Below the pieces are notes generated by a model, which was given only the letters and a program-made list of their open reading frames with translations, did not search any database and was not told where the DNA came from. A stretch of 64,000 nt of DNA from Phormidesmis priestleyi BC1401 (lineage in GTDB: Bacteria > Cyanobacteriota > Cyanobacteriia > Leptolyngbyales > Leptolyngbyaceae), in NCBI RefSeq assembly GCF_001650195.1, contig NZ_LXYR01000024.1, positions 1-64,000 of the forward strand. The letters are read 5' to 3'. Below are positions 1 to 64,000 of this stretch, piece after piece. The position numbers and the translations under genes are program-made. Positions within the stretch are counted from its first letter, which is position 1. Each line of letters opens with the position of its first letter.

Positions 1-708
1 TCTAGCCGTTCCAGAAACGTCGCCTTGCCATATTCGGGGGTGGCTCCCATATAAATGGTGTGTTGTCGGTCTCCAAACGCGTCATACAGACTGATGGGCA
101 GTGCCGACCATGGCTTCTCTCCATCCGGTGTCGCACAACAGCATACAGGTGCCATCTAAGCCAATGGCAACACTGGCAATTTCAGCGTCTAGTTGAGGGG
201 GCACATAGTCCCAACTTTCTTCTTTCACCTCAATGATCGTGGCCACCGCTTCACTGAGACGCTGGATGTAGGACACGGCGACCGGGCGTTGATGATTCTC
301 AGCCAAGTCTCGCTGCACGTCTCGGGCGGAACCATACGCCAGTTTCGAGGACACTTGTTTCGCAAACAGAGGCGTGGAGGTGATGATGATGCGAGACGCT
401 CGCTCTAGCGGACAATCCGTTTTCCCGCCTCCAGAGCGCTGATAGACATGGCGTTCAATCACGACTTCTCCGTAGGGCGTTTGATACGCTTTGGGCTGCT
501 TGCCTTTGGTTCGCATCACCTCTCCGGCAATCTCAATGGCTGAACCGTCGGTGTCCAGATACTCAAGAGCGGCTGTAGTGGCAATACGACCCGCCTCGTT
601 GAGGCTTTCCTGAATCGCTTCTTCACTGGTCAGCAGCGAATGACTCAGGTCTATCGTCACTTCTATCCTGACTTGCGTCCCTTCTTGACTCAGCAATTGA
701 GCGCTCAT
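1..708 (-). pseudogene. ISKra4-like transposase, frameshifted and cut by window edge
   Basis: DDE-type transposase of the ISKra4 kind, seen as the N-terminal about 208 residues. The motif GWREAMVGTA near the end should run straight into a SLYDAFGDRQHTIYMGATP-type segment. That segment is present (about positions 1-95) but in another frame. Removing one base of the GGG run at 96-98 (plus-strand numbering) would restore the frame as GTAISLYDAFGD. The start is taken at the ATG at 708, which has GAGGTGG just upstream, rather than the GTG at 717. A recent single-base mutation, a sequencing slip or programmed frameshifting are all possible. The C-terminal catalytic part lies outside the window. Confidence 0.7.
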
Positions 709-780
709 ACTCACCACCTCTTGGTTGCCTCACTCAGTGATATCATGCTTGACCTACTAAATCAAGTAGAGGTCGCACCC
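1..780 (-). mobile_element. Edge of an ISKra4-like insertion sequence
   Basis: The window opens inside an insertion sequence. It carries a frameshifted transposase on the minus strand whose reading frame continues off the left edge. Its outer end is placed provisionally at the GGGTGCGACC stretch (minus strand, 771-780), because the neighbouring gene at 757-2004 reads through this point and stops 15 bases inside. The opposite end is outside the window, so terminal repeats and target duplication could not be compared. The family call rests on the transposase alone; the boundary is inference. Confidence 0.6.
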
Positions 781-2004
781 CTCAGAGATAACAAATCGAG
801 GAACGCTGTTGTAAGTAATTTCATAGACAAGAGCATAATTCTCTAAGATTCTCAGTTTGCTCCTCAGCCAAGTGTGACTCTCAAAATAATACTGAAGAAT
901 TGAATTATTGGGGTCTCCCTCGTAAACTGCGCTTTTGGAGATAAGAATACATTCTCGCGCAAATGGGTTTTCAAGCAGATCCTCTCTCATCTCTGCTAAA
1001 AGTTCAGGAATTAATTTTTCAACGTCTATGAATACGTTCTCTGACGGCTTAGATAAAACAAGACTAGGTTTAGCTACATTCTCGCGTGAAGTTGTAAGTT
1101 GTAACAGAGCCTTGTTAATCGATTTAAGTGATTCTACCATACTGGCAGGATCGTCGTTTCCGATAGAAATCGGCGGGACTGATCCAGTGACTTCAACTTT
1201 AGTTCTATAACTGTAAGAATTTCCAGCAAGATCGTAATACTTCACTTCAAGATATACATCTTCTCCAAAACGTTTCTTGGCTTGAAAGTAAGTTGTGACA
1301 TCGAAAAAGAATGGATTATCTCGATCAATAATTGATATTCCAAGGGGGAAAAGGTTCTCGTGATGTTGAATCATCTGTGGTAAAGGCAAGACGTTGATTT
1401 TGATATCAACTGCTGGTGCATCAGTAAGTGCAAGAATTCCAAGTTGTATAGCTTCTTCCTTTCCTGGTTTTAGACGAAATAAATGTGTCAATCGTGGCTT
1501 TGAAAAGTGCCTTCTAGCCCAAATTGCATCGACAATAAAATGTTTAGCTTTTTCTGTATGAGCACCTGCTCGGACGTAGTAATGATAGTCTGGAGCCATG
1601 TGTGGTCCGAGGTAGCTTTCATGAACACCAACTAATAAAACTGCTGACCCTGGATGTATGGCACCTCTCCCCATTGAGTCGTAGATTAGTTTAATGTCAT
1701 ACCTAGGAACTGGTTCTACTTGCTTAACGACTTGATCAACCCAGTCACGTAGATCCTGCCTTCCAATTTTTAGAAGCACTCCGCCGTCTGCTTTTCCATT
1801 GCCATCAACGCCAGCAACAAAATATCCACCTCCAGAATTTGCAAAGCCTGAAACTGCACAGCTTAGTTTCTTTTTGAGACTGTCATGCGGAGTGCTACTT
1901 GATTTGAACTCAAAATCACCATCTTCTGCACTTGGAAGCTGTGTTATGTCGAAAGTTTCTAGATTTATCTTTAGCATGAGTTTAGTAAAGGTATCAACGA
2001 TCAT
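757..2004 (-). CDS. AlbA_2 (Schlafen-type) domain protein, 3' end altered by IS
   Basis: About 415-residue protein of unknown role. Residues roughly 25-145 show the AlbA_2 putative nucleic-acid-binding pattern: an EFK motif, then LKKKLSCAVSGFANSGGG and a GVDGNG turn. Proteins of this class are widespread in prokaryotes, some linked to transcription regulation or mobile and defence regions. The C-terminal half (about 200-415) is unrecognised. Base composition is AT-rich against the cobalamin genes next door, suggesting acquisition. The last nine codons appear to be read from the inserted IS, so the native C terminus is probably lost. Starts at 2004 (chosen) and 1977 are both ATG; neither has a clear ribosome-binding site, and a TTG at 2040 is less likely. 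Confidence 0.7.
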   Translation of the reverse strand: MIVDTFTKLMLKINLETFDITQLPSAEDGDFEFKSSSTPHDSLKKKLSCAVSGFANSGGGYFVAGVDGNGKADGGVLLKIGRQDLRDWVDQVVKQVEPVPRYDIKLIYDSMGRGAIHPGSAVLLVGVHESYLGPHMAPDYHYYVRAGAHTEKAKHFIVDAIWARRHFSKPRLTHLFRLKPGKEEAIQLGILALTDAPAVDIKINVLPLPQMIQHHENLFPLGISIIDRDNPFFFDVTTYFQAKKRFGEDVYLEVKYYDLAGNSYSYRTKVEVTGSVPPISIGNDDPASMVESLKSINKALLQLTTSRENVAKPSLVLSKPSENVFIDVEKLIPELLAEMREDLLENPFARECILISKSAVYEGDPNNSILQYYFESHTWLRSKLRILENYALVYEITYNSVPRFVISEGCDLYLI

Positions 2005-2092
2005 GAAGTAACATTGAGATGGCGTGGCACAGAATATCAAAAGATGAGCTTCGAGCTACCGCCTCTACTGATTATCTAAGCAGCCTAACTAA

Positions 2093-3787
2093 CTATTCAT
2101 AGCGTCGTGGTGTGTAAACCCAAACGCCTCCGTGGGGGCGAGAAATCAATCGAGTCTGACTAGAACCCACTAACACCACCGTTCGCATATCTACGTCTTC
2201 GGGCGAGAATTGCTCAAGCGTACAGACGCGCACCGACTGCCCTGGTCTGCCCAAATTTCGCGCCAGCACGATCGGAGTGTTGGGCGATCGCCACTGCAAT
2301 AAAATCTCCCGCGCTTTTCCCAGTTGCCAGGTGCGCTGCTTGGATATCGGATTGTAGAATGCCATCACCAAATCGGCTTGGGCGGCGGCAGCAATGCGTT
2401 GCTCAATCACTGACCAGGGTTTGAGAATATCCGAGAGAGACAGCGCACAAAAATCGTGTCCCAACGGTGCCCCAATCTGAGCGGCGGCGGCTTGCATTGC
2501 CGAGATGCCCGGAGCCACTTGGATGTCTAGCCGGAGCCATTCGGGTTTAGCATCGTGCTCTAGCACTTCAAACACAGCCGCCGCCATTGCAAAAATGCCG
2601 GGATCGCCCGATGAAACGACCGCGACCGATTTTCCGGTGGCGGCGAGATCTAAGGCAAATCGTGCCCGATCGAGTTCTTCGCGATTGTCGGAATCGTGGC
2701 GCTGTTGCCCTTCGCGCAGAGAACCCGCTAAGTCGAGATAGAATTTGTAGCCGACCCAATCTGTCGCCGATCGCAGCACGTCTTTGACTTCGGGAGACAT
2801 CCATTTTTCTCCGCCAGGTCCGGTGCCAACGATCGTTAACTGTCCGCGAGGTTTCCCGATCGTCTCTACATCAATGGGCTGAGATGAGAGAGCGATCGCG
2901 CAACTCAGTTCCGATGTTTGCTGAGAAGCGAGCAGTTGACCCGATTCTCCTGCCGCAGCGAGTGCAATGTCTTCAGCGTTGAACAAATCGAGAAATCGGA
3001 TCGGCACCTGCAATGCTTGAGAAAGAGATGAAAGTGCGGGATGTCCCATCTCATTCACTGACGCAAAAATTCCTGCTACGGACGCGATCGCGAGATCTGA
3101 TTCCTCAAGAATTTTCTGAACAACTTCAACCACTGATTCAGACAAATGGCTGACGGCGATCGCCAACGTTGCAGGATGATAAACCAAGCGATCGGGCGCT
3201 GGGCATCCGTTACGCTCGGTAATTTGTAGAGTTAGAGGCGCGTCGTGGGCGATCGGAAGTTTGCTTTCACTCAGCCAAGGTGCAGCCCCTTCAAGCCGAA
3301 CTGTTGAACCTGCCAGCAAATCTGAGATAAACGTTTTTGCATCGTCTGGATTTGCTAACTGATAGCCCGATGGCGGATTGAGCAGCGTCGTCCGAAATCG
3401 GATATCGCCTGTTGTTGTAATCGCAGGCTGAACGTCTAGAACGGCTGCGATTTGCCGCGCTAAGTCGTTGACACCGTGCAATCCGCCCAAAAGCGGCACC
3501 ACAGCGCTACCATCTTCAGCAACGGCTAAGACGGGCGGCTCATAGCGCTTATCGGAGAGGAGAGGCGCGATCGTGCGAATCAAAATTCCCGCCGCACACA
3601 GTCCGATGATTGGCGTTCCGTCGGCAAACAATTCTCGCAAGGTTGCCCCAAAATCAGTAAACGAGACATCAACCTCGATCGTGCGACCCGCCAATCCATA
3701 CAGCGTCGCGTTGGGCAATGCTTGCATCAACCGTCGAGCCACCGCCACGCTCGTCTGCCCCAACACAATCACAGCAGGATTCTTCAT
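2093..3787 (-). CDS. cobJ: CbiG-CobJ fusion: cobalt-precorrin-5A hydrolase / precorrin-3B C17-methyltransferase
   Basis: 564-residue two-domain enzyme of corrin ring synthesis. Residues about 1-320 are CbiG-like, including the GLCAAGILIR and PLLGGLHGVNDLAR motifs. CbiG opens the delta-lactone ring and releases acetaldehyde in the cobalt-early pathway. Residues about 325-564 are a SAM-dependent tetrapyrrole methylase of the CobJ/CbiH type (TIVGTGPGGE, SSGDPGIFAM, APGISAMQAAAA, MAFYNP), which methylates C17 and contracts the ring. This fusion is common in cyanobacteria. The ATG at 3787 is preferred: it leaves 10 bases after cobI, whereas an upstream start at 3832 would overlap it. Last gene of the minus-strand cob operon. 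Confidence 0.93.
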   Translation of the reverse strand: MKNPAVIVLGQTSVAVARRLMQALPNATLYGLAGRTIEVDVSFTDFGATLRELFADGTPIIGLCAAGILIRTIAPLLSDKRYEPPVLAVAEDGSAVVPLLGGLHGVNDLARQIAAVLDVQPAITTTGDIRFRTTLLNPPSGYQLANPDDAKTFISDLLAGSTVRLEGAAPWLSESKLPIAHDAPLTLQITERNGCPAPDRLVYHPATLAIAVSHLSESVVEVVQKILEESDLAIASVAGIFASVNEMGHPALSSLSQALQVPIRFLDLFNAEDIALAAAGESGQLLASQQTSELSCAIALSSQPIDVETIGKPRGQLTIVGTGPGGEKWMSPEVKDVLRSATDWVGYKFYLDLAGSLREGQQRHDSDNREELDRARFALDLAATGKSVAVVSSGDPGIFAMAAAVFEVLEHDAKPEWLRLDIQVAPGISAMQAAAAQIGAPLGHDFCALSLSDILKPWSVIEQRIAAAAQADLVMAFYNPISKQRTWQLGKAREILLQWRSPNTPIVLARNLGRPGQSVRVCTLEQFSPEDVDMRTVVLVGSSQTRLISRPHGGVWVYTPRRYE

Positions 3788-3797
3788 GTGCGCTCGT

Positions 3798-4508
3798 TTA
3801 ATTAACTGACGTTTGTAGGCTGGGAACCACAATCAACGCCCAATAAGGAACCTCAGCCGCGTCAACCTCCGCGATCGGAACAATACGCTGATTGGGCATT
3901 GTCGCTCGTTCAATGTAGAGCGATCGAGACAGCAATCCCAACTCAGATAACACCTCTCGAACTTTACTAAAATGCCTGCCCAATTTAATAATTACCGCCG
4001 CATCTGCAACGGCAAGACGATCGCGCAAGACATCAGCATCGAGAGTAGCTGGCATAATAGACAACACATCATTGCGATAAGTGAGCGGCACACCCAACGC
4101 AGACGCACTCGCCATCGTCGAAGAGATTCCTGGCACAACCTCAGTATGAAACTTTTTAGATAAGCGATTGAACAGATACATAAACGAGCCATACAAAAAG
4201 GGTTCGCCCTCACACAGCACGGCAACATCGCGTCCGGCGCTGAGATGCTCTGCCAAATTTTCGGCGGCGATATCGTAGTAGGGCTGAGACGATCGCACCG
4301 GACTAAACGGCAACGGCATCGGCACTTCGATTTGCTCAGAACGCAAAAAATCTGCCACGATCGCTCGTGCCAACACTTTGCCATTCTCCATGGTCGGATA
4401 GGCAATCACAGGCACAGATCGTAGAATGCGATAGGCTTTTAGCGTCAACAGTTCTGGGTCGCCTGGTCCGATTCCTAACCCATATAACCGACCCATTTCG
4501 TGTGTCAT
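3798..4508 (-). CDS. cobI: Precorrin-2 C20-methyltransferase
   Basis: 236-residue SAM-dependent tetrapyrrole methylase that converts precorrin-2 to precorrin-3A. Recognised from the N-terminal YGLGIGPGDPELLTLKA signature, the CEGEPFLYGSFMYL segment, the VVPGISSTMASA motif and the NDVLSIMPAT region, all typical of CobI/CbiL. Length fits the family. The start overlaps the cobH stop by 4 bases (4505-4508), typical of translational coupling, and the gene is followed 10 bases later by the cbiG-cobJ fusion. Confidence 0.95.
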   Translation of the reverse strand: MTHEMGRLYGLGIGPGDPELLTLKAYRILRSVPVIAYPTMENGKVLARAIVADFLRSEQIEVPMPLPFSPVRSSQPYYDIAAENLAEHLSAGRDVAVLCEGEPFLYGSFMYLFNRLSKKFHTEVVPGISSTMASASALGVPLTYRNDVLSIMPATLDADVLRDRLAVADAAVIIKLGRHFSKVREVLSELGLLSRSLYIERATMPNQRIVPIAEVDAAEVPYWALIVVPSLQTSVN

Positions 4509-5143
4509 AATTCGTCCTCTTTTGCTAACGCATTAATTGCCGCAGATGCCATCGCACTGCCGCCTCGTCGCCCCTGCAACGCAATAAACGGCACTCCTCG
4601 ACTGTTGGCGGCTAGCGCTGCTTTTGACTCTGCCGCGCCAATAAACCCCACCGGAAATCCTAAAATTAGCGCGGGTTTTGGTACGCCTTCATCCAACAGT
4701 TCTAACAGTCGAAATAGAGCCGTTGGCGCATTGCCGATCGCCACGATCGCGCCCTCTAAATGGTCGCGCCACAGTTCAAGTGCGGCTGCCGATCGCGTAG
4801 TTGCCATCCGTTCTGCTAACTTAGGCGTGTCGGGATGTTGAAGGGTGCAAATGACGGCATTCTCGGCGGGGAGACGTTTACGAGTCACGCCTTCTGCCAC
4901 CATCCGCGCATCACAGAGGATTGGGGCACCTGCAATTAAGGCATTCCGTCCGGCAGTGGCGGCTCCAGGTGAGGCAGATAAATCGGACACAATATCGGTC
5001 ATGCCACAGCTATGAATCAGGCGCACGGCAACCCGTTCTAAATCGGATGGCAAGATTGACAAATTTGCCTCCGATCGGATTGTGGCAAACGATCGACGAT
5101 AGATTTCCGTTCCGTCTTGGATGTAGTCAATCATGATCGTCAA
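4505..5143 (-). CDS. cobH: Precorrin-8X methylmutase
   Basis: 212-residue CobH/CbiC enzyme moving a methyl group from C11 to C12 to give hydrogenobyrinic (or cobyrinic) acid. The RLIHSCGMTD motif near residue 43 holds the family's catalytic histidine. NALIAGAPILCDARMVAEG and the PALILGFPVGFIGAAESK segment are also family hallmarks. It overlaps cobG upstream and cobI downstream by 4 bases each, so the genes are almost certainly co-transcribed and translationally coupled. Confidence 0.95.
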   Translation of the reverse strand: MTIMIDYIQDGTEIYRRSFATIRSEANLSILPSDLERVAVRLIHSCGMTDIVSDLSASPGAATAGRNALIAGAPILCDARMVAEGVTRKRLPAENAVICTLQHPDTPKLAERMATTRSAAALELWRDHLEGAIVAIGNAPTALFRLLELLDEGVPKPALILGFPVGFIGAAESKAALAANSRGVPFIALQGRRGGSAMASAAINALAKEDEL

Positions 5144-6603
5144 CCTGTGATCGAGTGCGATACTAAACGCTGATTATTTTTTGAATCGAACCATTGTTTT
5201 AGTTGATCAATCGGGTGTCGATCCACAAATATCTTAAACGATTCATCTAGCATTCGCTGCTGTTGATAGATTTGTAATATCTGCTCGATTAAAGACAGGA
5301 CTTCTGAAGTATTCACCGATCGGATTCTCCGACCAAACGATGATTCTCTGCTGCCCACATAAACGTCGTAGCCCTCGATCGTCGCATTCCCCTCTTTCAT
5401 CGCAATCCCAACCAGCGCAATATCACTAGGAGTCTGTTGGGCACAAGACTTTTCGCACCCACTGAAATGAATATTCAACGGCTGATCTAAATGAGCAGTT
5501 AATCCTACCAACATCAACGCCTGAGTTTGAGTGTCCGTCAGCCCTGACGCGCATCCGGTTTGACCCGAACAAGCGACTAATGCACTATCAAAGCGAATCG
5601 ATGAGATGTGAAGTCCTAAATTAGCGATCGCCCCTTCCAAATTATCTAAACGATCGTCAGAAACATCGGGAATCAAAATCGTTTGCCACGGAGTCAGACA
5701 CAATTTGCCACTTGCAGAATGCGTTAACTTAGCTAACTCTCTCAGTTGCCAAGATTCTAGACGACCTAACGGCAACGCGATTCCGACATACGACAAACCT
5801 GGTTGATTTTGCGAATGAATGCCGAGGTGGTGATAAGACGGAGACGACAACGGTAGAAAAGAAGTTTCTCGCTGTAATGAAAATCCTAACAACTGTTCCA
5901 CTCGTTCTAAGCAATGTTCAACACCCCAACGCGATAAGAGATCGCGAAATCGAGGTTTACGACCTTTGCCAGAATAATAGTCTTGAGTATAGTCAAGATA
6001 TATTTGAGTTAACGCCATGACAAACTCTAAACACTGATGTTCTGGAATGAAAACACCAACATCTCCAGAACGGTGTCCGTCTACATTCAAACACACTCGA
6101 AAACCAATTTCTGAAGACGGCGATCGGTGAGCGACTAGCGCGATATCATTGCGGCGATCGCGCACCGAAACCAATTCTCCGCCATCAAAGCAAACGCTAA
6201 ATTTAGCTGATAGAGCCGCCCACTCAGAATGACTTTGCAAATAATCATCAAATGCTTTCACCCACGGACGAGTATCGATTAACATCTGCAAATCAATGCC
6301 AGCCGTCGGACTCGCCATAATATTGCGAATCGGGTCAAGACTAGTGATGTTTGCCGCTAATCCTAATGTTTGCAACCGACGAAAAACATCAGGCGCGATC
6401 GGAGTCTGAATCTCTCGAATCTGCACGTTTGCTCGATTCGTCACTTGCACATAGCCTGCCCCAGACTGATCTGCGAGATCGGCGATCGCGTTACACTGTC
6501 GATCGGTGAGAATTCCGCCCGGAATCCGCATTCGAGCCAGCATTCCATCTTGGGCAGACGAACCAAAAAATAAACCCGGACAAGTCGGTAACTCAGACAG
6601 CAA
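5140..6603 (-). CDS. cobG: Precorrin-3B synthase (sulfite-reductase-like)
   Basis: 487-residue protein with two nitrite/sulfite-reductase half domains. A CX5C pair (CSGQTGC, about residue 346) and a CX3C pair (GCEKSC, about residue 384) provide the ligand pattern for siroheme and a 4Fe-4S cluster. CobG is the oxygen-dependent monooxygenase step making precorrin-3B in the aerobic pathway. The reading frame begins at TTG (6603). A strong GGAGGA lies about 10 bases upstream and no in-frame ATG is nearby. First gene of the operon, directly behind a cobalamin riboswitch. A related sulfite-reductase-like protein with another role is possible, but the cob neighbours argue against it. Confidence 0.88.
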   Translation of the reverse strand: MLSELPTCPGLFFGSSAQDGMLARMRIPGGILTDRQCNAIADLADQSGAGYVQVTNRANVQIREIQTPIAPDVFRRLQTLGLAANITSLDPIRNIMASPTAGIDLQMLIDTRPWVKAFDDYLQSHSEWAALSAKFSVCFDGGELVSVRDRRNDIALVAHRSPSSEIGFRVCLNVDGHRSGDVGVFIPEHQCLEFVMALTQIYLDYTQDYYSGKGRKPRFRDLLSRWGVEHCLERVEQLLGFSLQRETSFLPLSSPSYHHLGIHSQNQPGLSYVGIALPLGRLESWQLRELAKLTHSASGKLCLTPWQTILIPDVSDDRLDNLEGAIANLGLHISSIRFDSALVACSGQTGCASGLTDTQTQALMLVGLTAHLDQPLNIHFSGCEKSCAQQTPSDIALVGIAMKEGNATIEGYDVYVGSRESSFGRRIRSVNTSEVLSLIEQILQIYQQQRMLDESFKIFVDRHPIDQLKQWFDSKNNQRLVSHSITG

Positions 6604-6611
6604 TCGATCAG

Positions 6612-6765
6612 TCTCCTCCCTGTGCGACGCAGGGAATCAAAGGTTATTCTAGACTCGGCATTCTGACTTTCACAGTTGCGGCACAGCGTCGGAATCACAC
6701 CGAACTTTCCCAAGCCTAGATCTATGAACGTTACCACACGCGACTCACCAGATTTCCTGAATCCT
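6612..6765 (-). promoter_or_regulatory. Cobalamin riboswitch upstream of cobG
   Basis: On the minus strand the leader holds the conserved cobalamin aptamer core. GGGAAAGTTCGGTG is followed by ATTCCGACGCTGTGCC and the B12 box GCCGCAACTGTGAAAGTCAG (B12 box at about 6661-6680). Downstream, a CCCTG-loop-CAGGG hairpin (6618-6634) abuts the GGAGGA ribosome-binding site of cobG. The loop-5 element CTGTGC (minus strand, 6681-6686) is complementary to GCACAG in that hairpin (6620-6625), as expected for the kissing-loop translational switch. Outer limits are approximate. Binding of B12 is expected to shut off cobG translation. Confidence 0.92.
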
Positions 6766-6837
6766 CGATTTTCTTAATAGAAATCAGCCGCCCAAAACCC
6801 TGTACGATCGTCCAACTATGACGAGACGACCTTAAAA

Positions 6838-8046
6838 ATGCAGACGTGGCTCTCAGTGATTGGCATCGGTGAAGACGGACTCGCGGGATTAAGCCCGATC
6901 GCTCGTTCTCTGCTCGATCGGGCTGATGTGGTGGTTGGGGGCGATCGTCACCTTGCCATGCTGCCCAATAACGATCCGCGAGAACGGCTTTCTTGGGCTT
7001 CTCCGCTAGACGCAACCATTGACGAAATTCTGCGTCGTCGAGGACAGACCGTGTGTGTCTTGGCGAGTGGCGATCCGATGTGTCACGGCGTTGGCGTAAC
7101 GCTGACTCGTCGCATTCCCCTTGCAGAAATGACGATTGTTCCTGCGCCATCTGCGTTTAGTCTTGCCTGTGCCCGATTGGGTTGGTCGCTGGCAGAGGTT
7201 GAAACGTTTAGCCTCACCAATCGTCCGGTTTCCACGATCGCCACTGCCCTCTCTTCCGATGCCCGTTTATTAATTCTCAGTGCGAATAAAGATACCCCTG
7301 CCCATGTTGCAACCCTGCTAACTCAACGCGGATATGGTCACAGCAAAATAATCCTCCTAGAACATATGGGAGGCAGTCAAGAACGCCAAATCGAGGGCAT
7401 TGCTAACACCTGGAACCTTCAGGATGTGTCCGATTTAAACACGTTAGCGATCGTATGCAGCGCCGATCCAGGAACAGTTCCGCTGTCTCGCACGGTGGGT
7501 TTACCCGATGATGCTTATCACCACGATGGACAACTGACTAAACGTGAAGTCCGATCTGTCACCCTATCCACACTCGCGCCGTTGCCCGGAGAGTTGCTGT
7601 GGGATGTCGGCGCTGGCTGTGGCTCGATCTCGATCGAGTGGTTGCGAAGTCATCCTCGCTGTCGGGCGATCGCCATTGAGCGGCATCCAACTCGCCTACA
7701 AACGATCGCAGACAATGCATCGGCTCTGGGCGTTCCCCACCTTAAAATCGTCGCTGGAGATGCTCCCGAAGCCCTGCAAGACTTGCCTCAACCGGATGCT
7801 ATTTTTATCGGCGGAGGTGCCACTGCCGATCGGCTGCTCGATGTTTGTTGGAATGCGCTGCGTCCGGGAGGTCGGCTGGTGGTAAATGCGGTGACGATCG
7901 AGAGTGAACAGATCGTTTTGCACTATCACCGTTTATATGGCGGTGATTTAATTCGGATCGGCATTCAACGAGCAGACGCGATCGGAACGTTCTTAGGCTG
8001 GAAACCTCTGATCCCAGTGACTCAATGGAAGGCGATTAAACCTTGA
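6838..8046 (+). CDS. cobL: Precorrin-6Y C5,15-methyltransferase (CbiE-CbiT)
   Basis: 402-residue bifunctional enzyme adding methyl groups at C5 and C15 with decarboxylation of the C12 acetate. Residues about 1-205 are the CbiE tetrapyrrole methylase (VIGIGEDGLAGLSP, VLASGDPMCHGVG, VPAPSAFSLACARLG). Residues about 215-402 are the CbiT Rossmann methyltransferase (LWDVGAGCGSISIEW, IFIGGG). It is divergent from the cobG operon; the 234-base gap holds the riboswitch of the opposite strand and must contain this gene's promoter. No second B12 aptamer is seen on the plus strand. Confidence 0.94.
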   Translation: MQTWLSVIGIGEDGLAGLSPIARSLLDRADVVVGGDRHLAMLPNNDPRERLSWASPLDATIDEILRRRGQTVCVLASGDPMCHGVGVTLTRRIPLAEMTIVPAPSAFSLACARLGWSLAEVETFSLTNRPVSTIATALSSDARLLILSANKDTPAHVATLLTQRGYGHSKIILLEHMGGSQERQIEGIANTWNLQDVSDLNTLAIVCSADPGTVPLSRTVGLPDDAYHHDGQLTKREVRSVTLSTLAPLPGELLWDVGAGCGSISIEWLRSHPRCRAIAIERHPTRLQTIADNASALGVPHLKIVAGDAPEALQDLPQPDAIFIGGGATADRLLDVCWNALRPGGRLVVNAVTIESEQIVLHYHRLYGGDLIRIGIQRADAIGTFLGWKPLIPVTQWKAIKP

Positions 8047-8052
8047 TGACCG

Positions 8053-8138
8053 ACCCTCACCCCCAACCCCTCTCCCCAGGGAGAAGGGAGCCAGAACTCC
8101 TGTCCCCTCTCCTTTTGGGAGAGGGCTAGGGTGAGGGC
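8053..8138. repeat. Dispersed palindromic repeat (CCCTCACCC...GGGTGAGGG)
   Basis: Short imperfect inverted repeat beginning CCCTCACCC and ending GGGTGAGGG, with internal CTCTCC/GGAGAGG hairpins. Related copies occur at 31345-31450, 39681-39821 and 43724-43950. Elements of this look are common non-coding repeats in cyanobacterial genomes. It sits just after cobL and could act as a transcription end. Confidence 0.75.
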
Positions 8139-8181
8139 GAATTCCGCAAGCTATGTCCGAATTCAGCAACGCCGATGACGA

Positions 8182-11100
8182 TTACTTTAAAGGGGGAACT
8201 GCGTTGGAGCGCTGCACCAACTGAGCCACAGTTTTCACCAGTTCTTCTGGATCGACGGGTTTAGCAAGATGTTTTTGAAACCCAGCCGCGATCGCTTGCT
8301 GCTGGTCATATTCTCCCACGTAGGCAGTCAACGCAATAGCTGGCGTTTCGCGACCTTGTGACGTGACCCGCATCTGCCGCATCAAGCTATAGCCATCCAT
8401 ATCGGGCATTCCAATATCACTGATGATCAGATGTAGAACAGACTGTTCGATCGTTTGAAGTGCCTCAACGCCCGATGAAACCGCTGTGACGATCGCGGCT
8501 GCTTGCTCTAGCGCAAAGGCAACAAACTCGCGTGAGTCGGTGTCATCATCCACAACGAGAATATGAATGCCGTCTAAATCCAGCGTGAGTTCCGCTCCTG
8601 GTTCTGAAGTCACGCCTTCAATAGATCGAGACGCGATCGGAATCTGAACCGTAAACGTGGCTCCTTGTCCGTCGCCGTCGCTCTCTACTGCAACGTGCCC
8701 GCCGTGCATTTCGACGATTTGACGAGCGATCGCTAGCCCTAACCCCAACCCGCCAAACTTGCGAGTGGTGGCTCCATCTTCTTGACGGAAATGCTCAAAC
8801 ACATAGGGCAAAAACTGGGGGTTGATGCCTTTGCCTGTGTCTCTGACTTGGATTTGGGCGTTTGTTCCAACTTGAGATAACTCAACCGTAATTTGTCCGC
8901 CAGCAGGGGTAAACTTGACCGCATTCGACAAGAGATTCCACACGACTTGCTGCAAGCGTCCGGCATCGCCACCCACTAACCCAACAGACGGTGAGATTAG
9001 GGTTTGAGTCGAGAGAGACTTGGCTTCTGCGGCTAATCGAACAGTTTCGAGAGCGGCGGTGATGACATCGCTCAAATCTACGGGTGCGACTGTCAAAGAC
9101 AGCTTGCCGCTCAAAATTCGGGAGATGTCGAGCAAGTCATCAATGAGTTGGACTTGCAGTTTGGCGTTGCGCTCGATCGTCGCGATCGCGTCGGTTGTTT
9201 TTTCTGCATCCAGTCTTCCGGTTTGCAAGAGTTTTGACCAGCCCAAAATCGGGTTCATTGGGGTGCGTAGCTCGTGCGATAACACGGCTAGAAACTCGTC
9301 TTTGATGCGGTTAGCACTCTCGGCAGCTTCTCGTGCGGCTTGTTCTTGCTGCAAGAGTTGTTCTCGTTCGGCTTCATTGCGCTTGCGATCGCTGATGTCC
9401 TTGAACAGAATGGCGACTTTTCGGCTCTCTGGCTGCCCGATGCGATACGCATAAACATCAAACCAACGGTTCATCACTTCAGGGCGATCCTCAAAGCGAA
9501 TCGGTTCGCCCGTCAGAGCAACGTTGCCGTAAATCTCATACCAGTGATTTTCAAGACCTGGAGTTAGCTGACTCGCCGTTTTGCCGACTGCTTGTTCGAG
9601 TCCCGATTGTTTCTCAAACGCTGGATTGATTTCTAAAAAGCGGTAATCAATAGGCGTGTTGGTTTCATCAAACAGCACCTCAATAATGCAAAAGCCATGA
9701 TCGATCGACTCAAACAACGTTCGATAGCGGTCTTCAGATTGCTGTAAGGTTTCCTCGGCTTGTTTACGATCGGTCACTTCAACCGCAAAAACCGTCAGTC
9801 CATCCGGTGAAGGGTAAACTCGATACTCAAACCAGCGGTTCCAGGGCAGATAAACATACTCGAACTGGATGGGCGTTTGTTCACGCATTGCCCGATGGAA
9901 TTGAACATAGACATCGGTGTCAACAGCAGCAGGAAACAAGCTCCAGTTGTTATAGCCGAGCAGTTCTTCTCGCGGTTTTCCAGCCATTTCGCATAAGCGA
10001 TCGTTGACGTAGGTGTAACACCAGTTGCGATCGAAGACATAAAACCCATCATTAATGCTCGACAAGATGGTTTCAATGGTTTGCTTGGCGGCTTCTGCTT
10101 CCAGCCTGAGTGCCTGCTCTCGCTGCCCTGCTTCTCGCCGCAGTTGACTCAGCTTCAAACTTGCCTCGACTCGTGCTAGTAGTTCACGAGCAGAAAATGG
10201 CTTGGTCAAGTAGTCGTCGGCTCCTGCTTCGAGTCCTTCGACCCGCGCTTCTTCACCAGCCCGAGCAGATAGCAGCACGATCGGCAGATCTTGAGTGGCT
10301 GGATCATCTCGCAGTTGTTGCAATAGCCCGAACCCATCCAGTTTTGGCATCATCACATCGGTGAGCACCAGATCAGGCTTTTGTCGTCGAATTGCAGTCA
10401 AGGCAGCCAGTCCATCTGCCACCGTTTCAACGTCATAATGCTGACTCAATAGGCGCTTTATATAGTCGCGCACATCGGCGTTGTCGTCGGCTAAAAGAAT
10501 ACGAGCAGGAGACGTTTGAGTCAACGGCAACTCAGAACCCAAGCCTGAAAACTCAGAACTATCTTCTGGTATCCAACGCAAGGCTTCCTCAACAAAAGGT
10601 GCAGCCCTTAAAGCAGTAGACTGCTTTTGTTCTGTTTGGATGAGATCGAGGGGCAAATGAGCTTGACCGATCGGAATTGTCACCGTAAAGGTTGTGCCTT
10701 GCTCTAGCACACTAGAGACGCTGACGGAGCCACCCTGTAGTTTGACGAGTTCTTGCACGAGTGCAAGCCCAATGCCAGAGCCTTCATAGGTGCGCGAGCG
10801 GCTTCCACTGACGCGATGAAATCGTTCAAACAATCGAGGTAACTCAGTTTCGGGAATGCCTACGCCTGTATCTGCAACGCTGAATTCAACCGCATCCTCA
10901 ACAGCAATTAATCGAACCGTAATCTGTCCTACAAACGTAAACTTAAACGCATTTGAAATCAGATTGAGAACGATTTTTTCCCACATCTCGCGATCGACAT
11001 ACACCAATTCTGGCAGCGCTGGACACTCGATCGAGAATGTCATTCCTGCTCGTTCGATCAGAGAGCGAAACACACTCGCTAACTCTACGGTGAACGCTGC

Positions 11101-12417
11101 GAGATTAGTCGGTTCATACACGGCTTGAATGCGTCCGGCTTCGATTCGAGAAAAGTCTAGCAATGTGTTGACTAATTTTTGCAAACGCAAGCCGCTACGC
11201 TGGATTAGCTGAAGTTGTTCACGCTCATCGGGCTGTAATCGTCCATCAAGGGTGGTTGCAAATTCCTCTAACGGACTCAACATTAAGGTTAACGGAGTGC
11301 GAAATTCATGACTAACATTACTAAAAAACGCGGTTTTAGCTCGATCGGGGTCTGCCAACTTCTCGGCGCGTTTGCGTTCAGCTTCATAGGCGTCGGCATT
11401 GGCGATCGCGGTTCCCACATTGCTAGCCACTAAGTCAAAAAAGCCCCGATATTCGTCATCAAACGCGAGTCGAGGGCTAATTCCCAACACCAATAATCCT
11501 GCTAGTTGCTGCTGTTGCCCCGCCTGGGCAAGCGGCAAAACGATCGCCGATCGTGAGGGTTCATCCCATGCTCCTCCAGGGAGTGCGCCAAACCGAGCCA
11601 TTAAATCATCGACAATTTCAGGGTCTCCAGTTCTCCTGACCTGCGCGAGTTTCCAGCTATCCTGTTCTTGAGTCAAATCAACCTGCTCAAGACTGACAGG
11701 TGTTCCAGCCTCTACTCTGACTGTTCCGGCTAGCCGAGCTTGTTTCCCATCTTGCTCAACTAAATACAGCAAGGCAAAGGAAATGTCGTGAGAATTGTTT
11801 GCAAGCGTGGCACTGGCAATCCGACACGTTTCCTCGACTGACTTGGCTTCTACACTACTAGACGCGAGTTCCCGCAGGGTACTGAGCCGCCGCTCACCGA
11901 TCACTCGTCGCGTGGTTTCAGTCACCGCCGTAAACGCCCCTCCGACCTCTCCGGTTTCTAAAAAAATTGGGCTATAGGAGTAGGTAAAATAGGCTTCCTC
12001 GGTGTAGCCATAACGATCGACGAGCAGCAGCATATCATCAGACCAGGTTGCCTGTGCCGTTTCTAGCACGCCATTAAGCTGCACCCCAATGATGTCCCAA
12101 ATTTCTGACCAAACCTCTTGTCCCGGTTGTCCCAAAGCATTTGGATGCTTAGTTCCCAAAATAGGTCGCCAAGCATCGTTGTAGAGCAACACCAAGTCTT
12201 TGCCCCACCAAATCGCCATCGGAAAGCGGGAGTTTAAGCAGATACTTACGGCTGTTTTTAGGCTTGATGCCCAACCGGAAACGGAACCAAGCGGCGTTTG
12301 TGACCAATCAGCGTTGCCTTCACACGCGAAGCGCGCCCGCATCGATTCTCCCATTTCACCGCCGCCTGTAAAGAGGCGTTCTACGTCTGCTGGCTGATTT
12401 TCAGTCACGATCTCCAC
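8182..12417 (-). CDS. Hybrid sensor histidine kinase, PAS-GAF-HK-REC-PAS-PAS-HK-REC
   Basis: 1411-residue soluble signalling protein with two complete kinase modules. Order: PAS (about 20-170), GAF (about 175-350), HisKA with SHEFRTPL (His370), HATPase (about 470-580), receiver with TDVMMPKLDG (Asp687), two PAS domains (about 790-1035), a second HisKA with SHELRTP (His1048), HATPase and a final receiver with SDIGMPDMDG (Asp1334). ATP-binding G boxes are intact in both (DTGVGIPE and DTGKGINP). No membrane segments are evident, so the signal is probably cytoplasmic; no ligand-binding cysteine or chromophore site was identified. It stands alone with no adjacent output regulator. Confidence 0.93.
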   Translation of the reverse strand: MEIVTENQPADVERLFTGGGEMGESMRARFACEGNADWSQTPLGSVSGWASSLKTAVSICLNSRFPMAIWWGKDLVLLYNDAWRPILGTKHPNALGQPGQEVWSEIWDIIGVQLNGVLETAQATWSDDMLLLVDRYGYTEEAYFTYSYSPIFLETGEVGGAFTAVTETTRRVIGERRLSTLRELASSSVEAKSVEETCRIASATLANNSHDISFALLYLVEQDGKQARLAGTVRVEAGTPVSLEQVDLTQEQDSWKLAQVRRTGDPEIVDDLMARFGALPGGAWDEPSRSAIVLPLAQAGQQQQLAGLLVLGISPRLAFDDEYRGFFDLVASNVGTAIANADAYEAERKRAEKLADPDRAKTAFFSNVSHEFRTPLTLMLSPLEEFATTLDGRLQPDEREQLQLIQRSGLRLQKLVNTLLDFSRIEAGRIQAVYEPTNLAAFTVELASVFRSLIERAGMTFSIECPALPELVYVDREMWEKIVLNLISNAFKFTFVGQITVRLIAVEDAVEFSVADTGVGIPETELPRLFERFHRVSGSRSRTYEGSGIGLALVQELVKLQGGSVSVSSVLEQGTTFTVTIPIGQAHLPLDLIQTEQKQSTALRAAPFVEEALRWIPEDSSEFSGLGSELPLTQTSPARILLADDNADVRDYIKRLLSQHYDVETVADGLAALTAIRRQKPDLVLTDVMMPKLDGFGLLQQLRDDPATQDLPIVLLSARAGEEARVEGLEAGADDYLTKPFSARELLARVEASLKLSQLRREAGQREQALRLEAEAAKQTIETILSSINDGFYVFDRNWCYTYVNDRLCEMAGKPREELLGYNNWSLFPAAVDTDVYVQFHRAMREQTPIQFEYVYLPWNRWFEYRVYPSPDGLTVFAVEVTDRKQAEETLQQSEDRYRTLFESIDHGFCIIEVLFDETNTPIDYRFLEINPAFEKQSGLEQAVGKTASQLTPGLENHWYEIYGNVALTGEPIRFEDRPEVMNRWFDVYAYRIGQPESRKVAILFKDISDRKRNEAEREQLLQQEQAAREAAESANRIKDEFLAVLSHELRTPMNPILGWSKLLQTGRLDAEKTTDAIATIERNAKLQVQLIDDLLDISRILSGKLSLTVAPVDLSDVITAALETVRLAAEAKSLSTQTLISPSVGLVGGDAGRLQQVVWNLLSNAVKFTPAGGQITVELSQVGTNAQIQVRDTGKGINPQFLPYVFEHFRQEDGATTRKFGGLGLGLAIARQIVEMHGGHVAVESDGDGQGATFTVQIPIASRSIEGVTSEPGAELTLDLDGIHILVVDDDTDSREFVAFALEQAAAIVTAVSSGVEALQTIEQSVLHLIISDIGMPDMDGYSLMRQMRVTSQGRETPAIALTAYVGEYDQQQAIAAGFQKHLAKPVDPEELVKTVAQLVQRSNAVPPLK

Positions 12418-12609
12418 TTGTCCTCAAAAAGATGTTGAATTTATTTGAGTTAGGGTGTCCCCCTGCGTTTTTATTGGTTGGCATCTCGTCGCACAAATTT
12501 ACGAAAAACTCTTTTATTTTCATTCGATTGTACTGTTGATTACGGGCGATCGGCGCTCTTCACAGCCGTGTCCAGTCTCACAACTCAATCGTCAAAGTGT
12601 TGAGCTAAT

Positions 12610-13971
12610 CTAGGATCGGTCTCGTCGATCGGGTTCATAGGTTCCTCTTGTTCCCAATCCTCGATTCTCGGTTTGATCCAGCATCACCAGCACCTTATCC
12701 ACGCGATTGCCGTCCATATCCATGACTTCAAAGCGCAGAGTGCTCCATGCAAAATGGTCGGCTGGTGCAGGAATGCGACCCAGATGCATAACCACAAAAC
12801 CGCCAAGGGTTTGATAGCTGCCTCGCTGCTCTCCCGGCAGTTCTCTGTCTTCTAAATTGAGAATCTCTTTGAACTGGTAAATCGGCAACATCCCATCCAA
12901 CAGCCACGAGCCATCTTCTCGCTGCACGGCTTGCGGTTCTTGCAGTTCTTCGACCGAGGGAATGTCACCGACGATCGCTTGCAGAACGTCTGTCAGCGTC
13001 ACCAATCCTTGAATCACGCCATACTCATCGACGACGAAGGCAATCTGAGTTCCCGATTGTTTAAATAGCTCTAATACCTTCAGCGCACGAGTGCTTTCGG
13101 GCACAAACACAGGTGAATTGAGCGAAGTGGTGAAATCGATCGGCTGACCCGACAGCGTTTTAACCAACAGATCATAAACCTGCACGACTCCCAGCAGGTT
13201 ATCCAATCCGCCGTGACAAACTGGGAAGCGAGAGTGAGAACTCTCCATCATTGTGCGGTGATTTTCGTCGAGCGAGTCTTCTAGGTCGAGCCAGACAATT
13301 TCTAAGCGAGGAGTCATCAGAGAACTAACGCGGCGATCGCCCAGCCGAAACACCCGTTTCATGATGTCTTCTTCTGCCTGCTCAAACATCCCCGCTTCGG
13401 TGCCCTGCTCGATCATGACGCGAATCTCTTCTTCCGTCACCGTCGGCTCACCTGATGGACGAATGCCCAAAACTCTCAGCACGAGATCAGTTGAAACCCC
13501 CAGCAAGAAGACGATCGGAGACGCAACTCTCGCCAGCAAACTCATCGGAATCGCCACCATGATCGACACCCGTTCGGGATAGTTGAGCGCTAATCGCTTG
13601 GGCACGAGTTCGCCAATAATCAGCGTTAGATAAGCCAGAAGAATCACCGAGATCCCAAACGAAAGCGGCTGAGTGTAGGGTCGCAAAAACGGGATCGATT
13701 CTAGAATCGGCTCGACTCTGCGCGAGATAGCAGCCTCACCAAAAGCACCAGAGATAATCGCAATCAGCGTAATGGCAACTTGCCCGATCGCCAAGAAGTT
13801 ATTTGGCTCACTTGCCAGATCGAACGCTGCTTTGGCTTTTGCATCTCCCTGATTTGCCATTTGTTGGAGACGCACTTTTCGGGCAGAGACGATCGCCATT
13901 TCTGACATCACAAACAGTCCGTTGGCGATCGTTAAGAGCAAGATAATCAGAAGTTCGACGGTGGGAGGCAT
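12610..13971 (-). CDS. CNNM/CorC-HlyC family membrane protein with CBS pair
   Basis: 453-residue protein. An N-terminal CNNM/DUF21 membrane region (about 1-190, several hydrophobic helices, starting ELLIILLLTIANGLFVMSEM) is followed by two CBS domains (about 205-335; MTPRLEIVWL, FVVDEYGVIQGLVTLTDVL) and a C-terminal CorC_HlyC domain (about 350-440, with GYQTLGGFV-like core). Family members are annotated as magnesium or cobalt efflux proteins or haemolysin homologues; the transport direction is not settled from sequence. The gene is monocistronic and divergent from the hydrolase at 14113. Confidence 0.9.
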   Translation of the reverse strand: MPPTVELLIILLLTIANGLFVMSEMAIVSARKVRLQQMANQGDAKAKAAFDLASEPNNFLAIGQVAITLIAIISGAFGEAAISRRVEPILESIPFLRPYTQPLSFGISVILLAYLTLIIGELVPKRLALNYPERVSIMVAIPMSLLARVASPIVFLLGVSTDLVLRVLGIRPSGEPTVTEEEIRVMIEQGTEAGMFEQAEEDIMKRVFRLGDRRVSSLMTPRLEIVWLDLEDSLDENHRTMMESSHSRFPVCHGGLDNLLGVVQVYDLLVKTLSGQPIDFTTSLNSPVFVPESTRALKVLELFKQSGTQIAFVVDEYGVIQGLVTLTDVLQAIVGDIPSVEELQEPQAVQREDGSWLLDGMLPIYQFKEILNLEDRELPGEQRGSYQTLGGFVVMHLGRIPAPADHFAWSTLRFEVMDMDGNRVDKVLVMLDQTENRGLGTRGTYEPDRRDRS

Positions 13972-14112
13972 TCCTGGCGCTGCTCGTTGATCTGGCAGGG
14001 ATGGGGCTGACTGTTTTAGTGTATCTGAGTTTTACCCTTCGCCTCGACTCTTCTAATCGCTGTGCTAACTTGCTAAAATCTTTGAGAATCGATTGAGGCT
14101 TGAGAATCATTC

Positions 14113-14937
14113 ATGCGTCAATTACCGCTAAGAAAATTGCTCATTGGGGAGCTGAGTTGGAAAAAGCTGGTGCGATCGCTACTATTCATCTACACTTTTT
14201 TCGCGCTTTATGTCTTTTTTCGAGCAGACAGCATGATTTTTCTGCCTCAGCCTGCTAGCTATGAGAACGCTAGAGATCTCCTTAAACTGCCTGTCACTCC
14301 TACTGAGCAAATTTCAGCACTCTACTTGCCCAATCCTCAAGCTAAATACACCTTGCTCTACATTCACGGGAATGCGGAAGATTTAGGAGATATTCGTCCT
14401 TTGCTCGATCGCTTGCATGGCTGGGGATTTAGCGTCTTTGCCTATGACTATCGAGGTTATGGAACCAGCGATGGTAACCCAAGTGAACGCAATGCCTATC
14501 AAGATGCAGATGCTGCGTATGCTTACCTGACCCAACAACTCAAAATACCTCCTGAGCAAATTATTGTATATGGTCGATCGGTGGGCGGCGGATCCGCCGT
14601 TGACCTGGCAACTCGGCATCCTGTGAGCGGGTTAATTTTGGAGAGTACGTTTACCTCTGCCTTTCGAGTTGTGGTGCCTTTTCCCATTCTTCCTTTCGAC
14701 AAGTTTTCTAACCTTGACAAATTGCGAAAGGTGCATTGCCCTGTTCTCGTGATGCACGGTCAAGCAGATCAAACAATCCCGATTCAACACGGTCAGAGAC
14801 TTTATGAAGCGGCACGAGAGCCTAAGATGTCTCTTTGGGTGGCAGAGGCGGGACACAACGACCTCGATCGGGTTGCAGGTGAGCGCTATCAAAGAACATT
14901 AGTCGCCTTTCAACGACTTGTAGAAACCCATAAATGA
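14113..14937 (+). CDS. Membrane-anchored alpha/beta hydrolase (ABHD13/Bem46-like)
   Basis: 274 residues. One hydrophobic N-terminal segment (about 18-38) likely anchors it in a membrane, followed by an alpha/beta hydrolase fold. YIHGNAED gives the oxyanion region, GRSVGGG holds the nucleophile serine (about 159), HGQADQTIP the acid aspartate and AGHNDL the histidine. Family members are serine hydrolases of mostly unknown substrate. It lies alone between a CorC gene and a repeat-rich gap before mfd. Confidence 0.88.
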   Translation: MRQLPLRKLLIGELSWKKLVRSLLFIYTFFALYVFFRADSMIFLPQPASYENARDLLKLPVTPTEQISALYLPNPQAKYTLLYIHGNAEDLGDIRPLLDRLHGWGFSVFAYDYRGYGTSDGNPSERNAYQDADAAYAYLTQQLKIPPEQIIVYGRSVGGGSAVDLATRHPVSGLILESTFTSAFRVVVPFPILPFDKFSNLDKLRKVHCPVLVMHGQADQTIPIQHGQRLYEAAREPKMSLWVAEAGHNDLDRVAGERYQRTLVAFQRLVETHK

Positions 14938-15044
14938 TGTGAGAAAACCACTTCAAAATCGTCATGAAGTGGCACATAATAACAAGTCGAAAGGGTGGGG
15001 CTGAGAGAATGGCTTAAAAGTAGTCGTTGATGGCATGACCCGCC

Positions 15045-15215
15045 CGTGATTGAAAATCACGGTCTAACGGTGCGAAGTCCACTAAAGGGACTGAAAGCCT
15101 AATATCGTCTGATTCAACCCGTTTCAACGGGTTTCGCACCGTTAGCCCCGACTTTCAGTCCGGGGCGGAACGCACTCGTAGCGAAGAGACTTTCCATACT
15201 TTTAAAACATCCTCT
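15045..15215. repeat. Composite hairpin repeat upstream of mfd
   Basis: The 365-base gap before mfd is largely this element. CTAACGGTGCGAAG (15064-15077) pairs with TTCGCACCGTTAG (15133-15145). Around and within it are small stems such as CGTGATT/AATCACG, AGTCC/GGACT, AACCCGTT/AACGGGTT and CCCCGAC/GTCCGGGG. Its right part resembles the element at 39516-39611 (stem, then a GCAGCGA- or GTAGCGA-type stretch, then TTTAAAAC). No gene is seen in the gap. Confidence 0.7.
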
Positions 15216-15302
15216 GAGTTGACGATCGCTACATTCACTCATCTCAACCGATCGCTCGATAAAATGTAAAGATAACTAAACTGCAATACCCTCGCTTAAC
15301 CA

Positions 15303-18300
15303 ATGGCGTTTTCTTCGATTACTCGTGCGCTCGGACGATTGCCCCTTACGGCTGAACTGCTTAACAAACTGGGTCAACATCAGTTTTTGCGACTGAGTGG
15401 GTTGGCGCGGTTGCCCAAGGGCTTAGTCTCGTCTACGCTGGCACAAGCTCAAACTCGTCCGTTGCTGGTCGTCACAGCGACGCTAGAAGAAGCAGGACGC
15501 TGGAGCGCTCAACTCGAAGCAATGGGCTGGCAAACCGTCCATTTTTATCCCACGTCTGAAACGTCGCCCTACGAGTCGTTTGACCCCGAAGCCGAGATGA
15601 ATTGGGGACAGCTACAGGTTTTGGCAGACTTGGTGAAGACAAACGACGAAAAACAGAAGCCGTCATCGCTGGCGATCGTGGCGACCGAGCGCGCCCTGCA
15701 AACTCACCTTCCGCCCGTCGAAGCGTTTTCGCCCTACTGTTTATCGCTCGATCGTGGCAAAGAGTTGAATCTCAACACACTCAGCAACGAACTGGCACGA
15801 TTAGGCTATGAGCGCGTCAACCTGGTCGAGACAGAGGGACAGTGGAGCCGACGCGGAGACATTATTGATGTGTTTCCCGTTGCGGCTGAGTTGCCTGTGC
15901 GATTGGAATTGTTTGGTGATGACCTAGATCAGATTCGAGAGTTTGATCCGTCTACGCAGCGATCGCTCGATCGTATCGATCGTCTAGTGCTGACTCCCAC
16001 GAGTTTCAGTCCAATTATTCAAGCGAATCTCACGATTGAGCAAGTCGAGTCTTATCTGTCTCCCGAAGATCGAGAGCGATTTGAACAGGGACACGCGATC
16101 GAAGGAATGCGCCGCTTTTTAGGACTCGCCTTCTCGAAACCTGCGTCTCTATTGGATTATTTGCCGGACAATACTTTGATTGCTCTCGACGAGCCAGAAA
16201 TGTGTGAGGCACATGGCGATCGCTGGTTCGATCAGGTCGAAGAACATTGGCAAGAAAGTCCTCATCCGTTCCCTAAGACTCATCGTCCGTTTGCGGCATC
16301 TCTGGCTGAAGTCGAGTGCTTCGATCGGCTCTTTCTCAGCGAACTGGCAGAAGAAAAGAATGGGCTAAATCTTGCCAGTCGTCCCGTTCCTGCGGTGCCG
16401 CATCAGTTTGGACGACTCGCCGAAACGCTGCGAGGAGAACGCGATCGCGGGTTCTCCGTCTGGCTCGTCTCAGCCCAGCCGTCTCGATCGGTTTCTCTAT
16501 TACAAGAACATGATTGCCCCGCGCAGTTTGTGCCCAACCCGCGAGATTTTTTGGCGATCGACAAACTGCAAACTCAGCACGTTCCCGTTGCGGTCAAATA
16601 TTCGGGGTTAGCCGAGTTAGAAGGCTTTATTCTGCCGACGTTTAGAATGGTGTTGGTCACCGATCGAGAGTTTTTTGGGCAACACAGTTTAACGACTCCG
16701 AGCTATGTTCGCAAACGTCGCCGCGCCGCGTCTAAGCAAGTTGATCCCAACAAATTGCAGCCCGGTGATTATGTCGTCCACAAAAATCATGGAGTCGGTC
16801 AATTCATCAAGCTCGAAAGTTTGACGCTCAACGACGAAACTCGCGAATATTTAGTGCTGAAATATGCCGATGGCTTGCTGCGAGTCGCGGCAGATCAACT
16901 CAGTGCACTGTCTCGATTTCGAGGCGTGGGCGAAGCGGTGCCCCAACTCAACAAAATGTCGAGCAAAGCCTGGGAGAAAACCAAGAGCAAAGTTCGGAAA
17001 GCGATTAAAAAAGTTGCGGTAGATTTGCTGCATCTCTATGCCCAACGATCGCAGCAGTCCGGTTTTTCTTACCCAACTGATATGCCCTGGCAGCAAGAGA
17101 TGGAAGAGTCGTTTCCCTATCAGCCAACGCCCGATCAGCTCAAAGCCACGCAGGATGTCAAGCTAGATATGGAGAGCGATCGCCCAATGGATCGGTTGGT
17201 CTGCGGCGATGTCGGCTTTGGCAAAACGGAAGTAGCGATTCGCGCAATCTTCAAAGCCGTCACCGCCGGAAAGCAGGTTGCACTGCTGGCTCCGACGACA
17301 ATTTTGACCCAACAGCACTATCACACTCTTAAAGAACGATTTGCGCCGTATCCGATTCAAGTCGGGTTGCTGAATCGATTCCGCACGGCTGACGAACGCA
17401 AAGATATTCAGCGTCGGTTGACCACCGGAGAATTGGATATCGTCGTCGGCACTCACCAGCTTTTAGGCAAAGGCATTCAGTTCCAGGATTTGGGGCTGCT
17501 GGTTGTGGATGAAGAACAGCGCTTTGGGGTGAACCAAAAAGAGAAAATTAAATCGCTCAAGACTCAAGTTGACGTTCTCACCCTCAGCGCCACTCCGATT
17601 CCGCGAACGTTGTACATGGCGTTATCTGGCGTGCGCGAAATGAGTTTAATTACGACTCCGCCGCCGTCTCGTCGTCCGATTAAGACTCACATGTCGCCTT
17701 ACGATCCTGAAATGGTGCGATCGGCGATTCGGCAAGAACTCGATCGGGGTGGACAAATCTTCTACGTCGTCCCCAGAGTTGAAGGTATTGAAGAAATCTC
17801 GGCTCAACTGAGCGAGATGATTCCCGGTGCCAGAATTGCCGTAGCTCACGGGCAAATGCCAGAATCAGAACTCGAATCCACGATGCTGACTTTTGGCGAA
17901 GCCGAAGCCGATATTCTGGTTTGCACCACGATTATCGAGTCGGGCTTAGACATTCCCAGAGTCAACACCATTTTGATTGAAGACGCGCAAAAGTTCGGGT
18001 TGTCTCAGCTTTATCAGTTGCGGGGGCGAGTCGGGCGAGCAGGCATTCAGGCTCACGCGTGGCTGTTTTACCCCAAAAAACACGAGCTATCAGACGCAGC
18101 CCGTCAACGGCTCCGCGCCCTGCAAGAGTTTACCCAACTGGGTTCTGGCTATCAGTTAGCCGTGCGAGATATGGAAATTCGCGGCGTAGGCAACTTACTT
18201 GGAGCCGAACAATCGGGACAAATGGACGCGATCGGATTTGATCTCTACATGGAGATGCTCGAAGATGCGATTAAAGAAATTCGCGGTCAAGAAATCCCCA

Positions 18301-18770
18301 AAGTGGACGACACCCAGATCGATCTCAGTCTCACCGCCTTTATTCCAGCCGATTACATTCCCGATTTAGACCAAAAAATGGATGCCTATCGCATGGTCGC
18401 CACGGCTTCGTCTAAACCAGAGTTGACCCAAATCGCGGTGGACTGGAGCGATCGCTATGGCTCGATTCCGATCGCGGCTCTGCAACTTCTGCGCGTCATG
18501 GAACTCAAACAAGTTGCCAAAAAAATCGGCTTTTCTCGCATCAAGCCCGAAGGCAAACAGCACGTCATTCTCGAAACCCCAATGGAGGAGCCAGCCTGGA
18601 ATCTCCTCAAAGAAAATCTGCCCAATCATCTGCAAACCCGCTTTGTCTACACCCCCGGCAAAGTTACCGTGCGCGGCTTGGGGCTTCTCAGTGCTGACCA
18701 ACAGCTCTCAAATCTGATCGATTGGCTGAGCCGAATGCAAGGCGCACTGCTCGAACCTGCTCTAGTGTGA
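15303..18770 (+). CDS. mfd: Transcription-repair coupling factor Mfd
   Basis: 1155-residue Mfd. It displaces RNA polymerase stalled at DNA lesions and recruits UvrA. N-terminal UvrB-like domains (about 20-350) are followed by the RNA-polymerase-interacting domain (about 490-560, [11 protein letters not shown]). The RecG-like translocase follows, with Walker [12 protein letters not shown], Walker B VDEEQRFG and helicase motif [12 protein letters not shown], then a C-terminal TRCF domain (about 1010-1110). Length is normal for the family. It stands alone; a MazEF pair follows after 77 bases. Confidence 0.97.
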
Positions 18771-18809
18771 ACTGACCTCAGATCAGAGCCGTCTCACCAC
18801 TTTTGTATC

Positions 18810-18826
18810 TATAATGTTTATACATT
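18810..18826 (+). promoter_or_regulatory. Promoter/operator of the mazEF pair
   Basis: A perfect -10 hexamer TATAAT (18810-18815) overlaps the palindrome AATGTTTATACATT (18813-18826), 22 bases before the mazE start. A palindrome over the -10 box fits autorepression by an AbrB-fold antitoxin or its toxin complex. No convincing -35 box was seen. Function is inference. Confidence 0.55.
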
Positions 18827-18847
18827 CTTTCGCAAGTGGTCAAGCTA

Positions 18848-19090
18848 ATGAAACCTCAGGTTGTGGCAAAATGGGGCAATAGTTTGGGTATTCGCATTCC
18901 GATGCAGATTGCCAAACAGATTAACTTGCAAGAAGGAACGGGCATTACCTTTACAGTGGTAGATGGCGGTCTGATCATCAAGCCTGAGAAAAAGAAATAT
19001 GTACTAGATGATTTACTGGCAGGAGTGAGTCTAGACAACGTGCATTCAGAAGTAGATATGGGACAACCCATCGGCAATGAAATCTGGTAG
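18848..19090 (+). CDS. mazE: MazE-type antitoxin (AbrB fold)
   Basis: 80-residue SpoVT/AbrB-fold antitoxin. The N-terminal swapped-hairpin DNA-binding domain (WGNSLGIRIPMQIAKQ, then a GLIIKP strand) is followed by an acidic tail (about 50-80) likely to wrap the toxin. The ATG at 18848 is chosen; an upstream GTG at 18836 would only add four residues. It overlaps the toxin gene by 14 bases, the usual antitoxin-first arrangement. The pair may serve plasmid-like maintenance, phage defence or stress growth control; which one cannot be told here. Confidence 0.9.
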   Translation: MKPQVVAKWGNSLGIRIPMQIAKQINLQEGTGITFTVVDGGLIIKPEKKKYVLDDLLAGVSLDNVHSEVDMGQPIGNEIW

Positions 19091-19427
19091 TCGAAGGGCA
19101 TATGTGCCCGATCGAGGCGATATCGTGAAACTGAGTTTTGACCCTCAAGAGGGACACGAGCAAGCAGGATATCGCCCCGCAATCATTCTTTCCCCCGCCC
19201 AATACAACAACCTGTCATCGCTAGCACTGATGTGTCCCATCACTAATCAATCAAAAGGGTATCCGTTTGAAGTGCAACTCATGGGCGAGATGACTACATC
19301 AGGCGTGATATTGAGCGACCAGGTGAAGAGTTTTGATTGGCGGGCGCGACGAGTAAAGTTTGTCGAGAAGGCACCCGATGAACTCATTGACGAAGTTCTT
19401 GCCAAGTTGGAAGCCCTGCTGAGTTGA
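19077..19427 (+). CDS. mazF: MazF-type endoribonuclease toxin
   Basis: 116-residue PemK/MazF toxin. RGDIVKLSFDPQEGHEQAGYRPAIIL is the classic beta-barrel opening (GDI, the GHEQ-GYRPA turn). The CPITNQSKGYPFEV segment holds the conserved threonine of the active site, and GVILSDQVKSFDW completes the fold. Family members cut mRNA at short sequence motifs; the specificity is not predictable by eye. It looks intact and translationally coupled to mazE. Confidence 0.92.
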   Translation: MKSGSRRAYVPDRGDIVKLSFDPQEGHEQAGYRPAIILSPAQYNNLSSLALMCPITNQSKGYPFEVQLMGEMTTSGVILSDQVKSFDWRARRVKFVEKAPDELIDEVLAKLEALLS

Positions 19428-19668
19428 GTATGCTCGATCGTCGTTTCATCTTGAATAATCGCATCAAAAATTAAGTGCAGAAGTCAAGGCACAGTCAATG
19501 TTAAGCCGATTTCTCAGAACCAGATAAATCTAAAAGTAGGCAAAGAGTTTCTCCTGATTCACCTAACTTATTGTGATATTCGGAAACTTTCTCTCCAAAA
19601 ATAAGTTACCTTGCTGTTTAATTATTGGTTAATATGTGAACAATCCTTCTTTAAATTTTGGTTAGTCA

Positions 19669-19941
19669 ATGAATGAGCTTGACGCAAAACTGCATCGTAC
19701 TTGGACACAACTCCTAATTGATAATGATTATAGAGAGATTGCTGCAATCGCTGTGGAAACCGAAGTTCATATCTTATATGATAACTATGATCCTGAATTT
19801 ATCGCATTTGACATTCCAACTTCTGCTTATGTGTACATCAAGAACGATGAGCAAATTAAGAAGGTTATAGAACGTGCAATGCGAACTGTAAGTCAGAGAC
19901 GTATTTATCAATACTCCGGACAAAATTTGAGCAGATTTTAA
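19669..19941 (+). CDS. Hypothetical protein, 90 residues
   Basis: Not recognised. Small acidic protein with an N-terminal helix and a segment VHILYDNYDPEFIAFDIPTS that looks like beta strands, ending in a basic tail. Base composition is clearly AT-richer than mfd. It is preceded by a 241-base gap in which nothing is recognisable. It is followed after 108 bases by a same-strand gene with a possible nuclease fold, so the two may form a unit. No promoter or ribosome-binding site was decisive. Confidence 0.6.
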   Translation: MNELDAKLHRTWTQLLIDNDYREIAAIAVETEVHILYDNYDPEFIAFDIPTSAYVYIKNDEQIKKVIERAMRTVSQRRIYQYSGQNLSRF

Positions 19942-20049
19942 GGCTCAAACCCTTATTCTGCCGTGGACAAGATCTTTTTTTCCAAGTCAGAGGCAGAGCT
20001 AACTCTGAAAAAATAGCTCGATCCTTGAACCATAAACTCTGAAAGCCTT

Positions 20050-20607
20050 GTGGAACCGTTCAAAAAAATGTCCGGAGTATTGATTTATGACAATCACGGT
20101 AATTTTGCAGATGATTTGCCTTTTGTCTATCGAGTCCGGCTCATAGAAGTAGAGCAAGGTTGGCAAAACGTCGTCAAGAAACTAATTACTAATGCTCAAG
20201 ATCCCAATCAGGCATTAATTAGTGAAAAAGCAGCATCTAAAAGTGGGAAGCAGATCTACGTTTATAATGAGATGAAGTTCGCTTCTCGTTCTGAAATAAG
20301 AATTGCTCAGGAGTTAGAGACACGGAAATTTCTATTCTTCCCCCTTCCTCTGGGAGTTCGAGCAGATACAGGAAACTTTTATAATGACCATCGCGAAGTG
20401 GATTTTCTTATCTGTCAAGATAGTGTGTGGGGAATTTTAGAAGTTTCATATCATCCCGATCGATATGAAAAAGACTCTGAAAAGGACTCTTGGTTTAAGA
20501 GATCTGGCATCCTATGTATTCAACATTATTCTGCTGAACGCTGTTATGACTTTTCCAAAGAAGTAATTGACGAGTTTCTAATAATTTTGGCAAAACATAG
20601 GAGGTAG
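20050..20607 (+). CDS. Hypothetical protein with possible PD-(D/E)XK nuclease-like fold
   Basis: 185 residues, unassigned. The core resembles a restriction-endonuclease-like fold: helix with Glu82 (ASRSEIRIAQELE), then REVDFLI (Asp118) and WGILEVSY (Glu131), followed by a helix and a GILCIQHYS strand. The usual lysine two residues after the Glu is replaced by Ser133, so activity is uncertain. AT-rich, like the 90-residue gene just upstream and unlike phoH downstream. The start could be the GTG at 20050 or the ATG at 20068. The position after mazEF suggests an accessory, possibly defensive, patch; this is inference. Confidence 0.6.
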   Translation: MEPFKKMSGVLIYDNHGNFADDLPFVYRVRLIEVEQGWQNVVKKLITNAQDPNQALISEKAASKSGKQIYVYNEMKFASRSEIRIAQELETRKFLFFPLPLGVRADTGNFYNDHREVDFLICQDSVWGILEVSYHPDRYEKDSEKDSWFKRSGILCIQHYSAERCYDFSKEVIDEFLIILAKHRR

Positions 20608-20775
20608 ATATGCGCCCGAACGATAACAGCGCGACGCACTGGAATGCAGACGACAGCTTTTACACTTCGTCCTAGTTGATTTGAGTCCGGTAGTCTTCAC
20701 GGTTACTGCATCAGATCCAAGTGCCAAAGTTTTGTTTTATATGAGTTTGCATTGCATTCCGCCCCTTTAAGTAGA

Positions 20776-21729
20776 CTACTGCTCAAACTCTTCGTAAGCT
20801 TCTACAATGCGCTGCACTAGCTGATGCCTCACTACGTCAGCTTTTGAGAGATTGCAGAATGCGACCCCATCCACCGATCGTAAGATGCGCTCTGCCATCA
20901 TCAGCCCAGACGTTTGGTGATGAGGCAAATCGGTCTGCGTCAAGTCGCCCGTCACCACCATTTTAGAGCGAAAGCCAATGCGAGTCAGCAGCATTTTCAT
21001 CTGGGCGGGAGTCGTGTTTTGCGCCTCATCTACGATCACAAACGCATTGTTGAGAGTGCGACCGCGCATATAAGCGATCGGAGCCACTTCAATAATGCCT
21101 CGCTCCATTAGACTGGCAATTTTTTCTGGCTCGACAAACTCATACAGCGCATCATAAAGCGGACGCAGGTAGGGATTGACCTTTTGCTGCAAATCTCCAG
21201 GCAAGAAGCCTAACTTCTCGCCTGCCTCCACCGCCGGACGGGTCAGCACCAATCGCTCATATTGGTTTGACAGCAGCGCTTGCACGGCTAGAACGGCTGC
21301 CAGATAGGTTTTTCCAGTCCCAGCAGGACCGATGCCAAAGGTCAGATCATGGGTGCGAACGGCTTGAATATATTGCCGCTGTCGAAAGGTTTTGGCGCGA
21401 ATCACATCGCCGCGTCTCGTTCGCGCCAAGACATCTTGCTGAAGCTCTTGCAGGGTGCCTTCTTGGTGGTCGTCTAAAGCTTGACGCGCTGTGAGAATAT
21501 CTACACTATTAATCGGCTTACCCTGGCTCCAATAATCTTTGAGTGCCGCAACGAGTTTTCGTCCTAGATTAACTTGCTGCTTGGTTCCAGAGATCAGTAG
21601 CTCCTGCCCTCGCATCACTAGCGTTGCTCCAGTTTGCTTGGAAAGGGTTTTCAGGTTGTTTTCCTGAGTTCCGGCTAGGGCGATCGCGCTTTCAACGCTC
21701 GGCAATTCAACAGTTAAGGTTTCTACCAT
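20776..21729 (-). CDS. PhoH family ATPase
   Basis: 317-residue PhoH-like P-loop protein. Walker A GPAGTGKTY (about 130) and Walker B VIVDEAQNTTP are intact. The N-terminal GTQENNLKTLSKQTGATLVMRG region is KH-like, as in bacterial PhoH proteins linked to RNA metabolism. The ATG at 21729 is preferred over the upstream start at 21786, whose extra residues are not typical. Last gene of the conserved ffh-rpsP-khpA-phoH order, 184 bases after khpA. Confidence 0.93.
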   Translation of the reverse strand: MVETLTVELPSVESAIALAGTQENNLKTLSKQTGATLVMRGQELLISGTKQQVNLGRKLVAALKDYWSQGKPINSVDILTARQALDDHQEGTLQELQQDVLARTRRGDVIRAKTFRQRQYIQAVRTHDLTFGIGPAGTGKTYLAAVLAVQALLSNQYERLVLTRPAVEAGEKLGFLPGDLQQKVNPYLRPLYDALYEFVEPEKIASLMERGIIEVAPIAYMRGRTLNNAFVIVDEAQNTTPAQMKMLLTRIGFRSKMVVTGDLTQTDLPHHQTSGLMMAERILRSVDGVAFCNLSKADVVRHQLVQRIVEAYEEFEQ

Positions 21730-21913
21730 GCAGACCAGGTTGGGGTGTAGAGTCGTGACGCTGAAGTTTGATGAAGGCTGATTCAAACTTCAATATCTAA
21801 ACGCTAAAGACACCTGAATCTAAGTCTTTGCAGACTGATCAGATGTCTCTTCAGCATCTATTTATTATCTTAGCGAGAGTCATAAGACACTGGCTTAAAA
21901 CCGTAAAGTTTAG

Positions 21914-22300
21914 TCACTCACTCAGTCGAGGTTTAGGCTTAGGCACCACCCTTGGCACACCTGACGGACGCGGCGGCGCTTCTGATCGACGAGGCGAAAA
22001 TGACTCATCCGAGCCGTGATCAGACCCTTCTTTTTGAGTGCCAAAAACATCTAATAGGGCAGTGTGTCCGGCTGCTTTTGCCACGCCCTCAAGGACATCG
22101 CGGATGGCTTGAATGTTTCGCCCACCGCGACCAAATACTCGCCCTTTGTCAGTGCCTTCAAAGGCTAGGCGCACCCAGACTCGCGATCGAGACGATATCT
22201 CGCAGTCAACTTTAAGCGAGTCTGGGGTTTCTAAAAATGGCTTAACTAAAAAGCGCACCAAACCTGCATAGTCTGGAACGGCGATTGCGGGTTCTGTCAT
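21914..22300 (-). CDS. khpA: KH-domain RNA-binding protein KhpA
   Basis: About 128 residues. Residues about 10-85 form a KhpA/YlqC KH domain with the nucleic-acid-binding GRGGRNIQAIR loop. A proline/arginine-rich tail (about 95-128, PRRSEAPPRPSG) is longer than in Firmicutes homologues and likely disordered. It starts 4 bases after rpsP, a neighbourhood conserved across bacteria, where KhpA is linked to small-RNA and cell-elongation control. The first in-frame start (22312) overlaps rpsP; 22300 is preferred. Confidence 0.9.
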   Translation of the reverse strand: MTEPAIAVPDYAGLVRFLVKPFLETPDSLKVDCEISSRSRVWVRLAFEGTDKGRVFGRGGRNIQAIRDVLEGVAKAAGHTALLDVFGTQKEGSDHGSDESFSPRRSEAPPRPSGVPRVVPKPKPRLSE

Positions 22301-22304
22301 GGAA

Positions 22305-22556
22305 TCAGGCACGAGCTTTTGGTTCTAAAACGCTGGCTTTGGTGAGAATGTTGCGAACGGTTTCGGTCGGCTGTGCGCCTTTTTGTAGCCAAGCCTCGAT
22401 CGCGGGCACATCCAATCGCGTTTCATCGGTGCGGGGGTTGTAAAACCCGACTTCAGCGATCGGTCTACCATCGCGACGATCGCGACTGTTAATGGCGACG
22501 ATGCGGTAGCTGACTTCGCGCTTTTTACCGTATCGCTTTAATCGCAGTTTGATCAT
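22305..22556 (-). CDS. rpsP: Ribosomal protein S16
   Basis: 83-residue small-subunit protein bS16, recognised from the N-terminal [20 protein letters not shown] and the GFYNPRTDE segment. Length is typical for cyanobacteria. Lies 101 bases after ffh on the same strand and 4 bases before khpA. Confidence 0.98.
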
Positions 22557-22657
22557 GCTAGAAAACTGAACTCCTGTTGAATTGCAAAATATTTAGATTG
22601 CGGACTACTCATCGTATCACAGCCGGGGAATCAGTAGGCTGTCAGCTTCAACCTTTA

Positions 22658-24142
22658 TTACAGCGTTCCAAATCCCTTCTTTTTCTTGTCTTTTTTCTTC
22701 TTTTTGTTGGGGCTGCCGCCACCGCCGCGCCATCCGGGAGGCGGAGGTGTGTTGCCGCCCATTCCAGGCATTCCACCCATTCCGGGCATTCCGCCACCCA
22801 TTCCAGGCATTCCCATTCCAGGCATTCCGCCCATTCCAGGGAAGTTGCCTTGCCCCATCTGCTGCATCATCGTTCGCATTCGCTGGAAGTTTGTCACCAG
22901 TTCGCTGACTTCTCTCTCACCGTAGCCAGAGCCTTTGGCAACCCGACGGCGACGACTTGGAGAACTCGACAAAATATCGGGATCTTTGCGCTCTTGCACC
23001 GTCATGGAGCCGATCATCGCCTCCGCTTTTTTGAGTTGGGTTTCGCCTTGCTCAAGCTGTTCGCTGCTCAACTTGCCCATGCCGGGAATCAGCTTCATGA
23101 TGCCGCCCAGCGAACCCATGTTTTTGAGCAACCGAGTCTGCTTGAGAAAGTCGGTAAAGTCGAATTTTGCAGAGAGAATTTTCTCCTGCATCTTCTCGGC
23201 TTCTGCCAGATCAACTTCTTCGCGGGCTTTTTCAACCAGCGTCAACACGTCGCCCATGCCCAAAATTCGGGATGCCATGCGATCGGGGTAGAACGGCTGC
23301 AGCGCATCAACTTTTTCGCCCACACCGATGAATTTGATCGGCTGTCCTGACACTCGGCGCACTGACAGCGCGGCACCCCCGCGAGTGTCTCCGTCTAGTT
23401 TGGTAAGAATGGCTCCGGTGATGCCAATCTGCTCGTGAAAGGTGCGGGTCAGGTTGGCGGCTTCTTGCCCCGTCATGGCATCCACGACGAGCAGGGTTTC
23501 GTGGGGCTGAATGGTTTGCTTGATCCGGGCAAGTTCACCCATCATGTCTTGGTCGATTTGCAGCCGACCTGCTGTGTCGATAATCACGACATCCACGCCA
23601 TCGGCTTTCGCTTTCTCGACTCCTTGCCGCGCAATCTCAACCGGATCGGCGCTCGTTCCCAGTTCAAAAACGGGGATGTTGATCTGTTTGCCGAGGGCAA
23701 CAAGTTGGTCGATCGCCGCAGGTCGATAAACGTCGGTTGCAACCAGCAGCGTGGTGCGTTCTTCTTTGCGGAGGTGGAGCGCGAGTTTGGCGCTGGCGGT
23801 GGTTTTACCTGTGCCTTGCAGACCTGCCATCAGGACGATCGTCGGTTTTGATGGCGCTTCAGCCAATGGGACGTTTGCCTCCCCCATCACCTGCACTAGC
23901 TCGTTATAGACAATTTCAATAAACTGCTGATCAGGGCGCACCCCTTGCACGACTTCTGCGCCGAGTGCCTTTTGCTCAACCTCAGCCACAAAGTCTTTGA
24001 CGATTTGCAGGTTGACATCGGCTTCGAGCAACGCCCGACGAACTTCCCGCAGCGCGTCTTTAACGTTGGATTCAGAGATTTTGTCCTGACCGCGTAATTT
24101 AGTCCAGGCTTGTTCTAAGCGATCAGCGAGAGCGTCAAACAT
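22658..24142 (-). CDS. ffh: Signal recognition particle protein Ffh
   Basis: 494-residue SRP54 GTPase targeting nascent membrane proteins. N domain (1-about 85), G domain with GLQGTGKTTASAKLA, DTAGRLQID and TKLDGDTRGG motifs (about 100-295), and a methionine-rich M domain (about 325-430). The C-terminal tail holds about six MPGMG-type repeats, then a glycine-rich stretch and a lysine-rich end (about 435-494), a low-complexity extension typical of several cyanobacteria. It leads the ffh-rpsP-khpA-phoH cluster. Confidence 0.97.
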   Translation of the reverse strand: MFDALADRLEQAWTKLRGQDKISESNVKDALREVRRALLEADVNLQIVKDFVAEVEQKALGAEVVQGVRPDQQFIEIVYNELVQVMGEANVPLAEAPSKPTIVLMAGLQGTGKTTASAKLALHLRKEERTTLLVATDVYRPAAIDQLVALGKQINIPVFELGTSADPVEIARQGVEKAKADGVDVVIIDTAGRLQIDQDMMGELARIKQTIQPHETLLVVDAMTGQEAANLTRTFHEQIGITGAILTKLDGDTRGGAALSVRRVSGQPIKFIGVGEKVDALQPFYPDRMASRILGMGDVLTLVEKAREEVDLAEAEKMQEKILSAKFDFTDFLKQTRLLKNMGSLGGIMKLIPGMGKLSSEQLEQGETQLKKAEAMIGSMTVQERKDPDILSSSPSRRRRVAKGSGYGEREVSELVTNFQRMRTMMQQMGQGNFPGMGGMPGMGMPGMGGGMPGMGGMPGMGGNTPPPPGWRGGGGSPNKKKKKDKKKKGFGTL

Positions 24143-24288
24143 AGGTCAAATAAGTGCCACACGATCGGCGTTTCATCAAAATAAGGTAGGCGAATGTTTT
24201 GTGATCCGCCATCTACCAGATTAGCGCGTTCACCTACATTTATTGGTAGGTTAAATTTCAGAATCCATTCAACTGGTCAGTTTTACCG

Positions 24289-25494
24289 ATGTCAGCTAGA
24301 AATATCGTTGCCCAAATTCAGCAGTTTAATCAAGACCGCGACCCGAATCTGTTGAAGCTCAAATATCAGGCGATGGCAAGCAGCGCCTTTGGCTTTTTGA
24401 GAGGGACGTGTCACCTGTTCTATCAGGATATTCCCGCAGAGGCGGCGATCGACAAAATGCCCCCGGTTTGGGTGTGTGGCGATTTGCATTTACAGAACTT
24501 TGGCAGCTATAAAGGGGACGATCGGCTCGTCTATTTCGATATCAATGACTTTGATGAATCGGTGTTGGCGCCCTGTAGCTGGGATACGGCTCGCTTTCTC
24601 ACGAGTGTCTTGGTTGCCGCTCACACCCTCAAAATCAGCGAAGAAGAAGCACAAGAACTTTGCAAGTGTTTTCTAGACTCCTACACCGCAGCGTTGCAAA
24701 TGGGCAAAGCTCGTGATATTCATCCACAGACGGCAACTGGGTTGGTCAGAGAGTTATTAGAGAGTTTGGCAAAGCGCGATCGCAAAGTCTTTCTAACCGA
24801 ACGAACCGATTTAAAAGACAAGCAGCGCAAGCTTAAGATCATTCCGGGAAAGACGTTTGCAGTGACTCCAGGAGAACGCGAAACGATCACGACTTTGATC
24901 AACCAATGGGCGACGAGTCAGTCGAATCCGAGGTTCTTTAAAGTATTGGACGTAGCACATCGGATCGCGGGAACGGGAAGTTTAGGACTCGATCGCTACA
25001 TTCTCTTAGTCGAAGGCGACGGCTCACCACAGCGCAATTATCTACTTGATTTGAAAGCTGCCCGATCGTCTTCTCTCTATCCTCATTTGCAAGTGCATCA
25101 ACCCAAATGGACGAGTGAGGCAGACCGTATTTCCGCCATTCAGCATCGGTTTCAAGAATCGCCTCCTGCGTTGCTTAAGCCTTTAGAGCTAGACCGCAAA
25201 TCTTATGTGCTGCGAGAACTTCAGCCCACCGCAGATCGAGTCAATCTCGCCGCCTGGAATGGCAAAATCAAACGCCTCAAAAAAGTCATCCAGACGATGG
25301 CAGAGGTGACGGCTTGGGGGCAATTGCGAAGTGGAGGACGACAGGGATCAGCGATCGCGGATGATCTCATCGCTTTTGCTGAAGATGCCGCTGATTGGCA
25401 TCCTCTGTTATTGGATTACGCCCGATCGTATGCTGTGCAAGTTGAAACTGATTTCACTCTGTTTCGAGATGCCTTGAAAGACGATTGCCTATGA
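24289..25494 (+). CDS. DUF2252 family protein
   Basis: 401-residue protein of the DUF2252 family, function unknown. The VCGDLHLQNFG motif (about 63-73) and VYFDINDFDES (about 83-93) resemble the catalytic and metal-binding loops of aminoglycoside phosphotransferase-type kinases, so a small-molecule or protein kinase-like fold is plausible. The C-terminal half is typical of the family (GTGSLGLDRYILLVEG). It is monocistronic and converges on the 130-residue gene at 25502 with only 7 bases between the two stops. Confidence 0.9.
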   Translation: MSARNIVAQIQQFNQDRDPNLLKLKYQAMASSAFGFLRGTCHLFYQDIPAEAAIDKMPPVWVCGDLHLQNFGSYKGDDRLVYFDINDFDESVLAPCSWDTARFLTSVLVAAHTLKISEEEAQELCKCFLDSYTAALQMGKARDIHPQTATGLVRELLESLAKRDRKVFLTERTDLKDKQRKLKIIPGKTFAVTPGERETITTLINQWATSQSNPRFFKVLDVAHRIAGTGSLGLDRYILLVEGDGSPQRNYLLDLKAARSSSLYPHLQVHQPKWTSEADRISAIQHRFQESPPALLKPLELDRKSYVLRELQPTADRVNLAAWNGKIKRLKKVIQTMAEVTAWGQLRSGGRQGSAIADDLIAFAEDAADWHPLLLDYARSYAVQVETDFTLFRDALKDDCL

Positions 25495-25501
25495 GCAACC
25501 T

Positions 25502-25894
25502 TCAGTCGTGTTCAGCTAGCCATTGGATGCTGATCGACCTTTGACAGGCTTGCAATCCCAACGTCGGGTCTTTGTGATAATCCTCTCCGGCTTCCCAGAC
25601 GACGACCGAGCGATCGGAGCAAACTAAATACAAATATTCGGCAGTGGAATCATAGCTCACACCTACTTTGAGATTAGAGAAATCATCTTCACAAATCTCA
25701 TAGCCAAACCGAACCACAATTTGAGCCAATAAACATTCTGGTGTGTCACCATGTTCTTCAGAAAGGTCACGCTCTTGCCAGAATTTATCGAGAAACCGCT
25801 CTAAAATTGGCAATACTTTGTGGGGTCCGCCGCCTCGACTGGCGTAGACGATCGCGGGGTTGCCCTCAACAATAATGTGACACGGTATAGCCAT
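25502..25894 (-). CDS. Conserved-looking hypothetical protein, 130 residues
   Basis: Unrecognised acidic cytoplasmic protein. It begins MAIPCHIIVEGNPAIVYASRGG and carries a central FGYEICEDDFSNLKVG segment, and ends in a tryptophan-containing helix. No signal peptide or membrane segment is seen. Base composition matches its neighbours, so it is probably native. It converges with the DUF2252 gene. Confidence 0.75.
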   Translation of the reverse strand: MAIPCHIIVEGNPAIVYASRGGGPHKVLPILERFLDKFWQERDLSEEHGDTPECLLAQIVVRFGYEICEDDFSNLKVGVSYDSTAEYLYLVCSDRSVVVWEAGEDYHKDPTLGLQACQRSISIQWLAEHD

Positions 25895-26068
25895 CTTAAA
25901 ACGACGAGGAACGAAGAGAAGGATGACCCTATCATTCCATATTTTCTAGGATCTCGACTCTTGTGGTCTATTCTGCTCAAAAGTCGGGATTTACACGGTT
26001 CTAAAACCCGGTCGCGAGACAGCATAATATTTCTTAACAATTGTTTTAATCTTTCAGTTTAAAGACCT

Positions 26069-26526
26069 ATGCGCGCTCAGGTTCATTCCTCTCCCGCTTT
26101 TTCGCAGGCTGACAATCAGCCTCGGTTCAAGCTTTTAGAGTCTCGCAGTCAATCTCGATCGTGTCATATTCAGGTGCCTAATGAGAGCGATCGGTTAGCG
26201 GCAATTCAGGTAGGCGACCAATACTATAGTTTTTTTAAGGTCGTTAAAGAGCGATAAAAAACCCTGCAAATCGTCTCTATGAGATTTTGCAAGATGATTG
26301 GGAGTACGAATCTTGTATGATTTTGGTGCCTGACATAGCACAACCCTTAGAAGCAATTTCTACGAGTGGGAAATACTACAGTCTTTTGCGGGTGGTGAAA
26401 GACCGAGAAGCTGCGATCGAGCTTGCCGATCGTCTCACCCAAAAGGGCGGTGAAACCGTGATTACATTGAGCGATCGCGGCTTCTCAGTGTGGGTGCTAG
26501 AACCCGATGTCCACTTGAAGCATTAG
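26069..26526 (+). pseudogene. Broken two-repeat hypothetical gene (nonsense mutation plus 7-base deletion)
   Basis: Two reading frames (26069-26257 and 26287-26526) are halves of one gene of unknown function. Each half carries the same unit: a C(H/M)I(Q/L)VP strand, a YYS(F/L)(F/L)(K/R)VVK(E/D)R motif and an A(N/D)RL helix. After KVVKER the first frame meets TAA (26255), then reads KTLQI, matching the second unit's residues before ADRL in spacing. The frame is then lost: restoring seven bases at about 26273 (between two ATCG repeats) would give ANRLYEILQDDW in line. Two separate lesions argue for a true pseudogene rather than one sequencing error. Confidence 0.7.
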
Positions 26527-26547
26527 AAGACTGTCCTTCACGATCGC

Positions 26548-26615
26548 AGGGGCGAAACATTTAGTAAACAATCTCTCGGAACCTTCGACGATCGCTCTCT
26601 GAATGCTTTGCCCCT
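26548..26615. repeat. Short MITE-like inverted repeat
   Basis: Imperfect 15-base inverted repeats AGGGGCGAAACATTT (26548) and GAATGCTTTGCCCCT (ends 26615), matching at 12 of 15 positions, enclose about 38 bases. It lies in the 142-base gap between the broken gene and apcF, and may end transcription from both sides. Confidence 0.55.
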
Positions 26616-26668
26616 AGTGTTTTGAGCGACCGATCTGACTCGACACAAATCGAATCGCCCAATGTAAA

Positions 26669-27178
26669 CTACAGGTCGTTCTCACCCAACTCTCTTGACA
26701 TATAATCAAACGGCTGATCAACAAACGTCGTTTTTTCAATCCCAGCCGCCTCTATCTGCTCTTTCACAATCTCCTTCATGATTTGAATGCCGCGCACTGT
26801 CGGACCGCTCGGCACTCCTAGCGAGTTGTAGGTTTCTCGCAGACCTTCTAGCACCCGCTCATCCAGCACGTCAGTGTCTCCGGCGACCAGCGCATAGCTG
26901 GCATAGCGCAAATAATAGTCCATATCTCGCAGACACGCGGCATAGCGACGAGTGGTGTAAGCGTTACCGCCTGGGCGAATCAATTCGGGAAGTTCATCAA
27001 ACAATCGCAAACCCGCTTGCTTGACGATCGCTGCCGCATTTGAGTTAATCACTCCGGCTGCCTGCACCCGCGCCATCCCAGTTTCAAAATAGGATTTTAA
27101 GTCATCAACTGCATTGCGATCGAGATATCGACCTGTGATGTCGTAGTTTCTAATCAGGCTTGTCACTGCATCCCGCAT
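26669..27178 (-). CDS. apcF: Allophycocyanin beta-18 subunit
   Basis: 169-residue phycobiliprotein of the phycobilisome core. It begins MRDAVTSLIRNYDITGRYLD and carries the chromophore-binding cysteine in the RRYAACLRDMDYYLRY segment (about residue 82), preceded by the NAYTTRR stretch with the usual beta-subunit asparagine. The sequence fits ApcF better than ApcB. ApcF pairs with the linker-chromophore protein ApcE in the terminal-emitter trimers that pass energy to photosystem II. The ATG at 27178 is chosen because residues upstream (to 27250) are not part of the family. It stands alone, as apcF usually does. Confidence 0.93.
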   Translation of the reverse strand: MRDAVTSLIRNYDITGRYLDRNAVDDLKSYFETGMARVQAAGVINSNAAAIVKQAGLRLFDELPELIRPGGNAYTTRRYAACLRDMDYYLRYASYALVAGDTDVLDERVLEGLRETYNSLGVPSGPTVRGIQIMKEIVKEQIEAAGIEKTTFVDQPFDYMSRELGENDL

Positions 27179-27430
27179 GAAATTCTTCTCCCAATTAACC
27201 CAGTAAACAAATTTAGTGTTTGTCGTTCCCTGACTGGAGCCTCGACCCACAGCAACTAGCCGAGCAGCCCATCAAAATGATTTAGGGTAAGTCTATCATG
27301 CAGGGTTGAACCGATTGAACCACAAGCAGTCTTGACCCCTTAGACTTTGTGAAACGTTACATTCTTGCGTTCCTGACTCTTAGCTAGTCGTTAACCCTGA
27401 TTTAATTTTTCGCCAACGACTGACGATTTT

Positions 27431-27472
27431 GTAGTTTCAGATACAAAACTCCTCTATCGCTCTCCCTACCAT
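27431..27472 (+). promoter_or_regulatory. NtcA-activated promoter of glnA
   Basis: GTAGTTTCAGATAC (27431-27444) is an exact GTAN8TAC NtcA site. After a 22-base spacer comes TACCAT (27467-27472), a -10 box of the TAN3T type. This is the standard class II NtcA promoter layout and implies activation under nitrogen limitation (2-oxoglutarate). It leaves a leader of roughly 165 bases before glnA. The rest of the 393-base gap shows nothing else recognisable. Confidence 0.88.
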
Positions 27473-27643
27473 GATTCAGAGAGGTCAGAATCTAGCTGCT
27501 GTAGAGATGCGCGATCGTTCATTCCCTGTCAGAAGCAACACAAGCCATATCGAGTGAGGCAAGGCATCTTAACTGAGTCATCGTCTTTACTCGCTCGAAA
27601 CCTTCTGAAAAGAACCTTTAGCCAACGATTTAAGGAGTAGTTC

Positions 27644-29071
27644 ATGGCTGAGACAGCACAAGAAATTCTAAAGATGATTGAGGATCAGAATATTGAACTG
27701 ATTGACCTCAAGTTTGTAGATCTTTATGGAATCTGGCAGCATTGTACGTTTCACAAAAGCTTAATTGAGGAAGAATCGTTTCTCAATTCTGGTGGCGTAG
27801 CCTTCGATGGCTCTAGCATCCGAGGCTGGAAAGCCATCAACAGCTCTGACATGGCGATGGTGCCCGACCCCACAACTGCTTGGATGGACCCTTTCATGGA
27901 AGTGCCCACTCTAAGCATGGTTTGCACGATCGTAGACCCTCGCACCGGGCAGATGTATGAACGCGACCCTCGATCGATCGCCCAAAAAGCCGTTGACTAT
28001 CTCATCTCGACGGGCATTGGCGATAAGGTCTTCTGCGGACCTGAACCCGAATTTTTTATCTTTGATCATGTTCGCTATGGGCAAGAGGGTCACACGGGCT
28101 ATTATGCCGTTGATTCGAGCGAAGGGGCTTGGAACTCAGGCAATTCAGACGCTAGCGGCAACTTGGGCTTCAAAATTAGCAAGAAGCGCGGATATTTTCC
28201 GACGGCTCCTTCAGATATGCTGCAAGACATCCGAACTGAGATGCTGCTGACGATGGCAAAATGCGGGGTGCCGATCGAGAAGCATCACCACGAAGTCGCT
28301 GCTGGCGGACAGTGTGAACTAGGCATTCGCTACTCTGACTTGGTGCACGCGGCTGATTATGTGATGACCTACAAATATGTCGTCAAGAACGTCGCTCGTA
28401 AACATGGCAAAACAGCGACCTTTATGCCCAAACCAATCCACGATGACAACGGCTCTGGAATGCACAGCCATATCTCAATCTGGAAGGATGGACAACCGTT
28501 GTTTGCAGGCGATCAATATGCAGGCTTGAGCCAAATGGCGCTGCACTTCATCGGCGGTTTGATCCGACACGCGCCTTCACTTTTGGCTTTTACTAACCCT
28601 TCGGTGAATTCTTACAAGCGATTGGTTCCTGGCTTTGAAGCTCCGGTGAATCTGGCATACTCGGCGGGTAATCGATCGGCATCGATTCGGATTCCGCTCT
28701 CTGGCAGCAATCCCAAAGCCAAGCGGCTAGAGTTCCGATGTCCTGACGCGTCGAGCAACCCTTACCTCACGTTTGCGGCGATGCTTTGCGCGGGTCTAGA
28801 TGGCATCAAAAACCAGATTGATCCGGGCGAACCTCTAGACGTAGACATCTACGAAATGAGCAAAGAGGAATTGGCAAAAGTGCCCAAAGCTCCTGCTAGT
28901 CTTGCCGAAGCGCTGGCGAATCTGGAGAGAGATCACGAATTTCTCACAGCGGGCGGTGTCTTCCCCGAAGACTTTATCTATAACTGGATTGCGATGAAGA
29001 TCGAGGGCGAAGTCAAGCCTATCAGCAAATTGCCGACTCCCTACGAGTTTGAGTTGTATTACGACTGCTAA
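27644..29071 (+). CDS. glnA: Glutamine synthetase type I
   Basis: 475-residue GlnA, condensing ammonium and glutamate to glutamine, the main ammonium-assimilation step. Beta-grasp domain (about 15-100, with [12 protein letters not shown]), catalytic domain with EPEFFIFD, the [15 protein letters not shown] nucleotide-site signature and the NRSASIRIP loop. Ribosome-binding site AAGGAG lies 7 bases before the ATG. It is preceded by an NtcA promoter and followed by a terminator, then by a glutamine riboswitch controlling a small protein gene. Cyanobacterial enzymes of this type are usually inactivated by small IF proteins rather than by adenylylation; no IF gene was recognised here. Confidence 0.98.
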
Positions 29072-29103
29072 ATGGCGATCGTGAATCAGCCGTTTAATTG
29101 ATC

Positions 29104-29143
29104 AAATCCCCTGACAGAATCTTCTGTTGGGGGATTTGCTTTG
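29104..29143 (+). terminator. glnA terminator
   Basis: AAATCCCC with TGACAGAA pairs with TTCTGT and GGGGATTT about a two-base loop, giving a long stem 33 bases after the glnA stop. The following T-tract is short (GCTTT), so it may be partial. Confidence 0.7.
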
Positions 29144-29252
29144 GAATAGGTTGCAATGGGTGTGATGCCAAATTGATCTACGGGGTTGATTCTTAAATTT
29201 TGTAAAATTAGGGTTTTCTGGATTCAATTTTGTTATATTGGATACAGAAATC

Positions 29253-29332
29253 AATCGTTCATCTTCTTCAGAAATCGAATTTGTTCTGTTTTTGAAGAGA
29301 CGGAAGTAGGGAAGTCCCGAAGGAACGCGCCT
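29253..29332 (+). promoter_or_regulatory. Glutamine riboswitch (glnA RNA motif)
   Basis: The leader of the 50-residue gene matches the cyanobacterial glutamine riboswitch. ATCGTTCATC opens the closing stem, GACGGAAGTAGG (about 29299-29310) and CCGAAGGAACGC (about 29318-29329) are the conserved core and 3' strand, and CGTTC pairs with GAACG. A -10-like TATATT (29234-29239) lies just upstream, so transcription would start about at the aptamer. In characterised cases glutamine binding turns expression on; this is expected but not shown here. Confidence 0.9.
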
Positions 29333-29366
29333 CCTGTTTACTACAACTTTTCAAGAGGTAAGCGCC

Positions 29367-29519
29367 ATGAAACGGTTTAACCAACCCAACAAATCTCAGA
29401 TCGTAGACGTGAGTGATGACACCGTTGCATTCATGCTGGCTAACGGTTTTTCTACAGACGGAAACTGGTATAAGTGGCACAAAAATCGCCATCAGCAGCC
29501 CAAAGTGACTGATCACTAA
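29367..29519 (+). CDS. 50-residue basic protein under glutamine riboswitch
   Basis: Small gene starting ATG at 29367 with AGAGG about 8 bases upstream. The product starts MKRFNQPNKSQIVDVSDDTV, has a central FMLANGF-type motif, and ends in a tryptophan- and histidine-containing basic tail (WYKWHKNRH). The length (50) and the control element are reminiscent of PirA, a 51-residue PII-interacting regulator of arginine synthesis known from Synechocystis. The sequence identity could not be checked, and it does not resemble the IF7/IF17 glutamine synthetase inhibitors as remembered. A role in feedback on nitrogen assimilation is inferred from the riboswitch and from glnA 295 bases upstream. Confidence 0.75.
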   Translation: MKRFNQPNKSQIVDVSDDTVAFMLANGFSTDGNWYKWHKNRHQQPKVTDH

Positions 29520-29573
29520 AAGACTGCGATTTTGAAACTTCAAAATTGACTCACGATTTTAATTCTTGACTTT

Positions 29574-29607
29574 GGCGATCGCACTTTTCAGCGATCGCCA
29601 TTTTTTA
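29574..29607 (+). terminator. Terminator built from two HIP1 octamers
   Basis: GGCGATCGC (29574-29582) pairs perfectly with GCGATCGCC (29591-29599) across an 8-base loop, followed by ATTTTTT. A strong intrinsic terminator 55 bases after the small gene, each arm containing a HIP1 octamer. Confidence 0.85.
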
Positions 29608-29698
29608 TTACAAAATCTGCAAATAGTGCATGATACTGACTCCTAAGATTCGTTACACTTAGTTACAAGTCGTCGATCGCGAGTCTCTTAAAGTCATC

Positions 29699-30817
29699 AT
29701 GCCCGACACAATCACAAAGCTGGCATATCAAACGTTTCAGCAAAGCAAAAGCTACTTTGGTTTAGCGCATAAAATCTTTAGCACCCAAGTGCTAAATTTC
29801 ATGGCTCCCCCGCCAGAAAAACGAACAATTTCACTGGCTCCTGAATTGCTGCTCAAGATTCAACAGCGGTTTAATCAGATTCTTGACGCTGACTGGCAAG
29901 ACGCAGAAAAAGGCGTTTACCCAGAAAGCATTTTGTTTGATAACCCGTGGGGAGATTTCTTTCGGTTTTATCCGGCTGTCTGGCTAGATATGCCTCGGAT
30001 TTGGGAGCGGGCGAACCAAAAGCGCTACCAGGAGTTTTCATCAGAGGTCGAGACGAGTGGCTACCCTAGCTACTATGTGCAAAACTTTCATCATCAGACT
30101 GACGGCTATCTCAGCGATATGTCGGCAAATCTCTATGACTTGCAGGTAGAGCTGCTGTTCAATGGGGCGGCAGATGCGATGCGTCGTCGAATCTTGGCTC
30201 CTTTAAAGGAAGGTCTACAAGCGTTTAGCTCTGTTGAGCCTCGGCAAATTAAGATTCTAGATATTGCAAGCGGCACAGGTCGCACGTTAAGAATGCTTCG
30301 CGGGATGTTGCCGAAAGCCTCTCTTTATGGAGTCGATCTCTCTCCTGCTTATCTAAGGAAGGCAAATCAGTTGCTTTCTCAGACTCCGGGTGAGTTGCCT
30401 CAACTCATTCAAGCTAATGGTGAAGAATTGCCTTACTTAGAGAACTATTTTCACGCAGTGACCTGTGTGTTCTTGTTCCACGAGTTGCCTCCTCAAGCAC
30501 GTCAGAATGTAATTGACCAAGCTTTTAGAGTGGTCAAACCGGGTGGCACGTTTGTGATTTGCGATTCAGTTCAGGTGAGCGATTCGCCAGATTTAGCCCT
30601 CATCATGGAAGGCTTCTCAGACACCTTCCATGAGCCTTATTATCGTCACTATATGAATGACGACTTGGTTGCTCGTTTGCACAGCGCTGGCTTCACCGAG
30701 GTCTCAACGCAGGTGCATTTCATGAGTAAATATCTGGTCGCTCATAAACCGACTGAAAGCTCTCAAGACCAGACGGCTCAAAATCCTGAGCAACAGGTGA
30801 TTCCTTTAGGAGTCTAG
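29699..30817 (+). CDS. Class I SAM-dependent methyltransferase
   Basis: 372-residue protein. A long N-terminal region (1-about 170) of unknown fold precedes a Rossmann methyltransferase domain (about 175-300) with motif I ILDIASGTGRTLRML, acidic motif II YGVDLS and an FLFHELPPQARQNV post-motif, close to UbiE/ubiquinone-type methyltransferases. The substrate is unknown. No membrane segment. It is monocistronic and ends just before a symmetrical terminator shared with the tRNA-Leu gene. Confidence 0.88.
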   Translation: MPDTITKLAYQTFQQSKSYFGLAHKIFSTQVLNFMAPPPEKRTISLAPELLLKIQQRFNQILDADWQDAEKGVYPESILFDNPWGDFFRFYPAVWLDMPRIWERANQKRYQEFSSEVETSGYPSYYVQNFHHQTDGYLSDMSANLYDLQVELLFNGAADAMRRRILAPLKEGLQAFSSVEPRQIKILDIASGTGRTLRMLRGMLPKASLYGVDLSPAYLRKANQLLSQTPGELPQLIQANGEELPYLENYFHAVTCVFLFHELPPQARQNVIDQAFRVVKPGGTFVICDSVQVSDSPDLALIMEGFSDTFHEPYYRHYMNDDLVARLHSAGFTEVSTQVHFMSKYLVAHKPTESSQDQTAQNPEQQVIPLGV

Positions 30818-30834
30818 TTTTTGGCTTTAACGAA

Positions 30835-30866
30835 AAGAAGGCACTCCGATCGGAGTGCCTTCTTTA
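30835..30866. terminator. Bidirectional terminator
   Basis: AAAGAAGGCACTCC and GGAGTGCCTTCTTT form a near-perfect palindrome with A- and T-tracts on either side. It serves the methyltransferase (plus) and the tRNA-Leu (minus), which converge here. Confidence 0.85.
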
Positions 30867-30869
30867 ATA

Positions 30870-30950
30870 TGCGGATGGCGAGACTCGAACTCGCAAGGCA
30901 AAGCCACACGCACCTCAAGCGTGCGCGTATACCAATTCCGCCACATCCGC
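30870..30950 (-). tRNA. tRNA-Leu (anticodon GAG)
   Basis: Minus-strand class II tRNA. The acceptor stem GCGGATG pairs with CATCCGC, the anticodon stem CACGC/GCGTG encloses loop TTGAGGT (anticodon GAG), a long variable arm follows (typical of leucine), and the T arm has GAGTTCGAGTCTC. The discriminator base is A. CCA is not encoded. Confidence 0.95.
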
Positions 30951-31088
30951 ACGAGCTGGCTATGATGCCAAAGCGCAAGTTAGGTGACTTGAGCCTCAAC
31001 AAGCATAGCAAAAAGAACGCCAATTCATCACAAAGATAGACTGAGATTGTCAAAATTCCTGATATTCGGTTCGCGAGGCGTGGGAGCG

Positions 31089-31181
31089 CTACAGTGATTT
31101 GCGATCGCGCAACCCCTGAATCTCTGCTGCCAAATTGCGACGAGCAGAAAATTCTAGCTTGTCAAACATCTGCTCAATGAT
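31089..31181 (-). pseudogene. C-terminal fragment of an unidentified gene
   Basis: A 30-codon open stretch ending at a TAG (31089-31091) reads EQMFDKLEFSARRNLAAEIQ-like helical sequence and then LRDRKSL. Its upstream side runs straight into repeat-like CCCTCTAACCCC sequence, so the rest of the gene seems lost. The parent family is not recognised. The remaining bases of the 618-base gap hold the repeat at 31345 and flanking direct repeats. Confidence 0.35.
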
Positions 31182-31300
31182 ATGAGGGAGGGGTTAGAGG
31201 GCACTCTCTGTAAGGCAAAGAAACGGAGCAAAAAATCTCCAGTGGCTTCCGCTCCATTCAGGTGCCCAGATGTTTTACCGCACTCGGAGTGACATCGTTG

Positions 31301-31495
31301 CCTCAAATTTATAGTTGCTGAATTGATGGATGAATTGCTAGATCGACCCTCACCCTAGCCCTCTCCCAGGAGGAGAGGGGACAAGATCTTTAGCTCCCTT
31401 CTTCTTGAGGAGAAGAGTTGGCGAGGGCTTCGCCCCACTTCGTGAGGGCAGTTCATACCTGCACTCAGCAACGCCCCTCAAGTTTATAGTTGCTG
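31301..31495. repeat. Dispersed palindromic repeat with flanking direct repeats
   Basis: The core (about 31345-31450) begins GACCCTCACCC, has CTCTCC/GGAGAGG stems and ends GTGAGGGC, as at 8053. It is flanked by direct repeats CCTCAAATTTATAGTTGCTG (31301-31320) and CCTCAAGTTTATAGTTGCTG (31476-31495), 19 of 20 bases alike, which could be an insertion footprint or part of a bigger composite repeat. Confidence 0.6.
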
Positions 31496-31568
31496 CCCCA
31501 CATCCCATCTCGTGATAAGCAGGGTAGGCTGACTGAAGATTAAATGAAAAATAAAACCTTTATAAATC

Positions 31569-34500
31569 ATGTTCACTCGTGCCACGGCGCTTACTTCGCT
31601 AGAACTGAAGACTGCAATTATTCAAAATCCCTTAGTGGTTGCACCTAATACGATCGTGATAGATGCGATCGCCCAAATGAGCGGTGTGCGATCTCACGGC
31701 AACGCCCCTAGAACAGCAGATGGTCAATCAGACGACCTCCAAGAGGCGCGGTCTAGCTGCGTGGTTGTGGTGGAAGACGATCGAGTCGTTGGCATTTTGA
31801 CCGAGCGCGACGTGGTGCGCCTGAGCGCCCAGCAGCAACCCCTCGATCGCCGGGTGATGCGACAGGTGATGACCCATCCGGTTGCCACCCTGCGCGAGTC
31901 TGCCTTTAGCGATTTGTTTTTTGCCCTTAACCTGCTCCAGCACTACCACATTCGTCATTTGCCCATCTTAGATCAGCAGGATCGCCTAGTGGGGTTGGTG
32001 ACCCATAAGAGTTTGCTGCAAGCTCTCAACTCGCCAAGCCTACAGATGGTAGAGGGTTTGGAAGAAAAAATAGCGCACCTGGAGGCAGAAAATGTGGCTT
32101 TGCTAAAAAGTCATACCCTTGAGCTAGAGCAACAGGCGGCAGCCCGAACAACCGACCTCAAGACCAAAGCAGAACGGGAGAAATTACTCGCACTTGCCGC
32201 GCAGTTGCAGGAGGAACTGGCAGAACGGCAGCGGGCAGAGGTACTGAGTCAACACCAATTGGCAGAACTGACCAAATGGCGCGATCGCTATGAGTTAGCA
32301 GGGCAAGCAAGTGGGCAAATGCTCTATGAATACGATTTCATTCGTGATTTCATTACTTGGGGCGCAAACATAGAGCAAATCCTGGGCTACCCGTCTTCGG
32401 CATTACCGACCCATCTAGCGGGTTGGCGGGCTTTGGTTCATCCAGATGATCAGACGACACTTGACCTGTCAACCCAACAAGCCATTGCTGACAAAACTCC
32501 TTTTTTTGCCCAGTATCAAGTTCAGCATCAACTGGGGCATTACATCTGGATCGAAGATCGGAGTCAATGGCTGATTAACGACCAGGGCGAGACGATGGGC
32601 GTAATTGGCATGGTGGCTGACATTAGCGATCGCAAGCAAGCAGAAACTCGGCTGCGAGAGAGCGAACAGCGCTATGCCACCCTTGCGGCAACGGCTCCAG
32701 TGGGGATCTTTCGTACCGATGCTGTGGGCAACTACACCTATGTCAACGATCGCTGGTCTCAGATCACCGGGTTCGCTCTAAAAGCCGCTGTTGGAGAGGG
32801 ATGGCAACAAGCACTGCACCCCGACGACCACAGCCGAATTGTCGCTGAATGGTGTCAATCTACCCAAGAGAATCGCCCTTTTCGGCTTGAATACCGCTTC
32901 CAACGTCCTGACGGTGGGGTGACGTGGGTATATGGACAGTTTGTTGCCGAACGAGACGAGGTGGAAACAGTCATCGGCTATGTCGGCACAGTCACCGATA
33001 TTAGCGATCGTAAGCGATCGAAAGAGGCACTCCAAAAAAGTGAAGCCCATCAACGAGCTTTAGTGAGCGCCATCCCCGACTTGATCATCCGGATGAACCG
33101 AGCGGGGATACACCTAGAATTTGTAGCGACTCCCAACTTTCATGTATTGGGCAATCTGCTTGAGATGGTGGGAACCCATGTGTCTGATAGCTTACCTTTT
33201 GACATGGCGCAAAAACGCCTGAAATTTATTCAACTAACGCTACAAACGAATTCTATTCAAATTTATGAACAAGACTTCTCTATTGAAGGCAGAACGCAGT
33301 TTGAAGAGGTGCGGGTTGTTCCTTATGGCGAAGACGAAGTGATGGTTTTAGTGCGTGACATTAGCGATCGCAAGCAAGCCGAATTTGCCCTCAAGCAAAG
33401 CGAAGCCAAAAGCAAAGCCGTCTTAGCAGCCATTCCTGATCTGATGTTTCGGGTTGGGTCTGATGGGGTTTATCGCAGCTATGGCATCCCAAATCGGGAT
33501 TTTGATATGTTATCTCAAGACGCTGATCCCACAGGTCGATCGATGGCTGATATGCTGCCAGCAGAGCTTGTCGATCGCCAGTTGCACTATTTGCAGAAAG
33601 CCTTGCGGACGGGCGAGTTGCAGGTGTATGAGCAGCAAGTCCAAGTGGGCGATCGGCTTCAAGATGAAGAGGTTAGAGTCATCAAGAGTGGCGATGATGA
33701 GGTTCTCTTTATGACTCGCGATATTAGCGATCGCAAGCAGGCAGAAACTGCTCTGCGCTGCCTCATAGAAAGCACTGCCTCTGTCACAGGTAAAGACTTC
33801 TTCTCAACATTGGCGCAGCAGTTAATGCTGGCACTGAAGGTGCAACATGTCCTAGTGACTAAACTCGTGGGCGATCATCTGCAAACACTGGCATATTGGA
33901 AAGATGACGAGATGCAGCCAGAGATCACGTTTGCACTGGCAAATACCCCCTGCGGGACTAGCGCGATCGAACAAGGGCAGTTCCATTGTCCTACAGGGCT
34001 TCAACAACGCTTCTCTGAATATCCTCTCGTTCAGTCCTTGCAGGCGGACAGCTATCTGGGCATTCCGATTACAAGCACCAACGGTCAGCCACTAGGCTGT
34101 CTCTGCATTCTAGACAATAAGCCTATGGAAGATATTCAGTGGGCAGAGGCGTTTTTACGCATCTTTGCAACGAGAGCAGCCGCAGAGTTAGAACGGCAGC
34201 AAGCCACTGAATCGTTGGAACAACTGAACCAGGAGTTAGAAGATCGGGTAGAACAACGCACATCCGCTCTCCGCAGCAGCGAAGCAACCCTGAGTGCCTT
34301 CTTTGACCAGGCAGCAGTTGGCATGAATTTGGCAACCCCGGATGGACAGTATGTAAAGGTCAACCAAAAACTGTGTGACATTCTAGGCTACACCCAGGAA
34401 GAGTTGTTGACTAAGAATTTCAAGGATATTTTCCATCCAGAAGAGGAAGACAGGGCGCAAGCAGAACGGCAGCAACTGTATGCTGGAGCCATCGATTCCT

Positions 34501-37500
34501 TTTCCATCGAAAGGCGCTACTTGCACAAAGACGGTAGTGCAGTTTGGATCAGTCTCACGGTCTCTTTAATCTACAAGCCATCCGGTGAACCAAATTATTC
34601 GATCGGAGTGGTGGAGGAGATTGGCGATCGCAAACGAGCAGAAGAAGCGTTACAACAGAGCGAAGAAAAGTTTCGTCAGATTGCCGAACATATTCAGAGC
34701 GTTTTCTGGGTGAGTAGTGCCGATTACAGCGAGACCATCTATGTTAGCCCTGCCTATGAGACAATTTGGGGACGCTCCTGCAACTCGCTTTACGCTTTGC
34801 CGCAGTCCTTTACCGATGCAGTCCACCCCAAAGACCAGACGCGGATTTTGGCGCTTCTTGCAGAGCGAATGGAGGGATATGACGAGGAGTATCGTATTCT
34901 TCAGCCCGATGGAACATTGCGTTGGATTCACGATCGCGCCTTCCCCATCCATAACGCCCAAGGAGAAGTCTATCGTCTCGCTGGGATTGCAGAAGATATC
35001 ACCGATCGCAAGCAAGCCGAAGAAACCCTCAATCGCCAGTTAGCTTTGATCGAAGCCTCGATCGACGGCATTGTCATGCTCAACACTAACGGCGAATACA
35101 CCTACTTAAACGAAGCCCAGGTCAAACTATTTGGCTATGACTGTGCTGAAGAACTCCTGGGTAAACCCTGGCAAACGCTTTGTTCGCCAGCCGAGATGAG
35201 CCGCTTTAAACAAGATATTTTTCCCGTATTAGTTGAAACGCGGGCTTGGCGTGGAGAAGCGATCGCAATTCGACGCGATGGCAGCACCTTCGACAATGAA
35301 GTGTCTCTCACCCTCACCCCCACTGGAGAAGCGATTTGTGTTTGTCGTGATATCAGCGATCGTAGACAAGCAGAGTTAGAAATCATCCGCAACCGCGATC
35401 TACGAGAAGCCATTTTTAACGAATCAGCCGATGCAATCTTTTTGGTGAATGTAGAACCCTCAATCACGCTCGACTGCAATCGTCGTGCCGTAGAGTTGTT
35501 TGAAGCGTCTGGCAAAGACGAGTTGTTGTACATCGAAGGTCATATGCTACAACGCCATCAGTTTACAGAGGAAGAACTGAAGTTAATTTCTCAAGAGATA
35601 AAAGATAAGGGCTTTTGGAGCTGCGAAGTCGAATATATCACCCGTAAAGGCAACCCGTTTTGGGGTAACCTAGCAGCAAAGCGAATTAGTATCGCAGGGC
35701 GGGTAATGAATTTGGTGCGAGTGACAGATATCAGCAAGCGAAAGCAGTCAGAACTGTTGTTGAAAGCGCAGCAGGAGTTTCTCCGTCGTCTCATTGATAC
35801 CGTTCCCAATCTGATTTTTGTGAAAGACTGGCAAGGGCGATTTACGCTGGTAAATCAGGCAACTGCCAATGTCTACCAATCTACAATCGCAGACCTAATT
35901 AGCAAAACAGATGCCGATTTCCATTCAAACACAAAAGAAGTTGAGCAATTTTTGGCAGTCGATCTAGAGGTGATGACCACAATGACTACAAAGGTTTTAG
36001 AAGAAACAGTTACCTCTCCTGACGGAAAACAGTTCTATTTTCAAACCATCAAGACCCCGATCGTGTCTGCGGATGGGCACTCTAGAGAGATTTTGGGAGT
36101 CGCAACCGATATTAGCGATCGCAGACAAATAGAAGAACAACTGCGTAGAAGCGAAGCCTACCTGCTTGAAGCGCAGCGCATTGCCCACGTTGGAAGCTGG
36201 GAGTTTGACCTGGCAACCCAAAAAATTACTTGGTCAGCCGAGACCTTTCGGATGTTTGGACGTGATTCTGCACAGCAGGAGCCAACCTATAAAGAACTGA
36301 TGCAGTCCATTCATAGCGACGATCGCGATCGTTACAAAGCAATTTTGCGACGGACGATCAAGCAAGTGCAGCCATTTGAACTAGAGAATCGAGTGCTGCG
36401 ACCCGATAATTCTATGGTTTATGTGCTGGTAAAAGGGCAGCCCATCCTAGATGAAACGGGCAAGCTTCTCAGTTTTCTGGGCACCGTTTTAGACATCACA
36501 AGCCGCAAACAGTCTGAGGAGCAGTTGCGGCAAACCAACGAGCAACTTGCCCGCACGACTCGCCTCAAAGATGAATTCCTCGCCAACATGAGCCACGAAC
36601 TCCGCACTCCCCTCAACGCCATCTTGGGCATGACTGAGGGACTGCAAGATCGCGTCTTTGGCACGATCAATGAGCGACAGATCAAAGCCCTACAAACCAT
36701 CGAGCGCAGCGGCTCCCATTTGCTAGAGCTAATCAATGACATTCTTGACATCGCTAAAATTGAGTCGGGTCAGTTAGAGCTAGACTGCACCCCCACCGCC
36801 GTGATTTTACTTTGCCAATCGAGTCTGGCGTTTGTCAGCCAACAAGCGCTAAAAAAACGCATCCAGATAGAGATTAAACTGCCCCCCAATCTACCCAACT
36901 TGTCGGTGGATGGACGACGCATCCGCCAAGTTTTGATTAACCTGGTTGACAATGCGGTCAAGTTTACCCCAGACGAAGGACGCATCACTCTAAAAGTCAG
37001 CCATCAGCAGACCCCTGCCGACCTAGAATCCGCCGATTCCTCACCCCAAAATTTCCTGCGAATTGCGGTCATTGATACGGGCATTGGCATTGCCTCAGAA
37101 GATATCAACAAACTGTTTCAGCCCTTTGTCCAGATCGATAGCGCCCTCAACCGCCAATATCAGGGCACAGGCTTGGGGCTTGCCCTAGTGAAACGCATCG
37201 TCGAACTCCACGGAGGGCAAGTAGGGCTAACCAGCGAGGTGGGGGTGGGAAGCTGCTTCACGATCGACCTTCCCTGTGCTGCGGTGCCATTCTCTCCGGG
37301 GCTAGAAACCCAGCTAAAACCCGACACTGCACCGAGCCAGCGAGCAGAGGCACCCCCCTTAATCTTGCTTGCAGAAGACAACGAAGCCAATACCATGACG
37401 CTTTTGAGCTACCTAAAAGCAAACGGCTATCAGGTTCTTTTAGCAAAAAACGGACAGGAGGCAGTCGCCCTAGCTCAGTCTGAGACCCCTGATTTGATTT

Positions 37501-37718
37501 TGATGGATATTCAAATGCCAGGGATGGATGGGTTAGAAGCCATGCAGCAGATCCGCCGCGAGCCAACCCTGGTCGATGTGCCTATCATTGCTCTTACTGC
37601 CCTTGCTATGACGAGCGATCGTGAGCGTTGTCTCGCCGCCGGAGCCAGTGACTACCTCAGCAAACCGATTCAGCTCAGGCAGTTGGTCACCACGATTCAA
37701 CAGCTTTTAGCCTCATAG
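31569..37718 (+). CDS. Giant hybrid histidine kinase: CBS pair, about 10 PAS, GAF, HK, REC
   Basis: 2049-residue soluble sensor. A CBS pair (about 10-155; ILTERDVVRLS, HIRHLPILDQQDRLVGLVTH) is followed by a coiled coil (about 160-235). PAS domains are separated by repeated DISDRKQAE-type linkers; ten linkers and ten PAS domains were counted. A GAF domain follows the fourth PAS. HisKA has MSHELRTPLN (His about 1676), then HATPase (G1 box DTGIGIAS) and a C-terminal receiver with MDIQMPGMDG (Asp about 1980). CBS domains could sense adenine nucleotides. No membrane helices. Nine bases separate its stop from a REC-GGDEF-EAL gene, its likely partner. Confidence 0.93.
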   Translation: MFTRATALTSLELKTAIIQNPLVVAPNTIVIDAIAQMSGVRSHGNAPRTADGQSDDLQEARSSCVVVVEDDRVVGILTERDVVRLSAQQQPLDRRVMRQVMTHPVATLRESAFSDLFFALNLLQHYHIRHLPILDQQDRLVGLVTHKSLLQALNSPSLQMVEGLEEKIAHLEAENVALLKSHTLELEQQAAARTTDLKTKAEREKLLALAAQLQEELAERQRAEVLSQHQLAELTKWRDRYELAGQASGQMLYEYDFIRDFITWGANIEQILGYPSSALPTHLAGWRALVHPDDQTTLDLSTQQAIADKTPFFAQYQVQHQLGHYIWIEDRSQWLINDQGETMGVIGMVADISDRKQAETRLRESEQRYATLAATAPVGIFRTDAVGNYTYVNDRWSQITGFALKAAVGEGWQQALHPDDHSRIVAEWCQSTQENRPFRLEYRFQRPDGGVTWVYGQFVAERDEVETVIGYVGTVTDISDRKRSKEALQKSEAHQRALVSAIPDLIIRMNRAGIHLEFVATPNFHVLGNLLEMVGTHVSDSLPFDMAQKRLKFIQLTLQTNSIQIYEQDFSIEGRTQFEEVRVVPYGEDEVMVLVRDISDRKQAEFALKQSEAKSKAVLAAIPDLMFRVGSDGVYRSYGIPNRDFDMLSQDADPTGRSMADMLPAELVDRQLHYLQKALRTGELQVYEQQVQVGDRLQDEEVRVIKSGDDEVLFMTRDISDRKQAETALRCLIESTASVTGKDFFSTLAQQLMLALKVQHVLVTKLVGDHLQTLAYWKDDEMQPEITFALANTPCGTSAIEQGQFHCPTGLQQRFSEYPLVQSLQADSYLGIPITSTNGQPLGCLCILDNKPMEDIQWAEAFLRIFATRAAAELERQQATESLEQLNQELEDRVEQRTSALRSSEATLSAFFDQAAVGMNLATPDGQYVKVNQKLCDILGYTQEELLTKNFKDIFHPEEEDRAQAERQQLYAGAIDSFSIERRYLHKDGSAVWISLTVSLIYKPSGEPNYSIGVVEEIGDRKRAEEALQQSEEKFRQIAEHIQSVFWVSSADYSETIYVSPAYETIWGRSCNSLYALPQSFTDAVHPKDQTRILALLAERMEGYDEEYRILQPDGTLRWIHDRAFPIHNAQGEVYRLAGIAEDITDRKQAEETLNRQLALIEASIDGIVMLNTNGEYTYLNEAQVKLFGYDCAEELLGKPWQTLCSPAEMSRFKQDIFPVLVETRAWRGEAIAIRRDGSTFDNEVSLTLTPTGEAICVCRDISDRRQAELEIIRNRDLREAIFNESADAIFLVNVEPSITLDCNRRAVELFEASGKDELLYIEGHMLQRHQFTEEELKLISQEIKDKGFWSCEVEYITRKGNPFWGNLAAKRISIAGRVMNLVRVTDISKRKQSELLLKAQQEFLRRLIDTVPNLIFVKDWQGRFTLVNQATANVYQSTIADLISKTDADFHSNTKEVEQFLAVDLEVMTTMTTKVLEETVTSPDGKQFYFQTIKTPIVSADGHSREILGVATDISDRRQIEEQLRRSEAYLLEAQRIAHVGSWEFDLATQKITWSAETFRMFGRDSAQQEPTYKELMQSIHSDDRDRYKAILRRTIKQVQPFELENRVLRPDNSMVYVLVKGQPILDETGKLLSFLGTVLDITSRKQSEEQLRQTNEQLARTTRLKDEFLANMSHELRTPLNAILGMTEGLQDRVFGTINERQIKALQTIERSGSHLLELINDILDIAKIESGQLELDCTPTAVILLCQSSLAFVSQQALKKRIQIEIKLPPNLPNLSVDGRRIRQVLINLVDNAVKFTPDEGRITLKVSHQQTPADLESADSSPQNFLRIAVIDTGIGIASEDINKLFQPFVQIDSALNRQYQGTGLGLALVKRIVELHGGQVGLTSEVGVGSCFTIDLPCAAVPFSPGLETQLKPDTAPSQRAEAPPLILLAEDNEANTMTLLSYLKANGYQVLLAKNGQEAVALAQSETPDLILMDIQMPGMDGLEAMQQIRREPTLVDVPIIALTALAMTSDRERCLAAGASDYLSKPIQLRQLVTTIQQLLAS

Positions 37719-37727
37719 ATCTGGCTT

Positions 37728-39515
37728 ATGAAGAAACCATCTATCTTAGTCATTGACGACCAACCCGATAATTTTGATGTTATTGAAGCTCTCTTGAGTA
37801 AGCAAAATTATCAATTACACTATGCTGCCAGTGGTCAAGAGGCGATCGCGACCCTGGACACGTTTCAGCCTGATCTCATTTTGCTAGATGTGATGATGCC
37901 TAGCATGGATGGCATCGAAGTCTGTCAGCGCATCAAAGCGATGCCGCGATGGGAAGCCGTCCCAATTATTGTGGTTACTGCTCTGACAACCAAGGGAGAC
38001 CTCGCCCAATGTTTGGCTGCTGGGGCAGATGATTTTATCAGTAAGCCTGTCAATCGCTTAGAGCTAATGGCAAGAGTGCGATCGATGTTACGCATCCGTC
38101 AGCAATATCAGCGATTAGCCACGTTCAACACCAGACTAGAAGCAACTGTGCAACAGCGAACCGCCCAGTTGCAAACAATGATTTTTCAGGATGCGCTTAC
38201 AGGGTTGCCCAGTCGGGCGTTCTTACTTCAAAAACTAGCTGAGATATCACAGTCTAGAGAATCATTCTTTGTAGTATCTCTAGACTGCGATCAGTTTAAA
38301 CTGGTCAACGGTTCCTTTGGTCATGCTGTCGGCAATCAATTGCTGACTGCCATCAGCAAGCGGTTACAGCAGTATCTCTGCTCTGGCGATGTGTTAGCCC
38401 GCCTGGGTGGGGATGAGTTTTGTTTTTTGCTCCGTCGGGTCGAAGATGCGGCTGTTCTTGAACCATTTATCCAAACCATTTTGCGGAGCTTTGATGCTCC
38501 GTTTCTCGTTGCCGATTGTGAAATCTTCATGACCGTCTGTATCGGGGTTGCTTTGAGCAATGACACAGATCAACAACCTGACGAACTCCTGCAAAATGCT
38601 GATACAGCGATGTATCAAGCTAAGTTGCGTAGTAGGGGCAGCTATCAAATCTTCGATCGCCAAATGCATCTAGCAATGGTAAACCGTTTAACGCTGGAAC
38701 ACGATCTGCAACGAGCGCTAGAACAGCAGGAGTTTGTCCTCTATTACCAGCCGATCGTCAATCTTCAAACCCAGAAAGTTGTAGGGTTTGAAGCACTGGT
38801 GCGCTGGCAACACCCCAGTAGGGGCATGATTTCACCCGGAGAATTTATCCCCTGCATGGAGGAAACAGGGCTGATTGTGCCAGTCGGAATCATGGTGTTA
38901 AAGCAGGCATGTCAGCAGCTTCGTGCATGGCAGCAACAGGGCTGGATGGAGTTAACGATGAGCGTAAATCTCTCGGTGCGGCAATTTGCTTGCTCGACTC
39001 TGCTGGCTGATATCGATCGTGTGTTAGCAGAAACGTCTGTTAGTTCGGCTCATCTCAAACTAGAAATTACCGAAAGTGCGATTATGGACAACGCTGAAAT
39101 GGCGATCGCTCTGACTAAAGCACTGCGATCGCGACACATTCAAATCAGCATTGATGACTTTGGTACTGGATATTCTTCTCTCGGTTATCTGCATCGCTTT
39201 CCAGTAGACAACCTAAAAATCGATCGCTCTTTTGTCAATCAAACTCAATCAGAAAATCGTAACTATCACGTTGTCGATACTATTATTGCACTCAGCAATA
39301 AGTTGGGTCTGTCTGTCATTGCAGAAGGAATTGAAACGATTCAGCAGCTTGAGTGGCTGCAACATCTCGGCTGTGAGTTTGGGCAAGGCTATTTATTTTC
39401 CAAGCCTCTGGCAGCAGATGAAATCGAAAGAATTTATCTCACGAGACCGACAAAAAATAGGCTCTGCGATGGAATGAATAAGATGACCTCTCAACAGCTT
39501 GCTGGGGAAGTATAG
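37728..39515 (+). CDS. Response regulator with GGDEF and EAL domains
   Basis: 595 residues. Receiver (about 5-120) with DVMMPSMDG phospho-acceptor; GGDEF domain (about 150-310) with intact RLGGDEF; EAL domain (about 325-570) with [29 protein letters not shown] and the AEGIE motif, all consistent with active c-di-GMP phosphodiesterase. In the GGDEF domain the canonical ND and GD positions read NG and GN ([14 protein letters not shown]), and the RxxD inhibitory site is CSGD. Cyclase activity and product inhibition may therefore be weak or absent. Likely the output of the preceding hybrid kinase, controlling c-di-GMP and hence motility or biofilm traits. Confidence 0.92.
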
Positions 39516-39611
39516 GGTGTGTTTTAAACCTCTGGTTTTCGTTGCTATCCCGCCCTGAACTTCAGTTCAGGGCGAGGCAGAATCGCAGCGAGAGAGTGTT
39601 AAAACACGCCC
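39516..39611. repeat. Short hairpin repeat after the GGDEF-EAL gene
   Basis: Inverted ends GGTGTGTTTTAAA (39516) and GTTAAAACACGCC (ends 39611) enclose a CGCCCTGAAC/GTTCAGGGCG stem and GCAGCGAGAGAG. The same stem-plus-GCGA-plus-TTTAAAAC arrangement is seen at about 15147-15210. No gene is seen in the 314-base intergenic region. Confidence 0.6.
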
Positions 39612-39680
39612 TCAGCCTGTTGTTGCTAAGACATCAACTTAGCGTCCTCATGCAACTTAGTGCCATACCGACAAAATAAA

Positions 39681-39821
39681 CTTCTTGTAAAAGTCCGAAG
39701 ATGCCCTCATCCCCCAACCCCTTCTCCCAAGTTTGGAAGAAGGGGAGCCAGATTTCAAAGTCCCTCTCCCACACTTGGGAGAGGGATTTAGGGTGAGGGC
39801 AGGGACTTTTGCAAGAGGTCT
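39681..39821. repeat. Dispersed repeat, left of the flotillin gene
   Basis: The right end reads GGGTGAGGGC then AGGGACTTTTGCAAGAGGTC; the left end is a decayed inverse (CTTCTTGTAAAAGTCC, GCCCTCATCC). Internal CTCTCCCA/TGGGAGAG stems. The right end is the exact inverse of the left end of the element at 43724. Confidence 0.7.
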
Positions 39822-39901
39822 AATTAAGATTGGCTGCTGGCGGAAAACCCGCTGTTAGAATGGTAGCTATAGGAGCCTTCTCTCTACACCGGGCTAAACT
39901 T

Positions 39902-41899
39902 ATGAAAAACTCGATCGGTCTGCGTCAGCTTTTGCCCATGACTCTCTCTTTGCTAGCGGCTGCAACCACGACTGGAGCGATCGCTGCAACTCCTCCAACG
40001 ACTACTTCGCAATCGCGTGAACAGTCGGTACAGACGCAGAACGTGCAGTTGATGCAAATTCCAGGGGTAGATTTGCCCGTCTGGATTTATCCGGTAGGTG
40101 GCGTAATTCTGCTGCTGATATTTTTGCCAAAAATTGGTTGGATTGCTGGGCTGATCGTGATTGGTGAGCGAGAAGTGGGCATCGTAACCAAAAAATTCTC
40201 GTCGAAAAGTCTGCCGCCTAATCGACTGATTGCTACCAATGGCGAAGCCGGACTGCAAGCCGATACGCTGCCTCCTGGCTGGCACTTTGGTTACTTCCCC
40301 TGGCAATATAACGTCAGCCACACGTCTGTGATTACGATTCCTCAAGGCGAGATTGGGCTGTTAGTGGCAAACGATGGCGCAACTATTCCGCCCGATCGTA
40401 TTCTAGGCAGAGTTGTAGAGTGCGACAACTACCAGGATGCCCGCAAGTTCTTCGCCAATGGGGGTGAAAAAGGACGACAGCTTGCCATTTTGACATCGGG
40501 AACTTACCGAATCAACACGGCTTTATTTGAAGTGATCACGGCGGCGAATGCATCCCAGCACGAGATGCAGCCCAACCAACTGCGGATCTACACGATCGCG
40601 CCCGATAGCGTAGGAGTAGTGACTGCGCTAGATGGTGCCCCGATCGATGCGGGTGAGATTGCCGGACCGATCATCGCCGACCACGACAACTTTCAGAGAG
40701 CCGATCGCTTTGTGCAAGATGGAGGACGGCGCGGACTGCAAGAGCAAGTCATGCTGTCTGGCTCGTGGAATTTAAATCCGTGGTTTGTGCAGACCCAACA
40801 GGTGCCGATGACTCAGGTGCCGATCGGCTATGTCGGGGTCGTGATTTCATTTGTGGGCAAGTCGCATCAAGATGTCAGCGGCGATTCCTTCACTCACGGC
40901 AATTTGGTGAACAAAGGCGATAAAGGCGTATGGGTTGAGCCACTCTATCCGGGTAAGCATCCGCTCAACACCCAGATCATGAAGGTGGAACCTGTGCCGA
41001 CCACCAATATTGTTCTGAACTTCACCAGCCGCTTTAGTGGAGAACACGGCTATGATTCTAAGCTGATTGCGCTAAAGCTGCTGTCGTTTGACGGCTTTGA
41101 GTTTGAGCTAGAGGTGTTTCAGATTATTCATGTTGGTGCAGCCGATGCGCCCAAAGTCATTTCGCGGTTGGGTTCGATGCAAAACCTGGTCGATCATGTG
41201 CTGCGTCCGATCGTGGGCAACTACTTCCGCAACTCTGCCCAAGAATATACGATTCTAGACTTTCTCACTGCCCGAAGTGAACGACAAGCCGAAGCCGCAG
41301 AATATGTGCGGCAGGCACTTCGCGCTTATGATGTGCAAGCGGTAGATACGCTGATTGGACTGATTACGCCGCCCCGCGAACTGATGCAAACCCTCACCGA
41401 TCGCAAAATTGCCGAGGAGCAGCAGAAAACCTACGATGTGCAGCGCGTTGCTCAAACTCAACGGCAAGAATTGGTGCGAGAAACAGCGTTGGCAAACATC
41501 CAAGACCAGATCATCACCGCTCAAGAAGGCGTAACGATCGCCCAACTGCAAGCGTCTGCCGCAGTCAAACAGGCGAACGGAGAAGCCGAAGCGATTCGCG
41601 TCACAGGACAAGCCAAAGCCGATGCTTATCAGGCGGGGGTGAGTTCTCTAGGGGCACAGGCTTATACGGCACTGCAACTGATGCAGGTGATTGGCGATCG
41701 CAATGTGCGGGTGGTTCCTGATGTCTCGGTGAGCGGCAGCAACAGTTCTGGCTTGTTGGATGGCTTGATGAGTATGATGCTGTGGAACCAATCGAATGGC
41801 AATTCCATCACGACAATTCCCAATGGCAACGGCAAAGTAGAGTCGAGCGATCCAGTGTCGGCGATCGTGCCTTCATCAGAGCATGACTCCAATCTCTGA
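39902..41899 (+). CDS. Flotillin-like SPFH/band 7 protein with signal peptide
   Basis: 665 residues. A basic N terminus plus hydrophobic stretch (1-about 28, ending AIAA) looks like a signal peptide. A second membrane segment (about 65-90, WIYPVGGVILLLIFLPKIGW) precedes the SPFH domain (about 95-480; REVGIVTKKF, LPPGWHFGYFPWQYNV). A coiled-coil region rich in Glu, Ala and Gln (about 500-605) precedes a disordered tail. The ATG at 39902 is chosen over 39830, whose first 24 residues precede the signal peptide and overlap the repeat. Its last 17 bases overlap the next gene, implying coupled expression. Family members scaffold membrane microdomains. Confidence 0.85.
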   Translation: MKNSIGLRQLLPMTLSLLAAATTTGAIAATPPTTTSQSREQSVQTQNVQLMQIPGVDLPVWIYPVGGVILLLIFLPKIGWIAGLIVIGEREVGIVTKKFSSKSLPPNRLIATNGEAGLQADTLPPGWHFGYFPWQYNVSHTSVITIPQGEIGLLVANDGATIPPDRILGRVVECDNYQDARKFFANGGEKGRQLAILTSGTYRINTALFEVITAANASQHEMQPNQLRIYTIAPDSVGVVTALDGAPIDAGEIAGPIIADHDNFQRADRFVQDGGRRGLQEQVMLSGSWNLNPWFVQTQQVPMTQVPIGYVGVVISFVGKSHQDVSGDSFTHGNLVNKGDKGVWVEPLYPGKHPLNTQIMKVEPVPTTNIVLNFTSRFSGEHGYDSKLIALKLLSFDGFEFELEVFQIIHVGAADAPKVISRLGSMQNLVDHVLRPIVGNYFRNSAQEYTILDFLTARSERQAEAAEYVRQALRAYDVQAVDTLIGLITPPRELMQTLTDRKIAEEQQKTYDVQRVAQTQRQELVRETALANIQDQIITAQEGVTIAQLQASAAVKQANGEAEAIRVTGQAKADAYQAGVSSLGAQAYTALQLMQVIGDRNVRVVPDVSVSGSNSSGLLDGLMSMMLWNQSNGNSITTIPNGNGKVESSDPVSAIVPSSEHDSNL

Positions 41900-43709
41900 T
41901 TACTACTGCTTTAATCCCAGTTGTTCAGCACCAAGTCATCTAACAACAAACTGTCAGCAGTGTGGTGCGCTGCTGCAACTGGGACGCTACTACGCCATCA
42001 AGCGATTGGGGCAGGGGAAATTTAGCCGCACGTTTCTGGCAATTTGCTCTACGGACTCTGAGGGGAACAAATCAGACGGCTCAACTCAATATGTGATTCA
42101 ACAATGCTGGGACAATTGCGTTGATACAGTCCTAATCGCTAAACTGCGAACAATTGGACACCATCCCCAACTGCCCACAGTGGTGGATTACTTTGAGCAA
42201 GACGGCATTTACTATTTGGTGCAAGACTATGTTGATGGCGAGAGTTTAGATAGAGCGATCGCCGCCAAAGGGCAGTTCACTCCAGCGCAGGTATGGCAGG
42301 TTTTGGAGTCTATGCTGCCGATTCTGCATTGGATTCACGCTCATGGGATGATTCACCGCGATCTCAAACCCGAAAATATTATTTACAGCAAGTCAGAATT
42401 CAGATTGGTGGGCGCTGCGATTTTCAACGCCGATACTCCACAATCTGCGATCGGCAGCGCCGAGTATGCCGCACCTGAACAACTTCGAGGCGAGGCGGTA
42501 TTTGCCAGCGACCTCTGCAGCTTGGGCGTTATCTGCATTCACCTACTAACGGGCGTGCAGCCGTTTCACCTGTTCGATACAACCGAAAATCACTGGGTGT
42601 GGCGCACCTACTGGCTATCCACCGCTGCATCTTCTGAGAAGTATCCTGATCGCTTGGCTCAAATTCTCGATCGCTTAATTGCCCCCAACCCCGATCAGCG
42701 ATTTGCATCTGCTGCGGCAGCGATCGCGACGATCGAGCAGATTCGAGGCAAAAAAATCCCGATTCCGACTCCGGCACCTCTGATCACTTGGCAAAATACG
42801 GCGACATTAACGGGTCACGAAGGACTGTTTGCCAGCGTCACAGCAGTTGCAGTCTCGCCCGATCGTCGCTATGTCGCCAGCGCCAGCGAAGACAAAACCG
42901 TGCGGTTGTGGAATCTAGACACAGGCAAACAAATTCTGGTACTGCGAGGACACAGCCAATTTGTGCAAGCCGTAGCATTTCATCCGCAGCAGTCAAATTG
43001 GCTAATCAGTGCGGGGCGCGATCGTCAGATCAAATTTTGGGATTGGATCACTCAGCAGCAGCTCCGCACCCTTGCAGGACATACCCAGCAAATTCACGCG
43101 ATCGCCTTCAGCCCTGATGGAACGCTGATTGCCAGCGGCAGTGCCGATAAGACTCTAAAGGTGTGGACTCTAGACGGTGAAATCATCTCTACTTTTCTAG
43201 GGCATCGCCTAGCGGTGAACGCAGTTGCCTTTCACCCCGTCGCCCCTCGGATCGCCAGCGCCAGTGCAGATACTACGATTCGTCTTTGGCATCTCGACGG
43301 TAAACTCGATCGCACGTTGACAAGACATACTCAGGCAGTCAGAGCGATCGCGTTTAGCCCCACAGGTCAATTTCTTGCCAGTGGCGGTGAAGATAAAACC
43401 ATTTGCCTTTGGGAGGTTGCCTCTGGTCAATGTTGTCGAGTTTTACCGGGGCATTCTTGGTCGATTTCTTCCCTAGTGTTTGCCACAGACCGCATCTTAA
43501 TCAGTGGGAGTTGGGATCAAACCATCAAAGTGTGGCAGTGGGACACAGGCGAGGAAATCGCGAGATTGGTGGGGCACACTGATTCGATTTCTAGCTTGGC
43601 ACTGCAACTCGGTGAACCGATGAACAACATGACCGTCCACCCGCTAGAAAACGCTGTCCTGATAAGCGGGAGTCGAGATAAAACAATTAAACGCTGGCAG
43701 TTCTTCTAG
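41883..43709 (+). CDS. Zn-ribbon pseudokinase with seven-blade WD40 propeller
   Basis: 608 residues. N-terminal CX4C...CX2C ribbon (about 8-30), a Ser/Thr kinase-like domain (about 35-285) and seven WD40 repeats (about 305-608), enough for one propeller. The glycine loop LGQGKFSR, HRDLKPEN and APE motif are kept. The beta-3 lysine is replaced (YVIQQ in place of VIK), and the DFG motif is lost: LVDFGAA reads LVGAA, missing exactly DF. This indicates a pseudokinase. It overlaps the flotillin gene by 17 bases, so it may act as a membrane-domain scaffold or signalling partner; this is inference. Confidence 0.9.
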   Translation: MTPISDYYCFNPSCSAPSHLTTNCQQCGALLQLGRYYAIKRLGQGKFSRTFLAICSTDSEGNKSDGSTQYVIQQCWDNCVDTVLIAKLRTIGHHPQLPTVVDYFEQDGIYYLVQDYVDGESLDRAIAAKGQFTPAQVWQVLESMLPILHWIHAHGMIHRDLKPENIIYSKSEFRLVGAAIFNADTPQSAIGSAEYAAPEQLRGEAVFASDLCSLGVICIHLLTGVQPFHLFDTTENHWVWRTYWLSTAASSEKYPDRLAQILDRLIAPNPDQRFASAAAAIATIEQIRGKKIPIPTPAPLITWQNTATLTGHEGLFASVTAVAVSPDRRYVASASEDKTVRLWNLDTGKQILVLRGHSQFVQAVAFHPQQSNWLISAGRDRQIKFWDWITQQQLRTLAGHTQQIHAIAFSPDGTLIASGSADKTLKVWTLDGEIISTFLGHRLAVNAVAFHPVAPRIASASADTTIRLWHLDGKLDRTLTRHTQAVRAIAFSPTGQFLASGGEDKTICLWEVASGQCCRVLPGHSWSISSLVFATDRILISGSWDQTIKVWQWDTGEEIARLVGHTDSISSLALQLGEPMNNMTVHPLENAVLISGSRDKTIKRWQFF

Positions 43710-43723
43710 GGCGTGTCATCAAT

Positions 43724-43950
43724 AGACCTCTTGCAAAAGTCCCTGCCCTCACCCTAAATCCCTCTCCCAAGTGTGGGAGAGGGATTTTGAAATCCGGCTC
43801 CCTTCTCTCTCCTAAGCTTGGCAGAAGGAAGCCCTCCCCAGCCCTTCTCCACAAGGAGAAGGGAGCCAGAGAGTCAAAGTCCCTCTCCCCAAGGAGAGGG
43901 ATTTAGGGTGAGGGCAGACTCTCTGCATCTCACAAGTTAATTAGGATTGC
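43724..43950. repeat. Dispersed repeat, right of the pseudokinase gene
   Basis: It begins AGACCTCTTGCAAAAGTCCC then TGCCCTCACCC, contains several CTCTCCC/GGGAGAG stems, and ends GGGTGAGGGCAGA followed by AGTTAATTAGGATTGC. It is longer than the copy at 39681 and probably a nested or doubled element. It fills the 252-base gap between two converging genes. Confidence 0.7.
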
Positions 43951-43961
43951 TATAGTCTTTG

Positions 43962-45527
43962 TTATTCAGGAACCCGATCGAGTTCCAGCCGATACGTTCC
44001 GACAAACCCTGTGCCGCCGATATCAAACTCCCAGCCGTCTGCCACCCGCCGCATCAGAGTCGCACTTTTAAGAGAGTCATCGCCGTCTGCAAACTCTTCA
44101 CCTGTGTAGAGATAAAGCTGAAGCGTCGGCTGCAAAATCGCCCGCACATAATATTGTTTGGCGAACACAATGTTGTCGGAGAAGCCAACCCCAAACAAGT
44201 CGCGTTCGCTCACATAAAACTCCATTCGCATCACGAGATCGGTTTGAGTGGTGCTAGCTGCGCTGTTGAGATATCCTTCCCAGATCAGTTGATTGGCATC
44301 TGCCCACGGGAAGGAAAGAGTCCGATCGCTAAAGTCTCCGGTGCGAAACGGACCATAGCAGTTTTCAGCGTCTCTACTTTGATGAAACAGCTCAAAATCT
44401 ACGCCACGCGGCTTAATCGACACACCAAAGAAAAACTCGCTTTTGCCAAACAAGTCAAACCCGCGCTTAACCTGTGCCTGAACTTGACGCAACCGCACAT
44501 GGATGTCGCCAAAAAAGAACCGCGTCGCCACTTCAAATGACTCGCGGGCACTTACTAATGAATCAAACCCGCCATGAGGTTTGTGCACAAATGTTCGAGG
44601 TGCCCCCGGAATCTGAGCAAAGTCTTGTTTGACTAATCCATCGCTGCGGTTATAGTTCATACCAAACTCTCCAGCAACCGAAAACATCCGATTGAGTGCA
44701 GACGCAGCGACATTGTTATATGCCTTGTAGTTGGTGCCCACGATCGTGAGTAAGCGATCGAGCGGAAAGCACTTGCCAAAATTTTGATAACCCGCATCAT
44801 TGTTAGGGTTTGCCTGACTCTCAGGGTTGAAATGCTCTAGCTCATCTGCCGACTCAATGCCCAGCCAACGCAGATCGCGCAGCACTTGAAACGCAATTCC
44901 TTTGTGCGGCGTTCCTAGCGTGACGACTTTGTTAATCGCTTCATCTGCCGCTGTGATGCCCCGCTTGGGGTAAGTACGCTGAATTGCTTCTCTCACAATT
45001 AGCCCACCCATTGAATGAGCAATGATATTCACTTTGGGTTTAGTGCCGTGTTTGATCTCAGCCAATGCCCGAATGAAATCGATCAGCCGCGCCAACGCTT
45101 CGCCATATTTTGCAAACTCTCGATCGCGCAAATCATAATAGCGAAACACCCACAGGCTATGACACGGGTCGTCTTTAGACTGCAATAATCGCAGTGCCAT
45201 TGCCGGGTCGATAATCACTTTTCCCTGAAAGAAACTCGGATCAAACGCCTCAAGCGCCGCCGGAATGACGGGAGGGGCAGACAGATCGCTGCCATAGTAG
45301 CCGATAACATTGGTGGCATCCTGAAATCTCCAGTCCGATTTCATAAACCGCAGAATCAGCCCCTCATAGATATAATTTTCGCCCCGCTTTTGAGGATAGA
45401 CACTGCCATCGTTGAATCCTTGATAGGTCATCTTACGTTCATCGACGGTATCGGTTCCTCCAAATCCGCGCACTAAAACGATCGGTAAAGGGCGACGAGT
45501 TGCAGCAGACCACACAGGATTTGACAT
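43962..45527 (-). CDS. Alpha/beta hydrolase, lipase-like
   Basis: 521 residues, no signal peptide. The N-terminal half (about 10-300) is an alpha/beta hydrolase: PLPIVLVRGFGG gives the oxyanion region and IIAHSMGGLIVREAIQ holds the nucleophile serine (about 166). VVTLGTPHKGIAF is typical of lipases and PGAP1-like esterases. The C-terminal about 150 residues, beta-rich, are unassigned. Substrate unknown; a lipid ester is plausible. It converges with the pseudokinase gene across a repeat. Confidence 0.82.
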   Translation of the reverse strand: MSNPVWSAATRRPLPIVLVRGFGGTDTVDERKMTYQGFNDGSVYPQKRGENYIYEGLILRFMKSDWRFQDATNVIGYYGSDLSAPPVIPAALEAFDPSFFQGKVIIDPAMALRLLQSKDDPCHSLWVFRYYDLRDREFAKYGEALARLIDFIRALAEIKHGTKPKVNIIAHSMGGLIVREAIQRTYPKRGITAADEAINKVVTLGTPHKGIAFQVLRDLRWLGIESADELEHFNPESQANPNNDAGYQNFGKCFPLDRLLTIVGTNYKAYNNVAASALNRMFSVAGEFGMNYNRSDGLVKQDFAQIPGAPRTFVHKPHGGFDSLVSARESFEVATRFFFGDIHVRLRQVQAQVKRGFDLFGKSEFFFGVSIKPRGVDFELFHQSRDAENCYGPFRTGDFSDRTLSFPWADANQLIWEGYLNSAASTTQTDLVMRMEFYVSERDLFGVGFSDNIVFAKQYYVRAILQPTLQLYLYTGEEFADGDDSLKSATLMRRVADGWEFDIGGTGFVGTYRLELDRVPE

Positions 45528-45694
45528 AGGTTTGACCTCTCACAAGATGAATTAAGGTAAACAATACTCAGTTAGTTTGTCACTAATAGCTACAGCGTAA
45601 ATGCAGCCATTACGGAACTATTTTGTTCTATCGTTCCCGATATAACTCGATCGTCAGCGACAAACTTCACAGGATTGAGTAGCCTGCCTGATTT

Positions 45695-45778
45695 CTAAAC
45701 TGGATAGAGTCGATCGAGCCGAATCAAGGTTTGTAGCAGCATATTGACCCCTTGGAACCGATCTGGAGAGTCCGGTTG
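45695..45778 (-). pseudogene. 3' remnant of an amidohydrolase paralogue
   Basis: Minus-strand stretch coding for the last 27 residues of a second copy of the amidohydrolase at 47870: SPDRFQGVNMLLQTLIRLD then RLYPV and stop, against SPEECAQGVNMLLQTLIRLD then LMYPV and stop. The last 60 bases match at 54 of 60 positions in the same orientation. Upstream of it the frame is soon closed. The rest of the 410-base gap before the methyltransferase gene holds nothing recognisable. Confidence 0.75.
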
Positions 45779-46003
45779 ATTCCCTAAATTTCAAATGGCT
45801 TAAATTACAATTAAATTTTTTCCAAAATTGGTAGAATTGTATTACTGTAGTCTGTTGGAACTATACGCATTGAGTGAACGAAAGTCTTTCTTGTAGCGCT
45901 GCCCATAGCGCACTTACACTCTTTATGGTAGGATATAGTGCTACATAGTCTACTACTTACAAATTTGACTGAAGATCTATTTCAGTCTAAAAGGTTTAAT
46001 CAT

Positions 46004-47854
46004 ATGGTGGAAGCAGCACTAGAACTTTTTGACACTGAGAAGATAATTGTTCGGGATTTGGGGTCAATAGATCAAGATGATCCTCAAGCCTGGGAGAACA
46101 AGATTATTTTCAGCGACTGCTTAGAAGCATTACAAAAGATGCCATCTGAAAGTGTCGATTTGATAATAACCTCGCCTCCATACGCTGATAGTCGAAAAAA
46201 AACCTATGGTGGAATTTCTCCAGATGAATATCCTGACTGGTTTCTTGCAAGAGCTTTAGAGCTGAAAAGAGTTTTAAAGCCAGAAGGTTCTTTTATTCTT
46301 AACATTAAAGAAAAAGTTGTTAACGGCGAGAGACATCCCTATGTATTGCGTTTAATTTTAGGGATGCAGAATCAAGGATGGTTATGGACTGAGGAATACA
46401 TATGGCACAAAAAAAACAGTTACCCTGGCAAATGGTCTAATCGTTTTCGTGACTCTTGGGAGCGCTGTTTGCACTTCAATAAGCAAAAAAAGTTCAAAAT
46501 GTACCAGGAGACCGTTATGGTTCCTATGGGCGATTGGGCTAAGTCACGCCTCAAGAAATTAAGTGAAACTGATAAAAAACGTGATAATTCTAAAGTAGAG
46601 AGTGGGTTTGGCAAGAACATCTCGAATTGGTTGGGGCGTACTACAGCTTATCCAACTAACGTTCTACATTTAGCAACGGAATGTGGAAACAAAAATCATA
46701 GTGCCGCATTTCCTAAATCTCTTCCATCCTGGTTTATTAAGTTGTTTACCGAACCAGGCGATGTCGTACTCGATCCTTTTCTTGGTTCTGGAACATCTTG
46801 CATAGTAGCCAAAGAATTGGGTAGAACCTATATAGGTATTGAAGTAAAAGAGGAATATTGCAACCTTTCAGTCTTCAACATTGGGCAAGCAAAGGTTGAT
46901 GCTCAGACTGTAAGCTATGCCATTGAAGATGACAATTCTCAGTTAGGAGATAGCGTTTCTATGTCTAATTCAATCTACCAAGTCTATTATGACTATCTAG
47001 CAGAGAATGTTCTTACTCCTTTTTATGAAAAGAGATTTGAGAAATTAAGAAAGCTAAAACTCCAGGATGTTTTAAGACGCAAAAATCCGTATTTGTTCAA
47101 AGCGAAAAATATAGAGTTAGCCGGAGACTTCGTGAAGAGTATTGTTGATGCTTATCTCTCTTCGCAAGAAGAAACCATTTTTGGAAATTTGCTAGAAGAT
47201 TTTGCAATATTTGTATCATCGAGATTGCACAAAGGCTTCAAGTCTAGCTTAAAGAGTGTTGACTTAGAGTTTGAGAGAAACGGTTGTTATTACATAGTGG
47301 GAATTAAGTCTGGAACTAATTGGGGCAATTCTGACCAAATTAACAGAATGAAAGACAACTTCAGAAAAGCCAGGAAAATTTTACATGAGCGTGGAGTACA
47401 TCAAGAAATCGTTGCTGTCAACGGCTGTATGTATGGGAAAGACAATAATCCCTTGAAAGATAAGAAACTGCTCAACAAGAAATTTGTAGATGAAGAGCCA
47501 GATAAAATTTATTACAAACGTGCTGGTCAAGACTTCTGGGAATTTATATCTGGAGATGAGGATCTCTATCAGGAAATAATTGTACCGATTGATAAAGAAG
47601 CAAAGAGAAAGGATGAGTTGTTCAGAGCCACCTATGTTGCAAAAGTTAATGAAATGACATCGGACTTTGATTGTTACTTTATGACTAACTATCAGATTGA
47701 TTGGGTCAAACTTGTGGACTATGTATCTAAGCGAGGTGAGGTTCTCCTAAAGCCTTCGCAAAACCAAATGATCTTGACATTAGAGGAAGGCTCTGATTCC
47801 GAGGAAGTCTTGGATTTGTCCGATGCTCTAGATTTTGAAGAATTTGAGGATTAA
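46004..47854 (+). CDS. DNA methyltransferase fused to a restriction-endonuclease-like domain
   Basis: 616 residues from the ATG at 46004 (a GTG at 45938 would add 22). Residues about 30-310 are a beta-class amino-methyltransferase: catalytic TSPPYADSRKK comes first and the SAM motif DPFLGSGTSCIVAKELG later. TSPPY fits either N4-cytosine or N6-adenine methylation. The C-terminal half (about 340-590) resembles PmeII-type endonucleases, with a GNLLEDFAIFV helix and YYIVGIKSGTNWGNSDQ, where Lys of GIK would be catalytic. One chain would then be a whole restriction-modification system. AT-rich compared with neighbours and flanked by two copies of an amidohydrolase 3' end, so probably acquired. Confidence 0.85.
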   Translation: MVEAALELFDTEKIIVRDLGSIDQDDPQAWENKIIFSDCLEALQKMPSESVDLIITSPPYADSRKKTYGGISPDEYPDWFLARALELKRVLKPEGSFILNIKEKVVNGERHPYVLRLILGMQNQGWLWTEEYIWHKKNSYPGKWSNRFRDSWERCLHFNKQKKFKMYQETVMVPMGDWAKSRLKKLSETDKKRDNSKVESGFGKNISNWLGRTTAYPTNVLHLATECGNKNHSAAFPKSLPSWFIKLFTEPGDVVLDPFLGSGTSCIVAKELGRTYIGIEVKEEYCNLSVFNIGQAKVDAQTVSYAIEDDNSQLGDSVSMSNSIYQVYYDYLAENVLTPFYEKRFEKLRKLKLQDVLRRKNPYLFKAKNIELAGDFVKSIVDAYLSSQEETIFGNLLEDFAIFVSSRLHKGFKSSLKSVDLEFERNGCYYIVGIKSGTNWGNSDQINRMKDNFRKARKILHERGVHQEIVAVNGCMYGKDNNPLKDKKLLNKKFVDEEPDKIYYKRAGQDFWEFISGDEDLYQEIIVPIDKEAKRKDELFRATYVAKVNEMTSDFDCYFMTNYQIDWVKLVDYVSKRGEVLLKPSQNQMILTLEEGSDSEEVLDLSDALDFEEFED

Positions 47855-47869
47855 AAGTGTAGATTTAAA

Positions 47870-49114
47870 CTAAACCGGATACATCAGATCGAGCCGAATC
47901 AAGGTCTGTAGCAGCATATTGACCCCTTGAGCGCATTCTTCGGGCGAGGTATATTCGTCTTCGGCGTGGCTGATTCCGGCCTGGCTGGGGACGAAAATCA
48001 TGCCCATGTCGGTGATTAGCCCCATTTCTTGAGCGTCGTGACTGGCGCGGCTAGGCAGATGGCAATAACTGAAGCCCATTTCTTTGCAGGTTTGCTCGAT
48101 CGCCGTTTGAATGCGAGGAGTCGCTAGAACGGCTTCGGTTTGCAGAATCGGCGTGATCGTGATTTCAGTTCGGTTCGACTTGGCGATCGCCTGTAGCTGC
48201 TGCTGAAGCTGCTCGGATAATAAGATCAGATGTTCTTGATCAACGTCACGCATGTCGATCGTTAACTCAACCTGTCCCGGCACGATATTAGCAGCGTTGG
48301 GAAATACGCTTAACGCGCCGACCGTCGCTACAGAGGAACCTGAAGAACTTTTTGCGAGATGGTTCACCGCTAAAACGATTTGAGAAGCCGTCACGAGTGC
48401 ATCTTGTCTCATGCTCATCGGCGTAGTGCCTGCATGGTTCGATCGACCAATCACCGTCACGATATAGCGATGTTGTCCGACGATTCCTTCGACGACTCCA
48501 ATTTGCTTCCCGTGGTGTTCTAAAACGCCGCCCTGCTCGACGTGTAGCTCAACAAATGCAGCGATGTCAGCAGCATTGCGTTTAGCAGTAGCGAGTTTTG
48601 ACCAATCGCCGCCAACTCGCTGAAGACAGGTCTCGATCGAAGTGCCATCGTCGCGCCGATAGTATTCGGGTTCTTTAAAAACGGTGCCTGAGATGGCTTT
48701 TGCACCAATCATGCCGCCCTCTTCGTCAGTGAAGACCACCACCTCAACGGGATGGTCGAGTCGAATCGAGTGTTCGCGCAGCACTCTGACCACTTCAATC
48801 CCTGCCAAGACTCCTAGCGCTCCATCATAGCGTCCGCCTGTCGGAACCGTGTCAATGTGAGATCCCGTCATCAGGGCAGGGGCATCCGTTTTTTGCCCTG
48901 CATAGGTGCCGATGATGTTTCCGGCTGCATCAATTCGCACGGTCATTCCGGTTTCCTGCATCCATCGCTGTACAAGCTGACGCGCCGAAATCACCTCTGG
49001 ACTGTAGGCAATGCGACACACGCCGCCGTTGGGGAGTTTCCCGATCGTAGCGAGTTCGGCAATCGTTCGGCTGAGACGATCTTGGTTAATGAATGGTGCA
49101 GTAATCACAGTCAT
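47870..49114 (-). CDS. Allantoate amidohydrolase / N-carbamoyl-amino-acid hydrolase family
   Basis: 414-residue M20-type zinc amidase. SHIDTVPTGGRYDGALGVL, TDEEGGMIGAKAISG, ELHVEQGGVLE and the C-terminal PSRASHDAQEMG supply the metal ligands and dimer-domain residues. The family hydrolyses allantoate, ureidoglycine or N-carbamoyl amino acids. Allantoate is favoured here because a PuuE allantoinase and a hydantoin/allantoin-type racemase lie at the other end of the cluster. It starts 3 bases after the permease gene, so it is in the same operon. Confidence 0.85.
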   Translation of the reverse strand: MTVITAPFINQDRLSRTIAELATIGKLPNGGVCRIAYSPEVISARQLVQRWMQETGMTVRIDAAGNIIGTYAGQKTDAPALMTGSHIDTVPTGGRYDGALGVLAGIEVVRVLREHSIRLDHPVEVVVFTDEEGGMIGAKAISGTVFKEPEYYRRDDGTSIETCLQRVGGDWSKLATAKRNAADIAAFVELHVEQGGVLEHHGKQIGVVEGIVGQHRYIVTVIGRSNHAGTTPMSMRQDALVTASQIVLAVNHLAKSSSGSSVATVGALSVFPNAANIVPGQVELTIDMRDVDQEHLILLSEQLQQQLQAIAKSNRTEITITPILQTEAVLATPRIQTAIEQTCKEMGFSYCHLPSRASHDAQEMGLITDMGMIFVPSQAGISHAEDEYTSPEECAQGVNMLLQTLIRLDLMYPV

Positions 49115-49116
49115 GG

Positions 49117-49929
49117 CTATTCACTTTGACGACGAGAGAAGAACTGAATTCCTATCAATGCTACCCCAATCAATAGAAAAGAGAATGCAGTCGTTAACGT
49201 TCCTAATGCATAAAGCGATGGAGATGTGACGTTTGTAGTCATGCCAAAAATCTCTAACGGCAACGTATTTTTCTCACCCGATATTAACGACGTGCGAGTA
49301 AATTCGTCATAGGACAATGTAAAGCCGAATAACGCAACTCCGATTAGACTCGGAGCAATGAGCGGCAGTACAATCTCCCAAAAAGTTTTACCGTCTCCGG
49401 CTCCTAAATCGCGCGCGGCTTCTTCATAAGTAGGATTGAAGCGATTAAACACGCCGAGCATAATTAAGAATGCGAAGGGAATCGTCCAGGTAAGGTGTCC
49501 AGCTAATGCGGACGAATACCACTGACTTTGAATTCCTAATAGACTAAACACAATGCCAATGCCTAATGAAATGAGAATGCTCGGCACAATCAGACTCGAA
49601 ATGGTCAAATAGAAGATGAAATTAGAGCCAATAAACCTGCGGCGAAATGCCATTCCGGCTGAAACGCTGATCACGACCGTGATGACCATCACAAGCAATC
49701 CTAGCAGCAGCGATCGCTGAAAGGCTTCGACAAAACTACCGACGCGCTGTTGACCAAACACCGATGCCAGCCAATAAAAACTAAAGCCACGCATGGGAAA
49801 GGTCAATTGCCCTTCAGGACCTTGAAGCGACAGCAGGAAAATGGCGGAAAACGGTCCGTAGAGAAATAGCACAAACAATCCGAAGAAGGCAGACAGAAAA
49901 TAGAACGATAAGGGACGTTTCTTCATCAC
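49117..49929 (-). CDS. ABC transporter permease (PotC-like)
   Basis: 270-residue inner-membrane permease with about six hydrophobic helices and the binding-protein-dependent transport EAA loop (YEEAARDLGAGDGKTFWEIVLPLI, about 175-198). Close to spermidine/putrescine-type PotC proteins, whose wider family also carries other organic nitrogen compounds. It overlaps the other permease by 4 bases and is followed 3 bases on by the amidohydrolase, so import and breakdown are translated together. Confidence 0.9.
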   Translation of the reverse strand: MMKKRPLSFYFLSAFFGLFVLFLYGPFSAIFLLSLQGPEGQLTFPMRGFSFYWLASVFGQQRVGSFVEAFQRSLLLGLLVMVITVVISVSAGMAFRRRFIGSNFIFYLTISSLIVPSILISLGIGIVFSLLGIQSQWYSSALAGHLTWTIPFAFLIMLGVFNRFNPTYEEAARDLGAGDGKTFWEIVLPLIAPSLIGVALFGFTLSYDEFTRTSLISGEKNTLPLEIFGMTTNVTSPSLYALGTLTTAFSFLLIGVALIGIQFFSRRQSE

Positions 49930-50783
49930 AACTCCTTGCGAATATCAACGACACGCAGAATAGCAAACACCAGCATCAACGTGATGATTAATAAAATTAC
50001 CGCATTCGCTGCTGCTAAGGGATATTGCAAACTGCCGATTTGATTTTTGATTAAATATCCGATCGACGACGATTGTCCCCCGCTCATCAACCGCACGGTG
50101 GCAAACTCGCCCATGACGAGCGTGACGATAAAAATAGTTCCGATCGCGATCCCAGACGACGAGAGCGGCAGAATAACCTCTTTTTGAATCTGAAAGGCTG
50201 AGGCACCCGCATCTTCAGCAGCAGAAACGAGCATCCGATCGATTCGCATCATGCTGTTAAAAATTGGACCGATCATAAACAACACATACAGATGCACCAT
50301 CGCCAACACGACTGCGAAATCTGAAAACAAAAACATTTCAACAGGTTTATCCGTAAAGTGCAGCGCCATCAAACTTTTATTGATGACTCCCTCACGTCCT
50401 AAAAACGGAATCCAGGAGATCATGCGAATGATATTTGAGGTCAAGAATGGAATCGTACACACCAAAAACAAAATCACCTGCCAGCGCAGTGTTTTGACGT
50501 GAAACGCTAGAAAGTATGCAACCGGATACGCAATCAGAATGGTAAAAAACCAAACTAATCCGACAAACTTAAACGTATTGAGATAAGTAGTCAGGTAAAC
50601 TTTAGACGCGAAAATCGCCTGATAATTACTCAACGTAAAGCCAGGAGTCATCGAATAGCCGTTGAATTCCCAAAAACTTACCGCCACGATCGTCAGAATC
50701 GGAATCACCAGAAATAATAGCAGCACGATCGTCTGAGGGGCGACCAATAGATAGGGTTGTAGCGTTCTCCAGTTTTTCAACAT
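49926..50783 (-). CDS. ABC transporter permease (PotB-like)
   Basis: 285-residue permease with six predicted helices and an EAA-type loop (SAAEDAGASAFQIQKEVILPL, about 187-207). Partner of the PotC-like permease with which it overlaps by 4 bases. The ATG at 50783 is preferred over a TTG at 50807. A terminator separates it from the porin upstream, so it may have its own promoter in the 90-base gap. Confidence 0.9.
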   Translation of the reverse strand: MLKNWRTLQPYLLVAPQTIVLLLFLVIPILTIVAVSFWEFNGYSMTPGFTLSNYQAIFASKVYLTTYLNTFKFVGLVWFFTILIAYPVAYFLAFHVKTLRWQVILFLVCTIPFLTSNIIRMISWIPFLGREGVINKSLMALHFTDKPVEMFLFSDFAVVLAMVHLYVLFMIGPIFNSMMRIDRMLVSAAEDAGASAFQIQKEVILPLSSSGIAIGTIFIVTLVMGEFATVRLMSGGQSSSIGYLIKNQIGSLQYPLAAANAVILLIITLMLVFAILRVVDIRKEL

Positions 50784-50866
50784 GGTAGGGAAAGTGGCAA
50801 AGAACAAAAAACGTGCAGACGATGCTCAGTCTAAAATTTTACAGAATTGCCATCCGCTACATCCGT

Positions 50867-50905
50867 CACAAAAGCAGGATCAGGTTTCAGCAACTCGATC
50901 CTGCT
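50867..50905 (-). terminator. Terminator after the porin gene
   Basis: Minus strand AGCAGGATC and GATCCTGCT form a 9-base-pair stem with a loop of about 15 bases, followed by TTTTG. It ends the porin transcript 11 bases or so after the stop. Confidence 0.7.
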
Positions 50906-50915
50906 GCCAAACCCT

Positions 50916-52619
50916 TTAGAAGTTAAACGTAGTCCGAATAACACCTAAATAGATAGTGTCGTTTGCACTGTTGTGTTCTGGATTCGCAATCAGCACTAGC
51001 CCAGGCGTAATGCCCACATGATCGTTTATCGTATAGCGGTAAAACGCCTCAACCTGAATCGAGGTATTGGGATCTTTGAAGCCAGAAAGATCGTTCGAGG
51101 TGGTTTTAGACGGCATTCCGACGATCAATCCACCTAAGTTGCCTTTCTTGCCCAAGTCAGGAAACGCCAGCGCCACTGCCCAAGCTTGAATCGTTGCACT
51201 CGCGCCCTTGGTCGCTCCGCCTTGAGACTTTGCGTCACCCAAATAATACCAACCACTCAGGCTAAAATTGGGATTAAACCGATATTCTGCCTCGACTCCA
51301 TAGCCATTTGTGATCACGGGAGCCGCGCCAAACGGAAACGCCGAATTTTGGCTACCAAAAAAGCCACCGGGAGGCGCATTTCCGCTCCCATTGTCGTAAG
51401 CATTTAAGTAAGTCAACGCTACCGCTAAACTGTTGTTTGGACGAAAGGTGATCTGACCCAATGCTCCATAAGGTCCACCTGTTAAACCTGTCTTTGGATC
51501 GTTTGCGGTCGGAGTGCCTGCCAAATAGCCGCCCCCAACGTTAATAGAATTGCTGAGATTGTAGTTAAAGCCCGCTCCACTTACGCCACTCGGAAAGTAG
51601 ATCGGACTCCGCAAGCTGAAGCCCGTCAGCACCGTGTCATAGTCTCCGTCCAACGGGTGCAGCGTGGGCACAAACAAATCTAAAAAGCCGAACGCTTCTA
51701 AATAGGCAGTGCCTCGATCGCCGATCGGGAACCGATATTCAAGCTGGTTAATCGATACTGAGTTGCCACTTGCTGACTGAAACGCCAGCTTTGAAGAAGT
51801 CGCGCCCGTTGCATCCGCGAGGCTCGGCGTGTTCCCGGCTTGCAGACGAGCGATCAGTTTGTCGCGTCCTGTGAAACTGCTAGTTAGGACTAGACGGACT
51901 CGATCGCTAAAAATGATGTTGTCATTAACTTTAGTTCGCGGTTGGGCAGGCACGATCGTCGGACCCGGTGCCCCAGATTGTCCAGGTGGTCTCGCCACCA
52001 AGCCAGCGCTCGAACTGACGGCTTTATTGCCTCCAAAGGCACCCAACACACCAAACACCACATTTCCTATAAGTTTGGTGGTGGTTGAGAATTGTTGTTT
52101 CTCTAAGGTCGTAGTTCTGGCTTCTAATGAGTCCACTCGACCGCGTAGCGTTGCTAATTCGGCGGCGAATTCTTCTTGCAACCTTTGTAGCGTTGCCAAA
52201 TCTTCTTTTTTGACGAGATCCGCCGTCGATGCAGCGATTAATTCATTGACTCGATCGAGACACGAATTCAGTCCCGCTGCGAATTCATAGCGTGTCAGTG
52301 CTCGATTACCGCGATAGGTTTTATCGGGATATCCTGCAATGCATCCATAGCGTTCGACCAGCGATTGCAATGCCTGAAATGCCCAATCTGTCGGGCGTAC
52401 ATCAGAGAGCTGCGAGATCGATGTAACTTGTGATTCGATCGCGCCATCCTGGGAATATTGGCTGACTGGTTGCAGCGATTCAGGTTGGCGATCGATCGTG
52501 ACTTCAGTCTCTGTTTGAACGGTTGGCGCTTCGGCTGCAAAGACAACCTGAGACAACAGAACCGAACTGAACACAGTAGAACTCAGACCCAAGGCAAGCT
52601 TGAGAAAACTCGTCGTCAT
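50916..52619 (-). CDS. Outer-membrane porin with SLH domain (OprB-type)
   Basis: 567 residues. Signal peptide (1-about 29, ending VFAAEA), an SLH domain (about 70-130, DVRPTDWAFQALQSLVERYGC, RGNRALTRYEFAAGL) that binds peptidoglycan-linked polymer, a short coiled coil (about 145-180), then a beta-barrel (about 230-567) ending in the C-terminal phenylalanine (TTFNF) of outer-membrane proteins. Such cyanobacterial porins pass small solutes or ions across the outer membrane. Its place among transporter genes suggests it is the outer-membrane channel for the same substrate. Confidence 0.9.
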   Translation of the reverse strand: MTTSFLKLALGLSSTVFSSVLLSQVVFAAEAPTVQTETEVTIDRQPESLQPVSQYSQDGAIESQVTSISQLSDVRPTDWAFQALQSLVERYGCIAGYPDKTYRGNRALTRYEFAAGLNSCLDRVNELIAASTADLVKKEDLATLQRLQEEFAAELATLRGRVDSLEARTTTLEKQQFSTTTKLIGNVVFGVLGAFGGNKAVSSSAGLVARPPGQSGAPGPTIVPAQPRTKVNDNIIFSDRVRLVLTSSFTGRDKLIARLQAGNTPSLADATGATSSKLAFQSASGNSVSINQLEYRFPIGDRGTAYLEAFGFLDLFVPTLHPLDGDYDTVLTGFSLRSPIYFPSGVSGAGFNYNLSNSINVGGGYLAGTPTANDPKTGLTGGPYGALGQITFRPNNSLAVALTYLNAYDNGSGNAPPGGFFGSQNSAFPFGAAPVITNGYGVEAEYRFNPNFSLSGWYYLGDAKSQGGATKGASATIQAWAVALAFPDLGKKGNLGGLIVGMPSKTTSNDLSGFKDPNTSIQVEAFYRYTINDHVGITPGLVLIANPEHNSANDTIYLGVIRTTFNF

Positions 52620-52725
52620 GATTCACTCCACACACAAAATAAAGTAGTTAGACCAATTTTTTTAGGTGCATCAGAAACCCCCTGACCGCACCGCTGATAT
52701 CGCTCAAATCAATGCATCTTGATGA

Positions 52726-54042
52726 TCACGCAGCGATAAATTCGTTCCACTTTTGAATCAGATAAGTTTGCTCTTTCATGACTGAGTTCCAGCAAACCAC
52801 GTTGCCCAAGCGCTCCTTGAATGAGCCGCCATCGCGCACCGCGCCTTTAGACTCAATCTTTTTGCCGAACGGATCGATAATGTCGATCGCCGCAGGTTTT
52901 CCTTCATACCAAAAATCGGCTTCTTCGGGCTTCATAAATTTCTTGGCATTGTCAGGAATCGCGCTGTAGTAGCCTTGTCGTCCCAAAAAGCCGCCCACCC
53001 AGCCGTCTAGCAGCCAGTTGAGATATTCGTAGGCTGCGTCTAAGTTGATGCCCGACAGGTTTTTAGAAATGCCCACTCCGCCACCCCAGCCGCGATAGCC
53101 TTCTTTAAGCGGACCATACACGCACTTTAACCCTTTGGCTTTCACAGCAGTCACCGCAGGCGACCACATCGATTGCAAAACCACTTCACCTGATGACATC
53201 AGATTGACCGACTCATCAAACGACTTCCAAAACGCCCGAAACTGACCCTCTTTTTTCTTTTGAATCAGCATCTCGATCACTTTGTCGAGTTCTTCTTTGG
53301 TCATGTTGCCTTTGTCGCCAAACTTCATCATTCCAGACGCTTCCAGCACCATCGCGGCATCCATAATCCCGATCGAGGGGATATCCAGCAACGCCGTTTT
53401 GCCTTTGAACTTAGGATCAAATAACTCTGCCCACGACTGAATTTTGCCGCCCGTTAAATCAGGACGATAGCCCAGCGTATCGGCATTGTATTGAAACGGA
53501 ATCAGCGTTGCCCAATCGGTCGGCGTGGCTGAAAACTCTTTGGAGTCTTTGTCTTTGAGATACATCACTTTACTGGGTGACGTGCCCTGAGACGTGTTGA
53601 CAGGCGCACCCTCATAAAACTTCCCAGTCGTGAAAAACGGCACAATTTTGCCGAATTCTTTGATGCGTTTAACGTCGATCGCTTGCAGGTTGCCCGACGG
53701 AACCACTAGCGGCAAACTAAAATATTCGCCGTCAAACATGTCATATTGACCGGGCTGCGTAATCGCAATCTGGTTATTTTCCTCGGTGCTGAGGGCGCGT
53801 AATTGCAGCTTAAAGCCGAGGTCTTTTTCTGCCTGCTCTTTGATCTCGTTGATTTGGGCAACCCCTGTGCCAATAAATCGCAGCGTGACATCTTTGATTT
53901 TATTGGTGATGATTGTCGGACCTGTGCCCGTCGATGCGGTGGGCGTAGAAGTCTGATTGTTAGCGCTACAGTTGGTCGTGGCGAGAAAGGCTCCCGCTGC
54001 TAGACCCGTTTGAATAAGTTTACGTCGAGAAATATTTGTCAT
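52726..54042 (-). CDS. ABC transporter solute-binding protein (PotD-like), Tat/lipoprotein signal
   Basis: 438 residues from the ATG at 54042. The N terminus has a twin-arginine motif (SRRKLIQTG) and a lipobox-like LATTNC, so it may be exported folded and lipid-anchored. The body is a spermidine/putrescine-type periplasmic binding protein (MFDGEYFSLPLVV, QSMWSPAV, GYRGWGGGVGISK). The ligand is not evident; a ureide such as allantoin is inferred from the enzymes nearby. Lies between the ATPase and porin genes on the same strand. Confidence 0.88.
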   Translation of the reverse strand: MTNISRRKLIQTGLAAGAFLATTNCSANNQTSTPTASTGTGPTIITNKIKDVTLRFIGTGVAQINEIKEQAEKDLGFKLQLRALSTEENNQIAITQPGQYDMFDGEYFSLPLVVPSGNLQAIDVKRIKEFGKIVPFFTTGKFYEGAPVNTSQGTSPSKVMYLKDKDSKEFSATPTDWATLIPFQYNADTLGYRPDLTGGKIQSWAELFDPKFKGKTALLDIPSIGIMDAAMVLEASGMMKFGDKGNMTKEELDKVIEMLIQKKKEGQFRAFWKSFDESVNLMSSGEVVLQSMWSPAVTAVKAKGLKCVYGPLKEGYRGWGGGVGISKNLSGINLDAAYEYLNWLLDGWVGGFLGRQGYYSAIPDNAKKFMKPEEADFWYEGKPAAIDIIDPFGKKIESKGAVRDGGSFKERLGNVVCWNSVMKEQTYLIQKWNEFIAA

Positions 54043-54124
54043 TGCTGAGATAAGGGTAGAGAACAAAAAGGGGTGAGAAGCGAACGAGATATTCCGGTGT
54101 GAGGGAAGACTGTGACGAAACGAG

Positions 54125-55294
54125 CTAACTCGGCAGAAAAACGCACTCTTCAGCCGACCAGCGCAGCGCGATCAGTTGCCCCTCCTGCAGCGAACTGGTT
54201 GACCATTCATCGGTGCGGACTTTGTAGAGCAACTCCTGCCCCGTTTTTTCCTCCATGAGTGAAACGCGCGTCACAAATCCTGTTAGCTCGACTGCCGTAA
54301 TTCTTGCCTGAATAGAGTTTGGGTAGGGAGACGGCTCTGCCGAAGGAAGCTCTAAGTGCATCAGATCAGCCCGAATTGAACAGGCTCCGATCGCGCCCAC
54401 TTGAGAGGCGTGTCCCCGACAAAACAGAGGACCGATGCCGTCTACGTCTAGCTCGATCAAGTCGCCGCGATTAGTGTCAGAGGCAATCCGGGCAACTTTG
54501 CCTTGAAAGATGTTGTTGTCACCCATAAACTTGGCGACAAACTGCGACGTGGGCGTGTGAAAAATTGTAGATGGGGTGCCGACTTGCTCAATTTGACCTT
54601 GATTCATAATCACGATGCTGTCTGAGAGTGACATTGCCTCATCCATGCCATGAGTGACTTGAATAAAGGTCATACCAAACTGCTGCTGAATTTTGCGAAG
54701 TTCGCCCCGCATTCTCACCCGCAAACTCTCGTCTAAAGCGCTCAGCGGCTCATCTAACAGCAACACTTGAGGACGTGTGACGAGCGCCCTTGCCAGAGCA
54801 ATGCGCTGCTGCTGCCCGCCGCTCAACTGGGTGGGTTTACGATCGCTCAAATGACTTAACCCTACCAAGTCCAAAATTTCTCCGACTCGGATACGCCGCT
54901 CACCCAGCGGAGCCTTTCGCATTTTTAGCCCAAAGTCTACATTGTCCCAAACGCTCTTGTGGGGAAACAGCGCATAGCTCTGAAACATCATCGCAGTGTC
55001 GCGCTTGGCAGGCGGCAGGTGACTAACGCGCCGATCGCCGATCAGCACTTCTCCACTCGTCACATCTTCGTGTCCCGCAATCATTCTGAGGGTGGTGGTT
55101 TTGCCGCAACCACTCGGTCCAACCAGGCAGCAATAAGTGCCTGCTGCAAAGTCTAGAGTCAAGTTTTCGACCGCGACAAATGCGCCATATTTCTTAGACA
55201 CCGATCGCAGCGAAACGCCTTGAGTGCTGCTAAATTCCTTCTTAATTTCAGGGCTTGCTGCGATCGTGTCAAGACTAGGAACTTCTGTGGTCAT
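54125..55294 (-). CDS. ABC transporter ATP-binding protein (PotA-like)
   Basis: 389 residues. Walker A GPSGCGKTTT (about 58-67), Q loop, signature LSGGQQQR, Walker B VLLLDEPLSALDE and switch His (VTHGMDEA), followed by a TOBE domain (about 280-385). This is the energising subunit for the two permeases at 49117-50783. First gene of the minus-strand transport genes and divergent from the GntR regulator. Confidence 0.93.
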   Translation of the reverse strand: MTTEVPSLDTIAASPEIKKEFSSTQGVSLRSVSKKYGAFVAVENLTLDFAAGTYCCLVGPSGCGKTTTLRMIAGHEDVTSGEVLIGDRRVSHLPPAKRDTAMMFQSYALFPHKSVWDNVDFGLKMRKAPLGERRIRVGEILDLVGLSHLSDRKPTQLSGGQQQRIALARALVTRPQVLLLDEPLSALDESLRVRMRGELRKIQQQFGMTFIQVTHGMDEAMSLSDSIVIMNQGQIEQVGTPSTIFHTPTSQFVAKFMGDNNIFQGKVARIASDTNRGDLIELDVDGIGPLFCRGHASQVGAIGACSIRADLMHLELPSAEPSPYPNSIQARITAVELTGFVTRVSLMEEKTGQELLYKVRTDEWSTSSLQEGQLIALRWSAEECVFLPS

Positions 55295-55463
55295 GGTGCC
55301 TCCAGCCAGGGTTGGAATGGATAAGGTAAGTTAAGCCTTTCACACAAAACTCAAAAAAAATGTGACAATTCATGCAAAAAAATCTGTAGAAGGCAAGCAG
55401 CTATCAGTCGAACCGCTCAAATCAGCTAATCTCCTGAACTTAAACTCACTCGGTCGTTTTCGC

Positions 55464-55478
55464 TGTACACTGTATACA
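55464..55478. promoter_or_regulatory. Candidate GntR operator
   Basis: TGTACA (55464-55469) and the 8-base palindrome TGTATACA (55471-55478) lie side by side midway between the divergent transport ATPase and the GntR gene. FCD-type GntR regulators often bind short palindromes of this sort. The other parts of the 340-base gap show no clear element. Assignment to this regulator is inference. Confidence 0.45.
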
Positions 55479-55634
55479 ACGTGAACAAACAGATTAATGT
55501 GTCCTCTTATACTTTTTGTGGAAAAGGCTTTTTAGTCTGATCAGTTTACGCCAAACGGATATTGCCAATCATCTGCACAGGCTGTTAGAACCAGACAGCG
55601 ACTCGCATCCGCTTCAAAGGCAAGGAGTAACACT

Positions 55635-56372
55635 TTGACTCGATTTTCCCACAATGCACAAGAGCCGATGGCAGCGATCGAGCGCAGTTTATCGCTACAA
55701 GAGCAGACTTATCAAGCGCTGCGAGTGGCGATTTTGTCTGGAGAGTTAGCTCCCGGAGAACGCTTGATTGAGACTCAGCTTGCTCAACGATTGCAGGTCA
55801 GCCGAACTCCGATTCGAGAAGCTATTCGGCAACTTCAGCACTCTAATTTGGCAACGATCGATGCCAGTGGAACGCTGCGAGTCGCGACGTTTTCTAAAAT
55901 CGATGCCATTCAGCTTTACGACTGCCGAATCGCGTTGGAATATCTGTCTGTCACCGGAGCCTGCGAGCGAATTACAGCCCTTCAGTTAACAGAGCTAGAG
56001 GCATTCGTGACCCAGGCTGAGAAAATGATGCAAAGTAAGTTTTCTCAACTGACTAATTTTCAATTATTGGATTTAGACTATCGATTTCATCGACTGTTGG
56101 CAAAGAGTTCTGGTAATCTGTGGCTGATGTCTCTATTAGATCAGGTGTTTGACCAAATGGCGCTGCTGAGAATTCAAACCATGCAGCAAAACCCAGAGGT
56201 TTTAGAGGTTTGCACTGAGCATCGGCGGATTTATCAGGCAGTCGTCGATCGAGATACTGATACGGCAGTTCGAGCGATCGCAACTCACTTGATGGCGAGT
56301 AAAGAGCGCGTTGTTCAAGAGGTTGAGCAGTTCGTTCAGCGCTCTAGTCATCAATCTAGACGCGAGATCTGA
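55635..56372 (+). CDS. GntR family regulator, FCD subgroup
   Basis: 245 residues. Winged helix (about 18-85; LQEQTYQALRVAILSGELAPGERL, SRTPIREAIRQL) plus an all-helical FCD ligand-binding domain (about 95-230). The TTG start is supported by AAGGAG seven bases upstream. Divergent from the transport genes and upstream of the ring-opening enzymes, it is the likely local regulator; HpxS of Klebsiella, which controls purine catabolism, is of the same family. The effector is unknown. Confidence 0.9.
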   Translation: MTRFSHNAQEPMAAIERSLSLQEQTYQALRVAILSGELAPGERLIETQLAQRLQVSRTPIREAIRQLQHSNLATIDASGTLRVATFSKIDAIQLYDCRIALEYLSVTGACERITALQLTELEAFVTQAEKMMQSKFSQLTNFQLLDLDYRFHRLLAKSSGNLWLMSLLDQVFDQMALLRIQTMQQNPEVLEVCTEHRRIYQAVVDRDTDTAVRAIATHLMASKERVVQEVEQFVQRSSHQSRREI

Positions 56373-56414
56373 AGGACTTGCGCCGCACATTTTTAGCTAA
56401 CCAAAGGTGACGTG

Positions 56415-56813
56415 ATGACCGAAACGAGTTTAGGGGTGAAACGAGTCTTTATTTGTGGGTCGGCACTCAAGGGGCAACCCGACCATGCAAATCTTCAGTC
56501 TGCTAAGTTTATTCGACCTGCCAAAACCCGTGCGCTTTATCGTCTCCACTCGGCAGCAGATGGCTGGCACCCAGCGATTTATCAGGTCGCAGAAAATGGG
56601 GTTAGCATCCCCGGCGAGGTCTATGAGTTAACGATCGAACAATATGACTACTTGGTGTCAACTGAGCCGCCAAATATGTATCCGAGTGATGTGATTTTAG
56701 ACGACGGAGAAGTGGCAACGGCGATGCTTTACCCTCGTGAGCTAGTTGAGAAACATGGCTGGTTAGACATCTCTGACTTGGGCGGATGGGCGGCTTATAA
56801 AGCCACTCAGTAG
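56415..56813 (+). CDS. Stand-alone allophanate-hydrolase C-terminal-like domain (GGCT fold)
   Basis: 132 residues. It matches the C-terminal domain of allophanate hydrolase (AtzF/DUR1 type), a gamma-glutamylcyclotransferase-like fold: VFICGSALKGQPDHANL, YRLHSAADGWHPAIYQV, GVSIPGEVYEL and ISDLGGWAAY. In the full-length enzyme this domain acts on the intermediate left by the amidase domain; here it is free. It follows the GntR gene by 42 bases on the same strand. It may process a carboxylated urea-type product of ureide breakdown; exact chemistry unknown. Confidence 0.82.
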   Translation: MTETSLGVKRVFICGSALKGQPDHANLQSAKFIRPAKTRALYRLHSAADGWHPAIYQVAENGVSIPGEVYELTIEQYDYLVSTEPPNMYPSDVILDDGEVATAMLYPRELVEKHGWLDISDLGGWAAYKATQ

Positions 56814-56838
56814 ATAGAATTTTGGGCGTTGAATGCCG

Positions 56839-57570
56839 CTACAACCCAAACCGATCGAGCATTCCAGTATAGGGTTTAGCGATCGGAAATTCCAAATCCC
56901 CAGCTTTACTGGTTCCCAGCCCCAACCCGACGAGCGCTTCGACAAATTTCACGCCTGCCGTTACGCCATCAATCACGGGTGCGCCGATGTCTTGGCTGAT
57001 CTGGGCAGCGAGATCTGCCATGCCGCCACAGCCCAACACGATCGCGCCCGATCGGTCTTCTTTAAGGGCTAGACGACATTCTTCGGTAATGATTTTTCTA
57101 GCATCAGATCCTTCAATATCGAGATCCAAAACGGGCAGATCTGTGGCGCGAATGTTGCGGCAAACGCGAGTCATACCATAGGCTTCAACCAGATGTTGAG
57201 CGATAATGCAGGTACGACTGAGGGTGGTGACGATCGAGAACCCCGTTGAGATAAAACTGGCAGCGTGCATGGCGGCTTCAGCAATGCCAATCACGGGACA
57301 GCGCGTGATCTCACGAGCCGCAAGCAAGCCCGGATCGCCAAAACAAGCGATTACATAGCCATCCATGCCGTCAGCATCGCCTTTACGAATTTCGTCTAAC
57401 ACTCCGATTACGCTCAGGGCTTCGTCGTAGTGCCCCTCGATCGACACGGGACCCATCGCAGGATTGCACGCAAAAATCTCAGTTCCGGGAGATGCCACCG
57501 CGATCGCAGCTTCGCCGATTTTGCGCGTCATCCTAACGGTCGTATTGGGATTAATGACCTTAATTTTCAT
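56839..57570 (-). CDS. Asp/Glu/hydantoin racemase family (allantoin racemase-like)
   Basis: 243 residues. Two half-domains each supply a cysteine: IACFGDPGL (about 81) and VLGCGGMADLA (about 180). INPNT at the N terminus is the family hallmark. Members racemise hydantoins or allantoin. Allantoin racemase (HpxA type) is favoured because the next gene encodes PuuE allantoinase. It starts 39 bases after puuE on the same strand. Confidence 0.87.
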   Translation of the reverse strand: MKIKVINPNTTVRMTRKIGEAAIAVASPGTEIFACNPAMGPVSIEGHYDEALSVIGVLDEIRKGDADGMDGYVIACFGDPGLLAAREITRCPVIGIAEAAMHAASFISTGFSIVTTLSRTCIIAQHLVEAYGMTRVCRNIRATDLPVLDLDIEGSDARKIITEECRLALKEDRSGAIVLGCGGMADLAAQISQDIGAPVIDGVTAGVKFVEALVGLGLGTSKAGDLEFPIAKPYTGMLDRFGL

Positions 57571-57609
57571 AAGTTCAACAAGGCGATATCAATAGAGCTT
57601 TCATTAACA

Positions 57610-58515
57610 TTAGGGTTTGTGATACTGATGCCAATGGTGAGCGATATCAATGCGACGACAGAGCCACACTCGATCGTGTTTCTGCACATAGTCCAAAAAC
57701 CGTGACAAAGCCGCTGCCCGTCCTGGTCGCCCGACTAATCGGCAATGCAATCCTACGCTCATCATTTTAGGTGCAGTTTCGCCTTCCTCGTACAGAACAT
57801 CAAAGGCATCTCGCAAATAGGCAAAAAACTGATCGCCAGAGTTAAACCCTTGATTAGTGGCAAACCGCATATCGTTATTGTCCAACGTGTAGGGAATCAC
57901 TAAATGAGGTTTGCCATAGTCATGAATCCAGTAGGGCAAATCATCAGAATAGCTATCAGAATCGTAGAGAAATCCGCCTTCTTCGGCAATTAATTTACGA
58001 CTCACGGGGCTGGTGCGCCCGATATAACAGCCCAACGGACGATCGCCCGTGACACGCGTGTGAATCTCGATCGCTTTGTGCAAATGATCTCGCTCTGCGT
58101 CTTCGCCAAAATATTTATAGTCGATCCATCGATAGCCATGACTCGCGATCTCCCAATTTGCCTCCAGCATGGCAGCCACCACATCGGGATTGCGCTCTAA
58201 CGCCATCGCCACCCCATACACCGTGACCGGAATGCCGCGCTGCGTAAACAGTCGATGCAAGCGCCAAAAGCCCGATCGACTTCCATATTCATAGCAAGAT
58301 TCCATATTCATATGACGCAACCCGTTGAGCGGAACGGCTCCCACAATCTCAGAGAGAAACGTCTCAGACGATTGATCACCATGCAAAACGCAGGTTTCTC
58401 CGCCCTCTTCGTAGTTGATCACAAACTGCACCGCGATTTGCGCCTGATGTTGCCATTTTGGATCGGGGGTCGTGCGCCCATACCCAATCATGTCTCGTGG
58501 ATAGGTTTCTGCCAT
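57610..58515 (-). CDS. puuE: PuuE-type allantoinase
   Basis: 301-residue NodB-fold (polysaccharide-deacetylase-like) allantoinase opening the ring of allantoin to allantoate without the usual metal-dependent amidohydrolase. The opening YPRDMIGYGRTTPDP, VQFVINYEEGGE, RHMNMESCYEYGSRSGFWRL and IASHGYRWIDYK are hallmarks of the family. The ATG at 58515 is preferred over an upstream start at 58560. Upstream, after 41 bases, comes transposase debris, marking the cluster boundary. It likely forms an operon with the racemase. Confidence 0.92.
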   Translation of the reverse strand: MAETYPRDMIGYGRTTPDPKWQHQAQIAVQFVINYEEGGETCVLHGDQSSETFLSEIVGAVPLNGLRHMNMESCYEYGSRSGFWRLHRLFTQRGIPVTVYGVAMALERNPDVVAAMLEANWEIASHGYRWIDYKYFGEDAERDHLHKAIEIHTRVTGDRPLGCYIGRTSPVSRKLIAEEGGFLYDSDSYSDDLPYWIHDYGKPHLVIPYTLDNNDMRFATNQGFNSGDQFFAYLRDAFDVLYEEGETAPKMMSVGLHCRLVGRPGRAAALSRFLDYVQKHDRVWLCRRIDIAHHWHQYHKP

Positions 58516-58556
58516 GCGTTGTGCTGAATAGATTAAGAGAATGTCTGAGAAGACTA

Positions 58557-58906
58557 TCAAGCAAGTCGTCGCAGCATTAATCGAATGTTGGCGATGTAAA
58601 CAAACGCTTCTGCCATCTCCGGCAAAATCTCATAGTCCTTACTCAAGCGACGACACCCATTGAACCAGCCAAACATGCGCTCCACTTTCCATCGCTGGGG
58701 CACTGGCACAAACCCCTTGACTTTATCGGTGCACAGCACGGTTTCAAACACCCAGCGGTGTCCATCACCCATTGGCTAAAGTCCGCACCCATATTGCCCC
58801 CATCGACCCAAACCACTACCAAGCGACTGACCTGATGCCGCACCTGTTGAATTGGCATCCTCACCGTCCTAAAGGAGCGGTGATTCCTCACCACGCCACA
58901 AACCAC
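58557..58906 (-). pseudogene. IS5-like transposase remnant
   Basis: The last about 70 codons of an IS5-type transposase are readable (FVPVPQRWKVERMFGWFNG, then a CRRLSKDYE motif). An earlier part, VVVWVDGGNMGADFSQWVMD, is in another frame, and the N-terminal half is missing. No terminal inverted repeats were found. Non-functional. Confidence 0.8.
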
Positions 58907-58944
58907 GAAGTGGAAAAGTGGTCGCTGAATGGGGTTAACAGTTC

Positions 58945-59213
58945 AACGTGAACAACATCCAAAGAGGTCTTACACTCGCTCCCTGTCCGGTTTAAAGTCT
59001 CGGAATGCTCTCCCGCGACTATCAGAAAGAAATTGGTTGTTTTTTGGTGTCTTCAGCATGGTTCATCCAGTGGCTTCAGATTCTTTCCCTCTTACTGGCT
59101 CAGGCTCGGTTTCAACACTCGATAGTATATGTATCGCTGCAAACTTAGGTGGGCATTCCAACCGCCTCAACTATAGCAGGAAAGCCGCCCTGCACGTTGT
59201 TAAAGGGCGGGGC
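58945..59213 (-). mobile_element. IS200/IS605-like (TnpB) 3' remnant
   Basis: A minus-strand open stretch (about 59063-59177) ends in an SVETEPEPVRGKESEATG-type tail before stop, like the C termini of cyanobacterial TnpB proteins. The following bases (to about 58960) contain CGGGAGAGCATTCCGAGACT, resembling right ends of such elements. A hairpin GCCGCCCT/AGGGCGGGGC lies at 59184-59213. The call rests on remembered family look, not alignment. The whole 754-base gap between puuE and the next gene is transposon debris. Confidence 0.4.
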
Positions 59214-59269
59214 TTGTATCCCAATTTTTCGGTCATCAACTAAGTAGTTACGGATAATTCAGGAAATCG

Positions 59270-61723
59270 CTATTTGGCGGTCAATTTAGGATAAGCAATG
59301 CGCTGGTGATTAGATTGTTGCCAGACTTGGACGAAGACTTGCCCGATCGTCGTCATCTCTTCTCGCGTTAAACCCGATTCTGCGAGTTGCCCATCTTGCC
59401 AACGGGCGCGCAGAATTTTGTTAATCATATTCAGCGCATCATCAGGCGTGGCATCTTTGAGCGATCGCAGTGCCGCCTCACAAGAATCTGCCACCATCAC
59501 AATGCCCGTCTCTCGTGATTGAGGCGCAGGTCCGGCATAGCGAAAATCGTCGTCGTTGACCGATTTAGTTGGATCTTTCTGCGATAGCTGCTGCGCCTGA
59601 TGATGAAAATAAGTGATCAGCATCGAACCCTGATGCTCTGGAATAAACGCCTGAACAACTTTCGGCAATCGAGCTTTGCGCGCCATCACAATGCCCTCGG
59701 TGACGTGCTTTCTAATAATCGCTGCACTCTTCCAAGGGTCGTTAATTAAGTCGTGTTTGTTAGGTGCGCCCATCTGGTTTTCGATAAAGCCTTTGGGGTC
59801 GTGCATTTTGCCGATGTCGTGATAGAGCGTTCCCGTTCGCACGAGTTCTACATTGCAGCCTAATTCTCGTGCGGCGGCTTCGGCGAGGGTTGCGACAAAC
59901 AGCGTGTGCTGAAAAGTGCCCGGAGTCTCGGCAGCGAGTCGCTTGAGCAAAGGGCGATTGGGATTTGCCAGCTCGACCAGGCGAATGGTGGTGACTAAAT
60001 CAAACAGATTTTCGAGATAGGGACTCAGCCCGATCGCCACCACACTCCACGCCAAACCCACGAGCGCATAGATGGCGGTGGCTCCTAGCAGACCATACCA
60101 ACCCATCCCTGATGCCACGCTGAGAATCAGAAACAAAGCACCTTGAGTTAAGCCAACAGCAACGCCCAACAGGGCAAGCTCTTCCCGCGATCGCAGCCTG
60201 CCGCCAAAAAAAGCAGCCAGCAAGCCACCCGCCACGCTGGGCAACCAGTGGCTAACCCCAAGCGTCATGCCCATTGGCAACAGCCCACTCACTAGCCCCG
60301 TGAGGGCTAACGCCATCGCAGACCCGTAGAACGTGCCCATCAGCAGCCCGATCGCAGGCAAGTTTGTAGACGGAACTCCTAGCGTTACCAGCAGAGGAGT
60401 GCTGAGGGTTAGCAGCCACACGAGAACATAATCCCGGTTTCGCAAACCTTTGGCATGGAATCGCCGATCGACAAACCAGAACAACCCCACTGCCCCACTG
60501 ACTACCACTCCAAACGCGATGAAACCTACCCAATTTGTCCCTCTGAGACTGAGATTAAACGAGTCGAGCAGCACAAATTCTCGTTCAGTGATCGGTTGTC
60601 CTGCGCTGACAATCACTTCACCCTGCCGAACTGAGACGATTTCTGGCTTGACTTCTTGAGCCGCTTGCTCTGCCTTGAGTTTGCTCTGCTCTTCATCTTT
60701 GATTAGGTTAGGTTGCAGCGTCGTCAGCAGCAGTTTGGCAGAGATCGCTCTCGATGGCGAGATGCCAGCCTGAACTTGCAGATTGACGGCATTTTCTAGC
60801 AGACTTTGAGGCAAGCCGGGAGAAATCCCCTGGGCGAGAATGCGCTCGGTTGCCTGAGTGGTTTGAAGCTGCAACTGCTCCCATTCAACATCAGACAGCT
60901 CTAAAAGAGAAGCATCGTAGACGTTGCCCGATTGAGTCATTGCTGGATCTCGCAGCGCAGCGATCGCGGCGGCATAGAGTCGGCGTGTCTCGGTGACTTT
61001 GTTGAGCAACGCGGCAAGGGTTTGAGAAGTGCCCGATCGCCGATAGGCTTGCAGTTCTGCGATCGCTTGCCCTTGAGCAGGATTGGCGATCGTTAGATTA
61101 GGGATTGGAACAGCAGGTTTGCCAGGAACCTGTTTAGTCGGTGCCTTTTCCTGCAAGGCAGCTAAGACTCCTCGCCACTCTCCTTCTTCAACCTGTCGCA
61201 AATAGCGCTGCGTTTGGGTCGAAAGCGTTTTAGTCTCTACAAACGGATATGCCCCCGCCAGTTGCCGAAAGGCACTTCCTTTGGAAAATGCAGCCTGTAA
61301 GTCTTGATGAATCTGGTCGTTGATTCTCGAATCTGCCGTCAAAACGGTGATGGCGATCGTCCGTGCCGCTTTGCGTTTTTCTTCAGTCGCTTTCGTGTCA
61401 ATGACGTTGGCATCGGCAGGTGCCTGAATGGTTTGAGGCGAAATCTTGCCGACGTTTAGCTGGGGCTGATCATAAAATCGCTGCCCAAATGCGCTGGTGA
61501 TTGAAATGACGGTGATAGCAACGACGATCGTCGGGTGCGCTCCCTCTCGAACGCTAAATTGTTTTTGCAATCGCTTGCTGCGCTGAGACAGATTTGCCGA
61601 TGCTGGAATCGATGACAAAAGCAAGCGCGGCAACCCTAAATTTAAAGCCTTTTGCTGCAAAAACCTGCCAGAACCGATCCATATCTGTTGAATTCGTCGC
61701 GCCAAAGACTGAGGAGATCGCAT
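59270..61723 (-). CDS. 7TM-HD phosphohydrolase (PgpH-like c-di-AMP phosphodiesterase)
   Basis: About 817 residues. An N-terminal membrane anchor (about 75-95) is followed by an extracytoplasmic 7TMR-HDED region (to about 375), seven membrane helices (about 385-575) and a cytoplasmic HD domain with HTLFVATLAEAAARELG and YHDIGKMHDP. The metal-binding HD residues are intact. PgpH of Listeria degrades c-di-AMP; cyanobacteria encode similar proteins. The ATG at 61723 is preferred; an in-frame TTG at 61819 would add 32 residues. Confidence 0.87.
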   Translation of the reverse strand: MRSPQSLARRIQQIWIGSGRFLQQKALNLGLPRLLLSSIPASANLSQRSKRLQKQFSVREGAHPTIVVAITVISITSAFGQRFYDQPQLNVGKISPQTIQAPADANVIDTKATEEKRKAARTIAITVLTADSRINDQIHQDLQAAFSKGSAFRQLAGAYPFVETKTLSTQTQRYLRQVEEGEWRGVLAALQEKAPTKQVPGKPAVPIPNLTIANPAQGQAIAELQAYRRSGTSQTLAALLNKVTETRRLYAAAIAALRDPAMTQSGNVYDASLLELSDVEWEQLQLQTTQATERILAQGISPGLPQSLLENAVNLQVQAGISPSRAISAKLLLTTLQPNLIKDEEQSKLKAEQAAQEVKPEIVSVRQGEVIVSAGQPITEREFVLLDSFNLSLRGTNWVGFIAFGVVVSGAVGLFWFVDRRFHAKGLRNRDYVLVWLLTLSTPLLVTLGVPSTNLPAIGLLMGTFYGSAMALALTGLVSGLLPMGMTLGVSHWLPSVAGGLLAAFFGGRLRSREELALLGVAVGLTQGALFLILSVASGMGWYGLLGATAIYALVGLAWSVVAIGLSPYLENLFDLVTTIRLVELANPNRPLLKRLAAETPGTFQHTLFVATLAEAAARELGCNVELVRTGTLYHDIGKMHDPKGFIENQMGAPNKHDLINDPWKSAAIIRKHVTEGIVMARKARLPKVVQAFIPEHQGSMLITYFHHQAQQLSQKDPTKSVNDDDFRYAGPAPQSRETGIVMVADSCEAALRSLKDATPDDALNMINKILRARWQDGQLAESGLTREEMTTIGQVFVQVWQQSNHQRIAYPKLTAK

Positions 61724-61898
61724 AGATGCTGACGGGTGAGGTGATTCGGAATAGCCAAATCGAAGCGAGTGGATTGAAGCGGGTGATCGATTCAGGTACA
61801 GAGCGAGTTTCTTATACAACTATCATGTTTCTTTAAATTTCATATTTTATCTACAAGGTTCGGTTTAAATATTCGTTCAAGAAATCTGTTTTTTAGGG

Positions 61899-62810
61899 TT
61901 ACATCGCCTTTCGGATGACTTGAGGAGCCGCGATCGCGGGAAGAAGTTGCCCAAATTCGTTTGAAGAAGTCAGAGGATCATAAACACCAGCCCAGCCTGC
62001 AAGTAATCGATTTGCCAGATCTAATTCAGATTGAGTCGTCATTTCTTGCGAAGGGGTTTCCCAGGAGTCGATCGCAAACTGCCACTCGATCGGAATGCCA
62101 CTCATGCTGTTAAACGCTCCCGATAATGCCCCCGTGATTGCACAAATGACGGACGATCGAGCACCCGTTTGGGCACTTCTCAGCAAGGCTAACCGCAGAT
62201 CATGTGGAGTGCTCAAGAAACAATAAAGCGCCAGCCCAACGTCTGGATTAACCTCTTGGCTGATCAAAGTTGTTAACGCTGTTTCCAATCCTGCTTGCTC
62301 GTCGAGGAGCCTCTGAACTCGCTGGAGCTGCTGAGTGGTCGTCGTTTCCTCCATTTCACTCAAGGATTTGAGATGAGTGATCACGGTGGGAATCAGCGTC
62401 AGCGGATCGAGCTTTTCTTGCAGGACAGCGGCGATCGTGCAGCCCACGGCAAACAATTCTGACTGCACAATTGCGGGGTTTTTCCAACCCGCCGCGTGCT
62501 CTAAGTTTTGCCACAGTTTTAGCCGATCTTCGTGAAAAAATAGAGCTACGGGCAAGAGCGCAATCACTGCCTCTGCGGTCGTTTGGGGAGTCGGTTGCTT
62601 AGAAAGGTCAACGGTCTCGAATCGGTTGTGATGAATCAACTGCTGAGTGTAGAAACGAGTCAACGGTGCCCATTGCAGTTTGGGCAGAGACTTTTTGGAG
62701 ACAGAACCCAATTTTAGAGACGGATTCTTTTGATGCTGAAGTCCGATCGCTTCTCCTAAAACTGCCCCCAATAGAGTTGCCTGAAACCGATTGAGAAGCG
62801 CGTGCTGCAT
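61899..62810 (-). CDS. Divergent ADP-ribosylglycohydrolase-like protein
   Basis: 303 residues from the ATG at 62810. The all-helical layout and opening RFQATLLGAVLGEAIGLQHQ resemble the ADP-ribosylglycohydrolase (DraG) fold, and a GALSGAFNSMSGIPIEW segment resembles its GA-GA-G-IP motif. The metal-binding TDDT-type motif was not found, so activity is doubtful. Its cellular role is unknown. An alternative start at 62909 adds residues untypical of the family. Confidence 0.7.
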   Translation of the reverse strand: MQHALLNRFQATLLGAVLGEAIGLQHQKNPSLKLGSVSKKSLPKLQWAPLTRFYTQQLIHHNRFETVDLSKQPTPQTTAEAVIALLPVALFFHEDRLKLWQNLEHAAGWKNPAIVQSELFAVGCTIAAVLQEKLDPLTLIPTVITHLKSLSEMEETTTTQQLQRVQRLLDEQAGLETALTTLISQEVNPDVGLALYCFLSTPHDLRLALLRSAQTGARSSVICAITGALSGAFNSMSGIPIEWQFAIDSWETPSQEMTTQSELDLANRLLAGWAGVYDPLTSSNEFGQLLPAIAAPQVIRKAM

Positions 62811-63043
62811 GATTTTGGTGTGCCTACTCTCTGAACGAATGCGGTAATTTAGATAACACAAATGACGATCGCAGCTTCTCTCAATGTTCCGAGCTTGAGG
62901 TAAACTCAATCAGCAGTCAGGATTAGATACGATCGTCAGATATAGCATCGTTGGTCTCATTTCTTTAAAATTTTCCCCATATTTAGCTTTAGTATGGTTC
63001 TATTTAAAGCCACAATCTACAATTTTGCTAAGGGTCAAGTCTC

Positions 63044-63763
63044 ATGGATAGATGCCTGATCAAAGCCTCAAAAGCCCGTAATGTCTCACGTTGGTGGGTT
63101 TGTTTCAGCACCTTGAGTTTTCTATGTCTGAGTAGTGCGTCTACTCAAATCGCTGCCAGCGCCGAGAGCCGTGCTTTAACCATATCGCAAGCTCCTGCCC
63201 CTGAGCGTCTCAATCCCATTCCTGCAAGTGAGGGAACAGGTCGAGCGATTCTGCGATCGGGCAGTCGGGGCGCAGATGTCAATGAGCTTCAAGCCACCTT
63301 GAGACTGTTAGGGTTCTATGATGGCGCAGTAGATGGCTTTTTTGAAGAAACGACCGTCGCGGCAGTTGGGCGTTTTCAAGAAGCGGCTGGATTGAGCAAA
63401 GACGGCGTGGTCGGACCTGCCACTTGGGAGCGGTTGTTTCCACCCAATCCGGTTGAGATCGCTCCGACTCCGACCGTTCAGCCTGCTGCACCCGCTGTGA
63501 AACCGCGAGAAACGGCTCCTGCCAAGTCAACGCCTCAGGCGGCTCCGACTTCTGCCGCATTTCCAATTCTCAGAAAAGGAATTACGGGTGATGCCGTGAG
63601 AGGCTTGCAAGAACGGCTGCGATCGCTGGGCTTGTTTGACGGCTCGATCGACGGGGTGTTTGGCGAAGTCACCGAGACAGCAGTAAAGGCGGCTCAACGC
63701 AAATATCGACTTGATCCCGATGGCATTGTTGGACCCGGAACTTGGAGCGCACTGCTCCGCTAA
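63044..63763 (+). CDS. Secreted protein with two peptidoglycan-binding domains
   Basis: 239 residues. A signal peptide (about 1-40, ending IAASAES) is followed by two PG_binding_1 domains (about 70-128 and 178-238), each with the GSRGADVNELQATLRLLGFYDG-like opening and a closing GPATWERL/GPGTWSALL. A proline/alanine-rich linker joins them. No catalytic domain. It probably binds cell-wall peptidoglycan. The last 237 bases of the window hold nothing recognisable. Confidence 0.9.
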   Translation: MDRCLIKASKARNVSRWWVCFSTLSFLCLSSASTQIAASAESRALTISQAPAPERLNPIPASEGTGRAILRSGSRGADVNELQATLRLLGFYDGAVDGFFEETTVAAVGRFQEAAGLSKDGVVGPATWERLFPPNPVEIAPTPTVQPAAPAVKPRETAPAKSTPQAAPTSAAFPILRKGITGDAVRGLQERLRSLGLFDGSIDGVFGEVTETAVKAAQRKYRLDPDGIVGPGTWSALLR

Positions 63764-64000
63764 AACGGGCGTTTGTAGACGATTATTTCGTCTGATTAAC
63801 TGATATAAACTTCGTGAAACAATTCCGCTCTAGTCTTGATTTGAGTGCTAACTTGAGTATAGGCACAAAGGAAGCAAGGCGCTTCTCTAAACCCCTCGAT
63901 TAAAGTCTGTGTCTCCTGCTTTAATCCTCTCGCAGAGCCTGATCCTATTCATCACGATCTCGAAATTATTAGTTTTAGGTTGTCTCATTTCACTTCAGAT

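What the first reader, a model, noticed from the sequence alone, without database searches (positions are those of the whole stretch)
29234..29607. Glutamine riboswitch drives a 50-residue protein next to glnA
A glutamine aptamer with intact core (GACGGAAGTAGG, CCGAAGGAACGC) precedes a tiny basic protein gene, closed by a HIP1-built terminator, right after glnA. The usual riboswitch targets are gifB or nitrogen genes. This protein resembles neither IF7 nor IF17 by eye and could be a PirA-like PII-binding regulator or a new feedback factor on nitrogen assimilation. The aptamer is seen; the identity is inference.
Basis: partly seen in the sequence, partly recalled or inferred. Interest (0 to 1): 0.75.

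Follow-up and report, generated by a model that had tools for sequence, protein, structure and literature searches.

The report
Glutamine switch on new tiny protein
A glutamine-sensing RNA switch in a cyanobacterium sits in front of a gene for a new, conserved protein of about 50 residues, found so far only in genomes with an unusual glutamine synthetase and no detectable copy of the known inhibitor proteins of that enzyme, which makes it a candidate replacement brake on nitrogen assimilation.

Summary
The glutamine aptamer is an RF01739 match at 29254-29331 (53 bits, cut-off 35); a 50-codon gene follows at 29367-29519, then a HIP1-type terminator. The protein matches no IF7, PirA or DUF4278 model. 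It is a real, rare family: strong matches in 5 of 388 class genomes, all 5 behind a glutamine aptamer, mainly synonymous changes. glnA is adjacent in 2 of 5.

The context is the surprise. All five carriers have GlnA from a distinct clade (86-96% identical to the window's; best other GlnA listed 76%), spread over three families. No genome of that clade has an IF7 match (0 of 15), against 76 of 77 other GlnA genomes of those families. An aptamer plus small ORF lies 238-381 bases behind glnA in 6 of 15 of these loci, 0 of 38 others: two carry this protein, four a DUF4278/PirA-like protein.

Best reading: a glutamine-induced brake on nitrogen assimilation in a lineage that changed GlnA and lacks classical inactivating factors. 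GS as target is inference (about 0.35): ten of 15 variant-GlnA genomes lack the protein.

The parts
29232..29245 (+). Degenerate NtcA-type box GTT-N8-TAC (consensus GTA-N8-TAC, recalled), overlapping a possible -10 element TATATT at 29234-29239
   Evidence: a perfect GTA-N8-TAC lies within 100 bases upstream in 82 of 110 aptamer loci scanned, mostly 24-33 bases before the aptamer's GTTCA; this locus matches 5 of 6 positions. Binding and promoter activity untested; the sigma-70 scan found nothing.
29254..29331 (+). Glutamine riboswitch aptamer, type 1 (Rfam RF01739)
   Evidence: 53 bits, cut-off 35, E 8.1e-9, model positions 1-53 of 53.
29327..29365 (+). Putative expression platform: GCGCCUC at the 3' edge of the aptamer pairs with the ribosome-binding site region GAGGUAAGCGC (GAGG 29355-29358)
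   Evidence: minimum-energy fold (whole leader z -0.48, not unusual); over 111 aptamer-ORF pairs own anti-SD/SD duplexes average -12.25 kcal/mol, swapped -11.05; 0 of 2000 shuffles as low; this family's own duplexes are weaker than average (-10.3 in three, -8.8 in two).
29367..29519 (+). 50-residue basic protein (pI 9.3), new narrow family
   Evidence: strong homologues in 5 of 388 class genomes (own included), 58-84% identical to this one; 22 invariant positions; mainly synonymous changes.
29573..29610 (+). Intrinsic terminator with two HIP1 octamers and a T tract
   Evidence: Of the other four carriers, G001 has a similar HIP1 terminator, G198 a different one; the script found none in G008 and G256.
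27644..29071 (+). glnA, glutamine synthetase of the variant clade (475 aa)
   Evidence: 84-96% identical to GlnA of 14 other genomes; best of the other GlnA listed 76%; one branch with SH-aLRT 100.

Best explanation
A type 1 glutamine riboswitch controls translation of a roughly 50-residue protein of a new, narrow family. When glutamine is high, the aptamer folds and frees the ribosome-binding site, so the protein accumulates under nitrogen excess. It then acts as a brake on nitrogen assimilation. The likeliest target is the variant GlnA found in all carriers, whose genomes lack a detectable IF7/IF17 inhibitor. Shown here: the aptamer, the conserved coding gene, the aptamer-gene pairing, the variant GlnA clade and the absence of IF7-model matches there. 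Inferred: glutamine-ON control (by analogy with gifB), the brake function (about 0.65) and GS as target (about 0.35).
For: RF01739 aptamer. Five of five homologues sit behind an aptamer, in two cyanobacterial families with different gene neighbours. Selection: G198 against G256 9 synonymous and 1 non-synonymous change over 37 codons; G000 against G001 16 and 5. Anti-SD/SD pairing matched locus by locus over 111 pairs. All five carriers have the variant GlnA, one branch with SH-aLRT 100. IF7 model NF052599: 0 of 15 variant-GlnA genomes, 76 of 77 other GlnA genomes in families f1, f24 and f26 (recounted). Within genus g78, two genomes have variant GlnA and no IF7, three have other GlnA and IF7 (for one of the three, G142, GlnA identity was not printed). 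Aptamer core behind glnA: 6 of 15 variant loci, 0 of 38 others. Precedents in print: the gifB riboswitch turns IF17 synthesis on with glutamine (PMC6316151 and PMC11288750, passages), and gifA lies next to glnA in Nostoc (PMC11288750, abstract and passages).
Against: Ten of 15 variant-GlnA genomes lack the protein by the profile search, so it is not needed by that GlnA. It is not adjacent to glnA in 3 of 5 carriers. No similarity to IF7 by profile comparison; for the three f1 members none above shuffles. The NtcA box is degenerate in all five loci, unlike most glutamine-riboswitch genes, and their anti-SD/SD duplexes are weaker than average. The leader does not fold better than shuffles. The AlphaFold model is weak (mean pLDDT 65, pTM 0.37) and matches no solved fold (best Foldseek E 3.8). 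No expression or binding data exist here.
Confidence: 0.5

Rival explanations
1. The protein acts on PII or another nitrogen-control protein (NAGK, PipX, a transporter), not on GS, as PirA does.
For: PirA is 51 residues, basic and accumulates after ammonium addition (PMC8092223, passages, section 13 and part of section 5). Non-adjacency to glnA in 3 of 5 carriers and absence from 10 of 15 variant-GlnA genomes fit a target other than GS.
Against: Not homologous to PirA; all five carriers also have PirA-model matches, so the PirA role is not vacant. Among the genomes searched it occurs only with the variant GlnA.
Confidence: 0.25
2. The variant GlnA clade simply has no protein inhibitor. Loss of IF7 and gain of this protein are separate events, and the protein does something else when glutamine is high.
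For: IF7 is also absent from the 10 variant-GlnA genomes without the protein. Glutamine riboswitches also drive unrelated small proteins: 14 of 111 pairs are neither DUF4278-like nor this family.
Against: The slot behind variant glnA repeatedly holds a riboswitch-driven small ORF (6 of 15 against 0 of 38), as expected if it encodes a partner of GlnA.
Confidence: 0.25
3. The protein is a highly diverged inactivating factor that keeps only the GS-binding core of IF7.
For: G198 has KNRQQS and G256 KNRQQA, where 5 of the 11 IF7 sequences read KNRQQS; 8 of 400 (G198) and 9 of 400 (G256) shuffles score as high.
Against: The f1 members lack the full string and score like shuffles (173-294 of 400); 15 and 19 of 345 real protein segments score as high as the f24 members; profile comparison finds nothing. 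The motif was noticed after the fact.
Confidence: 0.08
4. The ORF is spurious and the aptamer leader is an orphan or acts as a small RNA.
For: The ORF is only 50 codons long and matches no known family.
Against: Conserved in five genomes with mainly synonymous changes, a conserved start and SD.
Confidence: 0.02

Closest known systems
gifB/IF17 with its type 1 glutamine riboswitch (Synechocystis)
   Same: Same aptamer class in the 5' leader of a small nitrogen regulator; translation-level platform likely.
   Different: IF17 is DUF4278 plus an IF7-like part (PMC6316151, passages); this protein matches neither model, and its genome has no IF7-model match.
gifA/IF7 beside glnA (Nostoc PCC 7120)
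   Same: Small protein gene directly downstream of glnA.
   Different: gifA is on the opposite strand, NtcA-controlled, and its mRNA is antisense to glnA (PMC11288750, abstract and passages); this gene is on the same strand with a riboswitch, and no homology was detected.
PirA (Ssr0692), PII-interacting regulator
   Same: About 50 residues, basic, nitrogen-excess logic.
   Different: No match to the PirA model, no profile similarity.
DUF4278/PirA-like proteins behind variant glnA (G113, G124, G156, G294)
   Same: Same slot: glutamine aptamer core 238-381 bases behind a variant glnA.
   Different: 133-142 residues, DUF4278 domain (all 7 members of A5) plus a PirA-like C-terminus (two scanned, below the cut-off); profile comparison with the 50-residue family aligns three columns.

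Membership tests
Type 1 glutamine riboswitch (RF01739) | Covariance-model match over the full aptamer with conserved core | tested here: met
   53 bits against 35, positions 1-53 of 53.
Type 1 glutamine riboswitch (RF01739) | Binds L-glutamine and changes expression | not testable with these tools
   Needs in-line probing and a reporter.
GS inactivating factor IF7/IF17 | IF7 domain (NF052599) | tested here: not met
   No hit for the protein and none in the genome at E up to 1e-3.
GS inactivating factor IF7/IF17 | Conserved arginine core (consensus KNRQQSMLSR) | tested here: inconclusive
   KNRQQS or KNRQQA in the two f24 members only; KNRHQQ or QSRHQQ in the f1 members; weak against shuffles.
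GS inactivating factor IF7/IF17 | Binds and inactivates GlnA | not testable with these tools
   Needs purified proteins.
PirA | Match to NF050139 or to a PirA profile | tested here: not met
   No hit; hhalign aligns one column.
DUF4278 proteins | PF14105 domain | tested here: not met
   No Pfam hit at E up to 10; no member of the family hits it; proteins from other aptamer loci do.

The most novel reading that the evidence does not exclude
The 50-residue protein is a new class of glutamine-synthetase inactivating factor, unrelated to IF7/IF17. It evolved or was recruited, together with DUF4278/PirA-like proteins in sister lineages, into a glutamine-riboswitch cassette that serves a horizontally spread variant GlnA after loss of the classical factors.
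Probability: 0.3. Interest if true: 0.82.

Novelty: new variant of a known kind. Interest (0 to 1): 0.62.

Why it matters
Inhibition of cyanobacterial glutamine synthetase by IF proteins is described as common in cyanobacteria apart from marine picocyanobacteria (PMC6316151, passages). Here is a GlnA clade, spread over three families, whose genomes have no detectable IF7 domain, with riboswitch-driven small proteins placed directly behind glnA in several of them. That makes a testable case of one regulator of a central enzyme being replaced by another, and it adds a non-DUF4278 target to the glutamine riboswitch.

Tried and rejected
PirA homology: rejected. DUF4278 homology: rejected. Mobile origin: no relative in plasmids, phages or viral contigs. 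A third genome-contig hit (L117, an Oscillibacter MAG, 14 residues matched) was treated as chance, as were the weak hits in G223 (E 0.004, the sixth genome) and G227 (E 0.013).

Fold: the AlphaFold model is weak; Foldseek against the PDB found nothing (6 matches, best E 3.8). The profile search of PDB sequences gave only matches at E 0.59 or worse. A faint UBA-like resemblance recurs around residues 20-38: Pfam UBA_5 in 3 of 5 members at E 0.11 or worse, below its cut-off, and p62/sequestosome UBA at E 1.1. Foldseek does not support it; I treat it as chance. Other sub-threshold hits of single members (GoxA E 0.047; Holin_SPP1 0.1 and ChiW_Ig_like 0.049) likewise. One IF7-domain sequence has no PDB relative.

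GlnA triad: I compared the C-terminal region where, from recall, three residues set IF sensitivity (E419, N456, R459 of Anabaena). The triad is not kept in most IF7-bearing GlnA of family f1 either (by eye), so it does not separate the clades; 15 clade-diagnostic sites (K415, A416, P441, L463 among them) are listed without a functional claim.

IF7-like core motif: tested against shuffles and real protein segments, weak.

Full report
OBSERVATION. The window lies in genome G000, 5.55 Mb in 213 contigs. A genome of the same genus that carries the gene is Phormidesmis priestleyi ULC007. Rfam's covariance model RF01739 matches 29254-29331 at 53 bits (cut-off 35). A 50-codon ORF starts at 29367 behind GAGG and ends at 29519. 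A terminator with two HIP1 octamers follows at 29573-29600. glnA ends at 29071.

THE PROTEIN. The window protein has no match in Pfam or NCBIfam at E up to 10, or in PHROGs at E up to 1. Homologues were found in 3 of 42 genomes of the family. In the class, 6 of 388 genomes match at E up to 0.01: five at E below 1e-17, and G223 at E 0.004, which I treat as chance. The five are G000, G001 (P. priestleyi ULC007), G008 (Leptolyngbyaceae CSU_1_3), and G198 and G256 of another family (f24). The matching of G001 and G008 to names rests on equal contig lengths. The five share 22 invariant positions; the conserved core reads NKSxxxxVSxxTVAFMLxxGFxTDGxWYxW. Over 37 codons, G198 and G256 differ by 9 synonymous and 1 non-synonymous change, G000 and G001 by 16 and 5, so the gene is coding and under purifying selection. 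The four proteins whose pI was computed are basic, pI 9.2 to 9.7. AlphaFold gives two short helices at low confidence, and Foldseek finds no match in the PDB (best E 3.8).

THE SWITCH. All five ORFs follow an RF01739 aptamer, though their genomic neighbours differ. G000 and G008 have glnA upstream. G001 has glnA on another contig but shares the downstream methyltransferase with G000. In G198 and G256 glnA is on another contig. So the aptamer and the ORF form the conserved unit. Of 114 aptamer matches listed gave an aptamer-ORF pair (checked): 92 DUF4278-like by a YRG motif, 5 this family, 14 others. The 3' edge of each aptamer pairs with the ribosome-binding site of its own gene better than with those of other loci (mean -12.25 against -11.05 kcal/mol, 0 of 2000 shuffles as low). 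That fits translational control, as described for gifB (PMC6316151 and PMC11288750, passages). The five loci of this family lie on the weak side (-10.3 in three, -8.8 in two). Whole leaders of G000, G001 and G198 do not fold better than shuffles. A perfect GTA-N8-TAC (NtcA box, consensus recalled) precedes the aptamer in 82 of 110 loci scanned, and boxes with at least 5 of 6 letters occur in 88% of loci against 41% of single-base shuffles. In this family the first half-site is GTT (three f1 loci) or GCT (two f24 loci, read by eye, since the script picked other spots there). NtcA control may thus be weaker here than in the DUF4278 genes.

THE GLNA CONTEXT. Fourteen other genomes have GlnA 84-96% identical to it: 13, and G256, a fragment, at 86%. 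The next best listed is 76%. The 15 form one branch with SH-aLRT 100 in a quick tree of 53 GlnA. They lie in families f1 (3 genomes), f24 (10) and f26 (2), next to many genomes with the ordinary GlnA, which suggests horizontal spread (inference; no species tree was built). The IF7 model NF052599 hits 233 of 388 class genomes at E up to 1e-3, but none of these 15. In the same three families 76 of 77 genomes with other GlnA have it; the exception, G027, is 85% complete. These counts were recounted from the printed lists. For part of the 77 the identity was not printed and the E-value alone places them with ordinary GlnA. Two further f24 genomes, G299 and G304, have a GlnA match of unprinted identity and no IF7, and are left out. 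Genomes are not independent; a naive hypergeometric value is 2e-16. One genus, g78, contains both states: G156 and G279 (variant, no IF7), G142, G174 and G245 (other GlnA, IF7; G142 by E-value only). Lack of IF7 is not confined to this clade: 155 of 388 class genomes have no match.

THE SLOT BEHIND GLNA. An aptamer core (GAAGGAACG) lies 238-381 bases downstream of glnA in 6 of 15 variant loci and 0 of 38 others, within the 900 bases looked at (G279 had 1 base held downstream, and two of the 38, L168 and L163, had 85 and 436). In G000 and G008 it drives the 50-residue protein. In G113, G124, G156 and G294 it drives a DUF4278 protein with a PirA-like C-terminus. Among the 15 genomes, 5 have the 50-residue protein, 6 have that DUF4278/PirA type behind an aptamer (linked or not: G113, G124, G156, G227, G274, G294; my grouping by alignment), none has both, and 4 have neither (G091, G152, G188, G279). 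The two types are not similar to each other.

INTERPRETATION. The simplest account is that the protein is made when glutamine is high and slows nitrogen assimilation, like IF17 and PirA. Restriction to genomes with an IF-less GlnA clade and the slot behind glnA point to GlnA as target. Against this, ten variant-GlnA genomes lack the protein and three carriers have it away from glnA. I put brake function at about 0.65 and GS as target at about 0.35. It is not a member of the IF7/IF17, PirA or DUF4278 families by the tests made.

LITERATURE. The review PMC6316151 (passages) says the aptamers are mainly associated with DUF4278 genes and that most strains bear IF7-like factors. PMC8092223 (passages, section 13 and part of section 5) describes PirA. 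PMC11288750 (abstract and passages) shows gifA next to glnA in Nostoc; its supplementary synteny figure and gif table were not seen. PMC7760959 was seen in passages. Klahn 2018 on the riboswitch is not held, so its list of target genes was not seen. Searches of the held library for inactivating factors with Leptolyngbya, with horizontal transfer, and for Phormidesmis with glutamine synthetase (listings only) showed no title or start of abstract on this protein or on an IF-less GlnA clade; the papers listed there were not opened.

Noticed in passing
window 6648-6720 (-): AdoCbl-II cobalamin riboswitch (48.2 bits, cut-off 36.5); downstream minus-strand ORFs starting near 6543, 5134 and 4508 look by eye like cobalamin-synthesis genes (CobG/CobH/CobI-like).
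   Followed up: partly
G000:C8:68902-68966 and C71:4342-4427 (L058, L059): The genome has two more glutamine aptamers, the second below the cut-off at 33 bits. Both drive DUF4278-like proteins with PirA-like C-termini.
   Followed up: yes
aptamer loci: A perfect NtcA box GTA-N8-TAC lies before most glutamine aptamers (82 of 110 loci), typically 24-33 bases upstream and running into TACAGA (75 of the 84 loci with TACAGA): a conserved NtcA-plus-riboswitch promoter cassette.
   Followed up: partly
L047, L063, L071, L091, L096, L105: A family of about 140 residues (MKTQWQRYKELELLPE... YLESEAEVHIWLEERLYH in L096) follows glutamine aptamers in several genomes of the family; the one member scanned had no Pfam or NCBIfam hit.
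   Followed up: partly
L041, L075, L084: Very small, by eye membrane-spanning, proteins (42-53 residues) behind glutamine aptamers.
   Followed up: no
36 genomes: PirA-model matches occur in 34 of 36 genomes (over the cut-off in 30), several of them as C-terminal parts of DUF4278 proteins behind glutamine aptamers. This supports the N-terminally extended PirA-like proteins that PMC8092223 thought might be false annotations.
   Followed up: partly
G007, G010, G015, G024, G031, G034: Family members without a GlnA match (E up to 1e-120) also lack IF7; G002 (82% complete) lacks the GlnA match but has IF7. They may rely on GlnN, which was not searched.
   Followed up: no

What the first reader, a model, noticed from the sequence alone, without database searches (positions are those of the whole stretch)
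39902..43709. Flotillin-like protein translationally coupled to a WD40 pseudokinase
A signal-peptide SPFH protein overlaps by 17 bases a zinc-ribbon, kinase-like, seven-blade WD40 protein. The kinase has lost both the beta-3 lysine (Gln) and exactly the DF of DFG, while HRDLKPEN survives. The overlap suggests a fixed complex in which a dead kinase and a propeller act as a scaffold at flotillin membrane domains. The sequence facts are direct; the complex is inference.
Basis: partly seen in the sequence, partly recalled or inferred. Interest (0 to 1): 0.65.

Follow-up and report, generated by a model that had tools for sequence, protein, structure and literature searches.

The report
SPFH membrane-scaffold gene with dead-kinase partner
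In many cyanobacteria a gene for a membrane-ring (SPFH) protein sits next to a kinase–propeller gene whose catalytic residues have been lost several separate times while the rest was kept, which suggests that the pair works as a scaffold and no longer needs the enzyme activity.

Summary
An SPFH protein (39902-41899) overlaps by 17 bases a zinc-ribbon/kinase-like/seven-bladed WD40 protein (41883-43709). The β3 Lys is Gln, DF of DFG is deleted, HRDLKPEN is intact, and the αC Glu is also gone. The pair is conserved: 43 of 108 distinct cyanobacterial SPFH loci with enough downstream sequence carry a same-strand kinase(-WD40) gene next to the SPFH gene. These kinases form one group (100/98) apart from unpaired relatives, and their distances track those of the SPFH partner (r = 0.90). 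All 66 nearest unpaired relatives keep β3 Lys, HRD and DxG; only 13 of 43 paired ones keep the Lys. It was lost repeatedly (at least three times; AU p = 0.0016), and some loci lost the whole N-lobe. Six paired kinases are fully canonical, so the partner began as an active kinase. The DF deletion is unique to this window. In Nostocales the pseudokinase domain is under purifying selection (dN/dS about 0.19). Best reading: a kinase-derived adaptor on a membrane SPFH ring, catalysis dispensable. Not supported: 'flotillin' in the strict sense, and overlap as a fixed feature (3 of 43). A physical complex is inferred, not shown.

The parts
39902..41899 (+). SPFH protein, 665 aa
   Evidence: ORF; Band_7 E=2.9e-23; relatives at 60-77% identity across Cyanobacteria
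39902..39988 (+). signal-peptide-like N-terminus (aa 1-29)
   Evidence: sequence; hydropathy maximum 1.5 at aa 10; inference
40073..40165 (+). transmembrane segment (aa ~58-88)
   Evidence: hydropathy maximum 2.5 at aa 69; helices 62-81 in the model
40166..40813 (+). extra N-terminal beta domains before the SPFH domain (aa ~89-304)
   Evidence: conserved in A1; vault (MVP) chains align from aa 71-85 on, Z 9-10.6; low-confidence model
40814..41461 (+). Band_7/SPFH domain (aa 305-520)
   Evidence: Z 12-15 to prohibitin, erlin, HflK/C, QmcA
41375..41647 (+). long C-terminal helix (aa 492-582)
   Evidence: model
41883..41899 (+). 17-base overlap of the two ORFs
41883..43709 (+). zinc-ribbon / pseudokinase / WD40 protein, 608 aa
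41907..41963 (+). four-Cys zinc ribbon (C9, C14, C24, C27)
   Evidence: sequence; Cys conserved in 66/66 unpaired relatives
41985..42737 (+). kinase-like domain (aa 35-285)
   Evidence: Pkinase E=5.4e-29; model
42099..42101 (+). beta-3 Lys position = Gln73
   Evidence: K in 66/66 unpaired relatives
42132..42134 (+). alpha-C Glu position = Leu84 in an ungapped reading
42354..42377 (+). HRDLKPEN catalytic loop, intact
42408..42413 (+). DFG site with DF deleted (V176-G177)
42471..42479 (+). APE motif, intact
42789..43703 (+). seven-bladed WD40 propeller (aa 303-607)
39743..39829 (+). left arm of an 87-nt dispersed repeat bracketing the pair
43716..43802 (-). right, inverted arm of the same repeat (94% complementary)

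Best explanation
The two genes encode a membrane-anchored SPFH oligomer and its dedicated cytoplasmic adaptor. An ancestral active zinc-ribbon/kinase/WD40 protein became the neighbour of the SPFH gene once (shown: single group in the tree). It then travelled with it (shown: correlated distances) and lost catalytic residues repeatedly, while keeping the C-lobe core and the propeller (shown). The window protein is one of these pseudokinases. Inferred: the kinase C-lobe and/or zinc ribbon docks on the cytoplasmic SPFH ring and the propeller recruits or positions client proteins, so the protein works as a scaffold and phosphotransfer is no longer needed. Topology (N-terminus out, SPFH domain and tail in the cytoplasm) is inferred from the signal-like N-terminus plus one transmembrane segment.
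For: 43 of 108 informative loci carry the pair. Paired kinases are one side of a branch, 100/98, in 100% of 200 bootstrap trees. SPFH-kinase distance correlation 0.90, 0 of 1000 permutations. Beta-3 Lys in 66/66 unpaired relatives against 13/43 paired; at least 3 changes on the tree, single-clade tree rejected with p-AU 0.0016. N-lobe lost in L099, L117, L120, L158 and largely in L166, with C-lobe and WD40 kept. Structural C-lobe residues APE, D210, G215, W240, R273 kept in 32/32 altered and 5/5 truncated proteins. Purifying selection on the pseudokinase N-lobe and catalytic loop in 13 Nostocales loci: median dN/dS 0.19. Confident kinase plus propeller model.
Against: No direct evidence of binding. 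Gaps between the genes reach 1.3 kb and most pairs do not overlap. 65 of 108 SPFH loci have no kinase within 2 kb downstream, so the SPFH protein can do without it. Six pairs keep a canonical kinase. No dN/dS could be measured for the window gene itself (closest paired kinase about 50% identical).
Confidence: 0.6

Rival explanations
1. The genes are neighbours with shared regulation, and the kinase-like protein acts elsewhere; there is no direct SPFH complex.
For: Variable gaps and insertions between the genes; the SPFH gene often stands alone.
Against: Single origin of the pairing, kept over much of the class, with correlated distances; no ortholog of the paired type was seen away from an SPFH gene among the unpaired hits placed in the tree, although the search scored at most 8 candidates per genome.
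Confidence: 0.2
2. The protein is still an ATP-binding or active kinase that uses a displaced lysine (as in WNK) or another chemistry.
For: HRD and Asn are kept in most altered members; in Nostocales the Lys-Glu pair became Gln-Lys (20 of 43), which looks like remodelling; Asp of DFG is kept in 29 of 32 altered members.
Against: The window lacks beta-3 Lys, alpha-C Glu and DFG Asp together; the glycine-loop lysines do not sit at the WNK position (comparison from my own knowledge); relatives lost the whole N-lobe.
Confidence: 0.13
3. The kinase gene is simply decaying.
For: Remnants exist next to SPFH in L091 (N-terminal part) and L089 (WD40 piece); in the window this cannot be tested by dN/dS.
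Against: Long open frames in 43 loci; dN/dS 0.19-0.27 in Nostocales; C-lobe core invariant.
Confidence: 0.07

Closest known systems
QmcA-YbbJ (SPFH-NfeD pair; PDB 8z5g)
   Same: SPFH ring protein with a dedicated neighbouring-gene partner; the only SPFH chain of the PDB found by sequence or profile
   Different: The partner here is a kinase-derived WD40 protein, not NfeD; the SPFH protein has extra N-terminal beta domains
Cyanobacterial WD40 Ser/Thr kinases (cbSTKII, PMC2176072)
   Same: Kinase plus WD40 architecture as in the unpaired relatives; that survey flagged Ava_3867 (WD40) as deviating from canonical motifs
   Different: Unpaired relatives here keep all catalytic motifs; that survey does not mention band 7 or pseudokinases
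Published bacterial pseudokinase families (PMC12599244: ActPs1-3, GLW, CP1, DYD, DLHK)
   Same: Bacterial Ser/Thr pseudokinases; CP1 also shows variable motif loss in cyanobacteria
   Different: CP1 is linked to a COG3899 ATPase domain, not WD40; no WD40 or SPFH in that review
Flotillins (YuaG; flotillin complex 9bq2, 9l3g)
   Same: SPFH domain and long C-terminal helix
   Different: Lower fold score (Z about 11) than prohibitin/erlin (about 15), no NfeD neighbour
Major vault protein
   Same: Model aligns from N-terminal beta domains through the SPFH-like shoulder (aa 71-540, Z 10.6)
   Different: Membrane-anchored, fewer repeats, no vault Pfam match; low-confidence model

Membership tests
SPFH / Band 7 superfamily | SPFH domain followed by a helical tail, N-terminal membrane segment | tested here: met
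   Band_7 2.9e-23, Z 12-15 to SPFH complexes, hydropathy
Flotillin (SPFH2) | NfeD-type partner gene | tested here: not met
   Downstream neighbour is a kinase-WD40 gene, upstream a receiver-GGDEF-EAL gene
Flotillin (SPFH2) | flotillin-specific C-terminal domain | tested here: inconclusive
   Only Band_7 found by Pfam at E up to 10; fold search ranks flotillin below other SPFH proteins
Active Hanks-type kinase | beta-3 Lys | tested here: not met
   Gln73
Active Hanks-type kinase | DFG Asp | tested here: not met
   DF deleted
Active Hanks-type kinase | HRD Asp and catalytic-loop Asn | tested here: met
   HRDLKPEN
Pseudokinase | kinase fold with loss of catalytic residues | tested here: met
Pseudokinase | absence of phosphotransfer | not testable with these tools
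   needs an assay
CP1 bacterial pseudokinases | linked COG3899 ATPase domain | tested here: not met
   Protein holds zinc ribbon, kinase and WD40 only; definition from PMC12599244
WD40 beta-propeller | closed seven-bladed propeller | tested here: met

The most novel reading that the evidence does not exclude
The paired pseudokinases are not just scaffolds: the concerted change of the Lys-Glu pair to Gln-Lys in Nostocales marks a remodelled, non-catalytic ligand pocket that senses a nucleotide or other ligand and gates a vault-like, membrane-anchored SPFH cage.
Probability: 0.1. Interest if true: 0.8.

Novelty: new variant of a known kind. Interest (0 to 1): 0.58.

Why it matters
SPFH proteins are widespread, and the partner known from their conserved operons is NfeD (PMC2636767). 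A kinase-derived partner that lost catalysis repeatedly in this setting, and not among its nearest unpaired relatives, gives a graded natural series: active kinase, Lys-less kinase, DFG-less kinase, C-lobe plus propeller. With that series one can test what a bacterial pseudokinase does for a membrane scaffold and which part of the kinase fold is the indispensable one.

Tried and rejected
Flotillin filing: dropped (no NfeD, weaker fold match). Translational coupling as a general feature: dropped (overlap in 3 of 43). Lost residues as one fixed signature: dropped (DF deletion unique; beta-3 loss repeated). WNK-like lysine rescue: positions do not fit, kept only as a rival. Mobile cassette bracketed by inverted repeats: the repeat has dozens of copies in the genome (66 match segments), and the same-genus genome G288 lacks the SPFH gene and has unrelated DNA beside the shared lipase gene, so movement is possible but not shown. 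The SPFH structure model is weak (pLDDT 58); the vault similarity is therefore only a lead. One script failed on a file path. Paper searches found no description of an SPFH-kinase-WD40 pair, within the held open-access library only.

Full report
Observation. The window lies in a cyanobacterial genome (G000, contig C24). ORFs 39902-41899 and 41883-43709 on the + strand overlap by 17 bases. The first has Band_7 at aa 305-520; the second has a four-Cys zinc ribbon (sequence), a Pkinase domain and WD40 repeats. The second protein models confidently as a kinase fold plus a closed seven-bladed propeller. In the kinase part beta-3 is YVIQQ, the catalytic loop HRDLKPEN, the DFG site FRLV--GAA; the alpha-C Glu is missing as well.

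Gene pair. The SPFH family occurs in 52 of 291 sampled genomes of the class, and 396 relatives were found in the species-level genome collection, of which 80 were fetched. After removal of duplicates, 108 loci had enough downstream sequence, and 43 of them have a same-strand kinase(-WD40) gene within 2 kb after the SPFH gene. Three more have it 2.4-2.9 kb away (L081, L159, L190), and L091 and L089 hold remnants. Median gap is 131 bases; only three overlap, so the overlap is not the conserved feature.

History. Paired kinases are one side of a branch against unpaired zinc-ribbon kinases (97; 100/98 and all bootstrap trees). SPFH and kinase distances correlate at 0.90 over 38 pairs. The SPFH tree splits into two groups (the window's, and the one with Nostocales and the canonical kinases) and the presence of the neighbour changes many times on it. 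The simplest reading is one ancient pairing followed by joint inheritance and repeated loss of the kinase.

Erosion. In the 66 nearest unpaired relatives, beta-3 Lys, HRD Asp and DxG are present in all. In the pairs, beta-3 Lys survives in 13 of 43. It is Gln across nearly all Nostocales pairs and in the window, Arg in L071, and five proteins lack most or all of the N-lobe. Holding all Lys-less rows together is rejected (p-AU 0.0016), so loss was repeated. Six proteins (L087, L094, L095, L096, L102, L197) are fully canonical. L152, L163 and L174 have Gln with DFG intact, which suggests that in Nostocales the Lys went before DFG. The alpha-C Glu changed to Lys together with beta-3 Lys to Gln in 20 pairs. 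The deletion of exactly DF is unique to the window. Substitutions such as HGD or DFS alone should not be over-read, since cyanobacterial kinases vary at HRD Arg and DFG Gly (PMC2176072). Degenerate kinases of other families also exist: two or three of about 22 kinase proteins in the window's own genome. The unpaired set was chosen by similarity to the window protein, which could favour intact kinases. Tree length is about 16 for paired and about 27 for unpaired rows (derived), so the contrast is not due to a longer paired history.

Selection. Over 13 Nostocales pseudokinases median dN/dS is 0.19 for the N-lobe and catalytic loop, 0.25 for the C-lobe, 0.27 for WD40 and 0.10 for the SPFH protein. 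The domain is kept, not decaying. C-lobe structural residues (APE, D210, G215, W240, R273) are invariant even in truncated members. This points to the C-lobe and propeller as the needed part.

SPFH protein. Sequence and profile searches find only QmcA among SPFH chains of the PDB. The model, though weak (pLDDT 58), matches prohibitin, erlin, HflK/C, QmcA and, over a longer stretch including N-terminal beta domains, the major vault protein; flotillin ranks lower. 'SPFH protein' is the safe name.

Mechanism. Shown: conserved pair, joint inheritance, repeated loss of catalytic residues, retained fold under selection (in Nostocales). Inferred: cytoplasmic docking on an SPFH ring and client recruitment by the propeller.

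Novelty. SPFH operon partners described in the 2009 survey are NfeD proteins (PMC2636767, no mention of kinases), and the bacterial pseudokinase review has no WD40 or SPFH-linked family (PMC12599244). Searches in the held library found no account of this pair. I rate it a new variant of a known kind.

Noticed in passing
39743-39829 and 43716-43802: 87-nt inverted copies (94%) of a dispersed repeat with dozens of genomic copies (66 match segments) bracket the gene pair.
   Followed up: partly
L070 (SPFH ORF 7149-9497, minus strand), C-terminal end: This SPFH protein ends in what looks like a ribosomal L7/L12 C-terminal domain (one member of A1 matches Pfam Ribosomal_L12 at 1.3e-07; assigned to L070 by reading its sequence).
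   Followed up: no
L104 (6181-8451, plus strand): A distant SPFH relative carries its own C-terminal zinc ribbon (sequence), a module otherwise found on the kinase partner.
   Followed up: no
L067 4854-6311 and L068 4836-6293: SPFH genes without the downstream partner have instead a different 485-aa kinase without WD40 just upstream; the L067 copy keeps its catalytic motifs.
   Followed up: partly
L180 and other Nostocales loci, beta-3 and alpha-C positions: Concerted Lys-to-Gln and Glu-to-Lys change of the kinase salt bridge in 20 paired proteins.
   Followed up: partly
L262, L265 (own genome): Further degenerate kinases of other families in the same genome (HRN with GFG; Glu at beta-3).
   Followed up: no
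window 31569-37718: Giant 2049-aa ORF with CBS-like, many PAS-like, histidine-kinase and receiver regions, followed by a receiver-GGDEF-EAL protein (read from the translation).
   Followed up: no
window 45938-47854: DNA methyltransferase-like protein with a C-terminal extension that may be a nuclease (read from the translation).
   Followed up: no
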